Below are positions 1 to 64,000 of a stretch of 64,000 bases of DNA, in pieces. The notes under the pieces were generated by a model, which saw only the letters and a list, made by a program, of their open reading frames with translations, did not search any database and was not told the origin of the DNA. Within the stretch, counting starts at the first letter, position 1, and each line of letters begins with the position of its first letter. Made by a program: the position numbers and the translations under genes. This DNA is from a bacterium. Lineage in GTDB: Bacteria > Actinomycetota > Acidimicrobiia > Spongiisociales > Spongiisociaceae. The stretch spans positions 62,001 to 126,000 of the forward strand of contig JAPPGU010000036.1 of NCBI GenBank assembly GCA_028821265.1. Reading direction: 5' to 3'.

Positions 1-183
1 GAAGGGATCTTCTATCTCATCGAACGGGTCCGTGAAGAGCTCGACTACAACAATGCCAAGGGCCGGAGTGCCTTCCGGCTCGGCATGCACGACGGGCTCA
101 GGTTCGCCGAGGACGCTCTCGTGAATCTGCTGAACCGCCACGGGCACGAAGCTGAGGTTCGCGGGACCCCGATGGACACGTAG
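1..183 (+). CDS. C-terminal end of an unidentified protein (5' truncated by window edge)
   Basis: An open frame runs from the first base to a TAG at 181-183 and gives 60 residues. The tail is rich in charged residues and contains [10 protein letters not shown] and [11 protein letters not shown], which look like amphipathic helices. I do not recognise the family. Only five bases separate its stop from the ATP-binding protein that follows, and the codon usage matches the neighbours, so it is probably the first visible gene of the same operon. No function is proposed. Confidence 0.6.
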
Positions 184-188
184 CGGAG

Positions 189-956
189 ATGAGCCAGACC
201 GGGGACGCCCAGCCGGTCGTCCGGTTGCGCAACATCCACAAGTCGTTCGATTCCAACCATGTCCTGAGGGGCATCGACCTGACGGTGGGACAGGGCCAGC
301 ACGTGGTCGTCTTCGGGCCCTCCGGATCCGGCAAGTCAACGCTGCTCAGAACCACCAACCTCCTCGAGACCCCGGATTCCGGTTCGGTCTGGTTCGACGG
401 CAAGGAGTACGGCCCCGGCATCGAAGGTGAGGGTCTTCCCCGCGGCAAAGCCCGGCTCCTCCGCCAGGAGATCGGCATGGTGTTCCAGCAGTTCAACCTG
501 TTCCCCCACATCACCGCGCTCGACAACGTGGCCCTGGCCCTCCGGCGGGTGCGGGGGATGAAGCGCGACAAGGCCGAGCACAAGGCCGCCACCTACCTCG
601 ACCGGGTGGGCCTGCTCGACAAGCTGGGCGCCTTCCCGTCACAGCTGTCGGGCGGCCAGCAGCAGCGGGTGGCGATCGCCCGCTCCCTGGTCATGGAACC
701 CAAGGTGATGCTGTTCGACGAACCCACCTCGGCTCTCGACCCCGAGTTGGTAGGCGAGGTGCTGGCCGTCATGCGTGACTTGGCGGAGTCGGGCATGACG
801 ATGGTGGTGGTAACCCATGAGATGGGATTCGCCCGGGAAGCCGGGGATCTCAACATATTCATGGATGATGGCCTGGTGGTGGAGTCGGGGGGCAAGGAGC
901 TCTACAGCGACGCCAGGGAGCCGCGCACCAGAGCCTTCTTCGAGGCAATCCTCTGA
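189..956 (+). CDS. Polar amino-acid ABC transporter, ATP-binding protein (GlnQ/HisP type)
   Basis: This 255-residue protein is the cytoplasmic ATPase that powers import of a polar amino acid. Walker A is GPSGSGKST (residues 43-51), the Q-loop follows near Q100, the signature is LSGGQQQR (153-160), Walker B is MLFDEP (about 174-179), and the H-loop lies in VVTHEMGF. The length is normal for the PAAT family. The stop overlaps the start of the permease (TGATG), and a solute-binding lipoprotein follows, so the three form one uptake system. The substrate (glutamine, glutamate, arginine or similar) cannot be read from the ATPase. There is little sequence for a classical ribosome site before the ATG, which fits translational coupling to the gene ending at 183. 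Confidence 0.95.
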
Positions 957-1768
957 TGTTCGACTTTGGTGTGTGGATACTCGCGCAGGCGCGTTTCAGG
1001 CCCGAGTTCATCTGGGATAACCGGGACGCCTTCCTCGGCGGAGTGAGGCTCACCGTATTCATCGCCATCGTCGCTTTCGCGCTGGCGACCGTACTCGGCC
1101 TGGGGGTTGCTCTCCTGCGCATGTCGAAGAATCGGCTTCTCGCCCCGATCGTGGCCGCCTACATCAACATCTTCCGGGCTATCCCCCTGCTGGTGTTCGT
1201 AGTCTTCGTGTACTACGGGATAGCGATCCAGTTTGACGTCAAGATCTCAGCCATCCAGGCCGGGATCCTGGTTCTCACCCTTCAATACTCCGCCTGGCTG
1301 GGCGAGATCTTCCGCGGCGGCATCCAGGCGGTCTCCGACGGGCAGACCCAAGCGGCCCTGTCGGTGGGTATGAGCCGTCCCCAGACCTTCTTCCGGGTGG
1401 TGCTGCCGCAGGCCATCCGCATCGTCATCCCGCCCACGGGCAACATGTTCATCGGCATGATCAAGGACTCGTCTCTGGTCTTCATAATCGGTGTACCCGA
1501 GCTCTTCCGCGTGAGCAGCGTGATGGCCAACAGGACATTCCGCTACTTCGAGGTGTATCTCGGCGCGGTTATCTTCTACCTCATACTCACCACCGCGGCG
1601 TATTTCGGAGTCAAGTACCTCGAGAAGCGGTTTGCCCTGGTGGACGTCCTCACCACCAGAGTGAGGTCACCCTTCGCCCGACGCAGGGGGGTACGTCTGA
1701 GGATGATCCAGGATGCTGTCGCATCTGAACGTGAGTCCAAATCGTCCGGGACGGCTACAGCAATGTAG
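956..1768 (+). CDS. Polar amino-acid ABC transporter, permease (HisM/GlnP type)
   Basis: This 270-residue inner-membrane permease has about five hydrophobic helices (near residues 30-55, 62-90, 97-115, 165-185 and 200-222). The EAA-type loop that contacts the ATPase is at about 130-155 (TQAALSVGMSRPQTF followed by VVLPQA). The ATG overlaps the ATPase stop. Only one permease gene is visible, so the channel is probably a homodimer, or the partner lies upstream of the window. The last 35 residues are polar, basic and cytoplasmic, longer than in most relatives. Confidence 0.93.
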   Translation: MFDFGVWILAQARFRPEFIWDNRDAFLGGVRLTVFIAIVAFALATVLGLGVALLRMSKNRLLAPIVAAYINIFRAIPLLVFVVFVYYGIAIQFDVKISAIQAGILVLTLQYSAWLGEIFRGGIQAVSDGQTQAALSVGMSRPQTFFRVVLPQAIRIVIPPTGNMFIGMIKDSSLVFIIGVPELFRVSSVMANRTFRYFEVYLGAVIFYLILTTAAYFGVKYLEKRFALVDVLTTRVRSPFARRRGVRLRMIQDAVASERESKSSGTATAM

Positions 1769-1892
1769 GATGGCTCGTTCGACTCACAACTCGGACATCA
1801 CCACTCGCAGATGGATGGATGATCGTGGCTTGTCTCACGGTTAGCCGGTCACTCGCATGGAAGCACATGGAATCCCAGGAAGGAGACACCGT

Positions 1893-2741
1893 ATGAAAGG
1901 CCGCATCAAGTGGCTAGTCCCGGTACTCGCGCTAGTAATGCTCGCGGGCGCCTGCGCGAGCGAGGACGAGGGCGGCGATGGCGGACCGACGGCTGCGGCG
2001 CAGGCCGCGGTGGAAGGCAACCTCCTCGACCAGATCAAGGACCGTGGGACCCTCCACGTCGGTATGGTCCTCCAGTTCCCGCCGCAGATGTACATCGATG
2101 ACGCAGGGAACCCCGCCGGGTACGACGTGGACCTGATGAACATGCTCGCCGAGGATCTCGGAGTGACGCTCGAGATTTCCAACCTCGAGTTCGACGCGAT
2201 GATCCCAGGCCTGATCGCCAACCAGTTCGACATGGTTTCGGTCGGTCTCGTCGGTCGTCCGGCTCGTCTCGAGCAGCTCTGGTTCACCTGCCCGTACGTT
2301 CCTTACCGCCAGGTGGTCGTGGTGAACAACGACTCGGGAATCAACGACATCAGCGAGTTGAACAGCAGCGGCGTGACAATGACCGCCCTGATCGGTTCCA
2401 CCGCGGCCAGCCTCACCGAGACCCGGTTCCCGAATGCGGAACTCGTGGAGCTCGATCAGGCGCCCGCGTTGCTCGAAGTCGCCTCTGGCAGGGCTGACGC
2501 CATCGTCATCGAGGAGTACCTCGCCCTCCCGTTCGTAGCGGAAAACCCGAGCACCAGCGTGCTGAACCCCAACGCGCCGTTCGTCGCCGAGGAATACGGG
2601 GCATGGGCCCTCCCCCGCGGTGAGGTCGTGTGGCTCGAATACCTGAACGGCTGGCTGGCCTACTACATCTCGAGAGGCACGCTCGACGAGGTCTACGAGC
2701 GGCACATCGGTCCGACCGAAGGTCTCCCCGCCTGTAACTAG
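1893..2741 (+). CDS. Amino-acid ABC transporter solute-binding lipoprotein (SBP family 3)
   Basis: This lipid-anchored extracytoplasmic receptor supplies the neighbouring ABC importer. The N-terminus has a basic start, a hydrophobic core and a lipobox ending at C21 (MLAGAC). An acidic Gly-rich linker follows, then the bilobed family 3 fold, with D-x-A-G-N-P-A-G-Y-D-V-D-L near residues 68-82. I chose ATG 1893 because the strong site AGGAAGGAG lies just upstream and the signal peptide begins there; an in-frame ATG at 1857 would put 12 odd residues ahead of the signal. The length of 282 residues is normal. A perfect hairpin terminator follows at 2794. Confidence 0.93.
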   Translation: MKGRIKWLVPVLALVMLAGACASEDEGGDGGPTAAAQAAVEGNLLDQIKDRGTLHVGMVLQFPPQMYIDDAGNPAGYDVDLMNMLAEDLGVTLEISNLEFDAMIPGLIANQFDMVSVGLVGRPARLEQLWFTCPYVPYRQVVVVNNDSGINDISELNSSGVTMTALIGSTAASLTETRFPNAELVELDQAPALLEVASGRADAIVIEEYLALPFVAENPSTSVLNPNAPFVAEEYGAWALPRGEVVWLEYLNGWLAYYISRGTLDEVYERHIGPTEGLPACN

Positions 2742-2793
2742 ACGGACTCGGGGTCCGGTCGCGGCATGCGACCTGACCCATCGACTGAGAGAT

Positions 2794-2825
2794 CCGGCGC
2801 CCGCCGATGCGGGCGCCGGTTTCTC
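2794..2825 (+). terminator. Rho-independent terminator of the amino-acid transporter operon
   Basis: A perfect 11-bp stem (CCGGCGCCCGC / GCGGGCGCCGG) closes a CGAT loop and is followed by TTTCTC. It lies 53 bases after the binding-protein stop and just before the ribosome site of the next gene, so it should end the 189-2741 transcript. Confidence 0.8.
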
Positions 2826-2848
2826 GCGCCAAACCGGAGGCCGCGACC

Positions 2849-3346
2849 ATGCCCGATCATCCCGACAACCTCGAACCGCTCAGCGATCTGATCGAGTACT
2901 TCGACCACGTTGCCATCGGGGTCCGTGACGCGGCCGCGGCGGCCGAGTCGCTGGAGTTGCTCGGCGGCGCCTTCCTCACGGGGGCAGACAACCAGCGGCG
3001 GGGATTCCGGTGGATCCAGTACCGGCTGCCGGGCGGCACGAAGATCGAGGTATTGGCGCCCGTGACCGATGACTGCTTCCTATGGCGCTTCCTGCGATCG
3101 CGAGGGGAGGGGATGCACCATCTCACCTTCAAGGTGTCTTCGGTGGCCGAGGCAGCCAGGAGAGCGGAGGAAGCCGGGATGGACGTGGTCGGCTTGCATA
3201 CCAATCCGGGCGGCTGGAGCGAGTGCTTCATCCATCCATCGAGCGCCCACGGCACCCTCATCCAACTGGCCGACTGGCCCGACGGCCATTACCCCCAGGC
3301 TTCCCTGGAGCAAGTGCTGGCCGGAGAGGTCTTCGATTACGACTGA
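2849..3346 (+). CDS. VOC-superfamily protein (glyoxalase / methylmalonyl-CoA epimerase-like)
   Basis: This 165-residue protein has the vicinal-oxygen-chelate fold. The opening strand DHVAIGVRD (residues 19-27) carries the first metal His; I-E-V-L-A-P near 66-71 and M-H-H-L-T-F near 89-94 supply the central acidic residue and second His. The spacing resembles methylmalonyl-CoA epimerase and glyoxalase-I-like dioxygenases, but no mutase or carboxylase lies nearby, so the substrate is unknown. Start 2849 is preferred over an in-frame ATG at 2807, because 2807 lies inside the terminator hairpin and a CGGAGG site precedes 2849. It converges on the sodC gene. Confidence 0.75.
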   Translation: MPDHPDNLEPLSDLIEYFDHVAIGVRDAAAAAESLELLGGAFLTGADNQRRGFRWIQYRLPGGTKIEVLAPVTDDCFLWRFLRSRGEGMHHLTFKVSSVAEAARRAEEAGMDVVGLHTNPGGWSECFIHPSSAHGTLIQLADWPDGHYPQASLEQVLAGEVFDYD

Positions 3347-3370
3347 CCGCCCGGCGTCGGGGCCGGCGGA

Positions 3371-3907
3371 CTATGCGCGCCGGATGACGCCGCAGGCGAC
3401 GCGGTCGCCCGCGCCAGGGTCGGGGCCGTAGCTGTCGGGTTTGGCGTGGATGATGATGGCGGAACCGTCCGCATCGAAGATCGACGTGTCGGCATCGGCC
3501 GCAAGTGTGATCTTGTTCGTGAAGACGTCGGCCCGGGCAACTCCATCCGCACCCGCGTAGAGGTTCGGCAGGTCTCCGGCGTGGGACCCGTCCTCGTGCT
3601 GGAAGCCATGACCTTCCCCGCCAGGGGCAAAGTGCCCGCCCGCCGCGGAAAAATCGGGCGTGCAAGCGCCCACATCATGGATGTGGAATCCGTGCGCTCC
3701 GGGGGAAAGCCCCGTCACGTCAGCCGAGATCAGGACACCGTTGGGTCCTTCCGCGAGGACGACAGTGCCTAGTGCGGCTCCGTCGGTACCCGACATCGAA
3801 GCAGCTGCCTGCTGTCCCACCGCGGAGGGCGTCTCTCCCTGGCATGCCGCCATCCCCACGAGAGCGAGCAGTCCCAGAACGGCAACGATGAGCCGGCGCA
3901 TCTTCAT
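3371..3907 (-). CDS. sodC: Copper-zinc superoxide dismutase, lipoprotein
   Basis: This enzyme dismutates superoxide outside the cytoplasmic membrane. Residues 1-22 form a signal with a lipobox-like end (GMAAC, C22), so the protein is probably lipid-anchored. Copper ligands fit H75, H77, H92 and H154 (GFHIHDVG, GGHFAP, IIIHA). Zinc ligands fit H92, the following histidines near 100-109, and D112. C82 and C172 (RVACGV) suit the conserved disulfide. The 178-residue length is typical. AAAGGGGAA precedes the start. It lies downstream of the CO dehydrogenase cluster on the same strand, separated by 80 bases that hold two small hairpins, so it may be transcribed separately. Confidence 0.93.
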   Translation of the reverse strand: MKMRRLIVAVLGLLALVGMAACQGETPSAVGQQAAASMSGTDGAALGTVVLAEGPNGVLISADVTGLSPGAHGFHIHDVGACTPDFSAAGGHFAPGGEGHGFQHEDGSHAGDLPNLYAGADGVARADVFTNKITLAADADTSIFDADGSAIIIHAKPDSYGPDPGAGDRVACGVIRRA

Positions 3908-3987
3908 CGAGTTCCCCTTTCCCGATTCCTACCGGTTTGTTGTAGCCCGGCCTTGGGCTACCCCCTCCGAAGGAGGATATATCGGGG

Positions 3988-4881
3988 CTAACGCTTACCG
4001 GGATAGGCGGAGGGATCCGACTCGAAGGCGCGGCGGCAGCCGGCGGCGCAGAAGTAGACGTCTTCTCCGGCATGGTGGCTGACGAATCCGGCCCTCGCCA
4101 CGTCCACCAGCATCCCGCACACCGGATCGACCGCCTGAGGCGGTATCACCACCTCCACCACCTGGGCGCCGGCCCCTGCCGCCTTGAAGGCGACCAGCTC
4201 GGCCATGATCGACACAGCCATCTCCTCGTGGGTGGTCGACCCCAGGTCGACACCGGCCGGAGCGTGCACTCTTGCTAAGGCATCCGCTCCCACTCCCCGC
4301 TCCCGGAGCCAGGCGAGCACCGACGAGGCCCTCTTCTCGGAGGCCACCAGGCCCACGTAGGCGGCAGGCGTGGCGAGGGCGGCTTCCAGGGCCGGCTCGT
4401 CGAAGTGTCCCTGGGTGGCGACCACGACGTAGGATCGCTCGCCTGCCCGGCCGATGTCCCCGACGTCGGTGACGGCCTCGGCCCGCCACCCGACCACCTC
4501 GGCTATCCGCCGTAGGGTCCCCGTCATCGGGGAGGAGCCGACGACGACCAGGTGAGGAGAGGGGAGGACCGGTTCCACGAACACCTCCATCGCTCCTTCG
4601 CTGTCACAGGCCATAGCCACGTCCGTCACGCCGGGCCGCCGGTCGGCCTCCCCCAGCATCAGCACCCGCGCCTCGCCATCCCGAAGCGCCTCCAAGGCAT
4701 GGCGAACCACGGTCGGGGCTGCGCAGGCGCCTCCCAGCCAGCCTTCCACCCGACCGTCCGGGTGGATTATCGCCTTGGAACCGCCCTTGCCGGACGACGG
4801 CCCGCGCGACCACGTGACGGTGGCCAGCGCGAACGCCCGACCCTCCTCGTAGAGCCGGGCCGCCTGCCGGAGGATGCTCAT
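3988..4881 (-). CDS. XdhC/CoxF-family molybdoenzyme maturation protein with C-terminal YHS domain
   Basis: This 297-residue protein probably matures the CO dehydrogenase encoded directly upstream. Residues 1-100 are the XdhC/CoxI N-domain, with the Gly/Ser-rich S-S-G-K-G-G-S-K and G-G-A-C-A-A-P (C53). Residues 110-235 form the Rossmann-like XdhC C-domain, beginning HLVVVGSSPMTG. Residues 251-293 are a YHS domain: DPVCGM (C255) and YFCAAGC (C278, C282), as in copper ATPases. Known of the family: XdhC-type proteins insert or protect the molybdenum cofactor, and CoxF takes part in building the Mo-S-Cu centre. My inference is that YHS handles copper. ATG 4881 lies 13 bases after coxL behind a CAGGA site. 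Confidence 0.85.
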   Translation of the reverse strand: MSILRQAARLYEEGRAFALATVTWSRGPSSGKGGSKAIIHPDGRVEGWLGGACAAPTVVRHALEALRDGEARVLMLGEADRRPGVTDVAMACDSEGAMEVFVEPVLPSPHLVVVGSSPMTGTLRRIAEVVGWRAEAVTDVGDIGRAGERSYVVVATQGHFDEPALEAALATPAAYVGLVASEKRASSVLAWLRERGVGADALARVHAPAGVDLGSTTHEEMAVSIMAELVAFKAAGAGAQVVEVVIPPQAVDPVCGMLVDVARAGFVSHHAGEDVYFCAAGCRRAFESDPSAYPGKR

Positions 4882-4894
4882 CGCATCCTGAGGT

Positions 4895-7267
<2,373 letters not shown>

Positions 7268-7268
7268 T

Positions 7269-7730
7269 TCAGCTCCCCTCTCCGCCCGCGGCCTGGATGG
7301 CAGTCACGATGTTCATGTAGCCGGTACAGCGGCAGATGTTGCCCGATATGGCCCAGCGGACCTCCTCGTCGGTCGGATCCGGATTCCCTTCGAGCAGGGC
7401 ACTGCCCACCAGCATCATCCCCGGTGTGCAGAAGCCGCACTGCAGGCCGTGGTGCTCCTTGAAGGCCGCCTGGACCGGATGGAGTTCGCCACCCTCGGCC
7501 AGACCCTCCACTGTCTTCACCTCGCTGCCGTCAGCCTGGACCGCCAGCACCGTGCAGGACTTGACCGGCCGGCCGTCCAGGAGGACGGTGCAAGCACCGC
7601 AGGAGGAGGTGTCGCAGCCGATGTGGGTCCCGGTGAGGCCCGCATCCGAGCGGATGAAGTCGACCAGCAGGCGTCTGGGCTCTACGTCCCGGGTCTCGCT
7701 GGCACCGTTTATGTTGACGGTGATCTGCAT
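7269..7730 (-). CDS. coxS: Aerobic carbon monoxide dehydrogenase, small iron-sulfur subunit
   Basis: This 153-residue subunit carries two [2Fe-2S] clusters linking the Mo site to the flavin subunit. The plant-type cluster uses C39, C44, C47 and C59 (GCDTSSCGAC). The C-terminal four-helix cluster uses C98, C101, C133 and C135 (CGFC and CRC). All eight cysteines are present and the length is normal. The ATG overlaps the coxM stop by one base (TGATG), and coxL starts one base after its stop, so the three subunits should be co-translated at matched levels. Confidence 0.96.
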   Translation of the reverse strand: MQITVNINGASETRDVEPRRLLVDFIRSDAGLTGTHIGCDTSSCGACTVLLDGRPVKSCTVLAVQADGSEVKTVEGLAEGGELHPVQAAFKEHHGLQCGFCTPGMMLVGSALLEGNPDPTDEEVRWAISGNICRCTGYMNIVTAIQAAGGEGS

Positions 7731-8605
7731 CAGCCCTCCCCTCTCGCCAGGGCCAGCGCTTGGGCGAACCCGCGCCTGGTGTACTCCGCTACCACGGCCC
7801 TCTTGTACTCGGCCGGACCCCGAACGTTGTCATCGGGATCGCAGGCGCGGGCCGCGATGGCCGCCGCCTCGGCGAACAGTTCCGGTCCGGGGGCCTGCCC
7901 GGCCATCATCTCCTCCGCCTCCGTGACCTTCAGATTGTGGCCGTAAACGGCGGTCAGGCCGAGGCCCGCCTGCGCAACGTTCCCCGAACCGTCGAGCACG
8001 AGATGGGTGGCCACTCCGACGGTGGCGTAGTCGCCGACCTTGCGCTCCAACTTGAGGTACGCGCCCCCGGCCGGCCCCTGGTACGCCGGGATCCGCACTT
8101 CCGTGACCATCTCTCCGGGATCGAGCGAGTTGGTGAAGAAGTCGACCACGAAGTCCGTGATTGGAATCACCCGCTCGCCCGACGATGAGCGGGCCACCAC
8201 CGAGGCGCCTACCGCCAGCATCACCGAGTTCCAGTCGCCCTCGGGGTCGCAGTGGGCCACCGAGCCGCACAGGGTTCCCCGGTTCCGCACCAGCGGATCG
8301 GACACCCAAGGCGCCGCGGAGGCCACGGTGTGGTTGTGACGGCTCACCGTCTCCGAAGAGGCCACGTCGGCGTGACGGGCCAGAGCCCCCACCGCCAGAT
8401 GGCCGTTTGACTCGCTTATGTGTGCCAGCTCGTCGACGCGGTTGATGTCCACGAGGTGGCCCGGCGCCGCCAACCGGAGCTTCATCATGGGGATGAGGCT
8501 CTGACCTCCGGCGAGAACCCGGCCCTCGTCACCCAACTCAGCCAGGGTGGCCAGGGCCTCCTCGAGACTGCCGGGCGCCGAGTAGTCGAACGCGGATGGA
8601 TACAC
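7730..8605 (-). CDS. coxM: Aerobic carbon monoxide dehydrogenase, medium FAD subunit
   Basis: This 291-residue flavoprotein takes electrons from coxS and reduces quinone. FAD-binding motifs are AGGQSLIP (residues 32-39) and GTLCGSVAH (110-118), in the places expected for the PCMH-type FAD domain, followed by the CO-dehydrogenase flavoprotein C-domain. The start is GTG, not ATG, with AGGAGGTGAGG immediately upstream. It is the first gene of the cox operon. The preceding 103 bases to glpD hold no gene and could carry the operon promoter, although no convincing -10/-35 pair was seen. Confidence 0.95.
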   Translation of the reverse strand: MYPSAFDYSAPGSLEEALATLAELGDEGRVLAGGQSLIPMMKLRLAAPGHLVDINRVDELAHISESNGHLAVGALARHADVASSETVSRHNHTVASAAPWVSDPLVRNRGTLCGSVAHCDPEGDWNSVMLAVGASVVARSSSGERVIPITDFVVDFFTNSLDPGEMVTEVRIPAYQGPAGGAYLKLERKVGDYATVGVATHLVLDGSGNVAQAGLGLTAVYGHNLKVTEAEEMMAGQAPGPELFAEAAAIAARACDPDDNVRGPAEYKRAVVAEYTRRGFAQALALARGEG

Positions 8606-8708
8606 CGAACCTCACCTCCTGCGGTCGTTGGCCCCACACTATCGGGCCGAGCGCTCATCCCGCCGGTAATCGCCGGTTTCTTTCCGCGAAGCGAACCCGC
8701 GGGCACGG

Positions 8709-10337
8709 CTAACGGTCCCCCCGAAGATGGACTCGGAGGCCGAGGGCGGACAGCTCGTCCGCGTAGCCGGCCATCTCATTCGTTGCTCGGTGGGAGGGCC
8801 AGTCCAGCACCGACGACAGCGTCGAGGCCATCCGCTCCGCATGCGACCGGCCATGATCGGGGCTGCCCCAGGCGAGCCGGGTCCGGCGCAACGCGAAGTC
8901 ACCGATCGACGCCACCGATTCATGGAGAGCGGTGTAGGCGACCTCTGCCAACGAGACCCGAGCCGAGGTCATCAGGCTTCGCCAAGCCGGGCGCTGTTCC
9001 AGGATGCGAAGCACCACGCCGGCCTCGGTGCCGTAGCGCCCGATCAGATCGTCGGCGTAGTCCTCCGGTACCTGGATGCGTGCCAGGCCGGTCCGGAGCC
9101 GCTCCCGGAGGCCGGCATCCACGCCCGCGCCGACGAGCGGCTCGCCGGCGGTCCGGGATCGCCGGTCGATGCGCAGACGGGCGCAGGCACGATCAACCGC
9201 CTCCGCTCCGATCACGCGGGCCGAGCTCAGCTTGCCCCCGACCACGGCGAATACACCGGGCGCCCGCTCGACGATCCGGTGCTCCCGGGAGGCGGCGGAG
9301 ACGTGCCCGCGGTCCCCTGCCAGGGTGCGGAGGCCGGCGAAGGCCGCTAATGGAGAAGCGGAGTGGTCCAGGTAGCGGACCAAGTGCCGCTCCAGGTACT
9401 CGATATCGTCCTCGTCGGGGCGGACCCGGTCCGGATCGGCCTCGTACGGGGTGTCCGTGGTCCCGAGCAGTGCCAATCCTCGCCACGGAACCACGAACAG
9501 GAGGCGCCCGTCATCGGTCTCGGGGAGTACCAGGGCCTTCTTCTCGACGCCGAGGTCGCGAGCCCTGTAGACCAGGTGAACCCCCTTGGACAGGCGTCGG
9601 GACACGTCCGGAGATCGCCCGTCGAGCGGAGGAGGATCGAACGCCCACGTGGCCGAGATAACGGTCCTGGCCCGGATCAAAACCGGTCGGCCATCGCCGT
9701 CCGGGTCGTTGTCCGTCAACCCGACCCTGAGCTCGTCGCCGGCCAGGTCGATCGAGCGGGCAGCCATCCGGGAGATCGCCACGGCCCCGTGAAGCGCCAC
9801 CGCCGTCTTGAGGAACGCAACGGTCAGCCGGGAGTCATCGGTCAGGGCATCCCGGTAGGAGAACCCTTCCATCAGTGACTCGGAGCGCAGCTTGGGGAAG
9901 GACCTCTCCAGGTCCGCCTTCCGCAGCCTTCGATGCCTGTCGGGTCCCCGCCTCCCGCCCAGACGGTCGTACAGCGACAGTCCCGCTCTGAGGCTGAGGG
10001 AAGCCAGAGGTCCCGCCGTCAGCCAGCGCGGGAGATCCAGGACCCCCCGGCCACTGAAGAGAGGTATGACGAAATCCAGGTCGGAGTAGAGGTAGTCGGC
10101 CGTCCGGCGCCATACGTCCTGTTCGCGCAGGCCCTGGCGGATAAGCCCCAACCGCATGTGGGGTAGGTACCGGATACCCCCGTGCAACAACTTGGTGGAC
10201 CTGCTCGAGGTTGCGCCGGCGAAGTCGTCCTTCTCGACCAGCGCCACGGACAGGCCCCGGCTCGCCGCATCCCTGGCCACCGCGGCCCCGATCACTCCGC
10301 CGCCGATTACCACCATGTCGAACAGCCGGGCCTCCAT
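8709..10337 (-). CDS. glpD: FAD-dependent glycerol-3-phosphate dehydrogenase
   Basis: This 542-residue peripheral membrane flavoenzyme oxidises glycerol-3-phosphate to dihydroxyacetone phosphate and feeds the quinone pool. The N-terminal dinucleotide fold is VVIGGGVIGAAVARDAASRG (residues 9-28), followed by the GlpD signature region TSSRSTKLLHGGIRYL (43-58). The C-terminal DAO-associated helical domain covers about the last 130 residues. I chose ATG 10337 because the FAD motif begins eight residues later and TCGGAG lies upstream; the frame is open further back but unconserved-looking. The gene is divergent from the PIG-L gene and on the same strand as the cox operon, 103 bases upstream. Confidence 0.93.
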   Translation of the reverse strand: MEARLFDMVVIGGGVIGAAVARDAASRGLSVALVEKDDFAGATSSRSTKLLHGGIRYLPHMRLGLIRQGLREQDVWRRTADYLYSDLDFVIPLFSGRGVLDLPRWLTAGPLASLSLRAGLSLYDRLGGRRGPDRHRRLRKADLERSFPKLRSESLMEGFSYRDALTDDSRLTVAFLKTAVALHGAVAISRMAARSIDLAGDELRVGLTDNDPDGDGRPVLIRARTVISATWAFDPPPLDGRSPDVSRRLSKGVHLVYRARDLGVEKKALVLPETDDGRLLFVVPWRGLALLGTTDTPYEADPDRVRPDEDDIEYLERHLVRYLDHSASPLAAFAGLRTLAGDRGHVSAASREHRIVERAPGVFAVVGGKLSSARVIGAEAVDRACARLRIDRRSRTAGEPLVGAGVDAGLRERLRTGLARIQVPEDYADDLIGRYGTEAGVVLRILEQRPAWRSLMTSARVSLAEVAYTALHESVASIGDFALRRTRLAWGSPDHGRSHAERMASTLSSVLDWPSHRATNEMAGYADELSALGLRVHLRGDR

Positions 10338-10555
10338 CAGGGCTCCGAGGGAGCCGGCGCGCGTCCAGGTCCCGGTCAGGGCCTGGCCGGACCCGGCGGG
10401 GGTAAGGGACTGCGGGGGATGGGGGTTCCGCACCATCCGAGCGTACATCCGTCCGGGGCGTAGCTCGTCGCCGGCCGGAGGGCCCGGAACCGCTACGGCC
10501 GCAGGGCGACCACCATGGAGCCGGGCTCCCCCGGCACATGGCCTAGGCTCGGGCC

Positions 10556-11311
10556 ATGGTCGATTACCGCGTTCCCGAGCAGGGCATGACCTCCGACCTA
10601 CCGGTCCCGAGGCGAGCGCTGGCCATCGGCGCACATCCCGACGACGCCGAGTTCGGATCCGGCGGGACCCTGGCCAAGTGGGCCGCCGCAGGAACGGAGG
10701 CGACCATCCTGGTGCTGACCGACGGCTCCAAGGGATCGTGGGATCCCTCGCTCAGCCCGTCCGACCTGGTGCGGATGAGAATGAACGAGCAGACCCGCGC
10801 CGCCGAGGCTCTCGGCGTGGACAGCGTCCTCAACCTCTCCCACGTCGATGGCGAGTTGGAGTACACCATGGAGTTGCGCGCCGAGGTTTGCCTGTGGATC
10901 CGCAGGCTGCGGCCCGACGTGGTCCTCACCCACGATCCGTGGCGCCGCTACATGCTGCATCCCGACCACCGGGCGACCGGATGGGCGGCCATTGACGGGG
11001 TGGTGGCCGCCCGGGACCACCTCTTCTTCCCGGAACAACTGGCCGGTGGCCTGGCCCATCACCGTCCTGGGACCATGCTGTTGTGGGCGGCGGACGAGCC
11101 GGATCATCACGAGGACGTGACCGGTTTCGTGGAGCACAAGGTCGCCGCCCTGCTGTCGCACTCCAGCCAGGCCACCACCACGATGGACGGCGCCGGGCAC
11201 TCGGAGGAGGCAACCGAAGCGTTCCGTCTCGAGATCGACGACCGCGCCCGGACGGCCGGTGACGAGGCCGGCCTTTCCCGAGCCGAGGCGTTCAAACGGA
11301 TCACACCCTGA
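10556..11311 (+). CDS. PIG-L family deacetylase
   Basis: This 251-residue zinc hydrolase belongs to the LmbE/PIG-L family, which removes acetyl groups from N-acetyl sugars or their conjugates. Zinc-binding motifs are AHPDD (residues 26-30) and HPDH (135-138). The family includes MshB and Mca of mycothiol metabolism, but no other mycothiol gene is nearby, so the substrate is open. An in-frame ATG at 10586 (residue 11) has a slightly better ribosome site and could be the true start. Its stop overlaps the glycerate kinase start (TGATG), suggesting one transcript through the SDR gene. Confidence 0.88.
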   Translation: MVDYRVPEQGMTSDLPVPRRALAIGAHPDDAEFGSGGTLAKWAAAGTEATILVLTDGSKGSWDPSLSPSDLVRMRMNEQTRAAEALGVDSVLNLSHVDGELEYTMELRAEVCLWIRRLRPDVVLTHDPWRRYMLHPDHRATGWAAIDGVVAARDHLFFPEQLAGGLAHHRPGTMLLWAADEPDHHEDVTGFVEHKVAALLSHSSQATTTMDGAGHSEEATEAFRLEIDDRARTAGDEAGLSRAEAFKRITP

Positions 11312-12630
11312 TGGGACTGGCCGGCGAGCGGCTCGGCGATCTCCGGGCCATCCGCCCTCGGGCCACGGGCCGCCTGCTCGGCGCCGTGGATGCGGCATTG
11401 GAGGAGGTGGATCCCCGCCGGTTGGTGCGCGCTGCGCTCGGCAAGGCGGAGGGTGGGCTTCACGCCGGAGGCCACTTCATCGGGGCGCGGCGGGTGGTGG
11501 TGCTGGCGGTCGGCAAGGCGGCCACCGGTATGAGCCGTGGCGCGGCGGACACCCTGGGACCGCTGGTGTCGCGGGGCCTGGTGGTGACCGACCAGGCCGA
11601 AGAGGCGCCTGGTTGGGCGGAAGTGCTGGTGGGAGGCCATCCGGTGCCCGATGAGGGAAGCGTCAGAGCGGCCGAACGCGCTATCGACATGGCGCAAGGC
11701 GTGGGGCCGGACGAGCTCCTGCTGGCTCTCGTGTCCGGAGGCGGATCGGCGTTGCTGGAGGCACCGGCCGAGGGCCTCAGCCTCGACGACATCCAGGACC
11801 TGAACGACCAACTGCTCCGCTCGGGCGCCCCCATCGAGACGATCAACCGGGTCCGACAGTCGGTATCGCGGGTGAAGGCCGGCCGGTTGGCGGCACGATG
11901 CCGGAGCCCGGTGGTCACGCTGGTGGTCTCGGACGTAGGCGACGACCCGGCGGTGGTGGCGTCCGGCCCCACCGTGACCGCACCCCGGAGCCCGGCTTCC
12001 TTGAGCGAGATACTCGACCGTTACCCGATCCGGGGCGGCACGGCGGAGCGGGTCCGGCGCGTGGCCGACGCCGGGGTCGAGCGCTCCGGTACCCACCGCG
12101 TGCCGGGCAAGGATCTCGCCCTGATCCTGGCTGACGGGATGACCGCGGGGCGGGCGGCTGTCCGGTTCCTGTCGTCGGCCGGCCTGGACGTGTCGCCGGT
12201 CCCCGAGCGGCTGGCCGGGGACACCGAGGAAGCCGTCCTGAGGGAGCTGGAAGCCACTCCGGCGGGCACGGTCCGGGTCCTGGGCGGAGAGACCACAGTG
12301 GAGGTACGCGGGCCGGGCAAGGGGGGTCGCAACCAGCATGCCGCCGTCGCCGCAGGCATCGAGATCGCCGGGAGCCGGCACCGGTTTCTTGCCTTCGGAA
12401 CCGACGGCGTGGACGGCCCGACCGATGCGGCCGGTGGCTGCGTGGACGGCGCCACGGTCATCGATCCGGCGCCGGCGCGCCGACACCTGGACGCCTGCGA
12501 CTCCTATCCGTACCTCGAGGCGGCAGGGGGGCTGCTCCGGACCGGGAGAACGGGTACCAACGTCGCCGACCTGTGGATCGTGGACAGATCGGGGAATGGT
12601 CCCGCCACCGAGCGGATCGTTATATCCTGA
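11311..12630 (+). CDS. Glycerate 2-kinase (GckA/TtuD family, MOFRL C-domain)
   Basis: This 439-residue enzyme probably phosphorylates D-glycerate to 2-phosphoglycerate. The DUF4147 N-domain holds V-L-A-V-G-K-A-A with the catalytic-region lysine, the G-G-H-P-V-P-D loop, and SGGGSALLEAP. The C-terminal MOFRL domain contains the G-G-E-T-T-V stretch and the N-Q-H box, ending with A-F-G-T-D-G-V-D-G-P-T-D-A-A-G-G. It overlaps the upstream deacetylase by one base, and an SDR starts eight bases later. A link to the distant glycolate oxidase operon at 48.6 kb (glycolate to glyoxylate to glycerate) is a metabolic inference only. Confidence 0.9.
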   Translation: MGLAGERLGDLRAIRPRATGRLLGAVDAALEEVDPRRLVRAALGKAEGGLHAGGHFIGARRVVVLAVGKAATGMSRGAADTLGPLVSRGLVVTDQAEEAPGWAEVLVGGHPVPDEGSVRAAERAIDMAQGVGPDELLLALVSGGGSALLEAPAEGLSLDDIQDLNDQLLRSGAPIETINRVRQSVSRVKAGRLAARCRSPVVTLVVSDVGDDPAVVASGPTVTAPRSPASLSEILDRYPIRGGTAERVRRVADAGVERSGTHRVPGKDLALILADGMTAGRAAVRFLSSAGLDVSPVPERLAGDTEEAVLRELEATPAGTVRVLGGETTVEVRGPGKGGRNQHAAVAAGIEIAGSRHRFLAFGTDGVDGPTDAAGGCVDGATVIDPAPARRHLDACDSYPYLEAAGGLLRTGRTGTNVADLWIVDRSGNGPATERIVIS

Positions 12631-12637
12631 TCTCATC

Positions 12638-13342
12638 ATGAGCGGTCCTGTAGCAGTCATCGTCGGCGCCACCAGCGGGCTCGGCGCCGCCCTCACCGGG
12701 CGGCTGATCCGCCGGGGCTACCGCATCGGCGCCACCTATCTCAGACCCATCGACACGGACGAGTTCGAGGAACGGTTCCCCTTCGATGAGGATCAACTGG
12801 TCCTCCGCCGCGTCAACGCCACCGAATCCGGGGAGGTCGAGGACTTCATGGCCAGGGTGGCAGCCCGGTTCGGGCGTATCGACGCGGTGGCCTGTCTCGT
12901 GGGAGGCTGGGCCGCCGGACGGGATGTGAAGGACACCGACGATGTGCGGTTCGACTGGATGATCGACCTGAACCTGCGGTCGGCCTTCTACACCGTGCGG
13001 GCCGCCGTCCCCCACCTCGAGACCGGCGGGGGCCGCATCCTGCTGGTCGGGAGCCGGGCGGTGGTGGACAACCCACCCGGACAGGCGGCCTTCAACATCG
13101 CCAAGGCGGGGGTGGTCGCCCTGGCCAAGACCGCCGCGGCTGAGTTGGAGGACGCCGACGTCACCGTCAACGTGATCCTGCCGTCGGTGATGGATACCCC
13201 GGCCACCCGCCGGGCGCTGCCTTTCGCGGAGTACGTCAAGTGGCCCACCCCTGACGAGATCGCTGCGGTGGCGGAGTTCATCCTGACTGGGGAATCGGGT
13301 GTCATGTCAGGAGCGGTCGTACCCGTGTACGGACGGGCCTGA
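12638..13342 (+). CDS. SDR-family oxidoreductase lacking the catalytic tyrosine
   Basis: This 234-residue protein has the short-chain dehydrogenase Rossmann fold: GATSGLG at residues 10-16 (Gly pattern TGxxxGxG-like), with an N-N-A-G-like position reading L-V-G-G near 87-90. The catalytic serine is present (S139) and so is the lysine (K156), but the tyrosine of YxxxK is phenylalanine (F152, in A-F-N-I-A-K). It may be a non-classical or inactive SDR, or a binding protein. The start is ATG 12638 with only a weak ribosome site, eight bases after the kinase stop, so translation may depend on coupling. Confidence 0.85.
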   Translation: MSGPVAVIVGATSGLGAALTGRLIRRGYRIGATYLRPIDTDEFEERFPFDEDQLVLRRVNATESGEVEDFMARVAARFGRIDAVACLVGGWAAGRDVKDTDDVRFDWMIDLNLRSAFYTVRAAVPHLETGGGRILLVGSRAVVDNPPGQAAFNIAKAGVVALAKTAAAELEDADVTVNVILPSVMDTPATRRALPFAEYVKWPTPDEIAAVAEFILTGESGVMSGAVVPVYGRA

Positions 13343-13600
13343 CGCGATCCTCCACCGATTGAAGCGTCTTCCGTCTCGCGGGACCTTTTTCGCGTTCTCG
13401 CCGATAGCGACCGGAATCGTCACATCCCCGCTATACGTTGCTTATCGCCAAGCACCGACGCTGGCCGGAAAAGTCTCACCGATCGGTTCGGCCAGCCCGA
13501 GGGAACATCAGGCTTCATGGAGCGATGGCCGATCCCGGCAACCGGCCGGGTATGGCCGACCACGCTCCGAACAGGAACGGTGGTGGCGGGGGAGGGAGCC

Positions 13601-13622
13601 CGGTGCGGAGCACCGTTTTTTT
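13601..13622 (+). terminator. Rho-independent terminator within repeated element A
   Basis: A 6-bp stem CGGTGC / GCACCG with a GGA loop is followed by seven T residues. It lies 260 bases after the SDR stop, so it either ends that transcript or forms the 3' end of the candidate RNA. Confidence 0.6.
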
Positions 13623-13623
13623 G

Positions 13624-13682
13624 GCGGGCGAGTTTTCTCTGCGGGCGAGTTTTCTCTGCGGGCGAGTTTTCTCTGCGGGCGA
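13624..13682. repeat. 17-bp tandem repeat, about 3.5 copies
   Basis: The unit gcgggcgagttttctct occurs three times without a mismatch (13624-13640, 13641-13657, 13658-13674), then partially as gcgggcga. It sits between the terminator T-run and the closing block of element A, and is absent at the same place in element B. It therefore looks like a recent slippage expansion. There are no spacers, so it is not a CRISPR. Confidence 0.9.
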
Positions 13683-13803
13683 GGCTCCCTGGTCGGGGGC
13701 GGGTTCACTCCCCCGCACGTGATGGACAATCCCAAGGCTCAAAAGGAATGACCCGACCGGAGCCCTTCACCAACGGTGACGGGTCCGACCGGGTCTTCTA
13801 TCG

Positions 13804-13876
13804 CAGCCCCGACCAGATTTGAACTGGCGTCTCCGCCTTGAGAGGGCGGTGTCCTAGGCCCCTAGACGACGGGGCC
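13804..13876 (-). tRNA. tRNA-Glu (anticodon CTC)
   Basis: The minus strand folds as a cloverleaf. The acceptor GGCCCCG pairs CGGGGCT (first pair G-U). The anticodon stem CCGCC/GGCGG closes loop CTCTCAA, giving CTC, and the T-loop is TTCAAAT. No CCA is encoded; the discriminator is G. It lies 27 bases downstream of the tRNA-Gln gene on the same strand, so the two are probably one precursor. It reads GAG codons. Confidence 0.95.
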
Positions 13877-13903
13877 ACTGCGCGTGGCGAATGATACCAA
13901 CCG

Positions 13904-13975
13904 CTCGGGAGAGAGGACTCGAACCCCTACTAACAGGGCCAGAACCTGTCGTGCTGCCGATTACACCACTCCCGA
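13904..13975 (-). tRNA. tRNA-Gln (anticodon CTG)
   Basis: A 72-nt minus-strand cloverleaf with acceptor TCGGGAG/CTCCCGA. The anticodon stem ACAGG/CCTGT closes loop TTCTGGC, giving CTG, with T-loop TTCGAGT. CCA is not encoded. It reads CAG codons. GatCAB encoded at 29.7-32.9 kb is the expected route for charging it with glutamine. Confidence 0.95.
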
Positions 13976-14012
13976 TCAGGCCCGCAAGATACCAGGTATC
14001 GGCAGGCCGGTG

Positions 14013-15209
14013 TCAACCGGACCGTCCGCCACTCCATTCGGCGCGGGGCAACCGCTTCTCCTTATCCACGAACGGCAGGGCGTCAACGGTCGCCGGGTGA
14101 GGAGCTCCGTTATGGTCGATCAACGAGACCGTCTTGCCGAGCCAGTCGCCGCCCGGCAGAGGCCGGTCGAAGCGCACGTAGCCGACTCCTGCCTCCAGCG
14201 AGGGCGACCAGGTGCCGATCGTGATATGCCCGACCGGGCCGTTCTCGAGGTGCACCTGCATCCCGGCGTCCGGTGCTGCGGTAGCGCAGACCAGGCCGAA
14301 CAGGAGCTGGCTGCGATCGACTCTCGCCAGCGCGGAGCGTCCGATGAAGTCCCCCTTGTCGAGTGCAACAAAGTTCCCGAGGCCGGCGCCGTACGGGGTC
14401 AGGTCCGGCTCGATATCCGTGCCGTTGTCCAGGATGCCGGCCTCGATGCGCCGTATGCCCATCGATGAAGACGAGCTGAACTCCATGCCGAAGGGCTCAC
14501 CGCAGGCGAGCAGGTATTCCCAGAGGGCGTCATGATCCGTCGCCTCCGGACCACTGTTGCAGTAGATCTCGATCCCCGCCTCGCCCGTCCATCCGGTCCG
14601 GGACACCCACAGTGTCTGTCCACCGATATCGAAGGATCCGGCGTGGAAGTACCTGAAGTCGGTCGATAATCCACCGCCGATCGCCGCGTCCAGCACGTCG
14701 AGCGACTTGGGTCCCTGAATCTGGAGGACTCTCGAATCCGGATCGGAGACTTCGGCATCGAGCCCCATGGCGTGCGCCGTGAGCCAACCCTCGAATTCCC
14801 CGTTCGCCTTCACGTACCAGAAGCGATCCGGCGCGAGGCGCATGATCACACCGTCCATCAGAACGGTGCCGTCCTCATTGCAGGCGATTCCGTACCGAGC
14901 CCGACCCACTGCGAGCGTTCCGACCCTGCAGGTGAGGACCCTCTCCAGCATCCTGGCGGCATCCGGGCCGATGATCTCGAGGGGCTTTTCGGGGACGTCG
15001 TACAGCATCACCCCGTTCCGCAACTTCCAGTACTGGGGAACGGGGTCCTCGTCAGGGTACGCCTTGATGGGATACAGGCGATCGCAGTACAGGCCGAAGA
15101 CGGTCTGATCCGTCACGTACCGGTCGGCAAAGGGCGATCGGCCGAGTCGGAACGAACTCAACCGGACCGAGCCGAACAACTCGACGTAGAAGTGTCTGTC
15201 CCCGGTCAT
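14013..15209 (-). CDS. GcvT-family aminomethyltransferase-like protein (DmdA-like)
   Basis: This 398-residue protein belongs to the folate-binding GcvT family: L-E-I-I-G-P-D-A-A-R near residues 78-87 and V-L-Q-I-Q-G-P-K-S in the middle are family hallmarks, and the C-terminal barrel domain is present. The opening (R-x-S-P-F-A-D-R, then Y-W-K-L-R-N-G-V-M-L-Y-D-V) looks more like dimethylsulfoniopropionate demethylase DmdA and related demethylases than glycine-cleavage T-protein. No gcvH or gcvP is nearby, which also argues against glycine cleavage. The substrate is unproven. GAGGTG precedes the ATG. It lies just downstream of nothing recognisable and upstream of the two tRNAs on the same strand. 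Confidence 0.8.
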   Translation of the reverse strand: MTGDRHFYVELFGSVRLSSFRLGRSPFADRYVTDQTVFGLYCDRLYPIKAYPDEDPVPQYWKLRNGVMLYDVPEKPLEIIGPDAARMLERVLTCRVGTLAVGRARYGIACNEDGTVLMDGVIMRLAPDRFWYVKANGEFEGWLTAHAMGLDAEVSDPDSRVLQIQGPKSLDVLDAAIGGGLSTDFRYFHAGSFDIGGQTLWVSRTGWTGEAGIEIYCNSGPEATDHDALWEYLLACGEPFGMEFSSSSSMGIRRIEAGILDNGTDIEPDLTPYGAGLGNFVALDKGDFIGRSALARVDRSQLLFGLVCATAAPDAGMQVHLENGPVGHITIGTWSPSLEAGVGYVRFDRPLPGGDWLGKTVSLIDHNGAPHPATVDALPFVDKEKRLPRAEWSGGRSG

Positions 15210-15494
15210 CTACACCTCAGAAAAGGGCCGGGTGGGGCGCAGGAGACGGTAGCAGCCCGACTCGTGGGCGCAGCCATAGCTTCGGCAAGGGCGCCCGGCT
15301 CCGCTGTAGCGCCGACGACTCACGACCCCGAAGAAAGTATTGGGATGTTCGCCACCAGCCCGGACCTGCGGTGATACGACCATCCCCACGGGGACTTCCA
15401 CACTCCGATGGGCCAAGGGTTGGCCGGTCCCGGTGTCGTGTTTATCCTCGCCATGCTGGTACACGGCCGGCGGTCGTACCCGGAAAGGCGTTGC

Positions 15495-17287
15495 ATGACC
15501 GACACTGCGCGGCTGAAACCGGACACGAGGGCGGCGTCGTCGATGGGCGTTTCGGTATTCTTGAACTCGTGGACTCCGCTCACAGTGGCCCTTGTAGGTG
15601 GCGCGGTCGGCCTTTCATGTTCCAATTCTGGGCTTACTCCACAATGTCTCTGGTTTGGCTCGTCTATCTGATCTGGACTCATCCCGGGCTCGTCAGACGC
15701 AGCGACATTTGGGCCTGGATTATTCGCCAACTTCCTACACGTGACGGTGTACTGGCAATGCTTAACGGCTTCAATTTGGCATTCTTCGTGAGTGCCACTC
15801 TGTTCCTGGACACCGCATTAGTGACGGTCATTACGGCTGGCTGGCTCATTCTCTTCGTCGCTTATCGGAAGCAACACGACCCCCGGTACCAGCGGATGAC
15901 TGGGCAACACTGGCTGCTACTCAGTATTGCTATGGCCGGGATTGCGCTCGTTACGTTTTCGCAGGCCGGTGGTATCACAACCGCGGGAGGTTGGCGTCTG
16001 CTGTGGGGTGTGCTGCTAGCCGCGGCGAGCGCGGTCTGTGCCTCCTGGATATCTTTTAGGTTTAGGTTAGGGATAGAACTATTTCATGATAGATGTAAGA
16101 ACATGTCAGACATATCTGATACTCGAAAGAATGAATTAGCCTGTGTATTAGCTGTTTCGATAGTAACAAGTGTGGCCAGCATACTAAGCGGCCTTCTAAT
16201 CGGTCTGATCGTCTTCCCAGGCGATACAGGACCTGGCACACATCTGGGCGGTTTCGTGTCAACCCCGGTCGTCTGGGTGATCGCTATCGGGATAGTAAGT
16301 GCGTTGGGAAACATCGCTTTCCGTTACGCAAACCTGGAAGCGACGAATCTGGGTGTGAACGCCATGCAGTACCTGCGGCCGGTCCTGTCGCTGGTCTGGT
16401 TGGCGGTCTTCGCTACGATCACGGTGTACCGGACCGACTTTCTCTGGGTCGGCGCCGCGGCGGTGATAGCGGCAAATGCTCTGATCAACTTCCGGTCCGA
16501 GGACCGGGCCGGCTTCAAGTGGCTTGTGCTGAGTCTGTTGGGGTTCGGGTTCGTCACATATATGCGCGACGAATGGTTCACCCACATTCCCGGATACGGA
16601 TGGTTCCCGGGATTCGGCGACTACTACGGTGTGCTGGGCGCGGGCGCGACGGTGTTCGTGCTCATCCTGTCGTTCCGTACCTCGCGCCTGACCGCCCGCA
16701 CCGCCAGCGAGGAACAGCAAACCTACATGCTGTGGCGGCGGCTCGACGCGCTATCCGCCGACAAACAGACCCGCCGCCTCCTGCTGAACCATGTTCAGAC
16801 CATTGACACGACCAGGAACATCGGCGAACTCGAACACGCTTACAACTATGTAACCGACCAGATCGAACATGCCGGGTTGGACCGTTCCGAAGCGGCGGAG
16901 CTGCAAGGGAACCTGGACACGCTGGTGAACAGCAAACAGAAAGGCCGGAATCTGGCCGAGCTGATCGTGCTGGTCATGCTGGCGTTCCTGGTGGCGGGTA
17001 TGGCCGTGTTCGCCCGCACCGAGACACAGGCGTGGCCCGCGCTGGTGAACGATGTGCTGTCGATGCTCTTGGCGTCAGCGGTCACGTTCATGACCGTTCA
17101 CCTGTTCGACCGACGCTCCGAACGTGACCTCCCCCTCATCACCGACGCCGGGAAGGTCATGTTCCGAACCGTCAAGACAGACGCGAAGCGCAACCCCAGG
17201 GTGGAACAAACCACCACGGTCGGTATCGGGTTCGCCGTCATCGGAATCTACGTATGGCTGATGGCGGTCAAATGGCTGCCCCTCTGA
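15495..17287 (+). CDS. DMT/EamA-like multi-helix membrane protein with extra C-terminal domain; apparent frameshift near its 5' end
   Basis: The main frame (from ATG 15617, 556 residues) encodes about ten hydrophobic helices like drug/metabolite transporters, then a 150-residue charged C-domain with two or three more helices. Translation probably begins at ATG 15495, which has GGAAAGG upstream; that frame runs through the hydrophobic TPLTVALVGGAVGL before ending, and a -1 shift near 15605-15616 would join it to the main frame at MFQFWAYS. This is either a real inactivating indel or an error in the sequence. A stretch around 16050-16170 is strikingly AT-rich compared with flanks, suggesting recombination or transfer. 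The function is unknown. Confidence 0.65.
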
Positions 17288-17858
17288 CCAGTCGGTCACG
17301 CTGAGCGGGTCGGACAGTCCGCCGACGATCAGGCCGCCGCGGTGTGTCGGTTTGGCAGCCATTCGCCTAGCTCCGCGTCCGGTCCCCGCTGTTCGGCCAA
17401 GTGCGCAACCAGGACGACCTGTCCCAGGGGGCCGGCAGACGACCGTTCCGTCCTGGGTCGTTTCCCAGCGGTCCCGTTCCGGCTGTGTGGCGTCGCCCAG
17501 GGCGGGAAACTCCACAACGGCACTTAAGGTGGTGGCCGTGTTCGGTGGACTCAGGCTTAAGCCGTTCCACGGGACGGGTCGGCGGGCCGCTAACCCTCCC
17601 CTGCGGGTGCTACTCGTCGGCGGGTTCCCGACGACGCGGCACCAGCCTTGATAAACGCGTTGTCTGCCTATGGTCCCAACTGGCGAGCCTCTTAGCCCTG
17701 TTCATTTGAACCCGTCCGTCGTCCCCGATGAACCGCTCTGGGCTGTTTTCGGCAGCACCCGAGGCTCCGACCTCTGACATGAGCAAACCATCCACAGAAG
17801 CCAGCACGCTGGTCGCCGCCGACGATCTGGGACGTCGGTAATGGCGAGTATCCCCTAG
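17288..17858. other. 571-base stretch with no recognised gene
   Basis: Short open frames exist on both strands but none shows a recognisable domain, good ribosome site or sustained coding character. The stretch separates the frameshifted membrane gene from tRNA-Glu(TTC). I looked for a duplicated tRNA 3' end that would mark an integration site and did not find one. It may contain decayed coding sequence. Confidence 0.5.
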
Positions 17859-17932
17859 TGGCCCCGACGGGATTCGAACCCGCGTTTCTGGCTTGAAAGG
17901 CCAGCGTCCTAGGCCGGCTGGACGACGGGGCC
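17859..17932 (-). tRNA. tRNA-Glu (anticodon TTC)
   Basis: A minus-strand cloverleaf with acceptor GGCCCCG/CGGGGCC. The anticodon stem CTGGC/GCCAG closes loop CTTTCAA, giving TTC, with T-loop TTCGAAT and discriminator A. CCA is not encoded. Its wobble U is an expected target of MnmA encoded at 38.2 kb. Confidence 0.95.
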
Positions 17933-18019
17933 TCTGGCTCCCGATCCTACGCGCTCCGCGCTGCGAGAACCGTCGATCAACGTTGGGAAAGTTGCTCGGG
18001 GACCGGAGGCTAGTGGAGA

Positions 18020-18790
18020 TCAGCCCTGTTCGGATAGAGCGGCGGCGAGCTCGTCCGTACTGAGCGACTCCTTGCGGACCCGCAGGTCGAGATAGATGAC
18101 CGTTCCTAGTGCGGCGGTCAACGGGATCGACAGCAGGCTGGCGACCTGCTGCACGAGGTAACCGGTCATACCACCGCTCACTCCCAGGACGGAAGAGAGG
18201 ATGAGTGCGATCACAGCCGACACGACCCCGATGAAGATGACCATGAGGACGATGACGAGCAAGCCGGCGCCGAAGACCCGCCAGCGCTCGCCCGCCACCA
18301 GGCGCCACGACCGCTTGATGCTCTCCATCGGACCGATGCCTTCGATGATCAGGGCCTCCCAGACCACCGCGAGCGACACGAGAACGAAGATCCCGGGGAT
18401 GATCAGAAGCACGAATCCGATGGCCATCAAAACCCCGGCCACGATCGTCGCCGCGATGATCGCGATGATCCTCCGGATTCCGGCGCTCATCGCGTTCCGC
18501 CAGTCGGACGGGACATCTGCATACGCTCCGGCAGCCACGAGGACGGCAGCCACGCCCGCCACCATCGAACCGACGACGCCCACGTAATACCCGAGCCAAC
18601 CGATGGGAGACGTGCACGTCGTAATGCCGCCCGAGTCCACGCTGCAGCCCCCGACCAGGCTGACGAGGAAGGGGATGAACACGAGCATCAACACGATGGC
18701 GAACATCGGGCCGAAGCGGCGCCGGTAGACGGTGAAGGTGGCGTCGACGATTTCGCCGACACCCAGCGGACGCAGTTGCAGTTGAGCCAT
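18020..18790 (-). CDS. Multi-pass membrane protein, GDPD-membrane-domain/DUF-like
   Basis: This 256-residue protein starts with a conserved-looking cytoplasmic segment, L-R-P-L-G-V-G-E-I-V-D-A-T-F-T-V-Y-R-R-R-F, then has about six hydrophobic helices. This layout is common in actinobacterial proteins related to the membrane domain of glycerophosphoryl diester phosphodiesterases. No catalytic motif is visible. The ribosome site is weak. It reads toward tRNA-Glu(TTC), with 87 bases between them. The function is unknown. Confidence 0.82.
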   Translation of the reverse strand: MAQLQLRPLGVGEIVDATFTVYRRRFGPMFAIVLMLVFIPFLVSLVGGCSVDSGGITTCTSPIGWLGYYVGVVGSMVAGVAAVLVAAGAYADVPSDWRNAMSAGIRRIIAIIAATIVAGVLMAIGFVLLIIPGIFVLVSLAVVWEALIIEGIGPMESIKRSWRLVAGERWRVFGAGLLVIVLMVIFIGVVSAVIALILSSVLGVSGGMTGYLVQQVASLLSIPLTAALGTVIYLDLRVRKESLSTDELAAALSEQG

Positions 18791-19062
18791 GCGCCCAGCC
18801 TACCGGACGGCCACAACGCTGTCCATGGTCAAGCCCTTTGCCTGCCCTCAGGAAGTACCAGACGATGCCAAGCTGCGGCGTCGCTGCTCTGCCAGAACCG
18901 CGTTACGGTCGTGGCGCCGGGGGCGGTGGGGGTTCGGCGACCAGTCCCAACCGCATGAGGTCGGGAGCTACCCGACCAGTCCGACGGGACACCCTCTCAT
19001 GCTTCCATCCAGCCCCGTCCTGCTAGGCTTTCAATGGTTGGGTAACGGAGGGGACCGGACGG

Positions 19063-21090
19063 ATGACTCTCACCGCAGACAGGGCGGTCACTCAGAAGCT
19101 CAGCCTGCTGGATGAACTGATTCTCACACTACTCAACGACGAGAGTGGCTACTTCCGGCAGGTTCCAGGGTGGGATTTGAGTTGTGCCGTCATCGGCGCC
19201 GTGCTGGGAGAGCTGTCCCTCCTGTCTCGCATCGACACCGATATGGACTCTTTGATCCTTCTGGATCGAAATGAAACGGGCGACCCTGCGCTCGATCCCA
19301 TCCTCGAGAAGATCGCCTCGGAGCCGGTTCAACGAGATGCCCAGTACTGGATCGAACGGCTCGCCCCGCGCGCAGACTCGATTGTCGACTTAACCCTTGA
19401 CCGGCTGGTCGACCTGGAGATCCTCCGACACCACGACGGCGACTTCTGGTCGCTGGCGCCGGGGCTTTGGAAGCAGGACGAGTACGCCAAACCCGGCGAA
19501 GGCACTGCCGCGGACTACGTCAAGACGCGTATCAGCAGGGCGATCTTCGCAAATGAGATTCCGGACCCCAGAGACATCATCATAATCTGCCTTATCAATA
19601 CATGTGACGTCCTACGCTTTATTTTCGAACTCGATGAGGAGTCGGAAAGGCGTGTCGAGTTCATCTGCAAGATGGATTTGATAGGCAGGTCCATCGCCGC
19701 GGCGGTTAGCCATAACCTGGCCGGGTCTTTGTACAGGCCCTCCGCCTTCGCGAAGCCGATTCCAACTGTCTCGCTTCGTCATCTGCTGCGCAGCCGGCAC
19801 GCTCGCGGAGGCAACATTCCCGCGTTCTTCGCGGAGCTCGCGAAGGAATACGGGCCTGTGTTTCAGATCCGTCCGCCCTTTGCCAACCCGATCATCTTTC
19901 TGGCGGGACCCGAGATGAACCACTGGGCACATCGACATGGGCGCATGTATCTGCGGGCCCGAGACTATCTGGAGGACTTCGAGAAGTTGTACGGAGGATC
20001 GGGGATATTGCCTACCTTGGACGGCGCCGATCATTTCCGGTATCGCAAGTCCATGCAGCCTGCCTATTCGCGCGCCAGGCTGGAGGCTCGACTGGATGAG
20101 GTCTACTCCAACGCCCGCAAGTACATGGCGGATTGGTCTGTAGGAGAGGAACTTCCCGGCAAGACGATGTGCAGGCGCCTGGTCAACGCGACACTGTCAC
20201 CGCTGTCCGTCAGTGTCGACACCCAGGACCTCGTAGATGATCTGCACAAGTTCAAGGAACGGGCCCTCCAGACTCATGTCGTCAGGAACCTGCCCAAGTT
20301 CATGCTGCGCACCCCTGGAATGAAGCGGCGGGCAAAGCGGATCGGAGAGGTGGTGGAACGAGTTCAGAATGTCCACACGCCCGCCCAGCGGGCTGGGTGC
20401 CCTCGGGATCTTGCCGATGACCTGCTGAGCATGCACACGAGTGATCGGCAGTTCCTCCCCGAGTCGAACCTGCCGTTCGTGCTCTCGGCGCCGCTGATCG
20501 CAAGCATGTACGTGGGTGATCAGCTTGGATTCATCATCTACGCGATGCTGTCACAGCCCGAGTTCTACGAGAAGATCCGCGACGAGGCCGATGCCCTGTT
20601 CGCTAACCGGAACCCGGATCGTGACGAGATCACAGGACCGGGGATCGACGTCACCCGCCGGTTCATCATGGAGTGCATGCGGCTCTACCCGATCGTGCCG
20701 GCATCGTATCGAAACGTGATGAACACCTGCGCGGTCGACGGATACGAGTTGCCGCAGGGGGCTCGGGTCCTGATCGCCCAGACCGCCACACACTTCATGG
20801 AGGACGTCTTCCCCGATCCCTTCTCGTTCGACATCGACCGCTACCTGCCCCCGCGCAAGGAGCATCTGGGGCCGTCATATGCGCCGTACGGTCTGGGTAC
20901 CCACACCTGTCTGGGATCCCGCTGGACGTCATTGCACCTTGCGATCCATGTGCTGATCCTCGTGCATCATTTCACCCTCGAGATCGCTCCCGCCAACTAC
21001 AAGCTGAAGATCAGCGCGTTCCCGTCGGCGTCGGTGAACAAGAAGCTGAAGTTTGTCGTCACCGAGCGGAGGCGCGAACTGCCCGTCTAA
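19063..21090 (+). CDS. GPP34 (GOLPH3-like) - cytochrome P450 fusion protein
   Basis: This 675-residue protein has two parts. Residues about 12-215 match the GPP34/GOLPH3 fold: L-D-E-L-I-L-T-L-L-N-D-E-S-G, a GAVLGELSLLSRI helix, GDPALDPILEKI and the RLVDLEILR helix; in eukaryotes this fold binds phosphatidylinositol-4-phosphate at Golgi membranes. Residues about 232-675 are a cytochrome P450: ExxR is E537-R540, and the haem loop YGLGTHTC has C616, with Tyr in place of the usual Phe. The I-helix region (about 477-495) reads V-G-D-Q-L-G rather than AGxDT, so oxygen activation may be unusual. GGAGGGG precedes the ATG. It converges on a Rieske oxygenase gene. The substrate is unknown; membrane targeting by GPP34 is inferred. 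Confidence 0.85.
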   Translation: MTLTADRAVTQKLSLLDELILTLLNDESGYFRQVPGWDLSCAVIGAVLGELSLLSRIDTDMDSLILLDRNETGDPALDPILEKIASEPVQRDAQYWIERLAPRADSIVDLTLDRLVDLEILRHHDGDFWSLAPGLWKQDEYAKPGEGTAADYVKTRISRAIFANEIPDPRDIIIICLINTCDVLRFIFELDEESERRVEFICKMDLIGRSIAAAVSHNLAGSLYRPSAFAKPIPTVSLRHLLRSRHARGGNIPAFFAELAKEYGPVFQIRPPFANPIIFLAGPEMNHWAHRHGRMYLRARDYLEDFEKLYGGSGILPTLDGADHFRYRKSMQPAYSRARLEARLDEVYSNARKYMADWSVGEELPGKTMCRRLVNATLSPLSVSVDTQDLVDDLHKFKERALQTHVVRNLPKFMLRTPGMKRRAKRIGEVVERVQNVHTPAQRAGCPRDLADDLLSMHTSDRQFLPESNLPFVLSAPLIASMYVGDQLGFIIYAMLSQPEFYEKIRDEADALFANRNPDRDEITGPGIDVTRRFIMECMRLYPIVPASYRNVMNTCAVDGYELPQGARVLIAQTATHFMEDVFPDPFSFDIDRYLPPRKEHLGPSYAPYGLGTHTCLGSRWTSLHLAIHVLILVHHFTLEIAPANYKLKISAFPSASVNKKLKFVVTERRRELPV

Positions 21091-21113
21091 GGGCGGGCCC
21101 GTCGGCTTCGGTG

Positions 21114-22163
21114 CTAGCGGGTCTCCTGATCGGCCGGGTCGGGATAGAACTGGGCGCAATAGCGCCGGAATGGCATGATCTCGCCGTCGGAGCGACAGAG
21201 GCGCGGGCGGGACCGGTATTGCTTGCGGCTCCAGATGATCTCATCCTGCTGGACATCCCGGTACTGCTGGGACGAGATGAACCGGTTCATGATTGGGGCT
21301 CGCCACTTCACCGGTAGGAACCCCAGGCCCGCGATCCACCGCCCCGGCTTGCGTATCTCCCGCACCTGCGAAACCAGCGACAGGTCGATGAGCGAGCCGT
21401 CGACAGGCGTCGCCAGCACCCACAGGCGCAGATCCATCCCGATCGAACGCTCGCGGATCTGCACGAACGAGTAGCCCAATCCGTAGATCCGGGTGCGGGC
21501 GGCCACGTCGAAGGTAAGGGTGATGATCCCCGCAGTCGTCCGGGTGCGCCTGAAGTCGAAGTCGCTCTCCAGGAGCGGCCCGTCCACGGACACCCGCCCT
21601 ACGCGGTCCACGCTGTCGTAGCCGTGGACGTAGCGCAGGTGGCCCACGTCGACCGAGTTCTCCGTCGTCTCTTGGGGATGGCCGGGAAACCGGAGGGTCC
21701 TGATCTTGAGACCGGTCCAGCCGGCCTGATCCGGTTCATCCTCTGGCAGATTCCATTGCGGCGCCCGTCCCCTGATCCCCCACCAGGCGAAGATCAGGCC
21801 CGCGATCTCCTGCGTCTCGAAGACGCGTAACCTCGCGGTGGTGGGCGGCGGCGAATAGGGGGTGGCCACGCACTGGCCGGTGGCGTCGAACTCGTAGCCA
21901 TGGAACGGGCAGACCAGCCGCCCCTCACAGATGCGACCTCCTGCGGTCGGTCCCAGATCGGCGCCCAGATGCGGGCAGTAGGCGCCGGCGACGCACACGG
22001 TGCCGTTCTCGTCGCTCCAGGCGACGATGTTCTCTCCCATCCATGTCTTTTCGATGATCCCGGCTTCCAGCAGTGCCCTACGGCTCGTGACGAAGTACCA
22101 GCCCTCGGGAAAGGGAGAAGGCAGCGGGGCATTCTCGAGCACCACCCTACGCCGGGTAGACAT
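21114..22163 (-). CDS. Rieske-type non-haem iron oxygenase
   Basis: This 349-residue oxygenase alpha-subunit-like protein has a Rieske [2Fe-2S] centre from C63/H65 (CPHLG) and C85/H88 (CPFHG). The mononuclear iron site is read in N169, D172, H175 and H180 (ENSVDVGH then VHG). The arrangement resembles the single-component KshA/DAF-36/Neverland group acting on sterols and other hydrophobic rings, but the substrate is not proven. Reductase and ferredoxin genes are absent here. AGGAAGG precedes the ATG. The gene ends 24 bases from the end of the P450 fusion, facing it. Confidence 0.88.
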   Translation of the reverse strand: MSTRRRVVLENAPLPSPFPEGWYFVTSRRALLEAGIIEKTWMGENIVAWSDENGTVCVAGAYCPHLGADLGPTAGGRICEGRLVCPFHGYEFDATGQCVATPYSPPPTTARLRVFETQEIAGLIFAWWGIRGRAPQWNLPEDEPDQAGWTGLKIRTLRFPGHPQETTENSVDVGHLRYVHGYDSVDRVGRVSVDGPLLESDFDFRRTRTTAGIITLTFDVAARTRIYGLGYSFVQIRERSIGMDLRLWVLATPVDGSLIDLSLVSQVREIRKPGRWIAGLGFLPVKWRAPIMNRFISSQQYRDVQQDEIIWSRKQYRSRPRLCRSDGEIMPFRRYCAQFYPDPADQETR

Positions 22164-22426
22164 CGCCGACCTTCCTAACCCGGAACCTCATCATGGGTCC
22201 GCAACCGTCACGCATAGGGCCTCCGGAACTGCTGTACACGACCCGGTCCGGCATACCCTAGCCCTGATTACTCGTGTTCTCGGCACGCCGATGGGACTCT
22301 TCGTCGGGCGATCCGTCGTGACTGCTGGGAGCATCGGCGGACCCGGCTTCGGGTTGTTACGGGACCATGGCATCATCAGCGCGGGCTTCAACAGGCCTTC
22401 AAGCAGCGCGAGGACCGGAGCGCCGG

Positions 22427-22849
22427 ATGACCGATTGGAAGAACGTGAACGACTGGAATGCCACGATCATCGAGGAGTTCCGCGCCAACGACGGCCAGGT
22501 GGGTGGAATGTTCGAAGGGAGGACGCTGCTGCTCCTTCACCACACGGGCGCCCGTACGGGTATCCGACGGGTCACACCGCTCGCGTACCAGAACCTGGCG
22601 GACGGCTACGCCGTCTTCGCATCCAAGGCCGGGGCGGACACCAACCCCGACTGGTACCACAACGTGGTGGCCAATCCCAGGACAGAGGTCGAGGTCGGGA
22701 CCAGGACGATCCAGGTCCGAGCCCGGGTCGCGACGGGGGAGGAGAGGGACCAGATCTGGAGCAGGCAGAAGCAGGACTATCCGCAGTTCGCTGAGTACGA
22801 GTCCAAGACATCGCGGGTCATCCCGGTAATCGTGCTCGAACGCGCCTGA
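22427..22849 (+). CDS. Deazaflavin (F420)-dependent nitroreductase/quinone reductase family protein
   Basis: This 140-residue split-barrel protein belongs to the Ddn family, which uses reduced F420 to reduce quinones or nitro compounds. The family stretches LLLLHHTGARTG and NPDWYHNVVANP are both present. It starts at ATG 22427, behind GGACCGGAG, rather than at an in-frame ATG 60 bases earlier that lacks a site. F420 use fits an actinobacterial host. It is divergent from the Rieske gene and 70 bases before a PLP enzyme, so all could share a regulatory region. Confidence 0.9.
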   Translation: MTDWKNVNDWNATIIEEFRANDGQVGGMFEGRTLLLLHHTGARTGIRRVTPLAYQNLADGYAVFASKAGADTNPDWYHNVVANPRTEVEVGTRTIQVRARVATGEERDQIWSRQKQDYPQFAEYESKTSRVIPVIVLERA

Positions 22850-22919
22850 GCGCGTCAGCCGGGCCGGGTAGCTGGACGGCAGGCGGCTCGGACCGGCCCG
22901 ATCTGGCAAACTCGGTCGG

Positions 22920-24179
22920 GTGAACATCGAGCCGGAGACTCCGCTGCGGTCCCTCGACGTGGGATTTGCCCGCGGCCAGTTCCCCGCCTTCTCCGACGCC
23001 CGTCTCGCCGGGTGGGCCCACTTCGAGAACGCGGGCGGATCCTACGCCTGCCGCCAGGTGATCGACCGGCTGACCGGCTTCTACCGCCGCACCAAGGTAC
23101 AGCCCGATCATGCCTTCCCGCTCTCGGTCGAGGCCACCGAGGCGATGGAGCACTCCTACCGGCGAATGGCGGGCTGGATGGGCGTGGGGGTGGATGAGAT
23201 CCACTTCGGGCCGTCCACGTCGCAGAACACCTACGTCCTGGCTCGGGCGTTCCGCTCGATGTGGCGCGATGGGGATGAGATCGTCGCATCCACGCAGGAT
23301 CACGAGGCCAACGCCGGGGTTTGGCGGCGTTTGGAGGCCACGGGGATCGTGGTGCGGGAGTGGCGGGTAGATCCGGAGAAGGGAACCCTGGACCTGGCCG
23401 ATCTCGACGGGTTGATGACCGAGCGCACCAGGTTGGTCGCCTTTCCCCACGCCTCCAACGTGGTGGCCGCCATCAACCCGGTCGCCGACGTGGTGGCGAG
23501 AGCGGCGGAGGTCGGCGCCCGGGTGGTGGTCGACGGGGTGTCCTACGCACCCCACGGCCTACCCGACATCGGGGCACTGGGGGTCGATGTCTACCTCTTC
23601 TCCGCCTACAAGACATGGGGCCCGCACCAGGGGGTGATGTACGTCGGCCGCGACCTCGCCGGCCGGCTCGGGAATGAGGGCCACTACTTCGTGGCCGACC
23701 AGCCCCGCTCCAAGCTGGTGCCGGCCGGACCCGACCATGCCCAGGTGGCGGCGTGCGCAGGGGTGATCGACTACCTGGACGACCTGTACACCCACCATGG
23801 AGGTCCCTCTGCGACCCCGGTGGCGCGAGGCCGGGCGGTCCATGACATGTTCCGGGCCCACGAGACGAACCTGGCGGACCGGCTGCTCCGCTACCTGGCC
23901 GGGCGGGATGACGTACGGGTGGCCGGCCCGACCGACGCCACCCTGCGGGCCCCCACCGTCTCGATCGTCCCGTTGCGACGCCCGGTTGCGGACGTCGCGG
24001 AGTCACTGGTGCGCAGCCGGATGATGGTCGGTGTCGGGGACTTCTATGCCCCCCGCCTCCTCGATGAGATGCGGATACCCACGGAGCCCGGCGTGCTGAG
24101 GATGTCCTTCATCCACTACAACACCGAAGGCGAGATCGACCGGTTGATCACCGCCCTTGACCGGGCACTGGATGATTAG
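22920..24179 (+). CDS. Cysteine desulfurase-like class V PLP-dependent enzyme
   Basis: This 419-residue protein is a fold-type I class V aminotransferase of the cysteine desulfurase-like group. The PLP lysine is K231 (FSAYKTWGPHQG), with D205 (VVDGVSYAPH) and the ring-stacking H128 (QDHEAN). It lacks an obvious catalytic-loop cysteine like that of IscS, so it may act on another amino acid such as selenocysteine or an aminoacyl compound. The start is GTG 22920, with a poor ribosome site. Its stop is three bases from the end of the convergent gltX. A second, conventional desulfurase lies at 39.2 kb. Confidence 0.88.
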   Translation: MNIEPETPLRSLDVGFARGQFPAFSDARLAGWAHFENAGGSYACRQVIDRLTGFYRRTKVQPDHAFPLSVEATEAMEHSYRRMAGWMGVGVDEIHFGPSTSQNTYVLARAFRSMWRDGDEIVASTQDHEANAGVWRRLEATGIVVREWRVDPEKGTLDLADLDGLMTERTRLVAFPHASNVVAAINPVADVVARAAEVGARVVVDGVSYAPHGLPDIGALGVDVYLFSAYKTWGPHQGVMYVGRDLAGRLGNEGHYFVADQPRSKLVPAGPDHAQVAACAGVIDYLDDLYTHHGGPSATPVARGRAVHDMFRAHETNLADRLLRYLAGRDDVRVAGPTDATLRAPTVSIVPLRRPVADVAESLVRSRMMVGVGDFYAPRLLDEMRIPTEPGVLRMSFIHYNTEGEIDRLITALDRALDD

Positions 24180-24182
24180 CTT

Positions 24183-25658
24183 CTAGCCGGCGCCGGCCTG
24201 CAGGTCGAGGCGTGCGATGGCTGCGGCAATCCGGGCCAGAGCCACCTCCCCGGGGAGCGCCTCCAGGCTCTCGAACAGGGGCGGTGAGATGTTGGAGCCG
24301 GTGATCGCCACCCGGATCGGCTGCCAACCCTTGCGGGGGTTGAGGCTCTCGGCGGCCAGCATGTCCCGCAAGGCCTTCTCGATGTTGGCGGCGTTCCAGT
24401 CCCCGACATTCTCGAGCATCCGCCGGGCGGCGGCCAGGGCTCGCCGGGCATCGGCTTTCATCACCTTCCGCCAGGCCTTGTCGTCATAGGTGATGTCCGA
24501 GAACAGGAAGCGCGCCGCCGGACCGATGTCGGTGGTCAGCTTGGCCCGCTCCTGGATGAGGGGCGCCAATCCGGCCAGGCGGCTCCGCTCGTCGCCGTCC
24601 AGGTCGCGCCCCAGGTCCTCCTCGACCGAGGCGACCGCCAGATCGGTGAAACGTCCCGTGGCCATCGACCGCATGTACACGCCGTTCATCCAACCCAGCT
24701 TGTCGGGGTCGAAGACGGCCGGGCTCTTCTGGACGTCCGCCAGATCGAAGGCGGCGATCGCCTCCTCGCGGCCGAAGACCTCGTTGTCCGGATCGAGCGA
24801 CCAGCCGAGCAGGCCCATGTAGTTGAACACCGCCTCCGGCAGGTACCCGCCCTCCCGGTAGGCGCGTAGCGACGTGTCGCCGTGCCGCTTCGACAGCTTC
24901 CGCCCGTCAGGGCCGAAGAGCAGCGGGAGATGGGCGTAGACGGGCCGCTCCCCGCCGAGTGCCTCGGTGATCAGGATGTGCTTGGGAGTCGAGGAGAGCA
25001 GGTCCTCCCCCCGGGCTACGTGGGTGATCCCGTAGTCGATGTCATCGACGGTCGACGCCAGGTGGTAGGTAGGGGAGCCGTCGGAGCGCAGGATCACGAA
25101 GTCGTCGATCGCGTCCGCCTCGAACCGCACCTCGCCCCGGACCACGTCCGTGAAGCCCACCGCCCGGCCCGGATTCGAGAATCGAACCACCGCCTGCTCC
25201 CCCGCCCCGAGGCGTCGGCGGGCGGTGTCCGGGTCGCTGCCGGGGGGACGCCGGACGTAGTAACCGGGGGGTTTCTTCTCCACCCGGGCCCGGGCCCGCA
25301 ACTCCTCCATCTCCTCAGTCGACCGGAAGTCGTGGTAGGCGCGTCCCATGTCGATCAACCGGTCCGCCACCTCCCGGTAACGATCGAAGCGATCGGACTG
25401 GCGATAGGTACCGTGCGGCCCTCCCACCTCCACACCCTCGTCCCAATCCAGACCCAGCCAGCGGAACCCGGAGACGACGTCTTCTATGTAACGGTCGTCG
25501 GAGCGGGCCCGGTCGGTGTCGTCGATGCGGATGATGAAGACCCCGCCGTGGCGGCGGGCGAACAGCCAGTTGAACAAGGCCGCCCGCACGTTGCCGACAT
25601 GGAGGTAGCCGGTCGGCGACGGGGCTATGCGTACCCGGACGCGGCGATCGCCGCTCAC
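24183..25658 (-). CDS. gltX: Glutamyl-tRNA synthetase
   Basis: This 491-residue class I synthetase charges tRNA-Glu and, where no glutaminyl-tRNA synthetase exists, also tRNA-Gln. The HIGH motif is HVGN in PSPTGYLHVGNVRAA (about residues 13-27), and the KMSKS motif is KLSKR in the GRKLSKRHGDTS loop. The anticodon-binding helical domain fills the last 170 residues. The ATG overlaps the stop of the FAH-family gene upstream (ATGA), so they are co-translated. Together with gatCAB and the tRNA-Gln gene it suggests a non-discriminating enzyme, an inference not tested by sequence alone. Confidence 0.96.
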   Translation of the reverse strand: MSGDRRVRVRIAPSPTGYLHVGNVRAALFNWLFARRHGGVFIIRIDDTDRARSDDRYIEDVVSGFRWLGLDWDEGVEVGGPHGTYRQSDRFDRYREVADRLIDMGRAYHDFRSTEEMEELRARARVEKKPPGYYVRRPPGSDPDTARRRLGAGEQAVVRFSNPGRAVGFTDVVRGEVRFEADAIDDFVILRSDGSPTYHLASTVDDIDYGITHVARGEDLLSSTPKHILITEALGGERPVYAHLPLLFGPDGRKLSKRHGDTSLRAYREGGYLPEAVFNYMGLLGWSLDPDNEVFGREEAIAAFDLADVQKSPAVFDPDKLGWMNGVYMRSMATGRFTDLAVASVEEDLGRDLDGDERSRLAGLAPLIQERAKLTTDIGPAARFLFSDITYDDKAWRKVMKADARRALAAARRMLENVGDWNAANIEKALRDMLAAESLNPRKGWQPIRVAITGSNISPPLFESLEALPGEVALARIAAAIARLDLQAGAG

Positions 25659-26416
25659 TCGGATACCACCGGATTGGTGAGGGCGCCCACTCCCTCGAGC
25701 GATACTTCCACTACGTCGCCGCTCGTGACGGGCCCGACGCCCGGAGGTGTACCGGTGAGGATCACGTCACCGGGCAGGAGGGTCATCACGTAGGTCACGA
25801 AGGAGATCAGTTCAGCCACCCCGAAGATCATGTCATTGATCGAGGTCCCCTGCCGCAAGACGCCGTTCACGCTGCATTCGAGGGAGAAGTCCTCCAAGGG
25901 ATCGTATTCGGTCTCGATGGCCGGCCCGAGCGGGCAGAACGAGTCGAAGCTCTTGGCCCGGGCCGGCTGGCGCTCCTCCCGGAGAAGATCCTCGGCTGTG
26001 ACGTCGTTACCGGCGGTGTAGCCGAGCACCACCGAGGAGGCGTCCTCGACCGCCACCCTTCGGGCCACCTTGCCGATGACCACGGCCAGGGATGCTCCGT
26101 GGTTGACCTCGCCGGACAGGGTGGGCAGCACGATCGCCTGGCCCGGGCCGATGACCGCCGTGGAGGGCTTCATGAACAGGCTCGGCCTTTCCGGTAGCGG
26201 GCTGCCGGCCTCGTCCGCGCCGGAGGCGTAGTTGGCGGTGACGCCTATCACCTTGGTCGGGAACACCGGCGACAGGAGTCGGGCCTCGCGGAAGTCGACC
26301 ACGACCTCCGTTGGTTGCCACGCCACGAACGGAGTCCCGTCATGGATGCGGATCCCCTCCGGCTCGACGGCGCCGTAACGGATGCCCTCAGGAGTCTGCA
26401 TGCGGACGATCTTCAC
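25655..26416 (-). CDS. Fumarylacetoacetate hydrolase-family protein missing two metal ligands
   Basis: This 253-residue protein has the FAH C-terminal fold: a K-V-I-G-V-T-A-N-Y start of the domain, F-M-K-P-S-T, the GYTAGND block (residues 132-138, D138 kept), K-S-F-D-S-F-C-P-L-G-P, and L-L-P-G-D-V-I-L-T-G-T-P-P-G-V-G. However, the metal site that normally reads H-E-x-E-L-A is H-G-A-S-L-A here (G107, S109), so two of the acidic ligands for Mg or Ca are gone. The enzyme may be inactive, metal-independent or repurposed. GGGAG precedes the ATG. The overlap with gltX makes it the first gene of a two-gene operon. Confidence 0.88.
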   Translation of the reverse strand: MKIVRMQTPEGIRYGAVEPEGIRIHDGTPFVAWQPTEVVVDFREARLLSPVFPTKVIGVTANYASGADEAGSPLPERPSLFMKPSTAVIGPGQAIVLPTLSGEVNHGASLAVVIGKVARRVAVEDASSVVLGYTAGNDVTAEDLLREERQPARAKSFDSFCPLGPAIETEYDPLEDFSLECSVNGVLRQGTSINDMIFGVAELISFVTYVMTLLPGDVILTGTPPGVGPVTSGDVVEVSLEGVGALTNPVVSE

Positions 26417-26471
26417 GGGCGTACGCTCCCTAGTGCTAGCGCATGCGGCGGTCGAGGCCTTAGGCGGAGGT

Positions 26472-26715
26472 TTTTTCGCGTTCTCGGGGTGACGGGGTCG
26501 GATCTGTCACAGGCTCGCGCCATGTTGGGGATCACCAAATACCCGGCGGCTCCGAGCTCCGACGTCAGCCCGGCCGCCCGAGGGGTTATCGAACATCGAG
26601 AGCGGGCCCCGAGGCCCGGCCCGGCGGAGCGCGCTCTCATCCCAGGAAAGGTGGCGGTGGGGGAGGGCCCGGCGGTGCCGCCGCACGAGGCCAGTTTTTT
26701 GGCTCCACTGGTCGG
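26472..26715 (+). ncRNA. Candidate structured RNA / conserved intergenic element, copy B
   Basis: This is the second copy of the element at 13386-13696, in an intergenic stretch (26417-26817) with no gene. It begins TTTTTCGCGTTCTCG, reaches GTCAC at the same distance, and has the CCCGAGGG block. The central hairpin is GAGAGCG (26598-26604) with CGCTCTC (26632-26638), followed four bases later by CAGGAA, the G-rich run with GGGGGAGGG, a hairpin plus T-run, and GGCTCC-CTGGTCGG. It lacks the 17-bp expansion of copy A. Here both flanking genes lie on the opposite strand, so the T-run does not simply terminate a gene. Confidence 0.4.
26666..26700 (+). terminator. Terminator-like hairpin at the 3' end of element B
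   Basis: GGCGG-TG-CCGCC (26671-26682) is nested inside an outer GGCC/GGCC pairing and is followed by six T residues at 26695-26700. Upstream plus-strand genes are absent, so if functional it ends an unannotated transcript. Confidence 0.45.
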
Positions 26716-26817
26716 CGAGCCTGGAGAGAGATCAGACGGTGCCGAGCCGGCGGCCCTCATGACGCGGTCCGGCCGGCTCCGGACGGCATGAACAACCTGA
26801 CACCCTCGTCCGGCCGG

Positions 26818-27333
26818 TCAGGCGACCAGGGAAGGGTCAGCCCGGAGACGGGCTCGTATCCGGCGGGGCTCGTCCATGAGAAGATCGGCCGGAACCGACC
26901 CGAGCGCCGAGCGTCCCGGCCAGGGATCGTGCGCCAACTCGTCCAGCCAGCGCTCTCTCACCTCGGCGAGCCCTGCCGGGGCCCCGCCCGTCCGGGCATA
27001 GCCATCGTGCAACCCCACCAGAGACAGCGCAACCTCCACGTCCTGGCGAGTAGGCCCCCGGCGAGCATGGGATGCCCGGGCGCCTACCAACGCGGAAAGC
27101 AAGCTCTCCAGATCCCTGGGCCTCCGGCCCCGATCGAACGAGGCCGCTCTGATCATCTGTAGCCCCCAGCCGGTGTCGGGGCCCGGCCGCCCGAACGACC
27201 CTCCGGATGGTGTCTCGGCGGGAGAAGTGATCTCGCCGGGGCGGGTCGGGCTCCAGCGTCGCTCCGGGGCCCGGTCGAGGTCTTCGGCGGGTCGCTCCGT
27301 AGAGCGCAGGCGGATGTTCGGTTGCCTGCCCAT
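26818..27333 (-). CDS. Conserved hypothetical protein
   Basis: This 171-residue soluble protein has an Arg-rich N-terminus, a W-S-P-T-R-P-G-E-I stretch, G-G-S-F-G-R-P-G-P-D-T-G-W near residues 44-56, and an alpha-helical C-terminal half. Proteins of this look sit in many actinobacterial genomes, but I know of no assigned function. A strong GGAGG site lies nine bases before the ATG, which supports a real gene. It lies downstream of ilvE on the same strand, with 64 bases between. Confidence 0.72.
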   Translation of the reverse strand: MGRQPNIRLRSTERPAEDLDRAPERRWSPTRPGEITSPAETPSGGSFGRPGPDTGWGLQMIRAASFDRGRRPRDLESLLSALVGARASHARRGPTRQDVEVALSLVGLHDGYARTGGAPAGLAEVRERWLDELAHDPWPGRSALGSVPADLLMDEPRRIRARLRADPSLVA

Positions 27334-27397
27334 CAGATGACCTCCGTCGGGACTTGCATCGTCCCTCGGCGCATCCCGAACCGCCTACGGTCGACCA

Positions 27398-28318
27398 CTA
27401 GATGTAGTCGAGCCAGTCGGTGTATTCATCCAGCTTGCCGGTGTAGGCGTCGGCGTAGATCTCCTGCGCCCGCCTGGTTACCGGGCCGGGACGGCCCGAA
27501 CCGACCGTACGGTTGTCGACCTCGCGTACCGGTGTCACCTCGGCCGCGGTCCCCGTCATGAACAGCTCGTCGCAGTAGTACAGGTCGGAGCGGTGGATCA
27601 CCTTCTCCACCACCTCGTACCCGTCGTCGCGGAGGAGCGTCATCACCGAGTTGCGGGTGATGCCGTCGAGGCACCCGGCCGACAGCGGCGGCGTGTAGAT
27701 GACGCCGTCGCGGATCACGAACAGGTTCTCGCCCGAGCCCTCGGAGATCGAGCCCTCCGAATTGAGCATCAAGGCCTCGTCGTAGCCGTCCGTTACCGCC
27801 TCGCGCTTGGCGAGGATCGAGTTGATGTAGGTCCCGGTCGCCTTGGCGTTCGGGAACGCATCATGGGAGAAGCGACGCCACGAGGAGACCTTGACCCGTA
27901 TGCCGTTGAGGATGCCCTCCTCGCCGAGATAGGCGCCCCACTGCCAGGTAATGATCGCCACCTGCACTTTGGCGTTGCGGGGATCCAGACCGAGCGCGCC
28001 GAGGCCGAGGAAGACGATCGGGCGGATGTAGGCGGATGAGAACTCGTTGGCCCGGACTACCTCCTTGGCAGCCTCGACCATCTCGTCCACCGAGTACCCG
28101 AGATCCATGCGGTACGACTTGGCGGACCGGGCCAGACGTCTCATGTGGTCGGTAAGCCGGAAACCGGCCGTACCGCCCACTGCTTCGTAGGCCCGGATGC
28201 CTTCGAAGACACCCGTGCCGTAGTGCAATGCGTGGGTCAGGACATGGACGGTGGCATCCTCGAAGTCAACGATCCGACCATCCATCCATATGTATCTTGC
28301 CGTATCCATGACCACCAT
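27398..28318 (-). CDS. ilvE: Branched-chain amino-acid aminotransferase
   Basis: This 306-residue fold-type IV PLP enzyme makes the last step to valine, leucine and isoleucine. The Schiff-base lysine lies in N-A-K-A-T-G-T-Y, and the phosphate loop is G-S-G-E-N-L-F. A F-E-G-I-R-A-Y motif near residue 38 and the terminal D-E-L-F-M-T-G-T-A-A-E-V stretch complete the class signature. Start 28318 and an in-frame ATG at 28309 are both possible; the second has GGTGG nearby. It is divergent from terC across 126 bases. Confidence 0.93.
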   Translation of the reverse strand: MVVMDTARYIWMDGRIVDFEDATVHVLTHALHYGTGVFEGIRAYEAVGGTAGFRLTDHMRRLARSAKSYRMDLGYSVDEMVEAAKEVVRANEFSSAYIRPIVFLGLGALGLDPRNAKVQVAIITWQWGAYLGEEGILNGIRVKVSSWRRFSHDAFPNAKATGTYINSILAKREAVTDGYDEALMLNSEGSISEGSGENLFVIRDGVIYTPPLSAGCLDGITRNSVMTLLRDDGYEVVEKVIHRSDLYYCDELFMTGTAAEVTPVREVDNRTVGSGRPGPVTRRAQEIYADAYTGKLDEYTDWLDYI

Positions 28319-28444
28319 GATAGAACCCGCGCAGACCGAGTAACCCGCATCTGCCCGGTGGTTCCGGCGGCCGGACCGGACCGGCCGGAGTCCGGACGCT
28401 GCCCCGCGCGGTATCCTGCTGGCTGGTCCTGATGCAATGCGTTC

Positions 28445-29167
28445 GTGAGTAGCCTGCTCTCACCCGATATCTGGGTGTCCCTGGTGGCCCTGACGGCCCT
28501 CGAGATCGTGCTGGGCGTGGACAACCTGGTGTTCATCTCGCTGATGGCCAACAAGCTGCCTCCCGCGTCTCGGGACCGGGTGTGGAAAGTCGGGCTGGCG
28601 ATGGCAGCTGCTATGCGGGTGGTGCTCCTGTTCGCCATCAACTGGGTGATCGGCCTTACCGCGCCGCTGTTCTCCGTCTTCAACCACAGCGTCTCCGGGC
28701 GGGACCTGATCCTCCTGGGCGGCGGCGCGTTCCTGCTCGGCAAGGCCGTGATCGAGATCCACGAGCAGCTCTATCCGGGATCGCGCCACGACGGTAGGGC
28801 CGAACGGACCGCCGCCACCTTCGCAGGTGTGCTGGGCCAGATCGCGTTGCTGGACATGGTCTTCAGCCTGGACTCGGTGATAACCGCCGTGGGCATGGCC
28901 GACCGGATCGGGGTCATGATCGCGGCCGTGCTCATCGCGGTCGGCGTGATGATGTGGCTCTCGAGCCCGGTCATGCGGATCGTCAACGAGCACCCGACCA
29001 TCCGGATGCTGGCGCTGGCCTTCCTCCTCCTGATCGGGGTCTCTCTCGTCGCCGAGGGCGGTGGCGCCCACCTCCCCAAGGGCTACATCTACTCCGCTAT
29101 GGGCTTCGCCGTGCTGGTGGAGATGCTGAACATGCGCATGCGGCGCAACCAGACCATCCGTGAGTGA
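28445..29167 (+). CDS. TerC-family integral membrane protein
   Basis: This 240-residue protein has seven to eight helices and the acidic membrane motifs of the TerC family: A-L-E-I-V-L-G-V-D-N-L-V-F near residues 17-29, and the mirrored L-L-D-M-V-F-S-L-D-S-V-I-T near 133-145. Members take part in tellurite resistance and in manganese or calcium handling at the Sec translocon. The start is GTG. No yybP-ykoY-like leader was seen upstream. pgpA follows after nine bases, probably in one transcript. Confidence 0.9.
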   Translation: MSSLLSPDIWVSLVALTALEIVLGVDNLVFISLMANKLPPASRDRVWKVGLAMAAAMRVVLLFAINWVIGLTAPLFSVFNHSVSGRDLILLGGGAFLLGKAVIEIHEQLYPGSRHDGRAERTAATFAGVLGQIALLDMVFSLDSVITAVGMADRIGVMIAAVLIAVGVMMWLSSPVMRIVNEHPTIRMLALAFLLLIGVSLVAEGGGAHLPKGYIYSAMGFAVLVEMLNMRMRRNQTIRE

Positions 29168-29176
29168 TCGGGGTCA

Positions 29177-29626
29177 ATGGCCAGGGTCCTAGCGTCGTGG
29201 TTCGGGTGCGGGTTCATCCCGCGCCGGCTCCGGGGGGCTGACGAGGGCGCCGGGACGGTGGGCGCCCTGGCCGCTCTGGTACCGGCCCTCCTCCTCGGCC
29301 GGGCCGGATGGGCGGCTCAACTGGCCGCAGCCCTGGCGGTGTGCGCTCTCTCGGTGTGGGCGAGCGGGCACTTCGCCGACGAGGGGGACCCGGGATGGGT
29401 CGTGATAGACGAGGCGGCCGGAACGTTCATCGCCACCATCGGGGTGTCCCTCCTTCCGGCACTGGTCGGCTTCGTGGTGTTCCGGGTCGCCGACATCACC
29501 AAGCGGTTCCCGCTCGTGCAGAGGGCCGAGACCCTACCGGGCGGGCTGGGGATCACCGCAGACGATGTGGTGGCGGGCTTGTGGGGCCTCGGCGCGGCCT
29601 GGATCGTTCAGGGCCTCACGGGTTGA
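29177..29626 (+). CDS. pgpA: Phosphatidylglycerophosphatase A
   Basis: This 149-residue membrane phosphatase makes phosphatidylglycerol from its phosphate. Family marks are L-A-S-W-F-G-C-G-F-I-P at the N-terminus, D-P-G-W-V-V-I-D-E-A-A-G near residues 70-82 with the catalytic acidic residues, and the L-P-G-G-L-G-I-T-A-D-D-V-V-A-G segment near the end. Three hydrophobic helices fit the fold. It converges on gatB. Confidence 0.9.
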   Translation: MARVLASWFGCGFIPRRLRGADEGAGTVGALAALVPALLLGRAGWAAQLAAALAVCALSVWASGHFADEGDPGWVVIDEAAGTFIATIGVSLLPALVGFVVFRVADITKRFPLVQRAETLPGGLGITADDVVAGLWGLGAAWIVQGLTG

Positions 29627-29700
29627 CGGTGAGGGACCCGACGCAACGAGGGACTAGCTAGCGGCATTATTAGCCGGAATCCCTCCCTTGGGCGGAGCGG

Positions 29701-31149
29701 TCAGAGTCCGGCTCGCTCGGTGATGAGGGTTCCGGCCAGTTTCGGGTCGGCCTTTCCGCGGGTATTGCGCATCACCTGGCCCACGAAGAACCCGACCAGC
29801 TTGCGCTCGCCATCCTTGAGGCGGGCGAACTCGTCAGGATTCGCCGCGATCAACTCGTCCACCACCGACTCCAGCAAGCCCGTGTCGGATATCTGCAGCA
29901 GATCGCGGCCCGCAGCCACTTCCGCCGGAGAGCCCTCCCCTGCGATCACTCCGGCCAGCACCTCGCGGGCGGCCGAGCCGGACAGGGTCCCCTGCCGGAT
30001 CATGCCCAGCAACTCTGCCAGCGACGACCCGGTCAGAGACGACCCTCCCACCGACGGGATTCCGGCCTTCCGTAGGGAGGCCACCACCTCACCTGTCGCC
30101 CAGTTGGCGGCCTGAGGAGCACCGGCCCCGGCTTCCACGGCATCCTCGAACAGTTGCGCCAGGCCCGCCTCCGCTCCCACCAGGTTGGCCGCCTGGGCGG
30201 CATCGATGCCCATCTCCTCGTAACGCACCCGCCGGACGCTCGGCAGTTCCGGTAACAGGGCCGCCATCCCGTCTTCCCAATCACGGTCGAGTTCCATCGG
30301 CACCAGATCGGGATCGGGGAAGTAGCGGTAGTCCGAGCTGCCCTCCTTGATCCGCCCTCCCCTGGTGACGCCGGCCTCCTCGTCCCAATGGCGGGTCTCC
30401 ATGACGATCCTCTGCCCGCTCGACAGGCGAGCGGTCTGGCGTTCTATCTCGTACGAGACGGCCCGCTCCAGGGAGCGGAACGAGTTCATGTTCTTGATCT
30501 CCACCTTCGTGCCGAGTGGAGCCCGGGGTCCCGCACGCACCGAGACGTTGGCGTCGAAGCGGATCGACCCCTCCTCCAGCCGGGCGTCGGACACGCCAAG
30601 AGCCTCCACCAGCAACCTCAGCTCCTGCGCGTAGGCCCTGGCCTGCGCGGCGGACCTGATGTCGGGACGGGTCACGATCTCGACCAGCGGCACGCCGGAA
30701 CGGTTGAAGTCGAGCAACGAGTACTCGGCCGCGCTGATCCTGCCGTCGCCACCCCGGTGGGTGCTCTTGCCGGTGTCCTCCTCCTGATGGACCCGCTCGA
30801 TCCGGATCCGACCCGGATGGTCGCCGCCCACCTCGAGGTAGCCGTCCACGCAGACCGGCAGGTCGAACTGGGAGATCTGGTAGTTCTTCGGCAGGTCGGC
30901 GTAGAAGTAGTTCTTGCGGTGGAACACCGGGCGGCGGGTCACCGAGCAGTTCAGTGCCAGGCCTATCTGCATGATCCGGTTGATCGCCTCGCGGTTGGGC
31001 ACCGGCAACGCGCCCGGCAACCCCAGGCAGACCGGGCAGATGTTGGTGTTGGGCTCGGCGTCGAACCGGGCCGGGCAACCGCAGAACATCTTCGACGCCG
31101 TGGACAGCTCGACGTGGGTCTCGAGGCCGATGACCGCCTCCCAGGTCAC
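29701..31149 (-). CDS. gatB: Asp-tRNA(Asn)/Glu-tRNA(Gln) amidotransferase subunit B
   Basis: This 482-residue tRNA-binding kinase subunit activates misacylated Glu-tRNA(Gln) or Asp-tRNA(Asn). It starts with GTG at 31149, which gives MTWEAVIGLETHVEL, the standard GatB N-terminus; the frame is open much further upstream but that part lies over gatA. The zinc-site cysteines fit C-G-C-P and C-P-V-C-L-G near residues 23-42. The C-terminal YqeY-like tail domain is complete. GTGA overlap with gatA couples their translation. Confidence 0.96.
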   Translation of the reverse strand: MTWEAVIGLETHVELSTASKMFCGCPARFDAEPNTNICPVCLGLPGALPVPNREAINRIMQIGLALNCSVTRRPVFHRKNYFYADLPKNYQISQFDLPVCVDGYLEVGGDHPGRIRIERVHQEEDTGKSTHRGGDGRISAAEYSLLDFNRSGVPLVEIVTRPDIRSAAQARAYAQELRLLVEALGVSDARLEEGSIRFDANVSVRAGPRAPLGTKVEIKNMNSFRSLERAVSYEIERQTARLSSGQRIVMETRHWDEEAGVTRGGRIKEGSSDYRYFPDPDLVPMELDRDWEDGMAALLPELPSVRRVRYEEMGIDAAQAANLVGAEAGLAQLFEDAVEAGAGAPQAANWATGEVVASLRKAGIPSVGGSSLTGSSLAELLGMIRQGTLSGSAAREVLAGVIAGEGSPAEVAAGRDLLQISDTGLLESVVDELIAANPDEFARLKDGERKLVGFFVGQVMRNTRGKADPKLAGTLITERAGL

Positions 31150-32630
31150 CGGACCCCGCCTCTCAGCCCGTATGACGGGTCGAACGGAACGGTCGTGTCG
31201 AAGCCGGCGAGGGATTCCACGGCCGCGGCCACCTGGAACATGACCGCCTCCTCCAAGGCCGGCGCCATCACCTGGAACCCGATGGGCAGATCGTGGCGGT
31301 CCAGGCCGACCGGGACGCTGATGGCCGGATGCCCGGCCAGATTGGACGGGATGGTGAAGACATCGCTCACGTACATCGACAGCGGGTCCTCGGTCCGGTC
31401 GCCCAGCGGGAAGGCGGTGGTGGCGCTGGTGGGCGAGACCAGCACGTCGCACTGCCGGTAGGCGCGCGCAAAGTCCTCGCGGATCAGGGTGCGCACCTTC
31501 TGGGCCTGGCCGTAGAACGCCTCGTGGTAGCCGGCCGAGAGGGCGAAGGTGCCCAGCAGCACCCGGCGGGTCACCTCGGGGCCGAACCCGTCGGCGCGGG
31601 AGCGGGACATCATCTGCTCGGTGGTAGCGCCGTCCACCCGCAGCCCGTACCGGACCCCGTCGAAGCGGGCCAGGTTGGCGGAGCACTCGGCCGGTGCGAT
31701 CAGGTAATAGGCGGAAAGGCCCTGCTCCGTGGAGGGGAGATCGACCTCCAGGGTGACAGCCCCGGCCCCCTCCATGGCCGCCAGCGCACGGTCGAAGGCC
31801 GCCTCCACATCCGGCTCCACCGCATCGGCGCCACCTAGCCGGCGCGCCACACCCACGCGGACCCCGTCCAGGCCCCCGCCGAGCCGGGCACCTGACGGCT
31901 CGATCCCGCCCGGATACGAGGTGGAGTCGAGCGGATCGTGGCCGGAGATGGCGTCGAGCAGGAGGGCGGCATCCTCAACGCGGTGGGCAATGGGACCGAT
32001 CTGGTCGAGCGAGGAGGCGAAGGCGATCAGCCCGTAGCGGCTGACCGCTCCGTACGTGGGCTTGGCACCGACCACTCCGCACAACGAGGCGGGTTGGCGG
32101 ATCGAACCGCCCGTATCGGAACCCAGGCCGCCCAAGGCCATTCCGGCCGCAACCGCCGCTGCGCTCCCGCCCGACGAACCGCCGGGGACCCGGTCGGTGT
32201 TCCAGGGGTTACGGGTGGGCCCGAAGGCGGAGTTCTCCGTGGAAGACCCCATGGCGAACTCGTCGAGGTTGGTCTTGCCCGCGATCAGCGCGCCGGCATC
32301 CCGGAGGCGCCGGATTGCTGTGGCATCGTACGGGGGGACGTAGCCGGACAGGATCCTCGAACCCGCCGTGGTCTCCATGTGCCGGGTGGTCATGTTGTCC
32401 TTGACGGCGATCGGGATACCGTGGAGCGGTCCGCGATCACTCCCGGCCGCCAACTCCTCGTCAGCCCGGGCGGCGGCTTCCATCAGGCCGTCCGAATCGA
32501 GGGTCAGGTAGGCGTGGAGTTGGGCCTCGACCATCGAGGTGCGTTGCAGGACCTGTTCGGCCAGCCCGACCGAGGTGACCGATCCGTCCCGGAGGGCGCG
32601 GGCCGCCCCCACGATCGTGGTGAACGCCAC
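31146..32630 (-). CDS. gatA: Asp-tRNA(Asn)/Glu-tRNA(Gln) amidotransferase subunit A
   Basis: This 494-residue amidase subunit releases ammonia from glutamine for GatB. The Ser-cisSer-Lys triad is visible: the lysine in V-K-D-N, the cis-serine in G-S-D-T-G-G-S-I-R, and the nucleophile in the Gly/Ser-rich G-G-S-S-G-G-S. The start is GTG, three bases after the gatC stop. Length and domain order are normal. Confidence 0.96.
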   Translation of the reverse strand: MAFTTIVGAARALRDGSVTSVGLAEQVLQRTSMVEAQLHAYLTLDSDGLMEAAARADEELAAGSDRGPLHGIPIAVKDNMTTRHMETTAGSRILSGYVPPYDATAIRRLRDAGALIAGKTNLDEFAMGSSTENSAFGPTRNPWNTDRVPGGSSGGSAAAVAAGMALGGLGSDTGGSIRQPASLCGVVGAKPTYGAVSRYGLIAFASSLDQIGPIAHRVEDAALLLDAISGHDPLDSTSYPGGIEPSGARLGGGLDGVRVGVARRLGGADAVEPDVEAAFDRALAAMEGAGAVTLEVDLPSTEQGLSAYYLIAPAECSANLARFDGVRYGLRVDGATTEQMMSRSRADGFGPEVTRRVLLGTFALSAGYHEAFYGQAQKVRTLIREDFARAYRQCDVLVSPTSATTAFPLGDRTEDPLSMYVSDVFTIPSNLAGHPAISVPVGLDRHDLPIGFQVMAPALEEAVMFQVAAAVESLAGFDTTVPFDPSYGLRGGVR

Positions 32631-32633
32631 GGC

Positions 32634-32930
32634 TCAGGCCTCCTCGATGGCCGGCGGCACCCGGAAGAACGGGCCTTCGGTGTCCGGGGCCTGGGCCAGC
32701 ACCTCCTCGTGGCCCAGCACCGTCTCCGGGGTGATTCGATCCTCGCGGAAACGGTTGGTCATGGGGAGGGGATGGGAGGTGGGCTCCACACCCTCGGTAT
32801 CCACCGCCTGGATGCGAGCTACGTGCTCGAGCAACTCCCGGCACTGGCGCCCGTAGGTGTCCAGTTGCCGGTCGGACAACTCGAGACGCGCTAGTCGCGC
32901 CACGTGGGAAATGTCGATCTCTATGGCCAC
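32634..32930 (-). CDS. gatC: Asp-tRNA(Asn)/Glu-tRNA(Gln) amidotransferase subunit C
   Basis: This 98-residue stabilising subunit starts at GTG 32930 and reads I-S-H-V-A-R-L-A-R-L-E-L, the conserved opening of GatC; the C-terminal R-E-D-x-x-T-P belt segment follows. It is first in a tight C-A-B operon. No purine-rich ribosome site is evident before the GTG. The frame extends 17 codons upstream but that part looks non-coding. Confidence 0.93.
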   Translation of the reverse strand: MAIEIDISHVARLARLELSDRQLDTYGRQCRELLEHVARIQAVDTEGVEPTSHPLPMTNRFREDRITPETVLGHEEVLAQAPDTEGPFFRVPPAIEEA

Positions 32931-32994
32931 GGGCGGGAGGTTAACCGGCAGCGGACGGCATCCCGGATGGCGCGCTGGCACCGTTGGGCGCTAG

Positions 32995-33387
32995 CTAACG
33001 CGTCAAGGCGGCGGCCAGCCCGTCAGGATCGTCGGTGCCTATCAAGAACTCCTTCTCGGTAAGGGTGACCCGCACCGCGTCCCGTCCCCACACGTTCCAC
33101 ATCCAACCCTTGGGCGTGCGCCGGATGCCCCACCCGTACCACAGGGGAATCCGCTCCGGAACGGCCGAGATGACCCTGTCGCGGTCGATCCGCCGGCGGG
33201 GCCAGCCGAAGGTGTAGGCCAGAAGGATCTCAGCAGCGCTGACCGTCACTGTCAGCCGGAGGAAGCCCAGGTAGATCAGCGAGAGCACCGGAAACAACCC
33301 GGCCAGGTACGGGGCTCTCTCGGGATCGTTCACCGACGAAAGGAGGACCACCGGGATCCACCAGCAGCACACCACGATCCAGATCAC
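32995..33387 (-). CDS. Small membrane protein with PH-like domain
   Basis: This 130-residue protein has two hydrophobic helices (about residues 1-17 and 27-45), followed by a beta-rich segment with V-S-A-A-E-I-L-L, W-G-I-R-R-T-P-K-G-W and a closing V-R-V-T-L-T-E-K-E-F-L-I-G-T-D-D-P-D-G-L. This ending is typical of bacterial PH-like domains that follow two helices. The start is GTG. It lies between dapE and gatC on the same strand. The function is unknown. Confidence 0.78.
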   Translation of the reverse strand: MIWIVVCCWWIPVVLLSSVNDPERAPYLAGLFPVLSLIYLGFLRLTVTVSAAEILLAYTFGWPRRRIDRDRVISAVPERIPLWYGWGIRRTPKGWMWNVWGRDAVRVTLTEKEFLIGTDDPDGLAAALTR

Positions 33388-33416
33388 GGGTGGGCCGGCC
33401 TGGGAGTGCCTGTATA

Positions 33417-34478
33417 TCAGCCGGATGGCGCTTCGGCCAGGAAACCGAGCAGAGCCTCCAGTGCCGGTCCCAGGTTGGCGATCGGAACGCTCTCCGTGGC
33501 CTGGTGGGCCTGGGCAACCTCACCCGGTCCGTAGTTGACCGCCGGTATCCCGTAGCGCGCCAGACGGGCAACATCCGTCCAGGCCTGCTTGGGAGTGAGC
33601 GGAGCGCCGGTGGCTCGGATCAGCCGGTCGAGGTGCGGGTTGCCTTCCGGGACCGGGGCGCCGGGAACGATCTCATGGACCTCCAGGGCGTCGGCGGGGG
33701 CGGCAATCTCGGACATCCGCCTGCGCGCCGCTTCGGGGGACACGTCGGGCGGGAACCGGTAGTTGAGATGGAGATCGAAACGTCCCGGGATCACATTGCG
33801 CGCCACCCCGGCGGAAGCCTGGGTTACGGAGAACACCTCGTAGAAGGAAAGGCCCGACACCACGTGTTCCTCGGGCTGCCGCTCGTGGAGATCGGCGAGC
33901 CACGCGCCTGCCTTGGTGACGGCGTTCTCGCCCAGCCAGGGGCGGGCGCTATGGGCGCTCTTGCCCTCGAAACGGACGGTGGCGTTCGCGGTGCCCTGGC
34001 AACCGAGCTGGAGCTCGAGATCCGTAGGCTCAAGCACCACTGCGAACTCAGCCCCGGTCAGCCATGACATCTCCTGCAGAACCGGCTCGAGGCCGTTCCC
34101 GGCGTCGGGACCCTCCTCGGCATCGTAGAACACGCCGACCACATCGAAAGGACCCTCCCGGACCGCCTCCTCCTCGAGCAGGTGAACCATGACCGCGACG
34201 CCCGACTTCATGTCCGACGTTCCGAGACCGAGCAGCCGTCCTCCCTCGACCTGAGCCGGACCCTGACCTTGGGGAGGCACGGTATCGATGTGACCGACCA
34301 GCAGGAGGAGTGGGCGCCCGGTGCGGCCGCCTACCGCCAGGCTGTTGCCGATGCGCCGAATGTGCTCGCTCGCATAAGTCGAACCGAGCCGGCGGGAGAG
34401 GGCTTCGCAGAGTTGGCCCTCCTGGCCGGTAGGAGACGGGGTGTCGACCAGCCAGCACAGGGTGTCCAGCACCGTCAT
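33417..34478 (-). CDS. dapE: Succinyl-diaminopimelate desuccinylase
   Basis: This 353-residue M20 metallopeptidase-family enzyme releases succinate from N-succinyl-LL-diaminopimelate for lysine and peptidoglycan. The dinuclear zinc motifs are G-H-I-D-T-V-P near residues 62-68, G-T-S-D-M-K-S-G with the bridging Asp, D-A-E-E-G-P with the catalytic Glu, and the later L-E-P-T-D. The lid domain is present. Its ATG overlaps the dapC stop (ATGA), and dapC catalyses the preceding pathway step, which strongly supports the assignment over other M20 enzymes. Confidence 0.92.
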   Translation of the reverse strand: MTVLDTLCWLVDTPSPTGQEGQLCEALSRRLGSTYASEHIRRIGNSLAVGGRTGRPLLLLVGHIDTVPPQGQGPAQVEGGRLLGLGTSDMKSGVAVMVHLLEEEAVREGPFDVVGVFYDAEEGPDAGNGLEPVLQEMSWLTGAEFAVVLEPTDLELQLGCQGTANATVRFEGKSAHSARPWLGENAVTKAGAWLADLHERQPEEHVVSGLSFYEVFSVTQASAGVARNVIPGRFDLHLNYRFPPDVSPEAARRRMSEIAAPADALEVHEIVPGAPVPEGNPHLDRLIRATGAPLTPKQAWTDVARLARYGIPAVNYGPGEVAQAHQATESVPIANLGPALEALLGFLAEAPSG

Positions 34479-35614
34479 GGGCTACCAAGGCAGGTTCTGA
34501 CCACGTCGATCGCCTGCTCGCATTCGTCCAGGGTGGGTACCAGCGCCAGGCGGATGTGCCCCTCACCGCCAGGGCCGAACACGCGACCGGGAGAGACCAC
34601 CACGCCGTGTTCCAGGAGGCGCTCGGTAATGGCCACATCATCCTCTACCTTCAACCAGATGTACAAGCCCGCCTCGGATCCGATCATGGGGTAACCGAGC
34701 GCCGCGAACCCTCGAGAGATGATCTCCCGCTTGCGCCGGAACAGGGTACGGCGTTGTTCGACATGGGCATCGTCGTTCCAGGCGGCGATGGCGGCGGCCT
34801 GCGTGAACTCGGGAGGAGCCGTGCCCGTTCCGGTGCGGAGGGATCTGAGCACGGCAATCGCCCGTTCGTCCCCCACGATCGCTCCGCTCCGGTAGCCGGT
34901 CATGCCGCTCCGCTTGGAGAGGCTCAGGTATACGAGCACTCCCTCTGTGCCACCCACTTCGAGCAGGGAAACGGGCGGGTCGTGGTCGTAGAGATCCACG
35001 TAGCACTCGTCGGAGCACAACAACACCTCGTGGCTCTGCCCCCGTTCCCTGAAACGGGCGAGCTCTCCGCGTGAACTGACCACGCCCGCCGGATTGTGCG
35101 GGCTGTTCAGCCACAACATGCGCGCCCGCTCCCAGGATCGATCCGGGACATCCGAGGCGCGAAACCGGAAGTCGCCCTGCAGGCGGACGGGGAGGGGTAC
35201 CGCCCCGGCCAGGCGGGCCCCCCGCTCGTAGATGGGATAACCGGGAGTGGGCCAAACCACCCCATCGCCGGCGTCGCGATCAACGAACGCCAGCGCGGTC
35301 GAGAAGATGGACTCCTTGGAGCCGGTCGTCGGCAACACCTGGGTGTCAGGATCGACCTCCACGCCGAAGCGGCGACCGGCATAGCCGGCGATTGCGCGGC
35401 GCAGGGCGGGAAGGCCCATCACGGTGGGGTACTGCGACACCCGTGGGACCGCTTTCTTGAGCGCCTCCGGGATGAAGGGAGCGGTCGGCTCGCGCGGATC
35501 GCCGATCGAGAAGTCGACCAGTGGCCGACCGGCCGCGCGGAGGTGGCGGGCCCGGTCGTGTATGGCCGTAATGGCGTGGGAGCCGATCTGGTCCAGCACC
35601 GGATTCACGCGCAC
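34475..35614 (-). CDS. dapC: Succinyldiaminopimelate aminotransferase
   Basis: This fold-type I PLP enzyme, about 379 residues, makes N-succinyl-LL-diaminopimelate. Family features are N-S-P-H-N-P-A-G, S-D-E-C-Y-V-D-L-Y, and the lysine loop S-L-S-K-R-S-G-M-T-G-Y-R-S-G. The exact start is uncertain: GTG at 35614 or 35608, with the frame open up to an ATG at 35668; I prefer GTG 35614 because the protein then begins near V-N-P-V-L-D. No clear ribosome site is visible. It is the first gene of the dapC-dapE pair. Confidence 0.9.
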   Translation of the reverse strand: MRVNPVLDQIGSHAITAIHDRARHLRAAGRPLVDFSIGDPREPTAPFIPEALKKAVPRVSQYPTVMGLPALRRAIAGYAGRRFGVEVDPDTQVLPTTGSKESIFSTALAFVDRDAGDGVVWPTPGYPIYERGARLAGAVPLPVRLQGDFRFRASDVPDRSWERARMLWLNSPHNPAGVVSSRGELARFRERGQSHEVLLCSDECYVDLYDHDPPVSLLEVGGTEGVLVYLSLSKRSGMTGYRSGAIVGDERAIAVLRSLRTGTGTAPPEFTQAAAIAAWNDDAHVEQRRTLFRRKREIISRGFAALGYPMIGSEAGLYIWLKVEDDVAITERLLEHGVVVSPGRVFGPGGEGHIRLALVPTLDECEQAIDVVRTCLGSP

Positions 35615-35711
35615 GGGGTCAGGGTAGCGTGATGGCCATGGCAACCCGCTCCGGCCGGCGAACCCCACGGGTGAACCACCCCATAGAATCCCCTGCCGTG
35701 GAGACCCGGAC

Positions 35712-36113
35712 GTGACCGATCGGCGCTACCTCGCCATATTCCTGTTGCTCGGTCTGGCGGCGGTCCTGGTGGTCGTGATGGGGTTCGTCTTCGGGTCACC
35801 GGACACGGGTCGTGAGCCATTGCCTCGTGTGCTCGAGCAGATCTCGCCCCAACCCGGCAGCCAGGTACCGCTCCAGACGCCCGTCGAGGTGGACGTCCCG
35901 GTCGGCTACCGGGTGGAGATCTACATCGACGGCTTCCGGGTGCCCGAGTCGGAGGTACGTTTCGTGGAGGGAACCGGCGTGCACTCGTGGGCGCCGACCC
36001 GTTCCTCGACCATCGTATGGACACCGGGCCCGCACACCGTTCTGGTGAGTTGGCGGAAGCTGAGCGGGCTTCCCGACGAGGGCCGGTACAGCTGGGAGTT
36101 CCGAGTTTTCTAG
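35712..36113 (+). CDS. Membrane-anchored extracytoplasmic hypothetical protein
   Basis: This 133-residue protein has one N-terminal helix (residues 6-28, A-I-F-L-L-L-G-L-A-A-V-L-V-V-V) and a beta-rich domain with I-S-P-Q-P-G-S-Q-V and W-T-P-G-P-H-T-V-L-V, typical of an Ig-like or carboxypeptidase-regulatory-like fold outside the membrane. It starts at GTG with GGAG eight bases upstream. The stop TAG lies in the first unit of a heptamer array. The function is unknown. Confidence 0.75.
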   Translation: MTDRRYLAIFLLLGLAAVLVVVMGFVFGSPDTGREPLPRVLEQISPQPGSQVPLQTPVEVDVPVGYRVEIYIDGFRVPESEVRFVEGTGVHSWAPTRSSTIVWTPGPHTVLVSWRKLSGLPDEGRYSWEFRVF

Positions 36114-36130
36114 TTGCTAGTTGCTAGTTG
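36110..36130. repeat. Heptamer array CTAGTTG, three copies
   Basis: Three perfect CTAGTTG units in tandem. The TAG of the first unit is the stop codon of the gene at 35712, and the array ends six bases before the ligA stop in the facing direction. The same heptamer family recurs at 42294 and 55098. Confidence 0.9.
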
Positions 36131-36136
36131 CTGTTA

Positions 36137-39242
<3,106 letters not shown>

Positions 39243-39246
<4 letters not shown>

Positions 39247-40376
39247 CGCAGGGCGCCTGCTTCGCCGGCGACCAGTCTGGCCGCGCGGGCTCCTTCACCT
39301 TCCCCGGTCGACCACCCGAACGAGAACCGGAGGCACTCCCTGGCCAGGGCGGGGCTCATGCCCATGGCCTCGAGCACGTGGGAGACCGCGGCCGCGCCCG
39401 ATTGGCAGGCGGAGGCCGCCGACGCGGCCAGCCCGGCCCGGTCGAGCCGGACGAGCAGCATCTCGTTGCGAACACCGGGAATGCGGACGTGGGCGGTCTG
39501 GACCATCCGGGGTGCGCCGGCACCGGTGACGACCAGGTCCGGCATCAGCTCGTTCAACGTGGATTCGAAGGCGTCGCGTTCGCCCATGACCCGGGCGCCG
39601 AAGGCACCCCGCTCTTCCTCAAGAGCGGCCATGGCCGCCGCCATCCCGACCACGGCCATCACGTTATGGGTGCCGGAGCGCCGGCCCAGCTCCTGCCCGC
39701 CACCATGGACCAGGGGAACGAGGGGCGTTCCGGACCGGACGTAGAGAAGGCCAACGCCCTTGGGACCTCCGAACTTGTGCGCGGCGAGAGACAACAGGTC
39801 GACACCCAGAACGTCCACATCCACCCGTTCCGACACGTACCCCTGCACGGCATCGGTGTGGACGATGGCCGCGGGATGGGCCGCCTTGACCCCTGTCACC
39901 ACCTCCTCGACCGGCAACCGCACGCCGGTTTCGTTGTTGCCCATCATGATCGAGACCACCGCGGTGTCCGCTGACACATGGGAGGCGACCTCGGCCGGGT
40001 CGACGAGGCCATCGGCGGTCACCTTCGCGTAGCTGACCACGGATCCGAAGGAGCTGCAGTGCTCGGCGCTCATGAGGACGGCGTCGTGTTCCGTGGGCGA
40101 CGTGACGATGGCGCCGCGGCGGCTGCCCGCGAACGCCCTGCCCTTGATGGCCAGGTTGTCGGCCTCCGATCCACCCCCTGTGAACACGATCTCGCTCGGG
40201 TCGGCATTGATGAGCGAGGCTGCCAGGTCGCGGGAATCCTCGAGGGCGTTCTTGGCGCTCCGGGAGATGGCGTGGCTCCCTGACGGATTGCCGTAGACGT
40301 CGAGACGGAAAGGTTCCATCGCGGCCCACACCTCGGGTCGCAGGGGGGAGGAGGCGGCATGGTCCAGGTAGAGCAT
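39243..40376 (-). CDS. iscS: Cysteine desulfurase (IscS/NifS family)
   Basis: This 377-residue PLP enzyme mobilises sulfur from cysteine. M-L-Y-L-D-H-A-A-S-S-P is the usual N-terminus from ATG 40376. The PLP lysine is K201 (AAHKFGGPKG), H97 stacks on the cofactor (PTEHDAV), and the persulfide cysteine lies in S-A-C-Q-S-G. Overlap with mnmA points to tRNA thiolation as a main job, with possible supply to the Fe-S proteins nearby (mrp, erpA). No iscU or sufU is adjacent. Confidence 0.93.
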
Positions 40377-40459
40377 GGTGGGAATTGTGCCACGACCGGA
40401 GCGGAACACGGCACCACCCCGGAGGTATTCGGGTAAATCGAGCCGGACGGGCGGCGTTC

Positions 40460-40562
40460 TAGGAGTGTGCTGAAAAACGTCCAGTTGGCCGGGGAGCCGG
40501 TTACAGGATCCGGTTCAACGCGTGCGGGCCAACCCATCCCCGGCTTTTTCAGCATGCTCCTA
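40460..40562. mobile_element. MITE-like element, family 1, copy 1
   Basis: A 103-bp element with 18-bp terminal inverted repeats, TAGGAGTGTGCTGAAAAA at the left and the complement of TAGGAGCATGCTGAAAAA at the right (two mismatches). The interior is G/C-rich and non-coding. Copy 2 at 53020 shares the left end and the following GTCC-GTT-GGCC. The right terminal TAG is the stop codon of mrp. No transposase is encoded, so mobility would need one elsewhere. Confidence 0.75.
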
Positions 40563-41699
40563 CGAGGAGAGCGCCGCCATCAGCTTGGCGATCCGACCCG
40601 TGCAGGTCTCGGCCTCGGCCGGGGGGACCAGTTCGAGCAGCCTTCCGGCCACTTCCGTGAAGACCCGGGCCGCAGGACCATCTGGTCTGACGACCACCAC
40701 CGGCTCGCCCCGGTCGGTCCCGGCGCCCAGGGCCGGATCCAGGGGGATCGCTCCGATGAGGGGAACGTTCAGCGAGTCCGCCAGCGCTTCTCCCCCACCT
40801 CGGCCGAACAGCTCGAAGCGCTGCCCGTCCGGAGTCTCGAAGTAGGACATGTTCTCGATCACCGCCACCACCGGCATGGCGGAGCGGCGAGCCATGTCTG
40901 CCACCCTGATCGCCACCTTCTGGGCAGTCAGGGAAGGAGTGGTCACCACGACCATCTCCGACTGGGGAAGCAGGCGTGACAGCGCCATCTGGACGTCGCC
41001 GGTGCCGGGCGGCAGATCGATGACCAGGTAGTCGAGCTTGCCCCAGGCGACCTGCTGGAGGAACTGCTCCAGCGCCTTGGAGAGCATCAAGCCCCTCCAC
41101 ATGAGGGCGGTCTCCTCCGACTCGATGATCAGGCCGGTGGACACCACCTCGATGCCGTACGCCTCAACCGGTTGCATGAGCCTGGTAGCCGGGTCGGCCT
41201 CGATCCGGGCGTCGGTCCCCAGCATCCTCGGGATCGAGAACCCCCAGATATCGGCATCGAGCAACCCGACCCGGTAACCCACCCGGCCGAGCGCCAGGGC
41301 CAGATTGACGGAGACCGAACTCTTGCCGACCCCGCCCTTGCCGCTCCCGACCGCGATCGTCCTGGTGGTGGGCGGCACGCGGGTGGGTGCTGCGTTCTCC
41401 CGGGCGCGGCGGCGAGCCACCTCCATCAGCTCCGAGCGTTGTTTCCGGGTCATGGCCCGGGTCTCGACCACCACCCTTCGCACTCCGGGGATGGCCTCGA
41501 TCCTGCGGACGGTGTCGTTCTCGATCTGGCCCCGCATCGGGCACTCGGCGATGGTCAGAGCCAGACCGATGGTCACGACGCCTTCGTCGAGCACGACCTC
41601 GCGCACCATCCCCAGATCGACCACGTCCGAACCCAGTTCAGGGTCCATCACCCCTCGTAGGGCCTCCATGATCCGGTCTTCGGTCAGGGGATGTGGCAT
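40560..41699 (-). CDS. mrp: Mrp/ApbC-family Fe-S cluster carrier P-loop ATPase
   Basis: This 379-residue protein has an N-terminal MIP18/DUF59 domain (about residues 1-90) and an Mrp NTPase domain. The deviant Walker A is GSGKGGVGKSS (118-128). Where many Mrp proteins have CxxC, this one reads M-S-Y-F-E-T-P-D-G, as in other actinobacterial members. It probably carries or transfers Fe-S clusters. The frame is open further upstream; ATG 41699 gives the normal length. The stop TAG is the terminal triplet of a MITE, so the last residues could be altered compared with relatives. Confidence 0.92.
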   Translation of the reverse strand: MPHPLTEDRIMEALRGVMDPELGSDVVDLGMVREVVLDEGVVTIGLALTIAECPMRGQIENDTVRRIEAIPGVRRVVVETRAMTRKQRSELMEVARRRARENAAPTRVPPTTRTIAVGSGKGGVGKSSVSVNLALALGRVGYRVGLLDADIWGFSIPRMLGTDARIEADPATRLMQPVEAYGIEVVSTGLIIESEETALMWRGLMLSKALEQFLQQVAWGKLDYLVIDLPPGTGDVQMALSRLLPQSEMVVVTTPSLTAQKVAIRVADMARRSAMPVVAVIENMSYFETPDGQRFELFGRGGGEALADSLNVPLIGAIPLDPALGAGTDRGEPVVVVRPDGPAARVFTEVAGRLLELVPPAEAETCTGRIAKLMAALSS

Positions 41700-41871
41700 G
41701 GTCGTCTCCGCGCATCCGTCGGATCGACCCACCTTATCGGCATATCGCAGTTGTCGGCACGCCGGCTCTCCCCGACCTTCGCCGGCGAACCGGATCACGG
41801 AGGGCAACACCGCGCCGCACAGATTCGCCCACTTCCTGCGTCCGATCTCACGGTTGGTTGCCGGCCGCTTG

Positions 41872-41877
41872 TATAAT
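41872..41877 (+). promoter_or_regulatory. Possible -10 element upstream of erpA
   Basis: A perfect TATAAT sits 58 bases before the erpA ATG in the divergent mrp-erpA region. No good -35 is present at 16-18 bases (CACGGT at 17), so this is tentative. Confidence 0.35.
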
Positions 41878-41934
41878 GCCTGGGCCGGGCCAATTCCTCG
41901 GAATGGCCCGGGACGGTCGATCGGGAGTGCCCGG

Positions 41935-42297
41935 ATGGAACAGCTCGTCAACATCACCACGCGCCGACCGATGAGGGCGGTCACTCTGACCGACGGAGCG
42001 GTTGCCAAGGTGCGTGAGCTGCTGGTCTCCGAGGGGGACCCGGCCCTCGCCCTACGCATGGCCGTCCGCCCCGGAGGATGCTCCGGATTCTCGTACGAGA
42101 TGTTCTTCGACTCCGATAGGTCCGACGCCGACGTCGTCGAGGAGTTCGAAGGCGTCGACGTGCTGGTGGACCGCCAGAGCGTGGACCTGCTGCGCGGCTC
42201 GACCCTGGACTACCAGGACGGCCTCATGGGGGCGGGCTTCGCCATCAACAACCCGAACGTCAGCAGGTCGTGCGGCTGCGGGAATAGCTTTAGCTAG
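41935..42297 (+). CDS. erpA: A-type iron-sulfur cluster carrier (ErpA/IscA family)
   Basis: This 120-residue HesB-fold protein delivers Fe-S clusters to targets. The three conserved cysteines are in G-G-C-S-G-F-S-Y and the terminal C-G-C-G-N-S-F. It starts at ATG 41935 behind GGGAG. The sequence cannot distinguish ErpA from IscA or SufA. It is divergent from mrp, another cluster carrier, which supports a shared role. The stop codon lies in the first unit of a heptamer repeat. Confidence 0.9.
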   Translation: MEQLVNITTRRPMRAVTLTDGAVAKVRELLVSEGDPALALRMAVRPGGCSGFSYEMFFDSDRSDADVVEEFEGVDVLVDRQSVDLLRGSTLDYQDGLMGAGFAINNPNVSRSCGCGNSFS

Positions 42298-42314
42298 TTG
42301 CTAGTCGCTAGTTG
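42294..42314. repeat. Heptamer array CTAGTTG/CTAGTCG/CTAGTTG
   Basis: Three tandem heptamers, one with a single change. The TAG of the first is the erpA stop codon. It matches the arrays at 36110 and 55098. Confidence 0.88.
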
Positions 42315-42423
42315 TCGATGATAACGAGCCGAATGCTGCGAGTTCGTGGGGTGCCGTGGTCGAGTGCCCGAGATCGCCACCCGGCGCGGTAGCCTCTGAG
42401 CCTCAGGCTACGGAGGCATCGCT

Positions 42424-42816
42424 ATGGCAAAGAGGACTCTTGAAACCCCCAGCGCCCCACCCGCCATCGGTCCGTACACGGTGGCGATCGAGGCTGCCGG
42501 CCTGGTGTTCCTATCGGGTCAGGTGGCGCTCGTGCCGGAAGGTGGGCGAGAGGACGGTGACAGCTCTGCGCAGACCCGCCAGGTCATGAACAACATCGGC
42601 GCCATGCTGGGCGACATCGGCCTCGGTTACGGCGACATCGTCAAAACCACCATCTTCATGGTTGACATCGGGGACTACGCAGCTATCAACGAGGTGTACG
42701 CCGAGTACTTCGATGCCGATCCCCCGGCCCGGTCCGCAGTGCAGGTGTCCGCCCTGCCGGGCGGGTTCCGCGTCGAGATAGAGATCGTGGCCGCCCGGAG
42801 CGGGAACCTGGGCTAA
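42424..42816 (+). CDS. ridA: RidA/YjgF/YER057c-family enamine deaminase
   Basis: This 130-residue protein hydrolyses reactive enamine/imine intermediates from PLP enzymes. The family core is present: A-P-P-A-I-G-P-Y, F-L-S-G-Q-V, and P-A-R-S-A-V-Q-V-S-A-L-P with the carboxylate-binding arginine, then V-E-I-E-I-V-A. A ribosome site, GGAGG, precedes the ATG. It likely shares a transcript with the methyltransferase gene ten bases downstream. Confidence 0.93.
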   Translation: MAKRTLETPSAPPAIGPYTVAIEAAGLVFLSGQVALVPEGGREDGDSSAQTRQVMNNIGAMLGDIGLGYGDIVKTTIFMVDIGDYAAINEVYAEYFDADPPARSAVQVSALPGGFRVEIEIVAARSGNLG

Positions 42817-42826
42817 GGCCGGTTCC

Positions 42827-43507
42827 ATGCTGCCGGCAGGCGATGCCGAGGCCTCGGGACATGTGCGACCCGCCTCCTATCACGAGAGCGGCACCGTAGA
42901 GGCCTGGAACGAGCGGTACGCGACCCGGGGCATGGTTTGGGGAACCGAACCCAACCGGTTCCTGGCCGATTACGCGACCGGGCTCACCCCTCGCCGGGTT
43001 CTCGACCTCGGGTGCGGGCAGGGACGCAACGCGGTGTGGCTGGCCACCCAAGGCCATCGGGTCACCGGGATAGACCTATCCCCGGTGGCCATCGAGCAGG
43101 CCCGCCGGTTGGCGGCCGACCACGCGGTGGAGGTGATCTTCGAGGTGGCGAGCGTGGTGGAGGACTGGACGCCGCCTCCGGATGCCTTCGACCTGGTCGT
43201 TCTGTCGTACCTGCAGCTCCCGTCACATGACCGCCGGGTGGCTCATGCCAAGGCCACTGAGGCCCTCGCCCCCGGGGGGACGGTCTGGCTGATCGCCCAC
43301 CACTCCGACAACATCACGGCCGGGGTGGGAGGGCCCCCGTATCCGGAAGTGCTGTTCAACGAGAGAGCACTCGCCGGCGACTTCGTCGACCTGGATCTCC
43401 TGAGGAACGAGAAGGTATTCCGCGATGTGGAGGGCGAGGACGGCCTGGTGCGGATAGCCCACGACATACTCCTGGTGGCCGTCAAACCCGCAGAACCGGA
43501 CGGATGA
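42827..43507 (+). CDS. Class I SAM-dependent methyltransferase
   Basis: This 226-residue protein has motif I V-L-D-L-G-C-G-Q-G-R-N-A (about residues 58-69) and the acidic ribose-binding residue in G-I-D-L-S near 81-85. An A-W-N-E-R-Y-x-x-x-x-x-x-W-G-x-E-P-N start resembles TehB and thiopurine-type methyltransferases. The substrate is unknown. It follows ridA closely. Confidence 0.88.
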   Translation: MLPAGDAEASGHVRPASYHESGTVEAWNERYATRGMVWGTEPNRFLADYATGLTPRRVLDLGCGQGRNAVWLATQGHRVTGIDLSPVAIEQARRLAADHAVEVIFEVASVVEDWTPPPDAFDLVVLSYLQLPSHDRRVAHAKATEALAPGGTVWLIAHHSDNITAGVGGPPYPEVLFNERALAGDFVDLDLLRNEKVFRDVEGEDGLVRIAHDILLVAVKPAEPDG

Positions 43508-43741
43508 ACCGGGTCGCGGTGGATCCGGCGCCATCGCGCATCAAATAGGCCGCGGCCACGCCGGATCGGCATACGACCGGAACGCGAATGCGTTTCCGAT
43601 TCAGGCTCGGGCGGACTAGCCTTGCCACGCCACGCCCCGAGATGCCGGGGGTGCGATGATCGCACTGGGGTTGAGGCGGCCACTCGCCAAGCGGTCTGCT
43701 CACCGCGGCATGGGGGATTCCGTTGATGAGAGGATGCTCGT

Positions 43742-44770
43742 ATGGCATACAGGGCTATGTACATCTGGTCGGACGGGACCGAGCCGACCCCGCTCCTGCG
43801 GTCGAAGACCAACGTGCTCAAGGACGGCGAAGAGCCGGGCATCTGGGGCTTCGACGGATCAAGCACCAACCAGGCGCCCGGAGGCGACTCGGATGTGGTG
43901 CTCAGGCCGGTGAAGACCGTTCCCGACCCGATCAGGGGCGGCGACGACATTCTCGTGCTCTCCGAGTGCCTGACGCCCGACCTCGAACCCCACCCCACCA
44001 ATACCCGGGCCGCCTGCGTGGCAGCCTACGAGAAGTACGCCGACTTCAACCCGATCTTCGGATTGGAGCAGGAATACACCTTCATCACGATGATGGATCC
44101 GACGGCCAGCCAGTACTACGGACCCCCGCCGGGGTTCCCGCTCGGCGGGTATCCGGCCCCCCAGGGCCCGTACTACTGCTCCGTGGGCGCCAATCGCGCC
44201 TTCGGGAGGCCCGTGGTGGATGCGCACAGCCAGGCCTGCATCGACGCCGGCCTGTCGATCGAGGGCACCAACGCCGAAGTGATGCCGGGGCAGTGGGAAT
44301 ACCAGATCGGGCCGCTGCCGCCCGTCGAGGTATCCGACCAGATCCTGATCGCCCGCTGGATGATCGAGCGGATCGCCGAGGACTACGGCCTCCAGGTGAC
44401 CCTGCATCCGAAGCCGGTACTGGGTGACTGGAACGGCGCCGGATGCCACACCAACGTCTCGACCCGCCAGATGATGGAGAGCTACGACGCCGTGATCGCC
44501 GCTTGCGAGGCTCTGGGCGCCAACGCGGAGGAGCACGTCAAGAACTACGGCGCCGACATCGAGATGCGGTTGACCGGGGCGCACGAGACCCAGCGCTACG
44601 ACCAGTTCAACTATGACGTGTCCGACCGGGGCGCATCGGTGAGGATCCCCTGGACCACCTACAAGAACCAGAAGGGCTACATCGAGGATCGCCGTCCCAA
44701 CTCGAACTGCGATCCCTACGTGGTTACCCGCCTGATCATGGAGACCATCTGCGGAGCGGCCTCCTCCTGA
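43742..44770 (+). CDS. glnII: Glutamine synthetase, type II (eukaryotic-like)
   Basis: This 342-residue ATP-dependent enzyme makes glutamine from glutamate and ammonia; GSII forms decamers and lacks the adenylylation tyrosine of GSI. Motifs are W-G-F-D-G-S-S-T-N, F-G-L-E-Q-E-Y-T, G-P-Y-Y-C-S-V-G, V-M-P-G-Q-W-E-Y-Q-I-G, N-G-A-G-C-H-T-N and the closing R-G-A-S-V-R-I-P. AGAGGA precedes the ATG and a strong terminator follows. GSII is widespread in eukaryotes and found in some actinomycetes and rhizobia. Glutamine is also the amide donor for GatCAB. Confidence 0.95.
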   Translation: MAYRAMYIWSDGTEPTPLLRSKTNVLKDGEEPGIWGFDGSSTNQAPGGDSDVVLRPVKTVPDPIRGGDDILVLSECLTPDLEPHPTNTRAACVAAYEKYADFNPIFGLEQEYTFITMMDPTASQYYGPPPGFPLGGYPAPQGPYYCSVGANRAFGRPVVDAHSQACIDAGLSIEGTNAEVMPGQWEYQIGPLPPVEVSDQILIARWMIERIAEDYGLQVTLHPKPVLGDWNGAGCHTNVSTRQMMESYDAVIAACEALGANAEEHVKNYGADIEMRLTGAHETQRYDQFNYDVSDRGASVRIPWTTYKNQKGYIEDRRPNSNCDPYVVTRLIMETICGAASS

Positions 44771-44791
44771 ACCAACCGACCCTGTGGTCTG

Positions 44792-44836
44792 AGGCCCGAT
44801 GCGTGCAGCAATGCGCGCATCGGGCCTTTACTCTTT
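44792..44836 (+). terminator. Rho-independent terminator after glnII
   Basis: A perfect 12-bp stem, AGGCCCGATGCG pairing CGCATCGGGCCT, closes a 12-base loop and runs into TTTACTCTTT. It lies 22 bases after the glutamine synthetase stop. Confidence 0.85.
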
Positions 44837-44863
44837 CGCACCCTCGCCGGCGGCCGGTAAGGC

Positions 44864-45199
44864 CTACTCGCGGGAGCCGACCTTCTCTCTCTCCTTGCCC
44901 GGTATTCCGATCAGCGCGCCGGTCAGCAGACCGACGTCCCTGACCAACTGGAGTAGCAAAGCGCCGTGCCTCTCCAGGCGCTCATCCTGTCGGTCCAGCC
45001 GCCCGTCCTGCCGGTCGAACCGCTCATCCTGCTTGGCGAAGCCTTCCCTGATCGCCGCATCTTGGCGGTCGAAGCGCTCGTTGGTAAGGGCCTTGAACTC
45101 ATCGAGGCTTCTCTCGATGCTTCGGGCCAGCACGAACACGACCCGCCAGAAGAAAGCGACCGAGATGCCGAACAATCCGACGACCACTGCATAGTCCAT
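44864..45199 (-). CDS. Membrane-anchored coiled-coil protein with F-D-R-Q-D repeats
   Basis: This 111-residue protein has one N-terminal helix (residues 3-22) and then a charged helix with a repeating R-F-D-R-Q-D / R-L-D-R-Q-D / R-L-E-R-H pattern (about residues 40-80), indicating a coiled coil. A short hydrophobic tail segment, L-L-T-G-A-L-I-G, follows. ATG 45199 has GGAG eight bases upstream; earlier in-frame ATG 45214 is possible. Similar small proteins are often called hemolysin XhlA-like or DUF without evidence. The function is unknown. Confidence 0.72.
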   Translation of the reverse strand: MDYAVVVGLFGISVAFFWRVVFVLARSIERSLDEFKALTNERFDRQDAAIREGFAKQDERFDRQDGRLDRQDERLERHGALLLQLVRDVGLLTGALIGIPGKEREKVGSRE

Positions 45200-45393
45200 A
45201 TTGCTTAACTCCATTGCTGCCAGTGTAGCCCAGAGCACGGGATGGATGTTGAGCTACACACCCTGCTTCTAGTCATCCCACACTCCATATATCGCTATCC
45301 GATGATGGTTTCAAGGGGGCTGGTCGGCGAAGCCTCAGTAGTAGCCAGCGTGTCGGGACAGGCAAGGAGTCATCGGGAACGTGCCCGGAACTG

Positions 45394-46056
45394 TCAGGCG
45401 GCGCCGAAGCCCTGCCGGACGATCTCGCTGATCTGGTCGACCTGTTGTTCGAAGCTGGCCGCTGCGGCCCGGAACTCCACCATGGCCGCTCGGCGGTCCT
45501 CGCCGGTGTCGGGCGCTCTCAATCCGGTCAGGGCGGCGGCTGCTGCTTCTGCGACTGCGGCCGCCGACTCGTAGACCCGCTGGTGAGCGTCGGTCAACCC
45601 GGCCACGTCCTCTGGGGGCCGGTGGAGCTCCACCGCCTCGCTGAAGACCACGGCGCGCTCGGAGGCAGCGACCATGCCGGCCTCCGTCTCGGCGAAGGTA
45701 ACACCGGTCTCATCCCGGTTCTCCCAGGCGTCGTTGACAGCGTTCAACTCCTCGACCAGCGCCGCCAGCGCCGTCTTGTCCTCGGCCAGGTTGGTGAGGT
45801 ACACCTCGATCTCGGGCGGCAGGAGGGTCGTAGGAGTGGTGTCTTCGGTCGTCTCGGTCCCGCCATCACCGGCGGATGTGTCCTCAACGGCCGCCGAGGT
45901 TGCGGTCGTGGGCCGAGTAGTGCCCGTTGCACCGGAAGTAATCTCGACGGCAGGCGGCTCCAGACGGTTCACCCAGACCCAGGTGAACAGGATCATTCCC
46001 AGCACTACCAAGGGCAATACCCACCGGCCGGGCCTGGGGTCGGGGTTGGACACCAT
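45394..46056 (-). CDS. Membrane-anchored hypothetical protein with Thr-rich linker
   Basis: This 220-residue protein has a single N-terminal membrane helix (about residues 13-30), a Thr/Ala/Gly-rich low-complexity linker (40-80), and an extracytoplasmic helical domain rich in Ala and Glu. The helices resemble a four-helix-bundle sensor or cell-wall-associated domain, but no family is recognised. A TTG nine bases earlier is an alternative start. It is divergent from the gene at 46207. Confidence 0.7.
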   Translation of the reverse strand: MVSNPDPRPGRWVLPLVVLGMILFTWVWVNRLEPPAVEITSGATGTTRPTTATSAAVEDTSAGDGGTETTEDTTPTTLLPPEIEVYLTNLAEDKTALAALVEELNAVNDAWENRDETGVTFAETEAGMVAASERAVVFSEAVELHRPPEDVAGLTDAHQRVYESAAAVAEAAAAALTGLRAPDTGEDRRAAMVEFRAAAASFEQQVDQISEIVRQGFGAA

Positions 46057-46206
46057 AGCGAACAACGTTAGTCCGCACGCGACCGGTTTCCCGGTTATCC
46101 CTGGCCAGCGGGTTGTCCGGCGGGGCTGTTAAAGCGGGGATGTGCGGGGTATGTTGTCCGCACGCGCGATGTTCGCCGGCACCGGGAGGAACGAAAGGGT
46201 CAGCCC

Positions 46207-46992
46207 GTGCCAAACCTTCCACCCGCAACCGACGACCAGGTGAGCGAGCACATGCCTTGGGAGCAGCTCACCATCCCACCCCAACCCGACCGCAAGATAC
46301 TGATCTACGGCGTCGCAGCCGGCCTCATCGTCGTGGTGCTGGGCGTGGTCGTCTTCCGGCAGATCAACCGGCCTTCGGCGCCGGATCTGATGCCGGTCAC
46401 CCCGATTGCCGTCGCCTCCGAGCCGCTGGCTACCACCACCCTCCCGCCGATGGCTGACCAGGGACAAGCGCCGGCCACGGTGGCCCTGGCCGAGCCGGAG
46501 GTCACCCCCCGGCTCTCGGAGGCCGACCTCATGGCGGTCAACCGGGAAGGTACGGAGCGGACCCTGGCAGGCACCGCCGAATGGCTGGTGCTGGAGTTCT
46601 TCACCATCGACCCGTCCGAGGTGTGGGCCGATCGGGTGCAGGCCGCTTCCGGCATCCGGCTGCCCGACGGAGTGGCGCCTGAGCCGTCCAGCGCCGAGAC
46701 CGTGTCCTATGTGGAATGGACCAGGACCCGATCGGTCACCCAGACCGGACCGGACACCTACCGAGCCCTCGTGCTGATCCGCCGGCTGGTGGCGCCGGAC
46801 GGGGCCGGCTTCCGGCGGCTTCCTGTGGAACGGGTGGAAGTGGACCTCCGGGTTGAGGCGGACGGCGAGGTACGCGCCCTCTCGCTGCCCGAGATCTCGA
46901 CTCCGACCGAGACGGAGTTACTGCCGCTCCCGGAGACCGAGCTGGCATGGGTGGTGGACTCGGCCGGTATCGGCTGGCCCGTGACACGTTGA
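46207..46992 (+). CDS. Membrane-anchored hypothetical protein
   Basis: This 261-residue protein has a cytoplasmic N-terminus, one hydrophobic helix (about residues 31-50, I-L-I-Y-G-V-A-A-G-L-I-V-V-V-L-G-V-V-V), a Pro/Thr-rich linker, and a 150-residue soluble outer domain. The outer domain resembles conjugal-transfer TcpC-like or NTF2-like folds in rhythm only (not certain). It starts at GTG. It is divergent from the preceding membrane-anchored gene, and the pair may act together at the envelope. Confidence 0.72.
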   Translation: MPNLPPATDDQVSEHMPWEQLTIPPQPDRKILIYGVAAGLIVVVLGVVVFRQINRPSAPDLMPVTPIAVASEPLATTTLPPMADQGQAPATVALAEPEVTPRLSEADLMAVNREGTERTLAGTAEWLVLEFFTIDPSEVWADRVQAASGIRLPDGVAPEPSSAETVSYVEWTRTRSVTQTGPDTYRALVLIRRLVAPDGAGFRRLPVERVEVDLRVEADGEVRALSLPEISTPTETELLPLPETELAWVVDSAGIGWPVTR

Positions 46993-47234
46993 TCGACGGG
47001 TTTCCCGATGACGCTAGGCCTGCGGGGACGGTGCGAGTCCGCCCACAGGCGATGCGGAGCGGCCTGTACGGTCGGCTGGTCACCTCGGCGGTGATACAAG
47101 CACTGTTGGGACTCGCATCGGAGGCCTGTTTCTTGCGTTACACACGAGGCCCATCTGTGACCCTGGTCCCCGTATCTGCCAGGCCGCGCCGGCCAGAAGC
47201 CCGACGATCGAGGCCTTCGCGACGGGCCAGTCGG

Positions 47235-48104
47235 CTACGGGCGGTTTGAACGGGCCGCGCTGACCAGTCGGTGGATCTCGACCCCGTCCTCGCTGCCACT
47301 CTCGCACGCCTGCGCCCAACCGGCGGCGTCCGAACGGTACGTGTCATCCTCGATGGTGACGGATGCCCCTTGGCGGAGAAGGTGCCGTACCATTTCGAGT
47401 TGGCCGAACTGGATGGCGAAGTGCAAGGCGGTCGTATTCCGGTACGGGCGCGCGTCGACATCCACCCCCGCACCCAGGAGGTAATCGACGACCTCCTTCC
47501 GGTCGTTGGCCGCGGCCAGCACGAAGGCCTCGTCCAGGACTTCTGCCGGGTCGTCGGTCGGCGGACGGCCGACAGGTCTGCCCACGTCGGCCCAGTCCGG
47601 CCGGTAGGGGCCCGGGTCCGCCAGCAGCGAACCGTCGGTCGCCACCCAATTCCTGACCATCGGCAGCAGGCCCGCAGCCGCGGCCAGCCAAAGCGTGTGC
47701 CGGTGGAGTCCATGCTCTACCAGCACGTCGGCGGCCTCGGTGGAGCCGTGCATGGCGGCCGACTCCAGCGGCGTGATGCCAGCGTCGGCTCGGGCGGTAG
47801 GGTCGGCGCCGGCCGCCAGGAGTTGGGAGCAGAGGTCCGCCAAGTTCCAGCAGGCAGCGAGATTCAAGGCCCGATCCAGTTCGGCGCCGGCACCGATCAG
47901 CACGCCGACTAGTTCGGGTGAGGTAGGTCCGGCCTCGGGTTGCGTCATCAGTTCGAGCAACGTGTTGCCACCCACCGCTAGGTTCACCACCTCTGGGTCG
48001 CTGTCGAGAACCGCTCGAAGCCCGTCCGCGTCGGGGGATCGAATAGCTCGAATAGCGCGGAGCAGTCGCTCCTCCTGCCCCGGACGTGTTGCGCCCGATC
48101 CCAC
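47235..48104 (-). CDS. Ankyrin-repeat protein
   Basis: This 289-residue protein contains about six ankyrin-like units, for example G-I-T-P-L-E-S-A-A-M-H-G-S-T-E-A-A-D-V-L-V-E-H-G and T-A-L-H-F-A-I-Q-F-G. There is no signal or membrane segment, so it is cytoplasmic and probably binds a protein. The start is a GTG at 48104 without a ribosome site; an internal start is possible. It lies downstream of the Nfu N-domain gene, on the same strand, after 25 bases that contain a MITE-end-like GTGGTCTGTC. Confidence 0.82.
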   Translation of the reverse strand: MGSGATRPGQEERLLRAIRAIRSPDADGLRAVLDSDPEVVNLAVGGNTLLELMTQPEAGPTSPELVGVLIGAGAELDRALNLAACWNLADLCSQLLAAGADPTARADAGITPLESAAMHGSTEAADVLVEHGLHRHTLWLAAAAGLLPMVRNWVATDGSLLADPGPYRPDWADVGRPVGRPPTDDPAEVLDEAFVLAAANDRKEVVDYLLGAGVDVDARPYRNTTALHFAIQFGQLEMVRHLLRQGASVTIEDDTYRSDAAGWAQACESGSEDGVEIHRLVSAARSNRP

Positions 48105-48119
48105 ACCACGATCGTACTT

Positions 48120-48129
48120 GTGGTCTGTC
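48120..48129. repeat. Isolated terminal inverted repeat of MITE family 2
   Basis: GTGGTCTGTC is identical to the left end of the element at 53126. It overlaps the stop codon of the Nfu N-domain gene by one base. It may be a remnant, or the outer end of a larger unit closed by 48612-48621. Confidence 0.45.
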
Positions 48130-48386
48130 TAGTCCGGAAAGTGCCTCTCCAGGATGGTCGCGACCGCGGGGGTGATGCCGGACCAGTCAGCATCGGGGTG
48201 CTTGGTGATGGTTACGAAATCGGCTGTCATGAAGACGCTCATGATCCCTTCGATGCCGAACAGCTCGCGGGCCACGGGATCGTCTCCGGCATTAGCCGGC
48301 ACGTAGCTACGAGGACCGCCCACCTCTACCCCGACGCCGAACTTCAGCGCGTTGGGGTTGGGGGTGTATTGGGGGACGATCGGCAC
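48129..48386 (-). CDS. Stand-alone Nfu/NifU N-terminal scaffold-like domain protein
   Basis: This 85-residue protein matches the Nfu_N domain: T-P-N-P-N-A-L-K-F near residues 8-16, D-P-V-A-R-E-L-F near 36-43, and I-E-G-I-M-S-V-F-M-T-A-D-F-V-T-I-T-K. The cluster-binding CxxC domain that normally follows is absent. It starts at GTG with AGGAGG upstream. A role in Fe-S assembly or as a protein adaptor is inferred from the family. It is bracketed by MITE-end sequences. Confidence 0.85.
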   Translation of the reverse strand: MPIVPQYTPNPNALKFGVGVEVGGPRSYVPANAGDDPVARELFGIEGIMSVFMTADFVTITKHPDADWSGITPAVATILERHFPD

Positions 48387-48456
48387 CGGACCTCCTTTGC
48401 AGGGGATGCTAATCCCATCCCCTGTTGCTCAACCTCTAGAGCACTACCATCACCTC

Positions 48457-48621
48457 GTGGTCTCCCTGCGAAGCAACCAGGCGTGCTCTGGCGGTCACCG
48501 GCGTCCCGTCGCTGCGTTCCGCTTCCTCAACGTACCGCTGTGGGTACGCCTTCGTCAGCGGGCCTTGCGAGGAACTCCGCTGCCGACGCCATACAACTCC
48601 GCCGTTCCACAGGCAGACCAC
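48457..48621. mobile_element. MITE-like element, family 2, copy 1
   Basis: A 165-bp element ending in GTGGTCTCCC (left) and GGCAGACCAC (right), 9 of 10 inverted bases matching. It is about 85-90 percent identical by eye to 53126-53288. The interior hairpin GTACC/GGGTAC is GTGCC/GGGCAC in the other copy, a paired change. It ends two bases before the glcD start. No protein is recognised in it. Confidence 0.75.
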
Positions 48622-48623
48622 TA

Positions 48624-50048
48624 GTGGTCTCGTCCCTCGAACTCGAGCTCCGGCGCCGGCTCGGCGACGAGCAGGTGGCCTCCGATCCGCTCGACCTGTA
48701 CGTGTTCGGCAAGGACTCCGGACTCGTGCGCGGCGAGCCGGGCCTGGTGGTCTTCCCCCGCAGTACCGGCGAGGTGGCCACGATCATGCGCCTCGCCGGG
48801 CGTCACCGCGTGCCGGTGGTACCGCGCGGATCGGGAACCGGCCTGGCAGGTGGAGCGGTCACCACCGGGCCCCACGTGCTACTGGTCACCACCCGCATGA
48901 ACCGGATCGGCCCCGTCGATGTTGAGAACAGGTGCGTCTGGGTGCAGCCCGGGGTCATCAACCTGGACCTCAGTGTCCACACCACCCCGTTCGGGCTCCA
49001 CTACGCGCCCGATCCCTCCTCCCAGTCGGTATGCACGATCGGAGGCAACGTGGCCAACAACTCGGGAGGGCCGCACTGCCTGGCCGAGGGCACCACCGTC
49101 AACCACGTGCTGGCGATGGAGATCGTGACACCGGACGGCGACATCGTGACGATAGGCGGGCCGGCGCCGGATCCGATCGGGCTCGATGTACGCGGCTTGA
49201 TGGTGGGCTCCGAGGGAACGCTCGGCATCGTCACCGACGCCCTGGTGAACCTGCTCCCCAACCCGCCCGCGTCCCGCACCATCCTCCTCGCCTTTCCCGA
49301 GGTGCAGAACGCGGCCGCCACCGTCTCGGGGATCATCGCCAACGGGCTGATCCCGGCAGCCCTCGAGATGATGGACCAGCCGATGACGATCGCGGTGGAG
49401 CGTTTTGCGAATGCCGGCTTTCCAACCGAGTCGGCGGCCGTGCTGATCGCCGAGGTGACCGGACATCCGTCAGCGGTGGACGCCGAGGCCGAGCTGGTGC
49501 GCCGGCTGGCCGTCTCCCATCGGGCCACCCTGACCCGGATAGCCTCCGACGAGGCCGAACGGAAGCGGATCTGGTTGGGTCGCAAGTCGGCCTTCGGCGC
49601 CATCGCCCAGATGAATCCCGACTATTACCTGCACGACACGGTGGTACCCCGGACCCGGCTTGTGGAAGCCATAGAAGAGACCTATGCCATCTCGAAGCGT
49701 CACGGCATCCCGATGCTGAACGTCTTCCATGCCGGTGACGGCAACCTGCACCCGCTCATGTCGTTCGATGCTTCCGTGCCAGGGGTCATGGAGCGGGTGG
49801 ACGCTGCCGGGAGAGACCTCATCGAGATGTGCGTAGCCATCGGCGGTTCGCTGTCCGGTGAGCACGGCATCGGCATGGAGAAGCGGGATTACATGCCCCT
49901 GGTCTTCGACGAGATGGGCCTCGATGCCCAGGCGCGCATCCGCGAGGCTTTCGATCCCGACGGAAGGCTGAACCCCGGCAAGATCGTGCCACAGGGCTCA
50001 CGATGCTTCGACTTCGGCCGTCCGCCACCGGTGGGGGTCTGGGTTTGA
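48624..50048 (+). CDS. glcD: Glycolate oxidase FAD-binding subunit
   Basis: This 474-residue flavoprotein oxidises glycolate (or a related 2-hydroxy acid) to glyoxylate. The PCMH FAD domain shows V-P-R-G-S-G-T-G-L-A-G-G-A, S-V-C-T-I-G-G-N-V-A-N-N-S-G-G and V-G-S-E-G-T-L-G-I-V. The C-domain has G-D-G-N-L-H-P and G-E-H-G-I-G. The GTG at 48624 starts exactly where homology should begin, but lies two bases beyond a MITE, so its native leader was probably displaced. The frame is open through the MITE, but that part is not protein-like. glcE and glcF follow. Confidence 0.93.
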   Translation: MVSSLELELRRRLGDEQVASDPLDLYVFGKDSGLVRGEPGLVVFPRSTGEVATIMRLAGRHRVPVVPRGSGTGLAGGAVTTGPHVLLVTTRMNRIGPVDVENRCVWVQPGVINLDLSVHTTPFGLHYAPDPSSQSVCTIGGNVANNSGGPHCLAEGTTVNHVLAMEIVTPDGDIVTIGGPAPDPIGLDVRGLMVGSEGTLGIVTDALVNLLPNPPASRTILLAFPEVQNAAATVSGIIANGLIPAALEMMDQPMTIAVERFANAGFPTESAAVLIAEVTGHPSAVDAEAELVRRLAVSHRATLTRIASDEAERKRIWLGRKSAFGAIAQMNPDYYLHDTVVPRTRLVEAIEETYAISKRHGIPMLNVFHAGDGNLHPLMSFDASVPGVMERVDAAGRDLIEMCVAIGGSLSGEHGIGMEKRDYMPLVFDEMGLDAQARIREAFDPDGRLNPGKIVPQGSRCFDFGRPPPVGVWV

Positions 50049-51127
50049 GCCTCGCCAGCTCGACGGACGGGGTCTCGGGCCTACCGACCGCCACGCCCGA
50101 GACCATCGAGGAGGCGGCCGGCCTGATGGCCAACCTGCCGGCCGGAGGAGACCGCATCCGGATCCACGGCGGTGGCTCCCACCGGGGCATCGGATACCCG
50201 GTGACCTCCGACGTGGTCCTTTCCACGTCCCGGCTGGATCGCGTGGTGGCGTGGGAGCCGGACGACCTGACCGTGGTGGTGGAGGCCGGGGTGCTGGTCG
50301 AGGAACTCGAGCAGATGCTGGCGTCGAAGGGCCAGACCGCCCTGCTGCCCGAGCAACCTGGAACCGGCACGGTGGGCGGCGCGATCGCCACCGCCATATC
50401 CGGATGGCGGCGTTACCGGTACGGCCCGATCCGGGACCGGGTGCTGGAGACGACCCTGGTGTCCAGCGATGGGCGGGTGGTCACCGCCGGCGGCCGGGTG
50501 GTGAAGAACGTGACCGGGTACGACATTCCCCGCCTCGCCACCGGCTCGCTCGGAGCCATGGGCCTGATCGCCCGGGTCTGCCTCAAGTTATGGCCGGTCC
50601 CACAGGCATCCGCGACCGTGCCCGTGGAGTCCCCCGAAGAGGCGCTCGAGGTGGCCTATCGGCCTCTGGCCGTATTGGAGACCCGGGAGGGCACCGCCGT
50701 ATTCCTCGGAGGCACCCCCGAGGAGGTGTCAGGCCAGGCTGCCGCGCTGGGCGCCATACCCACCCCGGGGCTCAACTGGCCGGACCATCCGTCCGGAGCG
50801 GTTCGCTTCTCGGTGCGGACCCCGCCTTCGTCCCTGCGTGGCATCGTCGATGGGCTCGACCCGGGCTGGACGTACCTGGCTCAATTCGGAGTCGGCGAGG
50901 TAACGGTTGGCGCCGACGAGGTCGACCTCGAGGAACTCGGCGAGTTGAGGGGCCGGGCCGAGTCCCTCGGAGGGGCTCTGTTGATGCTGGACGCGCCCCA
51001 ATCGGTAGCCGGGGCGTTCGACCCGTGGGGAACGCCGCCCCCATCGATCGAGATCCAGCGGCGAGTCGTCAACCTGTTCGATCCCGGCCGCAGGATCAAC
51101 CGGGGCATCCTGCCGGGCCGGATCTGA
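50045..51127 (+). CDS. glcE: Glycolate oxidase FAD-binding subunit E
   Basis: This protein of about 360 residues has a shorter PCMH FAD domain: I-H-G-G-G-S-H-R-G-I-G near residues 38-48, P-G-T-G-T-V-G-G-A-I-A and V-V-K-N-V-T-G-Y-D-I-P. The most probable start is TTG 50045, overlapping the glcD stop (TTGA) behind GGTGGGGG; an in-frame ATG at 50003 would add 14 residues that overlie glcD. It is the second subunit of the GlcDEF complex. Confidence 0.9.
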   Translation: MSLASSTDGVSGLPTATPETIEEAAGLMANLPAGGDRIRIHGGGSHRGIGYPVTSDVVLSTSRLDRVVAWEPDDLTVVVEAGVLVEELEQMLASKGQTALLPEQPGTGTVGGAIATAISGWRRYRYGPIRDRVLETTLVSSDGRVVTAGGRVVKNVTGYDIPRLATGSLGAMGLIARVCLKLWPVPQASATVPVESPEEALEVAYRPLAVLETREGTAVFLGGTPEEVSGQAAALGAIPTPGLNWPDHPSGAVRFSVRTPPSSLRGIVDGLDPGWTYLAQFGVGEVTVGADEVDLEELGELRGRAESLGGALLMLDAPQSVAGAFDPWGTPPPSIEIQRRVVNLFDPGRRINRGILPGRI

Positions 51128-51128
51128 G

Positions 51129-52376
51129 ATGAGCTGGGTCACCCCTCACGCGCCACGCCCGGACGAACTCTCCTCATGCATCCAGTGCGGGCTGTGCCTG
51201 CCCAGCTGCCCTACCTTCCGGCTGACCGGACTCGAGACCGCCTCGCCGCGGGGACGGCTGACCGCCATGTCGGCGGTGGCCGCCGGAAGACCCGTGGACG
51301 GCCGCTTCGAGGAGATCATGGGGGCATGCCTGCAGTGCCGCGCCTGCGAGGTCGTCTGCCCGTCGTTCGTTCCGTTCGGCCGAGCCATGGAGGGAGCGAG
51401 AGCCGAGATAGCCGCCCAGACCTCAGGAATCGACCGCCGGCTCCGGCGGCTGGTGACCGCCCGCCTGCTGCGTAGCCGGACGGCGGTTCGATTGGGGACG
51501 CTGGCCGCATCGATCGCCCAGTCGCTCCAGCTGACCAGGCTGGCGCCGCGCCGGATCCGGGGCAACCTGACCGGGCTCCGACCGCTCAAAGCAAGGCCTC
51601 CCTCGATCGTGGGGAGGATCAGGGCCGCGGAGGGGGAGAAACGGGGGGTGGCCGCTCTGGTGGCCGGTTGCGTCATGGACGCCTGGTTCGGAGATGTTCA
51701 CACCGCCACCGTCGAGCTGCTGGCGGCGGCCGGGTGGGAGGTCGTCTCACCCCGGGGTCAAACCTGTTGCGGAGCGCTCGCCGCGCATGACGGCTGGGCG
51801 GATGACACCCGGAAGATGGCCTCCGTGAACATGGCGGCCTTCCGGGATGTGGATCTGGTGGTCGTCAACTCGGCCGGATGCGGGGCCCATATGAAGGAGT
51901 ACGACCATTGGGTTGACGGCGGGGAGGATCTCGCCGCCAGGGTTGCCGACGTGAACGAGGTGGTGGCGGAGGCGATCACCGACGGGAGGCTTCCCCGATT
52001 GAGCGCCGATGGCGGCCTGGTGGCGGTGCAGGATCCGTGCCATCTCCGGCACGTGCAACGGATTACCGACCAGCCCCGGGCAATCCTGGCCGCGGCCGGT
52101 CTGACCGTGGTCGAGATCGACCCGAGTGGCCTGTGTTGTGGCGCGGCGGGCATCTACAGCGTGCTGGAACCTGAGATGTCGCGCCGCCTCGGCTCGTCGA
52201 AGGCGGGACAGGTGGAAGCGACCGGAGCACCTCTCGTGGCCAGCGCCAATCCGGGATGCGAGATCCAGCTGCGCTCGTATCTGAGCGAACTCGGGCACGC
52301 GGCCCGGGTCGCTCATCCGGTGGAGATCTACTGGGAAGCACTGCAGCGAGCCGATAGACAGGCTGCCGTGAGGTGA
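51129..52376 (+). CDS. glcF: Glycolate oxidase iron-sulfur subunit
   Basis: This 415-residue electron-transfer subunit has two 4Fe-4S motifs, C-I-Q-C-G-L-C-L-P-S-C-P (residues 17-28) and C-L-Q-C-R-A-C-E-V-V-C-P. Two CCG cysteine-rich domains follow, one with T-C-C-G-A-L and one with G-L-C-C-G-A-A-G. It begins one base after glcE and ends overlapping the next gene (GTGA). Length and layout are normal. Confidence 0.94.
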   Translation: MSWVTPHAPRPDELSSCIQCGLCLPSCPTFRLTGLETASPRGRLTAMSAVAAGRPVDGRFEEIMGACLQCRACEVVCPSFVPFGRAMEGARAEIAAQTSGIDRRLRRLVTARLLRSRTAVRLGTLAASIAQSLQLTRLAPRRIRGNLTGLRPLKARPPSIVGRIRAAEGEKRGVAALVAGCVMDAWFGDVHTATVELLAAAGWEVVSPRGQTCCGALAAHDGWADDTRKMASVNMAAFRDVDLVVVNSAGCGAHMKEYDHWVDGGEDLAARVADVNEVVAEAITDGRLPRLSADGGLVAVQDPCHLRHVQRITDQPRAILAAAGLTVVEIDPSGLCCGAAGIYSVLEPEMSRRLGSSKAGQVEATGAPLVASANPGCEIQLRSYLSELGHAARVAHPVEIYWEALQRADRQAAVR

Positions 52377-53011
52377 CCGACTACCCGCCATACGACCGGC
52401 GGCGCCGGAACCTCCTGGAGCTGCTCCCCCAGATCTTCCAGCCCGGTTCCGAGGTCTGGCGGTGGGCGACCATCGGCATGCAGTCGCTGCGGATGGTGCT
52501 CGGGGTGGTCCTGGCGGTCATCGGCACCGGACTCGCCGGAATGGGGATCGGGCTGGCCCTGGGTGGGTTCGGCCTGCTCACACTCGACCTGGCGCCGCCC
52601 GAGTCCGAAGTCCTGGCGGTCGGGGTAGCAGTGTTGATGCTCGGCGCGGCGGTCATAGGGATGGCCACCGAGTGGGGCCTCGGGCCCTCCGTTCTGCGGG
52701 TGGAGGCCGAGCCGTGGGAGACGCTGCTTACCTGGGTGCCGGCCATTCTGGTCGGCATCTGGGTGACCGGCCGGCTGGCAGGTTTGGCAACCTCGACGCT
52801 GGCCCGCTTCTCCGAATTGTTCGACCTCGTGCCGGCCTATCTGGGCGTGGTCGGCGGCCGGGCCTGGCCGGCAGGCTTGATCGCCCTGGCGCTGGCGTGG
52901 CCGGCCCTCCAGTACGGAGCACCCCGCTACCCGTGGATCGCCGGCAACGTTGCTTCCCTGCTCTACGCGCCCTGGATGCTCCTCGTCATCCTGGAATACC
53001 GGAGCGGTTGA
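52373..53011 (+). CDS. Multi-pass membrane protein of unknown function
   Basis: This 212-residue protein has five or six hydrophobic helices after a polar, Arg-rich N-terminus. It starts at GTG overlapping the glcF stop, so it is co-translated with the glycolate oxidase operon. It could assist glycolate uptake or membrane attachment of the complex, but no transporter family is recognised. A family 1 MITE begins nine bases after its stop. Confidence 0.75.
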   Translation: MTDYPPYDRRRRNLLELLPQIFQPGSEVWRWATIGMQSLRMVLGVVLAVIGTGLAGMGIGLALGGFGLLTLDLAPPESEVLAVGVAVLMLGAAVIGMATEWGLGPSVLRVEAEPWETLLTWVPAILVGIWVTGRLAGLATSTLARFSELFDLVPAYLGVVGGRAWPAGLIALALAWPALQYGAPRYPWIAGNVASLLYAPWMLLVILEYRSG

Positions 53012-53019
53012 GCAGGAGC

Positions 53020-53125
53020 GAGGAGGGTACTGAAAAATGTCCGGTTTGGCCCGTGTTCGATCTCACAACCCCAGGTCAAACCGTCGGGGGCCAAATACAT
53101 TCCCGTCTCTTCCAGCACCCTCCTA
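53020..53125. mobile_element. MITE-like element, family 1, copy 2
   Basis: A 106-bp element with inverted ends GAGGAGGGTACTG and the complement of TAGGAGGGTGCTG, continuing inward to GGTTTGGCC at the left and GGCCAAAT at the right. It shares the left end plus CTGAAAAA-GTCC-GTT-GGCC with the 40460 copy. Its last base abuts the first base of the family 2 element at 53126. Confidence 0.72.
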
Positions 53126-53288
53126 GTGGTCTGTCGGCGAAACAACCGAGTGCTCTGGCGGCCATCAGCGTCCCGTCGCTGCGTTCCGCTTCCTCAACGT
53201 GCCGCTGCGGGCACGCCTTCGTCAGCGGGCCTTGCGAGGAACACCGCTGCCGACGCCATACCACACCGCCATTCCACAGACAGACCAC
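53126..53288. mobile_element. MITE-like element, family 2, copy 2
   Basis: A 163-bp element with perfect 10-bp inverted ends, GTGGTCTGTC and GACAGACCAC. The body matches 48457-48621 closely, including the CGTCCCGTCGCTGCGTTCCG block. It sits 20 bases beyond the end of argS, between convergent genes, where insertion does little harm. Confidence 0.8.
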
Positions 53289-53307
53289 AGGCGCCCGGTG
53301 GCGAGGC

Positions 53308-55071
53308 CTACATGCGAGCCGGAACTTCGATACCCAGCAGGTCGAGCAGGAGTTCCAGCACCCGGCGCGTGGTCCGGACCGTCCCCAACCATGAGGACTG
53401 CAGCCCGGGGTCGGGCTCGGTCAGGATGTGGCAGGCCTCGTAGAAACGGCTGAAGTCGGCCGCCACCTCGTAGGCGAACTCAGCCAGATGGTTGGGGGCG
53501 CGCAGTTCAATGGCCCGGTCGATCACCTCGGGTAGCTGGAGGAGGCGTAGCACGAGCCTGGTCTCCGTCTCGTGGCGCGGCGGCAGGACGGTACCCGGCG
53601 CCAATCCCTGACGGGAGGCCCGCGCCAGGATCGAATCCATGCGCACGGTCGCCATCTGCAGGTAGGGACCGGTCTTACCTTCCAGCGCGGTGAAGCGGCG
53701 CACGTCGAAGACGTAGTTGGACGTACGGTTGTTGACCAGGTCGCCGAACTTGAGGGCGGCGATCCCGACCTGACGCGCTATCACCGCTCGTTCGGCCCCG
53801 GGATAGAGGGCTGCCAGATCCGACTCTTCCAGACGGGCCGCCGCGGCGTTCGTGACCATGTCGATCAGGTCTCCCAACCTGAGCACACCGCCCTCCCGTG
53901 TCTTGAAGGGTGTGCCATCAGGCCCGTTCATGGTTCCGAATCCGATGTGCTCCATGGCTGCCCCTCCGGACAGGCCGGCCCGGCGGGCGGCCCGGAACAC
54001 CTGCTCGAGGTGGTAGGACTGGCGAGAGTCGACCACGTAGAGGATTAGGTCCGCCCCCAGTTCCGAGACCCTCATCTGGATGGTGGCCACGTCGGTGGTG
54101 CCGTATAGGAAGGCCCCGTGGGAGGTCTCCAGCACGAGGGGCGTGATCTCGGCCTTGTCGTCAGGCCGGCTCACTTCGATCACCACCGCTCCAGCCGACC
54201 GGACCGCAATCCCCCGGGCGAGGGTCCCATCCACCATCGGTCGGAGCAGGTCCCGGACCGTGCTCTCCCCGTACCAGAGGTCGAACTCCACCCCCAGGTC
54301 GGAGAAGTCCTGCTCCTGGGAGGCGCGGGACACCCGGACGAAGTGCTCCCAGATGGCCACGTACCCGGGCCGGCCCGACTGGAGCTCGGTGGTGGCAAGC
54401 CGGGCCTCCGCGGCCACCGCCTCGTCATCTGCGACTTGCCGGGCCATCTCCGGATACCACTCCTGGAGATCGGCCAGGGTGACGTCGAGGGGGTCTTGGT
54501 AGGGACCCTCGTAGGATCCGTCGAAGTGAGCCAGGTCGGGATGGCGCCGGCGGGTAGCCACGATGAGCATGCCCATCTGCAGGCCCCAGTCACCGAAGTG
54601 GGCGTCTCCCAGCACCTCGTGTCCGGCGAAGCGGAACAGCCGCTTGAGCGTGTCCCCGATGATCGTGGCCCGAAGGTGCCCGACATGCATCGCCTTGGCG
54701 ACGTTCGGCCCCGCAAAGTCCACTATCACGTTAAGCGGTTGCCCGACCGGGGGCACCCCCAACCTCTCGTCCCGCGCCATGGCGTCCACGCCGTCGGCGA
54801 GGGTCCGACCGGTCACGGTCAGGTTGATGAAACCCGGCCCGGCGATCGAAACCGAAGCGAGCCTGTGGTCGCCCTCGATCCACCTCACCACTTCCCCGGC
54901 TATGTCGCGAGGGCTACGACCGGCGCTCCGAGCGGTGGCCAGCGCGCCGTTGCATTGGAACTGGCCCAGGTCGGGACGATCCGAGACTTGAACGCCGCCG
55001 AACGAGGCATCGAGACCGGCGGCTTCGAAGCCGGCCGCCACGATCCTGGTCAGATCCGAGAGAAGGCTCAT
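53308..55071 (-). CDS. argS: Arginyl-tRNA synthetase
   Basis: This 587-residue class I synthetase charges tRNA-Arg. It has the ArgS N-terminal add-on domain (residues 1-100). The HIGH motif is H-V-G-H in N-V-A-K-A-M-H-V-G-H-L-R. The KMSKS position is degenerate (F-K-T-R-E-G), as is usual for ArgS. The DALR anticodon-binding domain closes the protein. Start 55071 gives M-S-L-L-S-D-L; the frame extends nine codons upstream. A heptamer array lies just upstream. Confidence 0.96.
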   Translation of the reverse strand: MSLLSDLTRIVAAGFEAAGLDASFGGVQVSDRPDLGQFQCNGALATARSAGRSPRDIAGEVVRWIEGDHRLASVSIAGPGFINLTVTGRTLADGVDAMARDERLGVPPVGQPLNVIVDFAGPNVAKAMHVGHLRATIIGDTLKRLFRFAGHEVLGDAHFGDWGLQMGMLIVATRRRHPDLAHFDGSYEGPYQDPLDVTLADLQEWYPEMARQVADDEAVAAEARLATTELQSGRPGYVAIWEHFVRVSRASQEQDFSDLGVEFDLWYGESTVRDLLRPMVDGTLARGIAVRSAGAVVIEVSRPDDKAEITPLVLETSHGAFLYGTTDVATIQMRVSELGADLILYVVDSRQSYHLEQVFRAARRAGLSGGAAMEHIGFGTMNGPDGTPFKTREGGVLRLGDLIDMVTNAAAARLEESDLAALYPGAERAVIARQVGIAALKFGDLVNNRTSNYVFDVRRFTALEGKTGPYLQMATVRMDSILARASRQGLAPGTVLPPRHETETRLVLRLLQLPEVIDRAIELRAPNHLAEFAYEVAADFSRFYEACHILTEPDPGLQSSWLGTVRTTRRVLELLLDLLGIEVPARM

Positions 55072-55097
55072 ACGAACCCGGCAGGATACAGCAATCA

Positions 55098-55139
55098 CTA
55101 GTTGATAGTTGCTAGTTGATAGCTAATAGTTGATAGTTA
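55098..55139. repeat. Heptamer array (C/A)TAGTTG, six units
   Basis: Six contiguous heptamers: CTAGTTG, ATAGTTG, CTAGTTG, ATAGCTA, ATAGTTG, ATAGTTA. The array occupies most of the gap between the argS start and the prepilin peptidase stop. It is the longest of three arrays in the window and lies in the argS 5' region, where it could affect expression. Confidence 0.88.
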
Positions 55140-55147
55140 TATGGGAA

Positions 55148-55888
55148 CTAGAAACCAAGAGCCATCGCGAACCAGGCGCCGGCGACCATGAAGGGGCCGA
55201 ACGGCAGGTGATCGTGGCGGGTGATGCGGCGCAGGGCCAGCAGCAGGACGCCCACTGCTCCGGCCAGCAGGAACGCGCCAACCAGGGCCGCCACGGCGGT
55301 TGCCCAGCCGCTGTAGCCGGCGAACAGCCCCAGCAGGAGGGCCAGCTTGACGTCGCCCATCCCGATGGCTCCTCGGGTCACCAGCGCCGGGACCAGCAGC
55401 GCGACGGAGTAACCGAGGCCGCTGGCCAACGCTTCCGGCACGTCGCCGATCCGACCGTCCAGAAGCGCGCCGCCGGAGAGCAGTAGCAAACCAACCGCGG
55501 TGCCGGGTACGAGCACCCGGTTGGGAAGACGGTAGCTCCGGAGATCGACGAAGCTCAGCGCCACCGTCACCGTCACCATCCAGAGAAACGATGCCAGGGT
55601 CCACCGCACACCGACCAACCCGACCGTCCCGGCCCAGGCAACTGCAGTCACCGGCTCCACCAGCCGGTAGAAAGCCCCGGCCGGCCGGTGGCATCGTGGA
55701 CAGAAGTCCCCGCTTCCTGCCCACCACCAGAGAGGCACGAAGTCCGCCGGTCGGACGGGACAGCCGCAGGTCGGACGGCAGGCCAATGCCGACCTGAACG
55801 GCGCCCGCTCCAGCTCGGCCCGGATCAGGCTCACCAGCAGTCGGCCCGCAAACAGGCCCAGAACTCCCGCGACCAGGTAGAGGGGCAC
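55148..55888 (-). CDS. Prepilin peptidase (type IV leader peptidase, A24)
   Basis: This 246-residue membrane aspartyl protease cleaves type IV pilin-like leaders and may methylate the new N-terminus. The N-domain has the cysteine motif C-G-C-P ... C-P-R-C near residues 41-70. The catalytic aspartates are in V-D-L-R-S-Y-R-L-P and G-M-G-D-V-K-L. It has about eight helices. The start is GTG. No pilin gene is nearby; aroE lies upstream with three bases between. Confidence 0.92.
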   Translation of the reverse strand: MPLYLVAGVLGLFAGRLLVSLIRAELERAPFRSALACRPTCGCPVRPADFVPLWWWAGSGDFCPRCHRPAGAFYRLVEPVTAVAWAGTVGLVGVRWTLASFLWMVTVTVALSFVDLRSYRLPNRVLVPGTAVGLLLLSGGALLDGRIGDVPEALASGLGYSVALLVPALVTRGAIGMGDVKLALLLGLFAGYSGWATAVAALVGAFLLAGAVGVLLLALRRITRHDHLPFGPFMVAGAWFAMALGF

Positions 55889-55891
55889 CGC

Positions 55892-56704
55892 CTAGCGGGT
55901 CGCGGGCTCGGTGGGCGGATCGCCGTGTCCGGCGAGCGCCGCCAGCATGACGCTAGGAGGCACCTCCACACCGGTCCAGATGGCGAACGAAGCCGCCCCC
56001 TGGCCGACCAGCACCAACTCCCCCGACGCGACCGGCAGGTTCCGCGCCGCCAGCACAGCTTCGGCCGGGGTCGGCCCGCCCCCGTAGGCCAGTTCCACCA
56101 GACCCCCCGCCTCGTCCAGCACGCCGGCCGGGAGGGCCTCGCCACGCATGCCGAGCGGGGTGGCGTTGACCAGTACCGCACCCGGCACCGGCTCCCCCCA
56201 CGGAGCCACCCCGGCCGTGGCGCCCACTCGGGCTACCAGCTGATGGGCTGCTTCCGGACGCCGCGCCGCCACGAAGACCTCGTGATCGGCCAGAGCCAGG
56301 AGGGCCGCGGCGGCAGCGGAACCCGCGCCCAGCAGCAACACCGGAGCATCGGCCGGGAGTCGGGCGTGCCGCCAGGCGAAGCGCACCCCTTGGGGGTCGG
56401 TGGAGTCGGCATGAAGCCGGCCGTCCTCCATCCAGAGGGTATTAGCGCCGCCCGAGCGAACCACGGCTCCCGAGCGCCGGTCGGCCAACCCGGCTGCCAG
56501 AGCCTTATGGGGCATCGTCACGTTGGCGCCGGTCAAGCGCCCGGATCGGAGATCGTCCGCCGCCCGTCTCATGCCGCGGTGGTCAACCCGGCGCCTGCTG
56601 TACGTGCCCTCGAGTCCGGCGAACTCCAGCGCGGCGGCGTGGATGACCGGCGAGAGCGAATGGGCCACCGGGTCGCCGAGGACCGCCAGGCGGAGGTCGG
56701 CCAT
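55892..56704 (-). CDS. aroE: Shikimate dehydrogenase
   Basis: This 270-residue NADP enzyme reduces 3-dehydroshikimate for aromatic amino acids. Substrate motifs are D-P-V-A-H-S-L-S-P and N-V-T-M-P-H-K with the catalytic lysine; the paired Asp lies in D-S-T-D-P-Q-G. The nucleotide loop is L-L-L-G-A-G-S-A-A-A-A. It follows mltG by five bases in the run alaS-ruvX-mltG-aroE common in actinobacteria. Confidence 0.93.
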   Translation of the reverse strand: MADLRLAVLGDPVAHSLSPVIHAAALEFAGLEGTYSRRRVDHRGMRRAADDLRSGRLTGANVTMPHKALAAGLADRRSGAVVRSGGANTLWMEDGRLHADSTDPQGVRFAWRHARLPADAPVLLLGAGSAAAAALLALADHEVFVAARRPEAAHQLVARVGATAGVAPWGEPVPGAVLVNATPLGMRGEALPAGVLDEAGGLVELAYGGGPTPAEAVLAARNLPVASGELVLVGQGAASFAIWTGVEVPPSVMLAALAGHGDPPTEPATR

Positions 56705-56709
56705 CCAGA

Positions 56710-57837
56710 TCAGCCGATCCCCAGGGCGTCCGCCTGCTGCTTGGCCACCAGGAAGTCGTCGTAGTCGCTGAAGAAGGAGTGGGCGCCGTCGTCCGAGGTG
56801 AGAACGTAAAAGAGGTAGTCGGTGTCCGCCGGGTCGATGACCGCTTCGATGGACTTGGCGCCTGCCGCACCGATCGGCGTCGGCGGGAGACCGGCTATCA
56901 GGTAGGTGTTGTAAGGGGACTCGAACTGGAGGTCCTCGAGCGTCGGCGACCGGCCCCGGTCCGCCATGGCGTAGAGAACGGTGGCGTCGATCTGGAGCGG
57001 CATGCCCCGCTCCAGCCGGTTATTGATAACGCTGGCGATCAGCGGCCGGTCCTCATCCGTACCGGCCTCGGCCTCCACCAGAGAGGCCATCACCAGGCCT
57101 TCGTACACCGAGAGTCCTCGCCCGGTAACCGCGGACCAGTCGTACGTCTCCAGACGTCGCTCCAGCTCGGTAGCCAGCCTTTGCAGCATCTCGGCCGGTG
57201 TGGCGTTACCAAAGAACTCGTAGGTAGCCGGGAACAGGAGGCCCTCCCATACCGTCCTGTCGAGACCGACGGGCAGGTAGGCGGATGTCACGTCCCCGCT
57301 CAGGAGGGCCGCCGTGAAGTCCTCCTCCGAATAGTTGCGGGTGGCCTGGGCCAGCACGTCCAGGAGCTCGGCGAGCCGGAGTCCCTCAACCACCGTCACC
57401 CGGAACACATCGAGGGACGGCCCCGCTATGAGGAGGTCCACGATCTCGTCGAGGTCGGTCCCGGTAACCAACTCGTAGGTACCGGCCTTGAGGAGGCTGC
57501 CTGCCTCACGCGTCCGGACCAACGACTCGAACTCGATGGCGGAGGGCACCACGCCGTTGCCCACGAGGATGCCGGCGATGCTACGGGCGCTGGACCCCGA
57601 CGGGATCTCCACCACCACGGTGCGACCCGGCTCGACCTCGGCGGTCTGATCCCCTCCACCGAGCCCGCCCAGCCGGTTGACCCAGTCGCCCAGGCCGGCG
57701 CCCCCCACCACCAGGGCGTAGGCGACGACGGCAGCTACGAGAAGGCCGGTGATGGCGCCTCGGGCTCGGATAAGCAATCGGTCCTCACCTCGGTTGTAAC
57801 CCTCCGGTGGAACGTCCGGTCGCCGGTAGGCACTCAT
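56710..57837 (-). CDS. mltG: Endolytic murein transglycosylase
   Basis: This 375-residue membrane protein cleaves nascent peptidoglycan. It has one N-terminal helix (about residues 28-47), a LysM-like/YceG N-domain and the catalytic domain with the glutamate in A-S-L-V-E-A-E-A. Later blocks are I-A-S-V-I-N-N-R-L, L-Q-I-D-A-T-V-L-Y and S-P-Y-N-T-Y. Its ATG overlaps the ruvX stop (ATGA). Confidence 0.94.
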   Translation of the reverse strand: MSAYRRPDVPPEGYNRGEDRLLIRARGAITGLLVAAVVAYALVVGGAGLGDWVNRLGGLGGGDQTAEVEPGRTVVVEIPSGSSARSIAGILVGNGVVPSAIEFESLVRTREAGSLLKAGTYELVTGTDLDEIVDLLIAGPSLDVFRVTVVEGLRLAELLDVLAQATRNYSEEDFTAALLSGDVTSAYLPVGLDRTVWEGLLFPATYEFFGNATPAEMLQRLATELERRLETYDWSAVTGRGLSVYEGLVMASLVEAEAGTDEDRPLIASVINNRLERGMPLQIDATVLYAMADRGRSPTLEDLQFESPYNTYLIAGLPPTPIGAAGAKSIEAVIDPADTDYLFYVLTSDDGAHSFFSDYDDFLVAKQQADALGIG

Positions 57838-58277
57838 TCGACCCTCGCGCGGGCTTGGCTATCGAGATAACCCTGGAGCATCACCGCGGCCGCCACCTTG
57901 TCGATCCGTCGGCGGCGCTTAGCACGGGAGGTCCCGGCCGCCACCAGGACGCCTTCCGCGATCCGGGTGGTGAGCCGCTCGTCATACAGGACCACGTCCA
58001 CCCCCACGAGGGGCCGGAGCCGATTGACGAACCGGCGGGTCCTGCGGGCGGCCGCCTGTTCGGTGCCATCGAGCGAGACCGGCAGCCCCACCACCACCTT
58101 GTCCACATCCTCCGAACCGACCAGGTCGGCCAACCGGCGTCCGAGCCCGGGGCCCGCCTCGAACACTCCGAAGGGATGGGCCGCGATACCGAGACGGTCG
58201 GAAAGCGCAACGCCCACGCGCCGGCTTCCGTAGTCGATGCCCATGATGCGGCTGGCTCCTCCCGGTCCGGCGCTCAT
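57834..58277 (-). CDS. ruvX: RuvX/YqgF Holliday junction resolvase-family protein
   Basis: This 147-residue RNase H-fold protein processes pre-16S rRNA in several bacteria and is also described as a putative resolvase. The motifs are G-I-D-Y-G-S-R-R-V-G-V-A, V-V-G-L-P and Y-D-E-R-L-T-T. The ATG overlaps the alaS stop by one base. ATG 58277 places ten residues before the fold; an internal ATG just ahead of G-I-D-Y is possible. Confidence 0.93.
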   Translation of the reverse strand: MSAGPGGASRIMGIDYGSRRVGVALSDRLGIAAHPFGVFEAGPGLGRRLADLVGSEDVDKVVVGLPVSLDGTEQAAARRTRRFVNRLRPLVGVDVVLYDERLTTRIAEGVLVAAGTSRAKRRRRIDKVAAAVMLQGYLDSQARARVE

Positions 58278-60898
58278 CAGGCACTCAGACGGCGCGCCAC
58301 CGCCTCCCGGATCGCGTCCAGAGCCTCGCCTACCTTGTCGCCCCTGGGTCCGCCCGCCTGTGACAACTCGGGATCGCGACTGCCGCCTCCTCCGAGGAGC
58401 TTGGCGCCCACCAGCACCAGATCGGCCACCGAGACACCCCTGTCGACCAGGTCACGGGTCGCCAGGCCGACCAGCGCCCCCTTTCCGCCCGCCCGGCTCC
58501 CCAGCACCACGACGCCGGACCCGAGCCGGTCCCGGACCTGCGCCCCCACCTGGCGCAACGCCACCGGGGCGTGATCGTCGAGTTCGGCCACCAGCCACGA
58601 GGTATCGCCGGTACGCCGGGCGGCACCGGCCAGGTCGGCGGCGATCGCAGTCCTCTCCTGCCGGCGGCGCTGGTCCAATTCGCTCTGGATGGCGTCGGCC
58701 CGCTCGGCGAGCCGGCGCACTCCCGCCGGGACCTCCGACATCGACAGGCCAAGGAAGCGACCTACGTCGGTCAGTTGCTCCCTCGCTTCCCTGGCATAGG
58801 AATAGGCGGCCATACCGGTCAGAGCCTCCACCCGGCGCACGTTCGATCCGATAGAGGATTCGGAGGTGACCAGCAGCGGTCCTACCTCCGCGGAACTGCC
58901 CACATGGGTGCCACCGCAGAACTCGACCGAGAAGTCCCCCACCGAGACCACCCGCACCCGCTCACCGTACTTGTCACCGAAGAAGGCCAGCGCCCCCATC
59001 GCCTCGGCCTCGTCCTTGGACGTCTCGAGCAGGCCCACATGATGGTTGTCCACGACCCGCTGGTTGACCAACTGCTCCACCTCGCCGAGCTCTTCGGCGG
59101 CCACCGCCGTGTAGTGGCTGAAGTCGAAGCGGAGCCGCCCGTCCTGGACCAGGGAACCGGCCTGGTTGGCGTGCTCCCCTATCACCTCCCGGAGCGCCCA
59201 ATGGAGGAGGTGAGTACCGGTGTGGGACTTGCGGATGCGGTCGCGCCGGGGGCTGTCGACACGGGCATCCACTTCCTGGCCGGTCTGGACGAACCCGCTC
59301 TTCACCTTGCCGTGGTGGCCGTGCAAGCCGGTCACGGCCGCTTGCGTGTCGCCTACCTCGATCTGTCCGGTCACCGACGCGATCAACCCGACATCACCCA
59401 CCTGCCCACCGGCCTCGGCGTAGAACGGTGACCTGTTCAGGAAGACCTCCACCTCCTGACCCTTCTCGGCCCTCTCCACCAACTCCCCCTCCCGGAGTAT
59501 GGCCAGGACCAGGGCGGGCGAGTCGTCCCTGACGTAACCCAGGAACTCGGTGGGGCCTACGGTGTCGAGGATTCGCTTGTAGGAGTCCACGCGGACCGCC
59601 TCGGCTCCCCCCTTCCAAGCGGCCTTGGCGCGGGCCCTCTGGGCGGCCATCTCGGCCTCGAACCCGTCCAGGTCCACCTCGCGCCGCTGCTCCTCCACGA
59701 TCTCCCGGGTGAGGTCGATCGGGAAGCCGTACGTGTCATGCAGCTTGAAGGCCAGGGCGCCCGACACAACGGCACCCGGCTCCGAACCCACCAGTGCCTC
59801 GTCCAGCATCTGGGTCCCGGCGGCGAGGGTGCGCCGGAATCGGGACTCCTCACGCTCGAAGACGTGCCGGATGAAGTCGAGGTTGGCCTTGAGTTCCGGG
59901 TAGGCATCCTCCATGATGTCGGCGGTCACCTCGGCCAGCCGGGGCATGATGAGGCTCTCGCTACCCAGTTGCCAGGCGTGGCGCACCGCTCGACGGATCA
60001 GGCGCCTCACCACGTAACCCCGGCCTTCGTTTCCGGGCAGGGCGAGGTCGCCGATGAGGAACGTGGAGGCGCGGGCGTGGTCGGCCAGCAGGCGAAGCGC
60101 CACGTCGACCCGTTCGTCCTCGCCATAGGTCCGGCCCAGGGCCCCGGAGGCGGCCGCCAGCACGTCATGGACGCAGTCGGCCTCGAAAAGAGTGTCGACT
60201 CCCTGGAGGATCATGGCCAGACGCTCCAGCCCGGTGCCAGTATCAATCCCCTTGGCAGGGATGTCGCCGACAACGTGATAGGGCTCATCCTGGATGTTCT
60301 GCATGAAGACCAGGTTCCAGAGCTCCACGAACCGGTCCTCGCCACCACCGATCGGGCCCCCGTCAGGCCCGTAGGCAGGGCCCCGGTCGATGAAGATCTC
60401 CGAGCACGGACCGCACGGACCGGGAATGCCCATCTGCCAGAAGTTGTCCTTACCGCCCCGCTGCACCCGATCAGGTGGAACCCCGATCGAGTCGATCCAG
60501 ATCTCCTCGGCCTCGTCGTCGGTCTCGTACACCGTGTACCAGAGACGTTCGGGATCCAGGCCGAGCGGTCCGGTGACGAAATCGAAGGCGTAGCGGATGG
60601 CCAGTTCCTTGAAGTAGTCACCGAAGGAGAAGTTGCCGAGCATCTCGAACATGGTGAGATGGCGGGCAGTGGTGCCGATGATGTCGATGTCGACCGTTCG
60701 CACGCACTTCTGGATGCTGACCGCCCGGGGCCAGGGCGGCTCCTCCTCCCCGAGGAAATAGGGCTTGAACGGGACCATGCCGGCGTTGGTCACGAGCAGC
60801 GTCGGGTCGGTGGGGATCAGCGACGCGGACGGCCGAACTACGTGATTGCGTTCGGCAAAGAAGTCGGTGAAGGCGCGCCGGATGGCATTGGCTCGCAT
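58277..60898 (-). CDS. alaS: Alanyl-tRNA synthetase
   Basis: This 873-residue class II synthetase has the catalytic core from residue 1, the tRNA recognition domain, an editing domain whose zinc motif includes H-T-G-T-H-L-L-H and C-G-G-T-H, and the C-Ala domain with D-x-x-G-G-x-G type G-S-R-A-G-G-K-G-A-L-V. The length is normal. It leads the ruvX-mltG-aroE run. I saw no T-box leader in the 105 bases before it. Confidence 0.97.
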   Translation of the reverse strand: MRANAIRRAFTDFFAERNHVVRPSASLIPTDPTLLVTNAGMVPFKPYFLGEEEPPWPRAVSIQKCVRTVDIDIIGTTARHLTMFEMLGNFSFGDYFKELAIRYAFDFVTGPLGLDPERLWYTVYETDDEAEEIWIDSIGVPPDRVQRGGKDNFWQMGIPGPCGPCSEIFIDRGPAYGPDGGPIGGGEDRFVELWNLVFMQNIQDEPYHVVGDIPAKGIDTGTGLERLAMILQGVDTLFEADCVHDVLAAASGALGRTYGEDERVDVALRLLADHARASTFLIGDLALPGNEGRGYVVRRLIRRAVRHAWQLGSESLIMPRLAEVTADIMEDAYPELKANLDFIRHVFEREESRFRRTLAAGTQMLDEALVGSEPGAVVSGALAFKLHDTYGFPIDLTREIVEEQRREVDLDGFEAEMAAQRARAKAAWKGGAEAVRVDSYKRILDTVGPTEFLGYVRDDSPALVLAILREGELVERAEKGQEVEVFLNRSPFYAEAGGQVGDVGLIASVTGQIEVGDTQAAVTGLHGHHGKVKSGFVQTGQEVDARVDSPRRDRIRKSHTGTHLLHWALREVIGEHANQAGSLVQDGRLRFDFSHYTAVAAEELGEVEQLVNQRVVDNHHVGLLETSKDEAEAMGALAFFGDKYGERVRVVSVGDFSVEFCGGTHVGSSAEVGPLLVTSESSIGSNVRRVEALTGMAAYSYAREAREQLTDVGRFLGLSMSEVPAGVRRLAERADAIQSELDQRRRQERTAIAADLAGAARRTGDTSWLVAELDDHAPVALRQVGAQVRDRLGSGVVVLGSRAGGKGALVGLATRDLVDRGVSVADLVLVGAKLLGGGGSRDPELSQAGGPRGDKVGEALDAIREAVARRLSA

Positions 60899-61003
60899 CC
60901 GTTGCAGGTTAGCCCTGAGCGGCAGGTTGCCGGTGACCCCGGATCAGGAGCGCGAATTCACTCATCCACGGTGCGAACCCGAGCCACGACCGTCCTATCG
61001 GTG

Positions 61004-62362
61004 CTAATCGCCTGCCCTGGTAGGACGGCCCAGTACCCGGTCCCATTCCTCGAGCCGGTCGGCAACGCCCGCCTCCCTGCCCTGGCGGGTGGGTCGATAG
61101 AGGATCCTCCCCTCCATCTGCTCCGGAAGGTGAGGCTGCTGAACGAGATGTCCCGGTCCCGTGTGGGGATCAACATATCCCGCCGGCGTGCCGTCTACCT
61201 GCGACGACACCAGCCGCCCGCCGGTGGAGCGGAGATGGGCGGGAACGGTGGCGGCGGGTGTCTCCTCGACCGCCCGGCGGGTCGCGCCCATCGATCTCTT
61301 CACCGAGTCGGACTTGGGAGCGGTGGCCAGGTAGATCGCGGCCTGCGACAGGTTGTAGGCCGCCTCGGGCAGGCCGACCATCGCCAGGGCCTGAGCGGCG
61401 GCCACCGCCTGGACCAGAGCGTCCGGGTCGGCCATGCCCACGTCCTCGGAGGCGAAGATGACCATCCGTCGTGCCACGAACTCCGGATCCTCGCCTGCCG
61501 ACAGCATGGTGTGGAGCCAGTAGAGGGCGGCGTCGGGGTCGGAGCCCCGCATCGACTTTATGAAGGCCGAGATGACGTCGTAGTGCTGGTCGCCCTTCTT
61601 GTCGTAGCGGATGATGCGGCGCTGGAGGGCCTCCTCCACATCCCGGTAGGTGATGGTGGTCCGTCCGCCGCCGCCGGCCACGATGGCGGCCAGTTCCAAG
61701 ACGTTGAGCGATAGCCGGGCGTCCCCTCCCGCCCGACGGGCCAGGGCCTCGGCGGCCGACGGGTCGATCGCCATCGCTGCGGAACCCAGCCCCCTCTCGC
61801 GGTCGGTCAGGGCCCGCTCGAGAAGCTCGACCACTTCGGCAGCGGACAGCGGAACCAGACGGAGCAGGGTGCATCGGCTGATCAGGGGGGAGTTGACCTC
61901 GAAGAACGGGTTCTCGGTGGTAGCGCCGACCAGTATGACGGTGCCGTTCTCGACCCCGGGCAGCAGGGCGTCCTGCTGGGCCTTGTTGAAGCGATGGATC
62001 TCGTCCAGGAAGAGCACCGTTCGAGTCCCTTGCTCCCCGAGCCGGCGCTCCGCTCCCTCCAGGACCCGGCGGACGTCACGCACCCCGTGAGCGGACGCGG
62101 TCAGCTGCTCGAATACCGCGTCGCTCTCGGAGGCCATGAGCCGGGCCAGGGTCGTCTTACCGGTACCCGGCGGTCCGAACAGCAGGACCGACACCAGGCG
62201 GCCGGATTCGACCATGGCGCGGAATGCGGCGCCCTTCCCGAGAAGATCGGGCTGGCCCACCACCTCTTGCAAGGACCGGGGACGCATGCGGTCGGCCAGC
62301 GGGGCCACCCGGCGCCGGCGTCTCTCCCGGCCGGCGGAGAACAGGTCGGGTTCGGACGGCAT
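61004..62362 (-). CDS. rarA: Replication-associated recombination ATPase RarA
   Basis: This 452-residue AAA+ protein acts at stalled replication forks. Walker A is G-P-P-G-T-G-K-T-T, Walker B is L-F-L-D-E-I-H-R-F, and sensor-1 is G-A-T-T-E-N-P. The MgsA C-terminal tetramerisation domain, with Y-D-V-I-S-A-F-I-K-S-M-R-G-S-D-P-D-A-A and S-E-D-V-G-M-A, is intact. It lies between aspS and alaS on the same strand. Confidence 0.95.
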   Translation of the reverse strand: MPSEPDLFSAGRERRRRRVAPLADRMRPRSLQEVVGQPDLLGKGAAFRAMVESGRLVSVLLFGPPGTGKTTLARLMASESDAVFEQLTASAHGVRDVRRVLEGAERRLGEQGTRTVLFLDEIHRFNKAQQDALLPGVENGTVILVGATTENPFFEVNSPLISRCTLLRLVPLSAAEVVELLERALTDRERGLGSAAMAIDPSAAEALARRAGGDARLSLNVLELAAIVAGGGGRTTITYRDVEEALQRRIIRYDKKGDQHYDVISAFIKSMRGSDPDAALYWLHTMLSAGEDPEFVARRMVIFASEDVGMADPDALVQAVAAAQALAMVGLPEAAYNLSQAAIYLATAPKSDSVKRSMGATRRAVEETPAATVPAHLRSTGGRLVSSQVDGTPAGYVDPHTGPGHLVQQPHLPEQMEGRILYRPTRQGREAGVADRLEEWDRVLGRPTRAGD

Positions 62363-62374
62363 CCCGGTTACCGG

Positions 62375-64000
62375 TCAGGATCCGGCGGGCTCGGAAGGCC
62401 CCGTCGGGGGTTGGTCCGTGGCGGCCAGGGCCGCCTTGGCGGTGGCCGTGAGGTCCAGGCCGAGTTCCTCCAGGTGGTCATCGACCACCCGGGTCGGAGC
62501 GGTGGTGAGCGGATCGGCGCCGCTCTGGGTCTTGGGGAACGGGATCACCTCCCTGATACTGGCCTCGTTCTGGAGGATGGCTACCAGGCGATCGATCCCC
62601 ACCGCGAAACCGGCATGGGGTGGTGTCCCGTAGGCAAGGGCCTCCAGGAACCAGCCGAAACGGGACTCGGCCTCCTCATCGGAGATACCAAGGGTCTCGA
62701 ACACGGCCCTCTGCGTATCGGGGTCATGGATCCGCACGGAGCCGGAGCCCAGCTCGGACCCGTTGAGCACGAGATCGTAAGCCTGGGCCACCGCCGTCTC
62801 CGGCCGCTCGCGCATCTCCTCCACCGAGACCGGGGCGGTGAAGGGATGGTGGGAGGGGACCAGGTCACCACCCTCGGTCGTCTCGAAGACCGGGAAGTCC
62901 ACTATCCAGACGAAACGCAGTTCCTCGTGGCTACCGGGCCGGCCCAGTTCCAGACGGATCGCGCCCAGCACCGAGGAGGCCATGGCAGCCCCGCCGGCCA
63001 CCAGCAGCAACAAGTCGCCCGGCGATGCGTCCAGTATCCGGGTCGCCTCCGCCATCTCGGCGCTGTCCAGGAACTTGGCCACGGGCGACCGCCAACCGCC
63101 GTCTTCGTTGACCACGGCCCAGACCAGGCCGGCTGCGCCCAATTCCCTGGCCCGGCCCACCAGACCGTCCAGTTCCGCCCGGGAGGGACTCATCGGCCCT
63201 GCGTTGATGCCCCGGACCACTCCCCCCGCGTCGAGAGCGCCGCCGAAGCCGCGGAAGCCGGTGCCCGAGAACGCATCCGACAGCTCGGTCACGTCCATGC
63301 CGAACCGCAGATCGGGCTTGTCGGTGCCGTAGCGGGCCAGCGCCTCGTCGTAGGTGATCCTGGGTAGGGGTAGGGGGAGTTCGATGCCGCGCAGGTCTCG
63401 CACCACGGCCGCCACCACCCGCTCGATGGCGGCGAAGACGTCCTCGCGTTCCCAGAACGATCCCTCCAGATCCAACTGGGTGAACTCGATCTGGCGGTCG
63501 GCCCGCGTGTCCTCGTCGCGGTAGCAACGGGCGATCTGGTAGTAACGCTCGACGCCCGCCACCATGAGCAACTGCTTGAAGAGTTGGGGGCTTTGGGGCA
63601 GGGCATAGAACCGGCCGGGCCGCAGCCGGCTCGGCACCAGGAAGTCCCGGGCTCCCTCGGGCGTCGAGTTGACGAGCGTGGGAGTCTCCACATCCAGGAA
63701 GCCCAGGTGGTCAAGGGTACGCCGGATGGCGCTGATGCACCTGGAACGGGCTCGCAGATTGGCGGCCATGCGGGGGCGGCGCAGATCGAGATAGCGATAC
63801 TCGAGCCGGATCCGCTCCTCGGAGTGGGAACGGTCGTCGATCATGAAGGGGAGCGGGGCCGCCCGGCTCAACACCTCGAGCACCCCGGCTTCCACCTCGA
63901 AGTCCCCGGTGGGAAGGTCGGGGTTCTCGGTCCCCGCCGGCCGCCGGCGGAGCGTGCCCTCGACCCGGACGCAGTACTCCATGCGGAGGTCCGATGCCGA
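62375..64000 (-). CDS. aspS: Aspartyl-tRNA synthetase (5' end beyond window)
   Basis: The frame is open to the edge, giving 542 residues; the beginning of the OB-fold anticodon domain is missing. Class II motif 2 is Y-Q-I-A-R-C-Y-R-D-E-D with the R-A-D-R-Q-I-E-F-T-Q-L-D loop. The bacterial GAD insert covers the middle, and motif 3 is G-I-D-R-L-V near the end. The bacterial-type length fits a protein of about 590-600 residues. It may be non-discriminating for tRNA-Asn, in which case GatCAB would also amidate Asp-tRNA(Asn); this cannot be decided here. Confidence 0.95.
   Translation of the reverse strand, partial: SASDLRMEYCVRVEGTLRRRPAGTENPDLPTGDFEVEAGVLEVLSRAAPLPFMIDDRSHSEERIRLEYRYLDLRRPRMAANLRARSRCISAIRRTLDHLGFLDVETPTLVNSTPEGARDFLVPSRLRPGRFYALPQSPQLFKQLLMVAGVERYYQIARCYRDEDTRADRQIEFTQLDLEGSFWEREDVFAAIERVVAAVVRDLRGIELPLPLPRITYDEALARYGTDKPDLRFGMDVTELSDAFSGTGFRGFGGALDAGGVVRGINAGPMSPSRAELDGLVGRARELGAAGLVWAVVNEDGGWRSPVAKFLDSAEMAEATRILDASPGDLLLLVAGGAAMASSVLGAIRLELGRPGSHEELRFVWIVDFPVFETTEGGDLVPSHHPFTAPVSVEEMRERPETAVAQAYDLVLNGSELGSGSVRIHDPDTQRAVFETLGISDEEAESRFGWFLEALAYGTPPHAGFAVGIDRLVAILQNEASIREVIPFPKTQSGADPLTTAPTRVVDDHLEELGLDLTATAKAALAATDQPPTGPSEPAGS

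What the first reader, a model, noticed from the sequence alone, without database searches (positions are those of the whole stretch)
19063..21090. GOLPH3/GPP34 domain fused to a cytochrome P450
Residues 12-215 carry GPP34 features and residues 232-675 a P450 with ExxR (E537-R540) and haem C616. In eukaryotes GOLPH3 binds a phosphoinositide and tethers enzymes to Golgi membranes. A bacterial P450 with its own GPP34 module could be membrane-recruited that way. I do not know this domain pairing as a described system.
Basis: partly seen in the sequence, partly recalled or inferred. Interest (0 to 1): 0.75.

Follow-up and report, generated by a model that had tools for sequence, protein, structure and literature searches.

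The report
GPP34–P450 fusion in sponge-symbiont sterol loci
A bacterial haem enzyme of the cytochrome P450 family carries a Golgi-protein-like (GOLPH3/GPP34) domain and sits beside sterol-handling genes in marine-sponge symbiont bacteria of many phyla, so it is probably a membrane-anchored enzyme that modifies sterols, possibly by unusual chemistry because its usual oxygen-activating residues are gone.

Summary
Window 19063-21090 (+) encodes one 675-aa protein with GPP34 (residues 15-215, 100.8 bits) and P450 (241-661, 128.1 bits). It is not a missed stop: it is intact in nine genomes of the family, and 80 named loci in at least eight phyla carry it at 62-87% identity. Predicted folds match GOLPH3 and P450s.

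The phosphoinositide idea is not supported. Three of four PI4P ligands of GOLPH3 are replaced in all 80 members; only the membrane-inserting hairpin is kept.

Context suggests the function. In 76 of 81 loci the gene lies within 3 kb of at least one of four families: KshA-like Rieske oxygenase, sterol 24-C-methyltransferase, RND transporter with sterol-sensing domain, FAD oxidoreductase. In Nitrospirota it lies near an oxidosqualene cyclase/CYP51/ERG24/SdmAB cluster. Named relatives are all MAGs; six loci are proven Aplysina aerophoba symbionts. The window's genus has methyltransferases but no detected cyclase, so it probably acts on acquired sterols.

The sponge clade lost the P450 I-helix acid-threonine pair (AGxDT became ASxYxGD, 79/80), which its solo and second-clade relatives keep. 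Best reading: a membrane-anchored sterol-tailoring P450 with altered chemistry. The reaction is unknown.

The parts
19063..21090 (+). GPP34–cytochrome P450 fusion gene, 675 aa
   Evidence: conserved full length in named loci
19047..19053 (+). Shine-Dalgarno-like GGAGGGG, 9 nt before the ATG
   Evidence: sequence
19105..19707 (+). GPP34/GOLPH3 domain (residues 15-215)
   Evidence: Pfam PF05719 100.8 bits; profile hit to GOLPH3 3kn1 E 1.1e-11; Foldseek to GOLPH3 E 5.2e-9
19423..19455 (+). GPP34 beta-hairpin (residues 121-131) with conserved hydrophobic tip F128 W129 L131
   Evidence: model secondary structure; conservation 77/80, 79/80, 77/80
19708..19782 (+). linker (residues 216-240), 24-26 residues in all members
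19783..21045 (+). cytochrome P450 domain (residues 241-661)
   Evidence: Pfam PF00067 128.1 bits; Foldseek to M. capsulatus CYP51
20500..20520 (+). I-helix motif A480-S-M-Y483-V-G485-D486 in place of the canonical AGxDT; acid-alcohol pair absent, one residue deleted
   Evidence: alignment with relatives; AxxYxGD in 80/80 and ASxYxGD in 79/80 members
20671..20682 (+). ExxR motif E537-R540
   Evidence: invariant in 80 members
20881..20916 (+). haem-binding loop APYGLGTHTCLG with cysteine ligand C616
   Evidence: C616 invariant in 80 members
21114..22163 (-). convergent Rieske oxygenase with KshA_C domain, conserved neighbour of the fusion
   Evidence: Pfam Rieske 58.3 and KshA_C 80.2 bits; closest solved chains are 3-ketosteroid 9alpha-hydroxylases; same family beside the fusion in 57 of 81 loci

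Best explanation
The protein is a peripheral-membrane cytochrome P450 that modifies sterols (or steroid intermediates) in sponge-associated bacteria. The GPP34 half docks on the inner face of the membrane by its hydrophobic hairpin, not by a phosphoinositide pocket, and holds the P450 active site where sterols partition. The P450 works with locus partners: a sterol-type Rieske oxygenase, a FAD oxidoreductase, a sterol 24-C-methyltransferase and an RND sterol/hydrophobe transporter. In lineages with the oxidosqualene-cyclase cluster it tailors their own sterols. In lineages without it, like the window's genus, it tailors sterols taken from the sponge or from other symbionts. The sponge clade has replaced the canonical acid-alcohol pair, so oxygen activation is either rewired through Y483/D486 or not used (isomerisation, dehydration or peroxide-driven chemistry). 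Shown: fusion, fold, conservation, linkage, loss of the pair. Inferred: sterol substrate, membrane docking, reaction type.
For: Neighbourhood: 76 of 81 loci have at least one of four partner families within 3 kb and 57 have at least two within 5 kb. The partners are Sterol_MT_C methyltransferase, MMPL plus sterol-sensing RND, Rieske/KshA_C and Amino_oxidase FAD proteins. In Nitrospirota the fusion lies within about 15 kb of a sterol cluster; in L136 this holds SdmA (415 bits), SdmB (303 bits) and oxidosqualene cyclase (728 bits) and ERG4/ERG24. Nine loci have an ERG24 homologue within 10 kb. The window's genome holds two sterol methyltransferases; the one on C62 is 73.5% identical to the neighbour type. 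Family genomes with the fusion all have a methyltransferase; of four without it only G005 does. No oxidosqualene cyclase was found in the family genomes searched. Fold best match is a bacterial sterol 14-demethylase. The hairpin tip is conserved.
Against: No member has been assayed, so the substrate rests on gene neighbourhood. Eight of 36 fusion genomes searched had no Sterol_MT_C match (MAG gaps possible), and five of 81 loci show none of the four partners. In the window only the Rieske gene is adjacent. The own genome (84.6% complete) lacks the close RND homologue and shows only a contig-end fragment of the FAD gene. Three Acidimicrobiia genomes also carry a stronger HsaC-like steroid-catabolism marker. 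The fold match to CYP51 is within the general P450 fold.
Confidence: 0.6

Rival explanations
1. The fusion is part of aerobic steroid catabolism: sponge symbionts eat host sterols, with the Rieske protein as a KshA-type ring-opening oxygenase and the P450 as a side-chain or ring oxidase.
For: Rieske neighbour matches KshA_C and KshA structures best. Steroid degraders and divergent KshA clusters are reported in sponges (PMC5790920). Three Acidimicrobiia genomes with the fusion have HsaC-like proteins at 280-286 bits, and some loci carry SDR, ADH and a second P450.
Against: No genome searched reaches the HsaC model cut-off, and outside those three genomes matches are at or below 101 bits. The neighbourhood holds a sterol methyltransferase, a biosynthetic activity, and in Nitrospirota a biosynthetic cyclase cluster.
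Confidence: 0.18
2. The P450 acts on another hydrophobic molecule (hopanoid, carotenoid, fatty acid or terpenoid) and the sterol genes are neighbours by co-transfer only.
For: P450 sequence hits include terpenoid, retinoid and fatty-acid P450s at low identity. Eight fusion genomes lack a detected sterol methyltransferase. The RND protein also resembles HpnN.
Against: Sterol-type partners recur in independent phyla with different gene order, which co-transfer alone would not readily keep.
Confidence: 0.15
3. The GPP34 half is a protein-protein scaffold or regulator and not a membrane anchor (this can hold with any substrate).
For: PI4P ligands are lost; GOLPH3 itself also binds enzyme tails with its acidic face (PMC12494035).
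Against: The hydrophobic hairpin is conserved, and a P450 with sterol-type partners would benefit from a membrane dock.
Confidence: 0.3

Closest known systems
GOLPH3 / Vps74 (GPP34 family, PF05719)
   Same: fold and profile match; hydrophobic hairpin kept
   Different: PI4P ligands R90, R171 and R174 not kept; fused to an enzyme; bacterial
Bacterial CYP51 (M. capsulatus CYP51-ferredoxin) and other P450s
   Same: P450 fold, ExxR and haem cysteine; best structural match
   Different: about 20% identity; no ferredoxin domain; GPP34 at the N-terminus; no acid-alcohol pair in the I-helix
Sponge-symbiont steroid gene clusters (CSGs: ERG24-CYP51-LSS; Kelly 2022, PMC9531527)
   Same: Same kind of hosts and phyla; HGT reported; such a cluster is physically linked to the fusion in Nitrospirota MAGs
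   Different: The passages read there do not mention a GPP34–P450 gene; most fusion genomes searched lack the oxidosqualene cyclase
Sponge-symbiont sterol methyltransferases (Brown 2023, PMC10070321)
   Same: Sterol methyltransferases of sponge bacteria; a homologue neighbours the fusion in 34 of 81 loci
   Different: That paper assays methyltransferases; its text does not contain P450, Rieske, transporter or Golgi

Membership tests
GPP34 (PF05719) | profile match above the curated cut-off | tested here: met
   100.8 bits against 29.1
GPP34 (PF05719) | GOLPH3-like helical fold with projecting beta-hairpin | tested here: met
   Foldseek E 5.2e-9, TM 0.70 to 9qpq; strands 121-124 and 128-131 in the model
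PI4P-binding GOLPH3 subgroup | PI4P ligands W81, R90, R171, R174 | tested here: not met
   R90, R171, R174 map to I44, D105, V108; W81 to P35, ambiguous
Cytochrome P450 (PF00067) | profile match, ExxR and haem-ligand cysteine | tested here: met
   128.1 bits; E537-R540 and C616 invariant
Canonical P450 monooxygenase | I-helix acid-alcohol pair (A/G)Gx(D/E)T | tested here: not met
   AxxYxGD in 80/80; relatives keep AGxDT
Canonical P450 monooxygenase | O2-dependent oxygen insertion | not testable with these tools
   needs enzyme assay
CYP51 sterol 14-demethylase | sequence identity expected within a CYP family (about 40%) | tested here: not met
   18-19% to the cluster's own CYP51-like proteins; 20% to the best structure
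Sterol gene cluster member | physical linkage to sterol genes across lineages | tested here: met
9,10-seco steroid catabolism | HsaC-type extradiol dioxygenase over the model cut-off in the same genomes | tested here: not met
   0 of 40 over cut-off; 3 genomes at 280-286 bits

The most novel reading that the evidence does not exclude
A horizontally spread, membrane-docked P450 family of sponge symbionts that has given up the standard O2-activation pair and does non-monooxygenase or peroxide-driven chemistry on sterols, acting with sterol methyltransferases to make sponge-type sterols from host sterols; bacterial GPP34 would then be a general membrane dock for lipid enzymes.
Probability: 0.25. 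Interest if true: 0.85.

Novelty: new variant of a known kind. Interest (0 to 1): 0.66.

Why it matters
Who makes the unusual sterols of sponges, host or symbiont, decides how 24-isopropylcholestane and related fossil steranes are read. Sterol methyltransferases of sponge symbionts are known (PMC10070321), but their partner enzymes are largely not. This family is a conserved, assayable candidate partner in at least eight phyla, and it gives a clear metabolic setting for a bacterial GPP34 domain, the first that I could find. A whole P450 clade without the acid-alcohol pair is also a natural test of how P450s can rewire proton delivery.

Tried and rejected
Missed stop or assembly artefact: rejected, since the fusion is intact in 79 of 80 named loci and nine genomes of the family. 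PI4P pocket: rejected on residue mapping. I first placed R171/R174 in a later helix from memory; the printed alignment corrected this. GPP34 architecture survey in Actinomycetota: 53 GPP34 matches in 30 genomes gave five other reading frames over 500 aa (open-frame lengths, which overstate genes at high G+C); I scanned one ORF near each of the two longest and found no Pfam hit, GPP34 included, so the wrong frames were probably taken and that check is inconclusive. Searching paper text for bin names gave nothing. No plasmid record covers most of the fusion; the plasmid hits listed are P450s at 24-29% identity.

Full report
What is there. The ORF at 19063-21090 (+) is a single 675-aa reading frame with a good ribosome-binding site. 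Pfam gives GPP34 at residues 15-215 and p450 at 241-661, both far over cut-off. The stated ExxR (E537-R540) and haem cysteine (C616) are correct. An alignment-based AlphaFold model of the whole protein has mean pLDDT 78.8 and matches P450s, best the sterol 14-demethylase of Methylococcus capsulatus. A separate model of the GPP34 half has pLDDT 84.7 and its only significant PDB matches are GOLPH3 and Vps74. A profile of bacterial GPP34 sequences also finds GOLPH3 by sequence (E 1.1e-11).

The fusion is a family, not an accident. It is intact in G000-G004, G006-G008 and G010. In the class 25 of 395 genomes, from 6 of 184 genera, have it; in Chloroflexota about 22 of 301 genomes sampled. A named-genome scan gave 264 relatives, of which the best 80 span most or all of the protein at 62-87% identity; one, L056, has an internal stop. 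NCBI labels of these loci cover Actinomycetota, Chloroflexota, Nitrospirota, Gemmatimonadota, Latescibacterota, Pseudomonadota, Verrucomicrobiota and Binatota. The tree puts different phyla together on well-supported branches (Pseudomonadota with Nitrospirota 99, Gemmatimonadota with Latescibacterota 100, Pseudomonadota with Chloroflexota 97), as expected for transfer between lineages, with the caveat of MAG binning errors. Linker length is nearly constant (24-26 residues) and the two halves have diverged together (r = 0.74).

Habitat. All 80 record titles are MAGs. Six loci (L047, L050, L062, L076, L087, L094) come from records MPNQ, MPMZ, MPMM, MPNN and MPNO, which Slaby et al. list as Aplysina aerophoba symbionts (PMC5649159). 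Bin prefixes RHO, COS, IRC and APA match the sponges of Robbins et al. (PMC8163846); that is inference. The others are not proven here, and the window's own source is not told.

Neighbourhood. In 81 loci (80 plus the window) four families recur beside the fusion: Rieske/KshA_C oxygenase (57 loci), FAD amine-oxidase-like protein (51), RND transporter with MMPL and sterol-sensing domains (37), and methyltransferase with Sterol_MT_C (34). At least one lies within 3 kb in 76 loci; at least two within 5 kb in 57. In the window the Rieske gene (21114-22163, -) is the convergent neighbour. A typical Chloroflexota order is FAD, Rieske, fusion, methyltransferase, RND. In Nitrospirota loci the fusion sits within about 15 kb of a biosynthetic block, which in L136 is SdmB, SdmA, ERG4/ERG24, a CYP51-like P450 and an oxidosqualene cyclase. 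This is the kind of cluster described in sponge bacteria by Kelly et al. (PMC9531527), and the neighbouring methyltransferases belong to the enzyme class assayed by Brown et al. (PMC10070321).

Sterol source in the window's organism. G000 has two sterol methyltransferases, one on contig C62 at 73.5% identity to the neighbour type, but no match to the oxidosqualene cyclase model; nor have the other twelve family genomes searched. The FAD and RND homologues sit together on another contig in most genus members; G000 shows only a contig-end fragment of the first and no close copy of the second, in line with 84.6% completeness. So the organism probably modifies sterols it takes up. That is inference.

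Active site. Solo P450 relatives and a second, more distant fusion clade (33-34% identity) keep the canonical I-helix AGxDT, with small variations. The sponge clade reads ASxYxGD with one residue fewer: Y483, G485 and D486 are invariant in 80 members and no threonine or acid stands at the usual places. The pair normally delivers protons for oxygen activation (PMC9112060). Its loss suggests rewired proton delivery or a different reaction; which one cannot be told from sequence.

Membrane docking. GOLPH3 binds PI4P through W81, R90, R171 and R174 and inserts a hairpin, residues 190-201 (PMC13408441). By the alignment these ligands fall on P35, I44, D105 and V108 here. The hairpin positions are kept as F128-W129-x-L131 and the hairpin is present in both models. 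I therefore keep membrane docking and drop the phosphoinositide. No direct test was possible.

Rivals. Steroid catabolism is the strongest, because the Rieske partner resembles KshA and sponges hold steroid degraders (PMC5790920). A strong HsaC-like match was found in only three of 40 genomes, none over cut-off, and the methyltransferase and cyclase neighbours point to biosynthesis or tailoring. A non-sterol lipid substrate cannot be excluded.

Verdict. Two library searches pairing GPP34 with P450 or with sponge symbionts returned only off-topic papers; most subscription journals are not held, so this is weak evidence of novelty.

Noticed in passing
L136:13375-17001 (+); also ORFs of 1143-1223 aa in G061, G052, G064, G044: The oxidosqualene cyclase of the sponge-symbiont sterol cluster carries a FAD monooxygenase-like (UbiH-type, possibly squalene epoxidase) region at about residues 85-390 before the cyclase domain: an apparent epoxidase-cyclase fusion.
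   Followed up: partly
L141:1272-3314, L142:9284-11290; L143:9002-11035 (split by a stop): A second GPP34–P450 fusion clade at 33-34% identity with a canonical I-helix, each followed by a ~395-aa ORF that is an Acyl_transf_3 acyltransferase in the two scanned (L141, L142); two of the genomes also hold the first clade.
   Followed up: partly
L152:8222-10285 (G355): A fast-evolving Acidimicrobiia member, 50% identical, with ASMY replaced by NSMY and GD by GQ in the I-helix; long branch in the tree.
   Followed up: no
G000:C16:42292-42903 (L022): A solo GPP34 protein in the same genome, 39% identical to the fusion's N-terminal half, that keeps an arginine at the R174-equivalent position.
   Followed up: partly
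window 14013-15209 (-): A GCV_T-type folate-binding protein with matches, below cut-offs, to the TMAO demethylase (C-terminal half) and DMSP demethylase models.
   Followed up: no
L041 and L042: Two identical fusion copies on different contigs of one MAG (RHO2_bin_38), either a recent duplication or an assembly duplicate.
   Followed up: no
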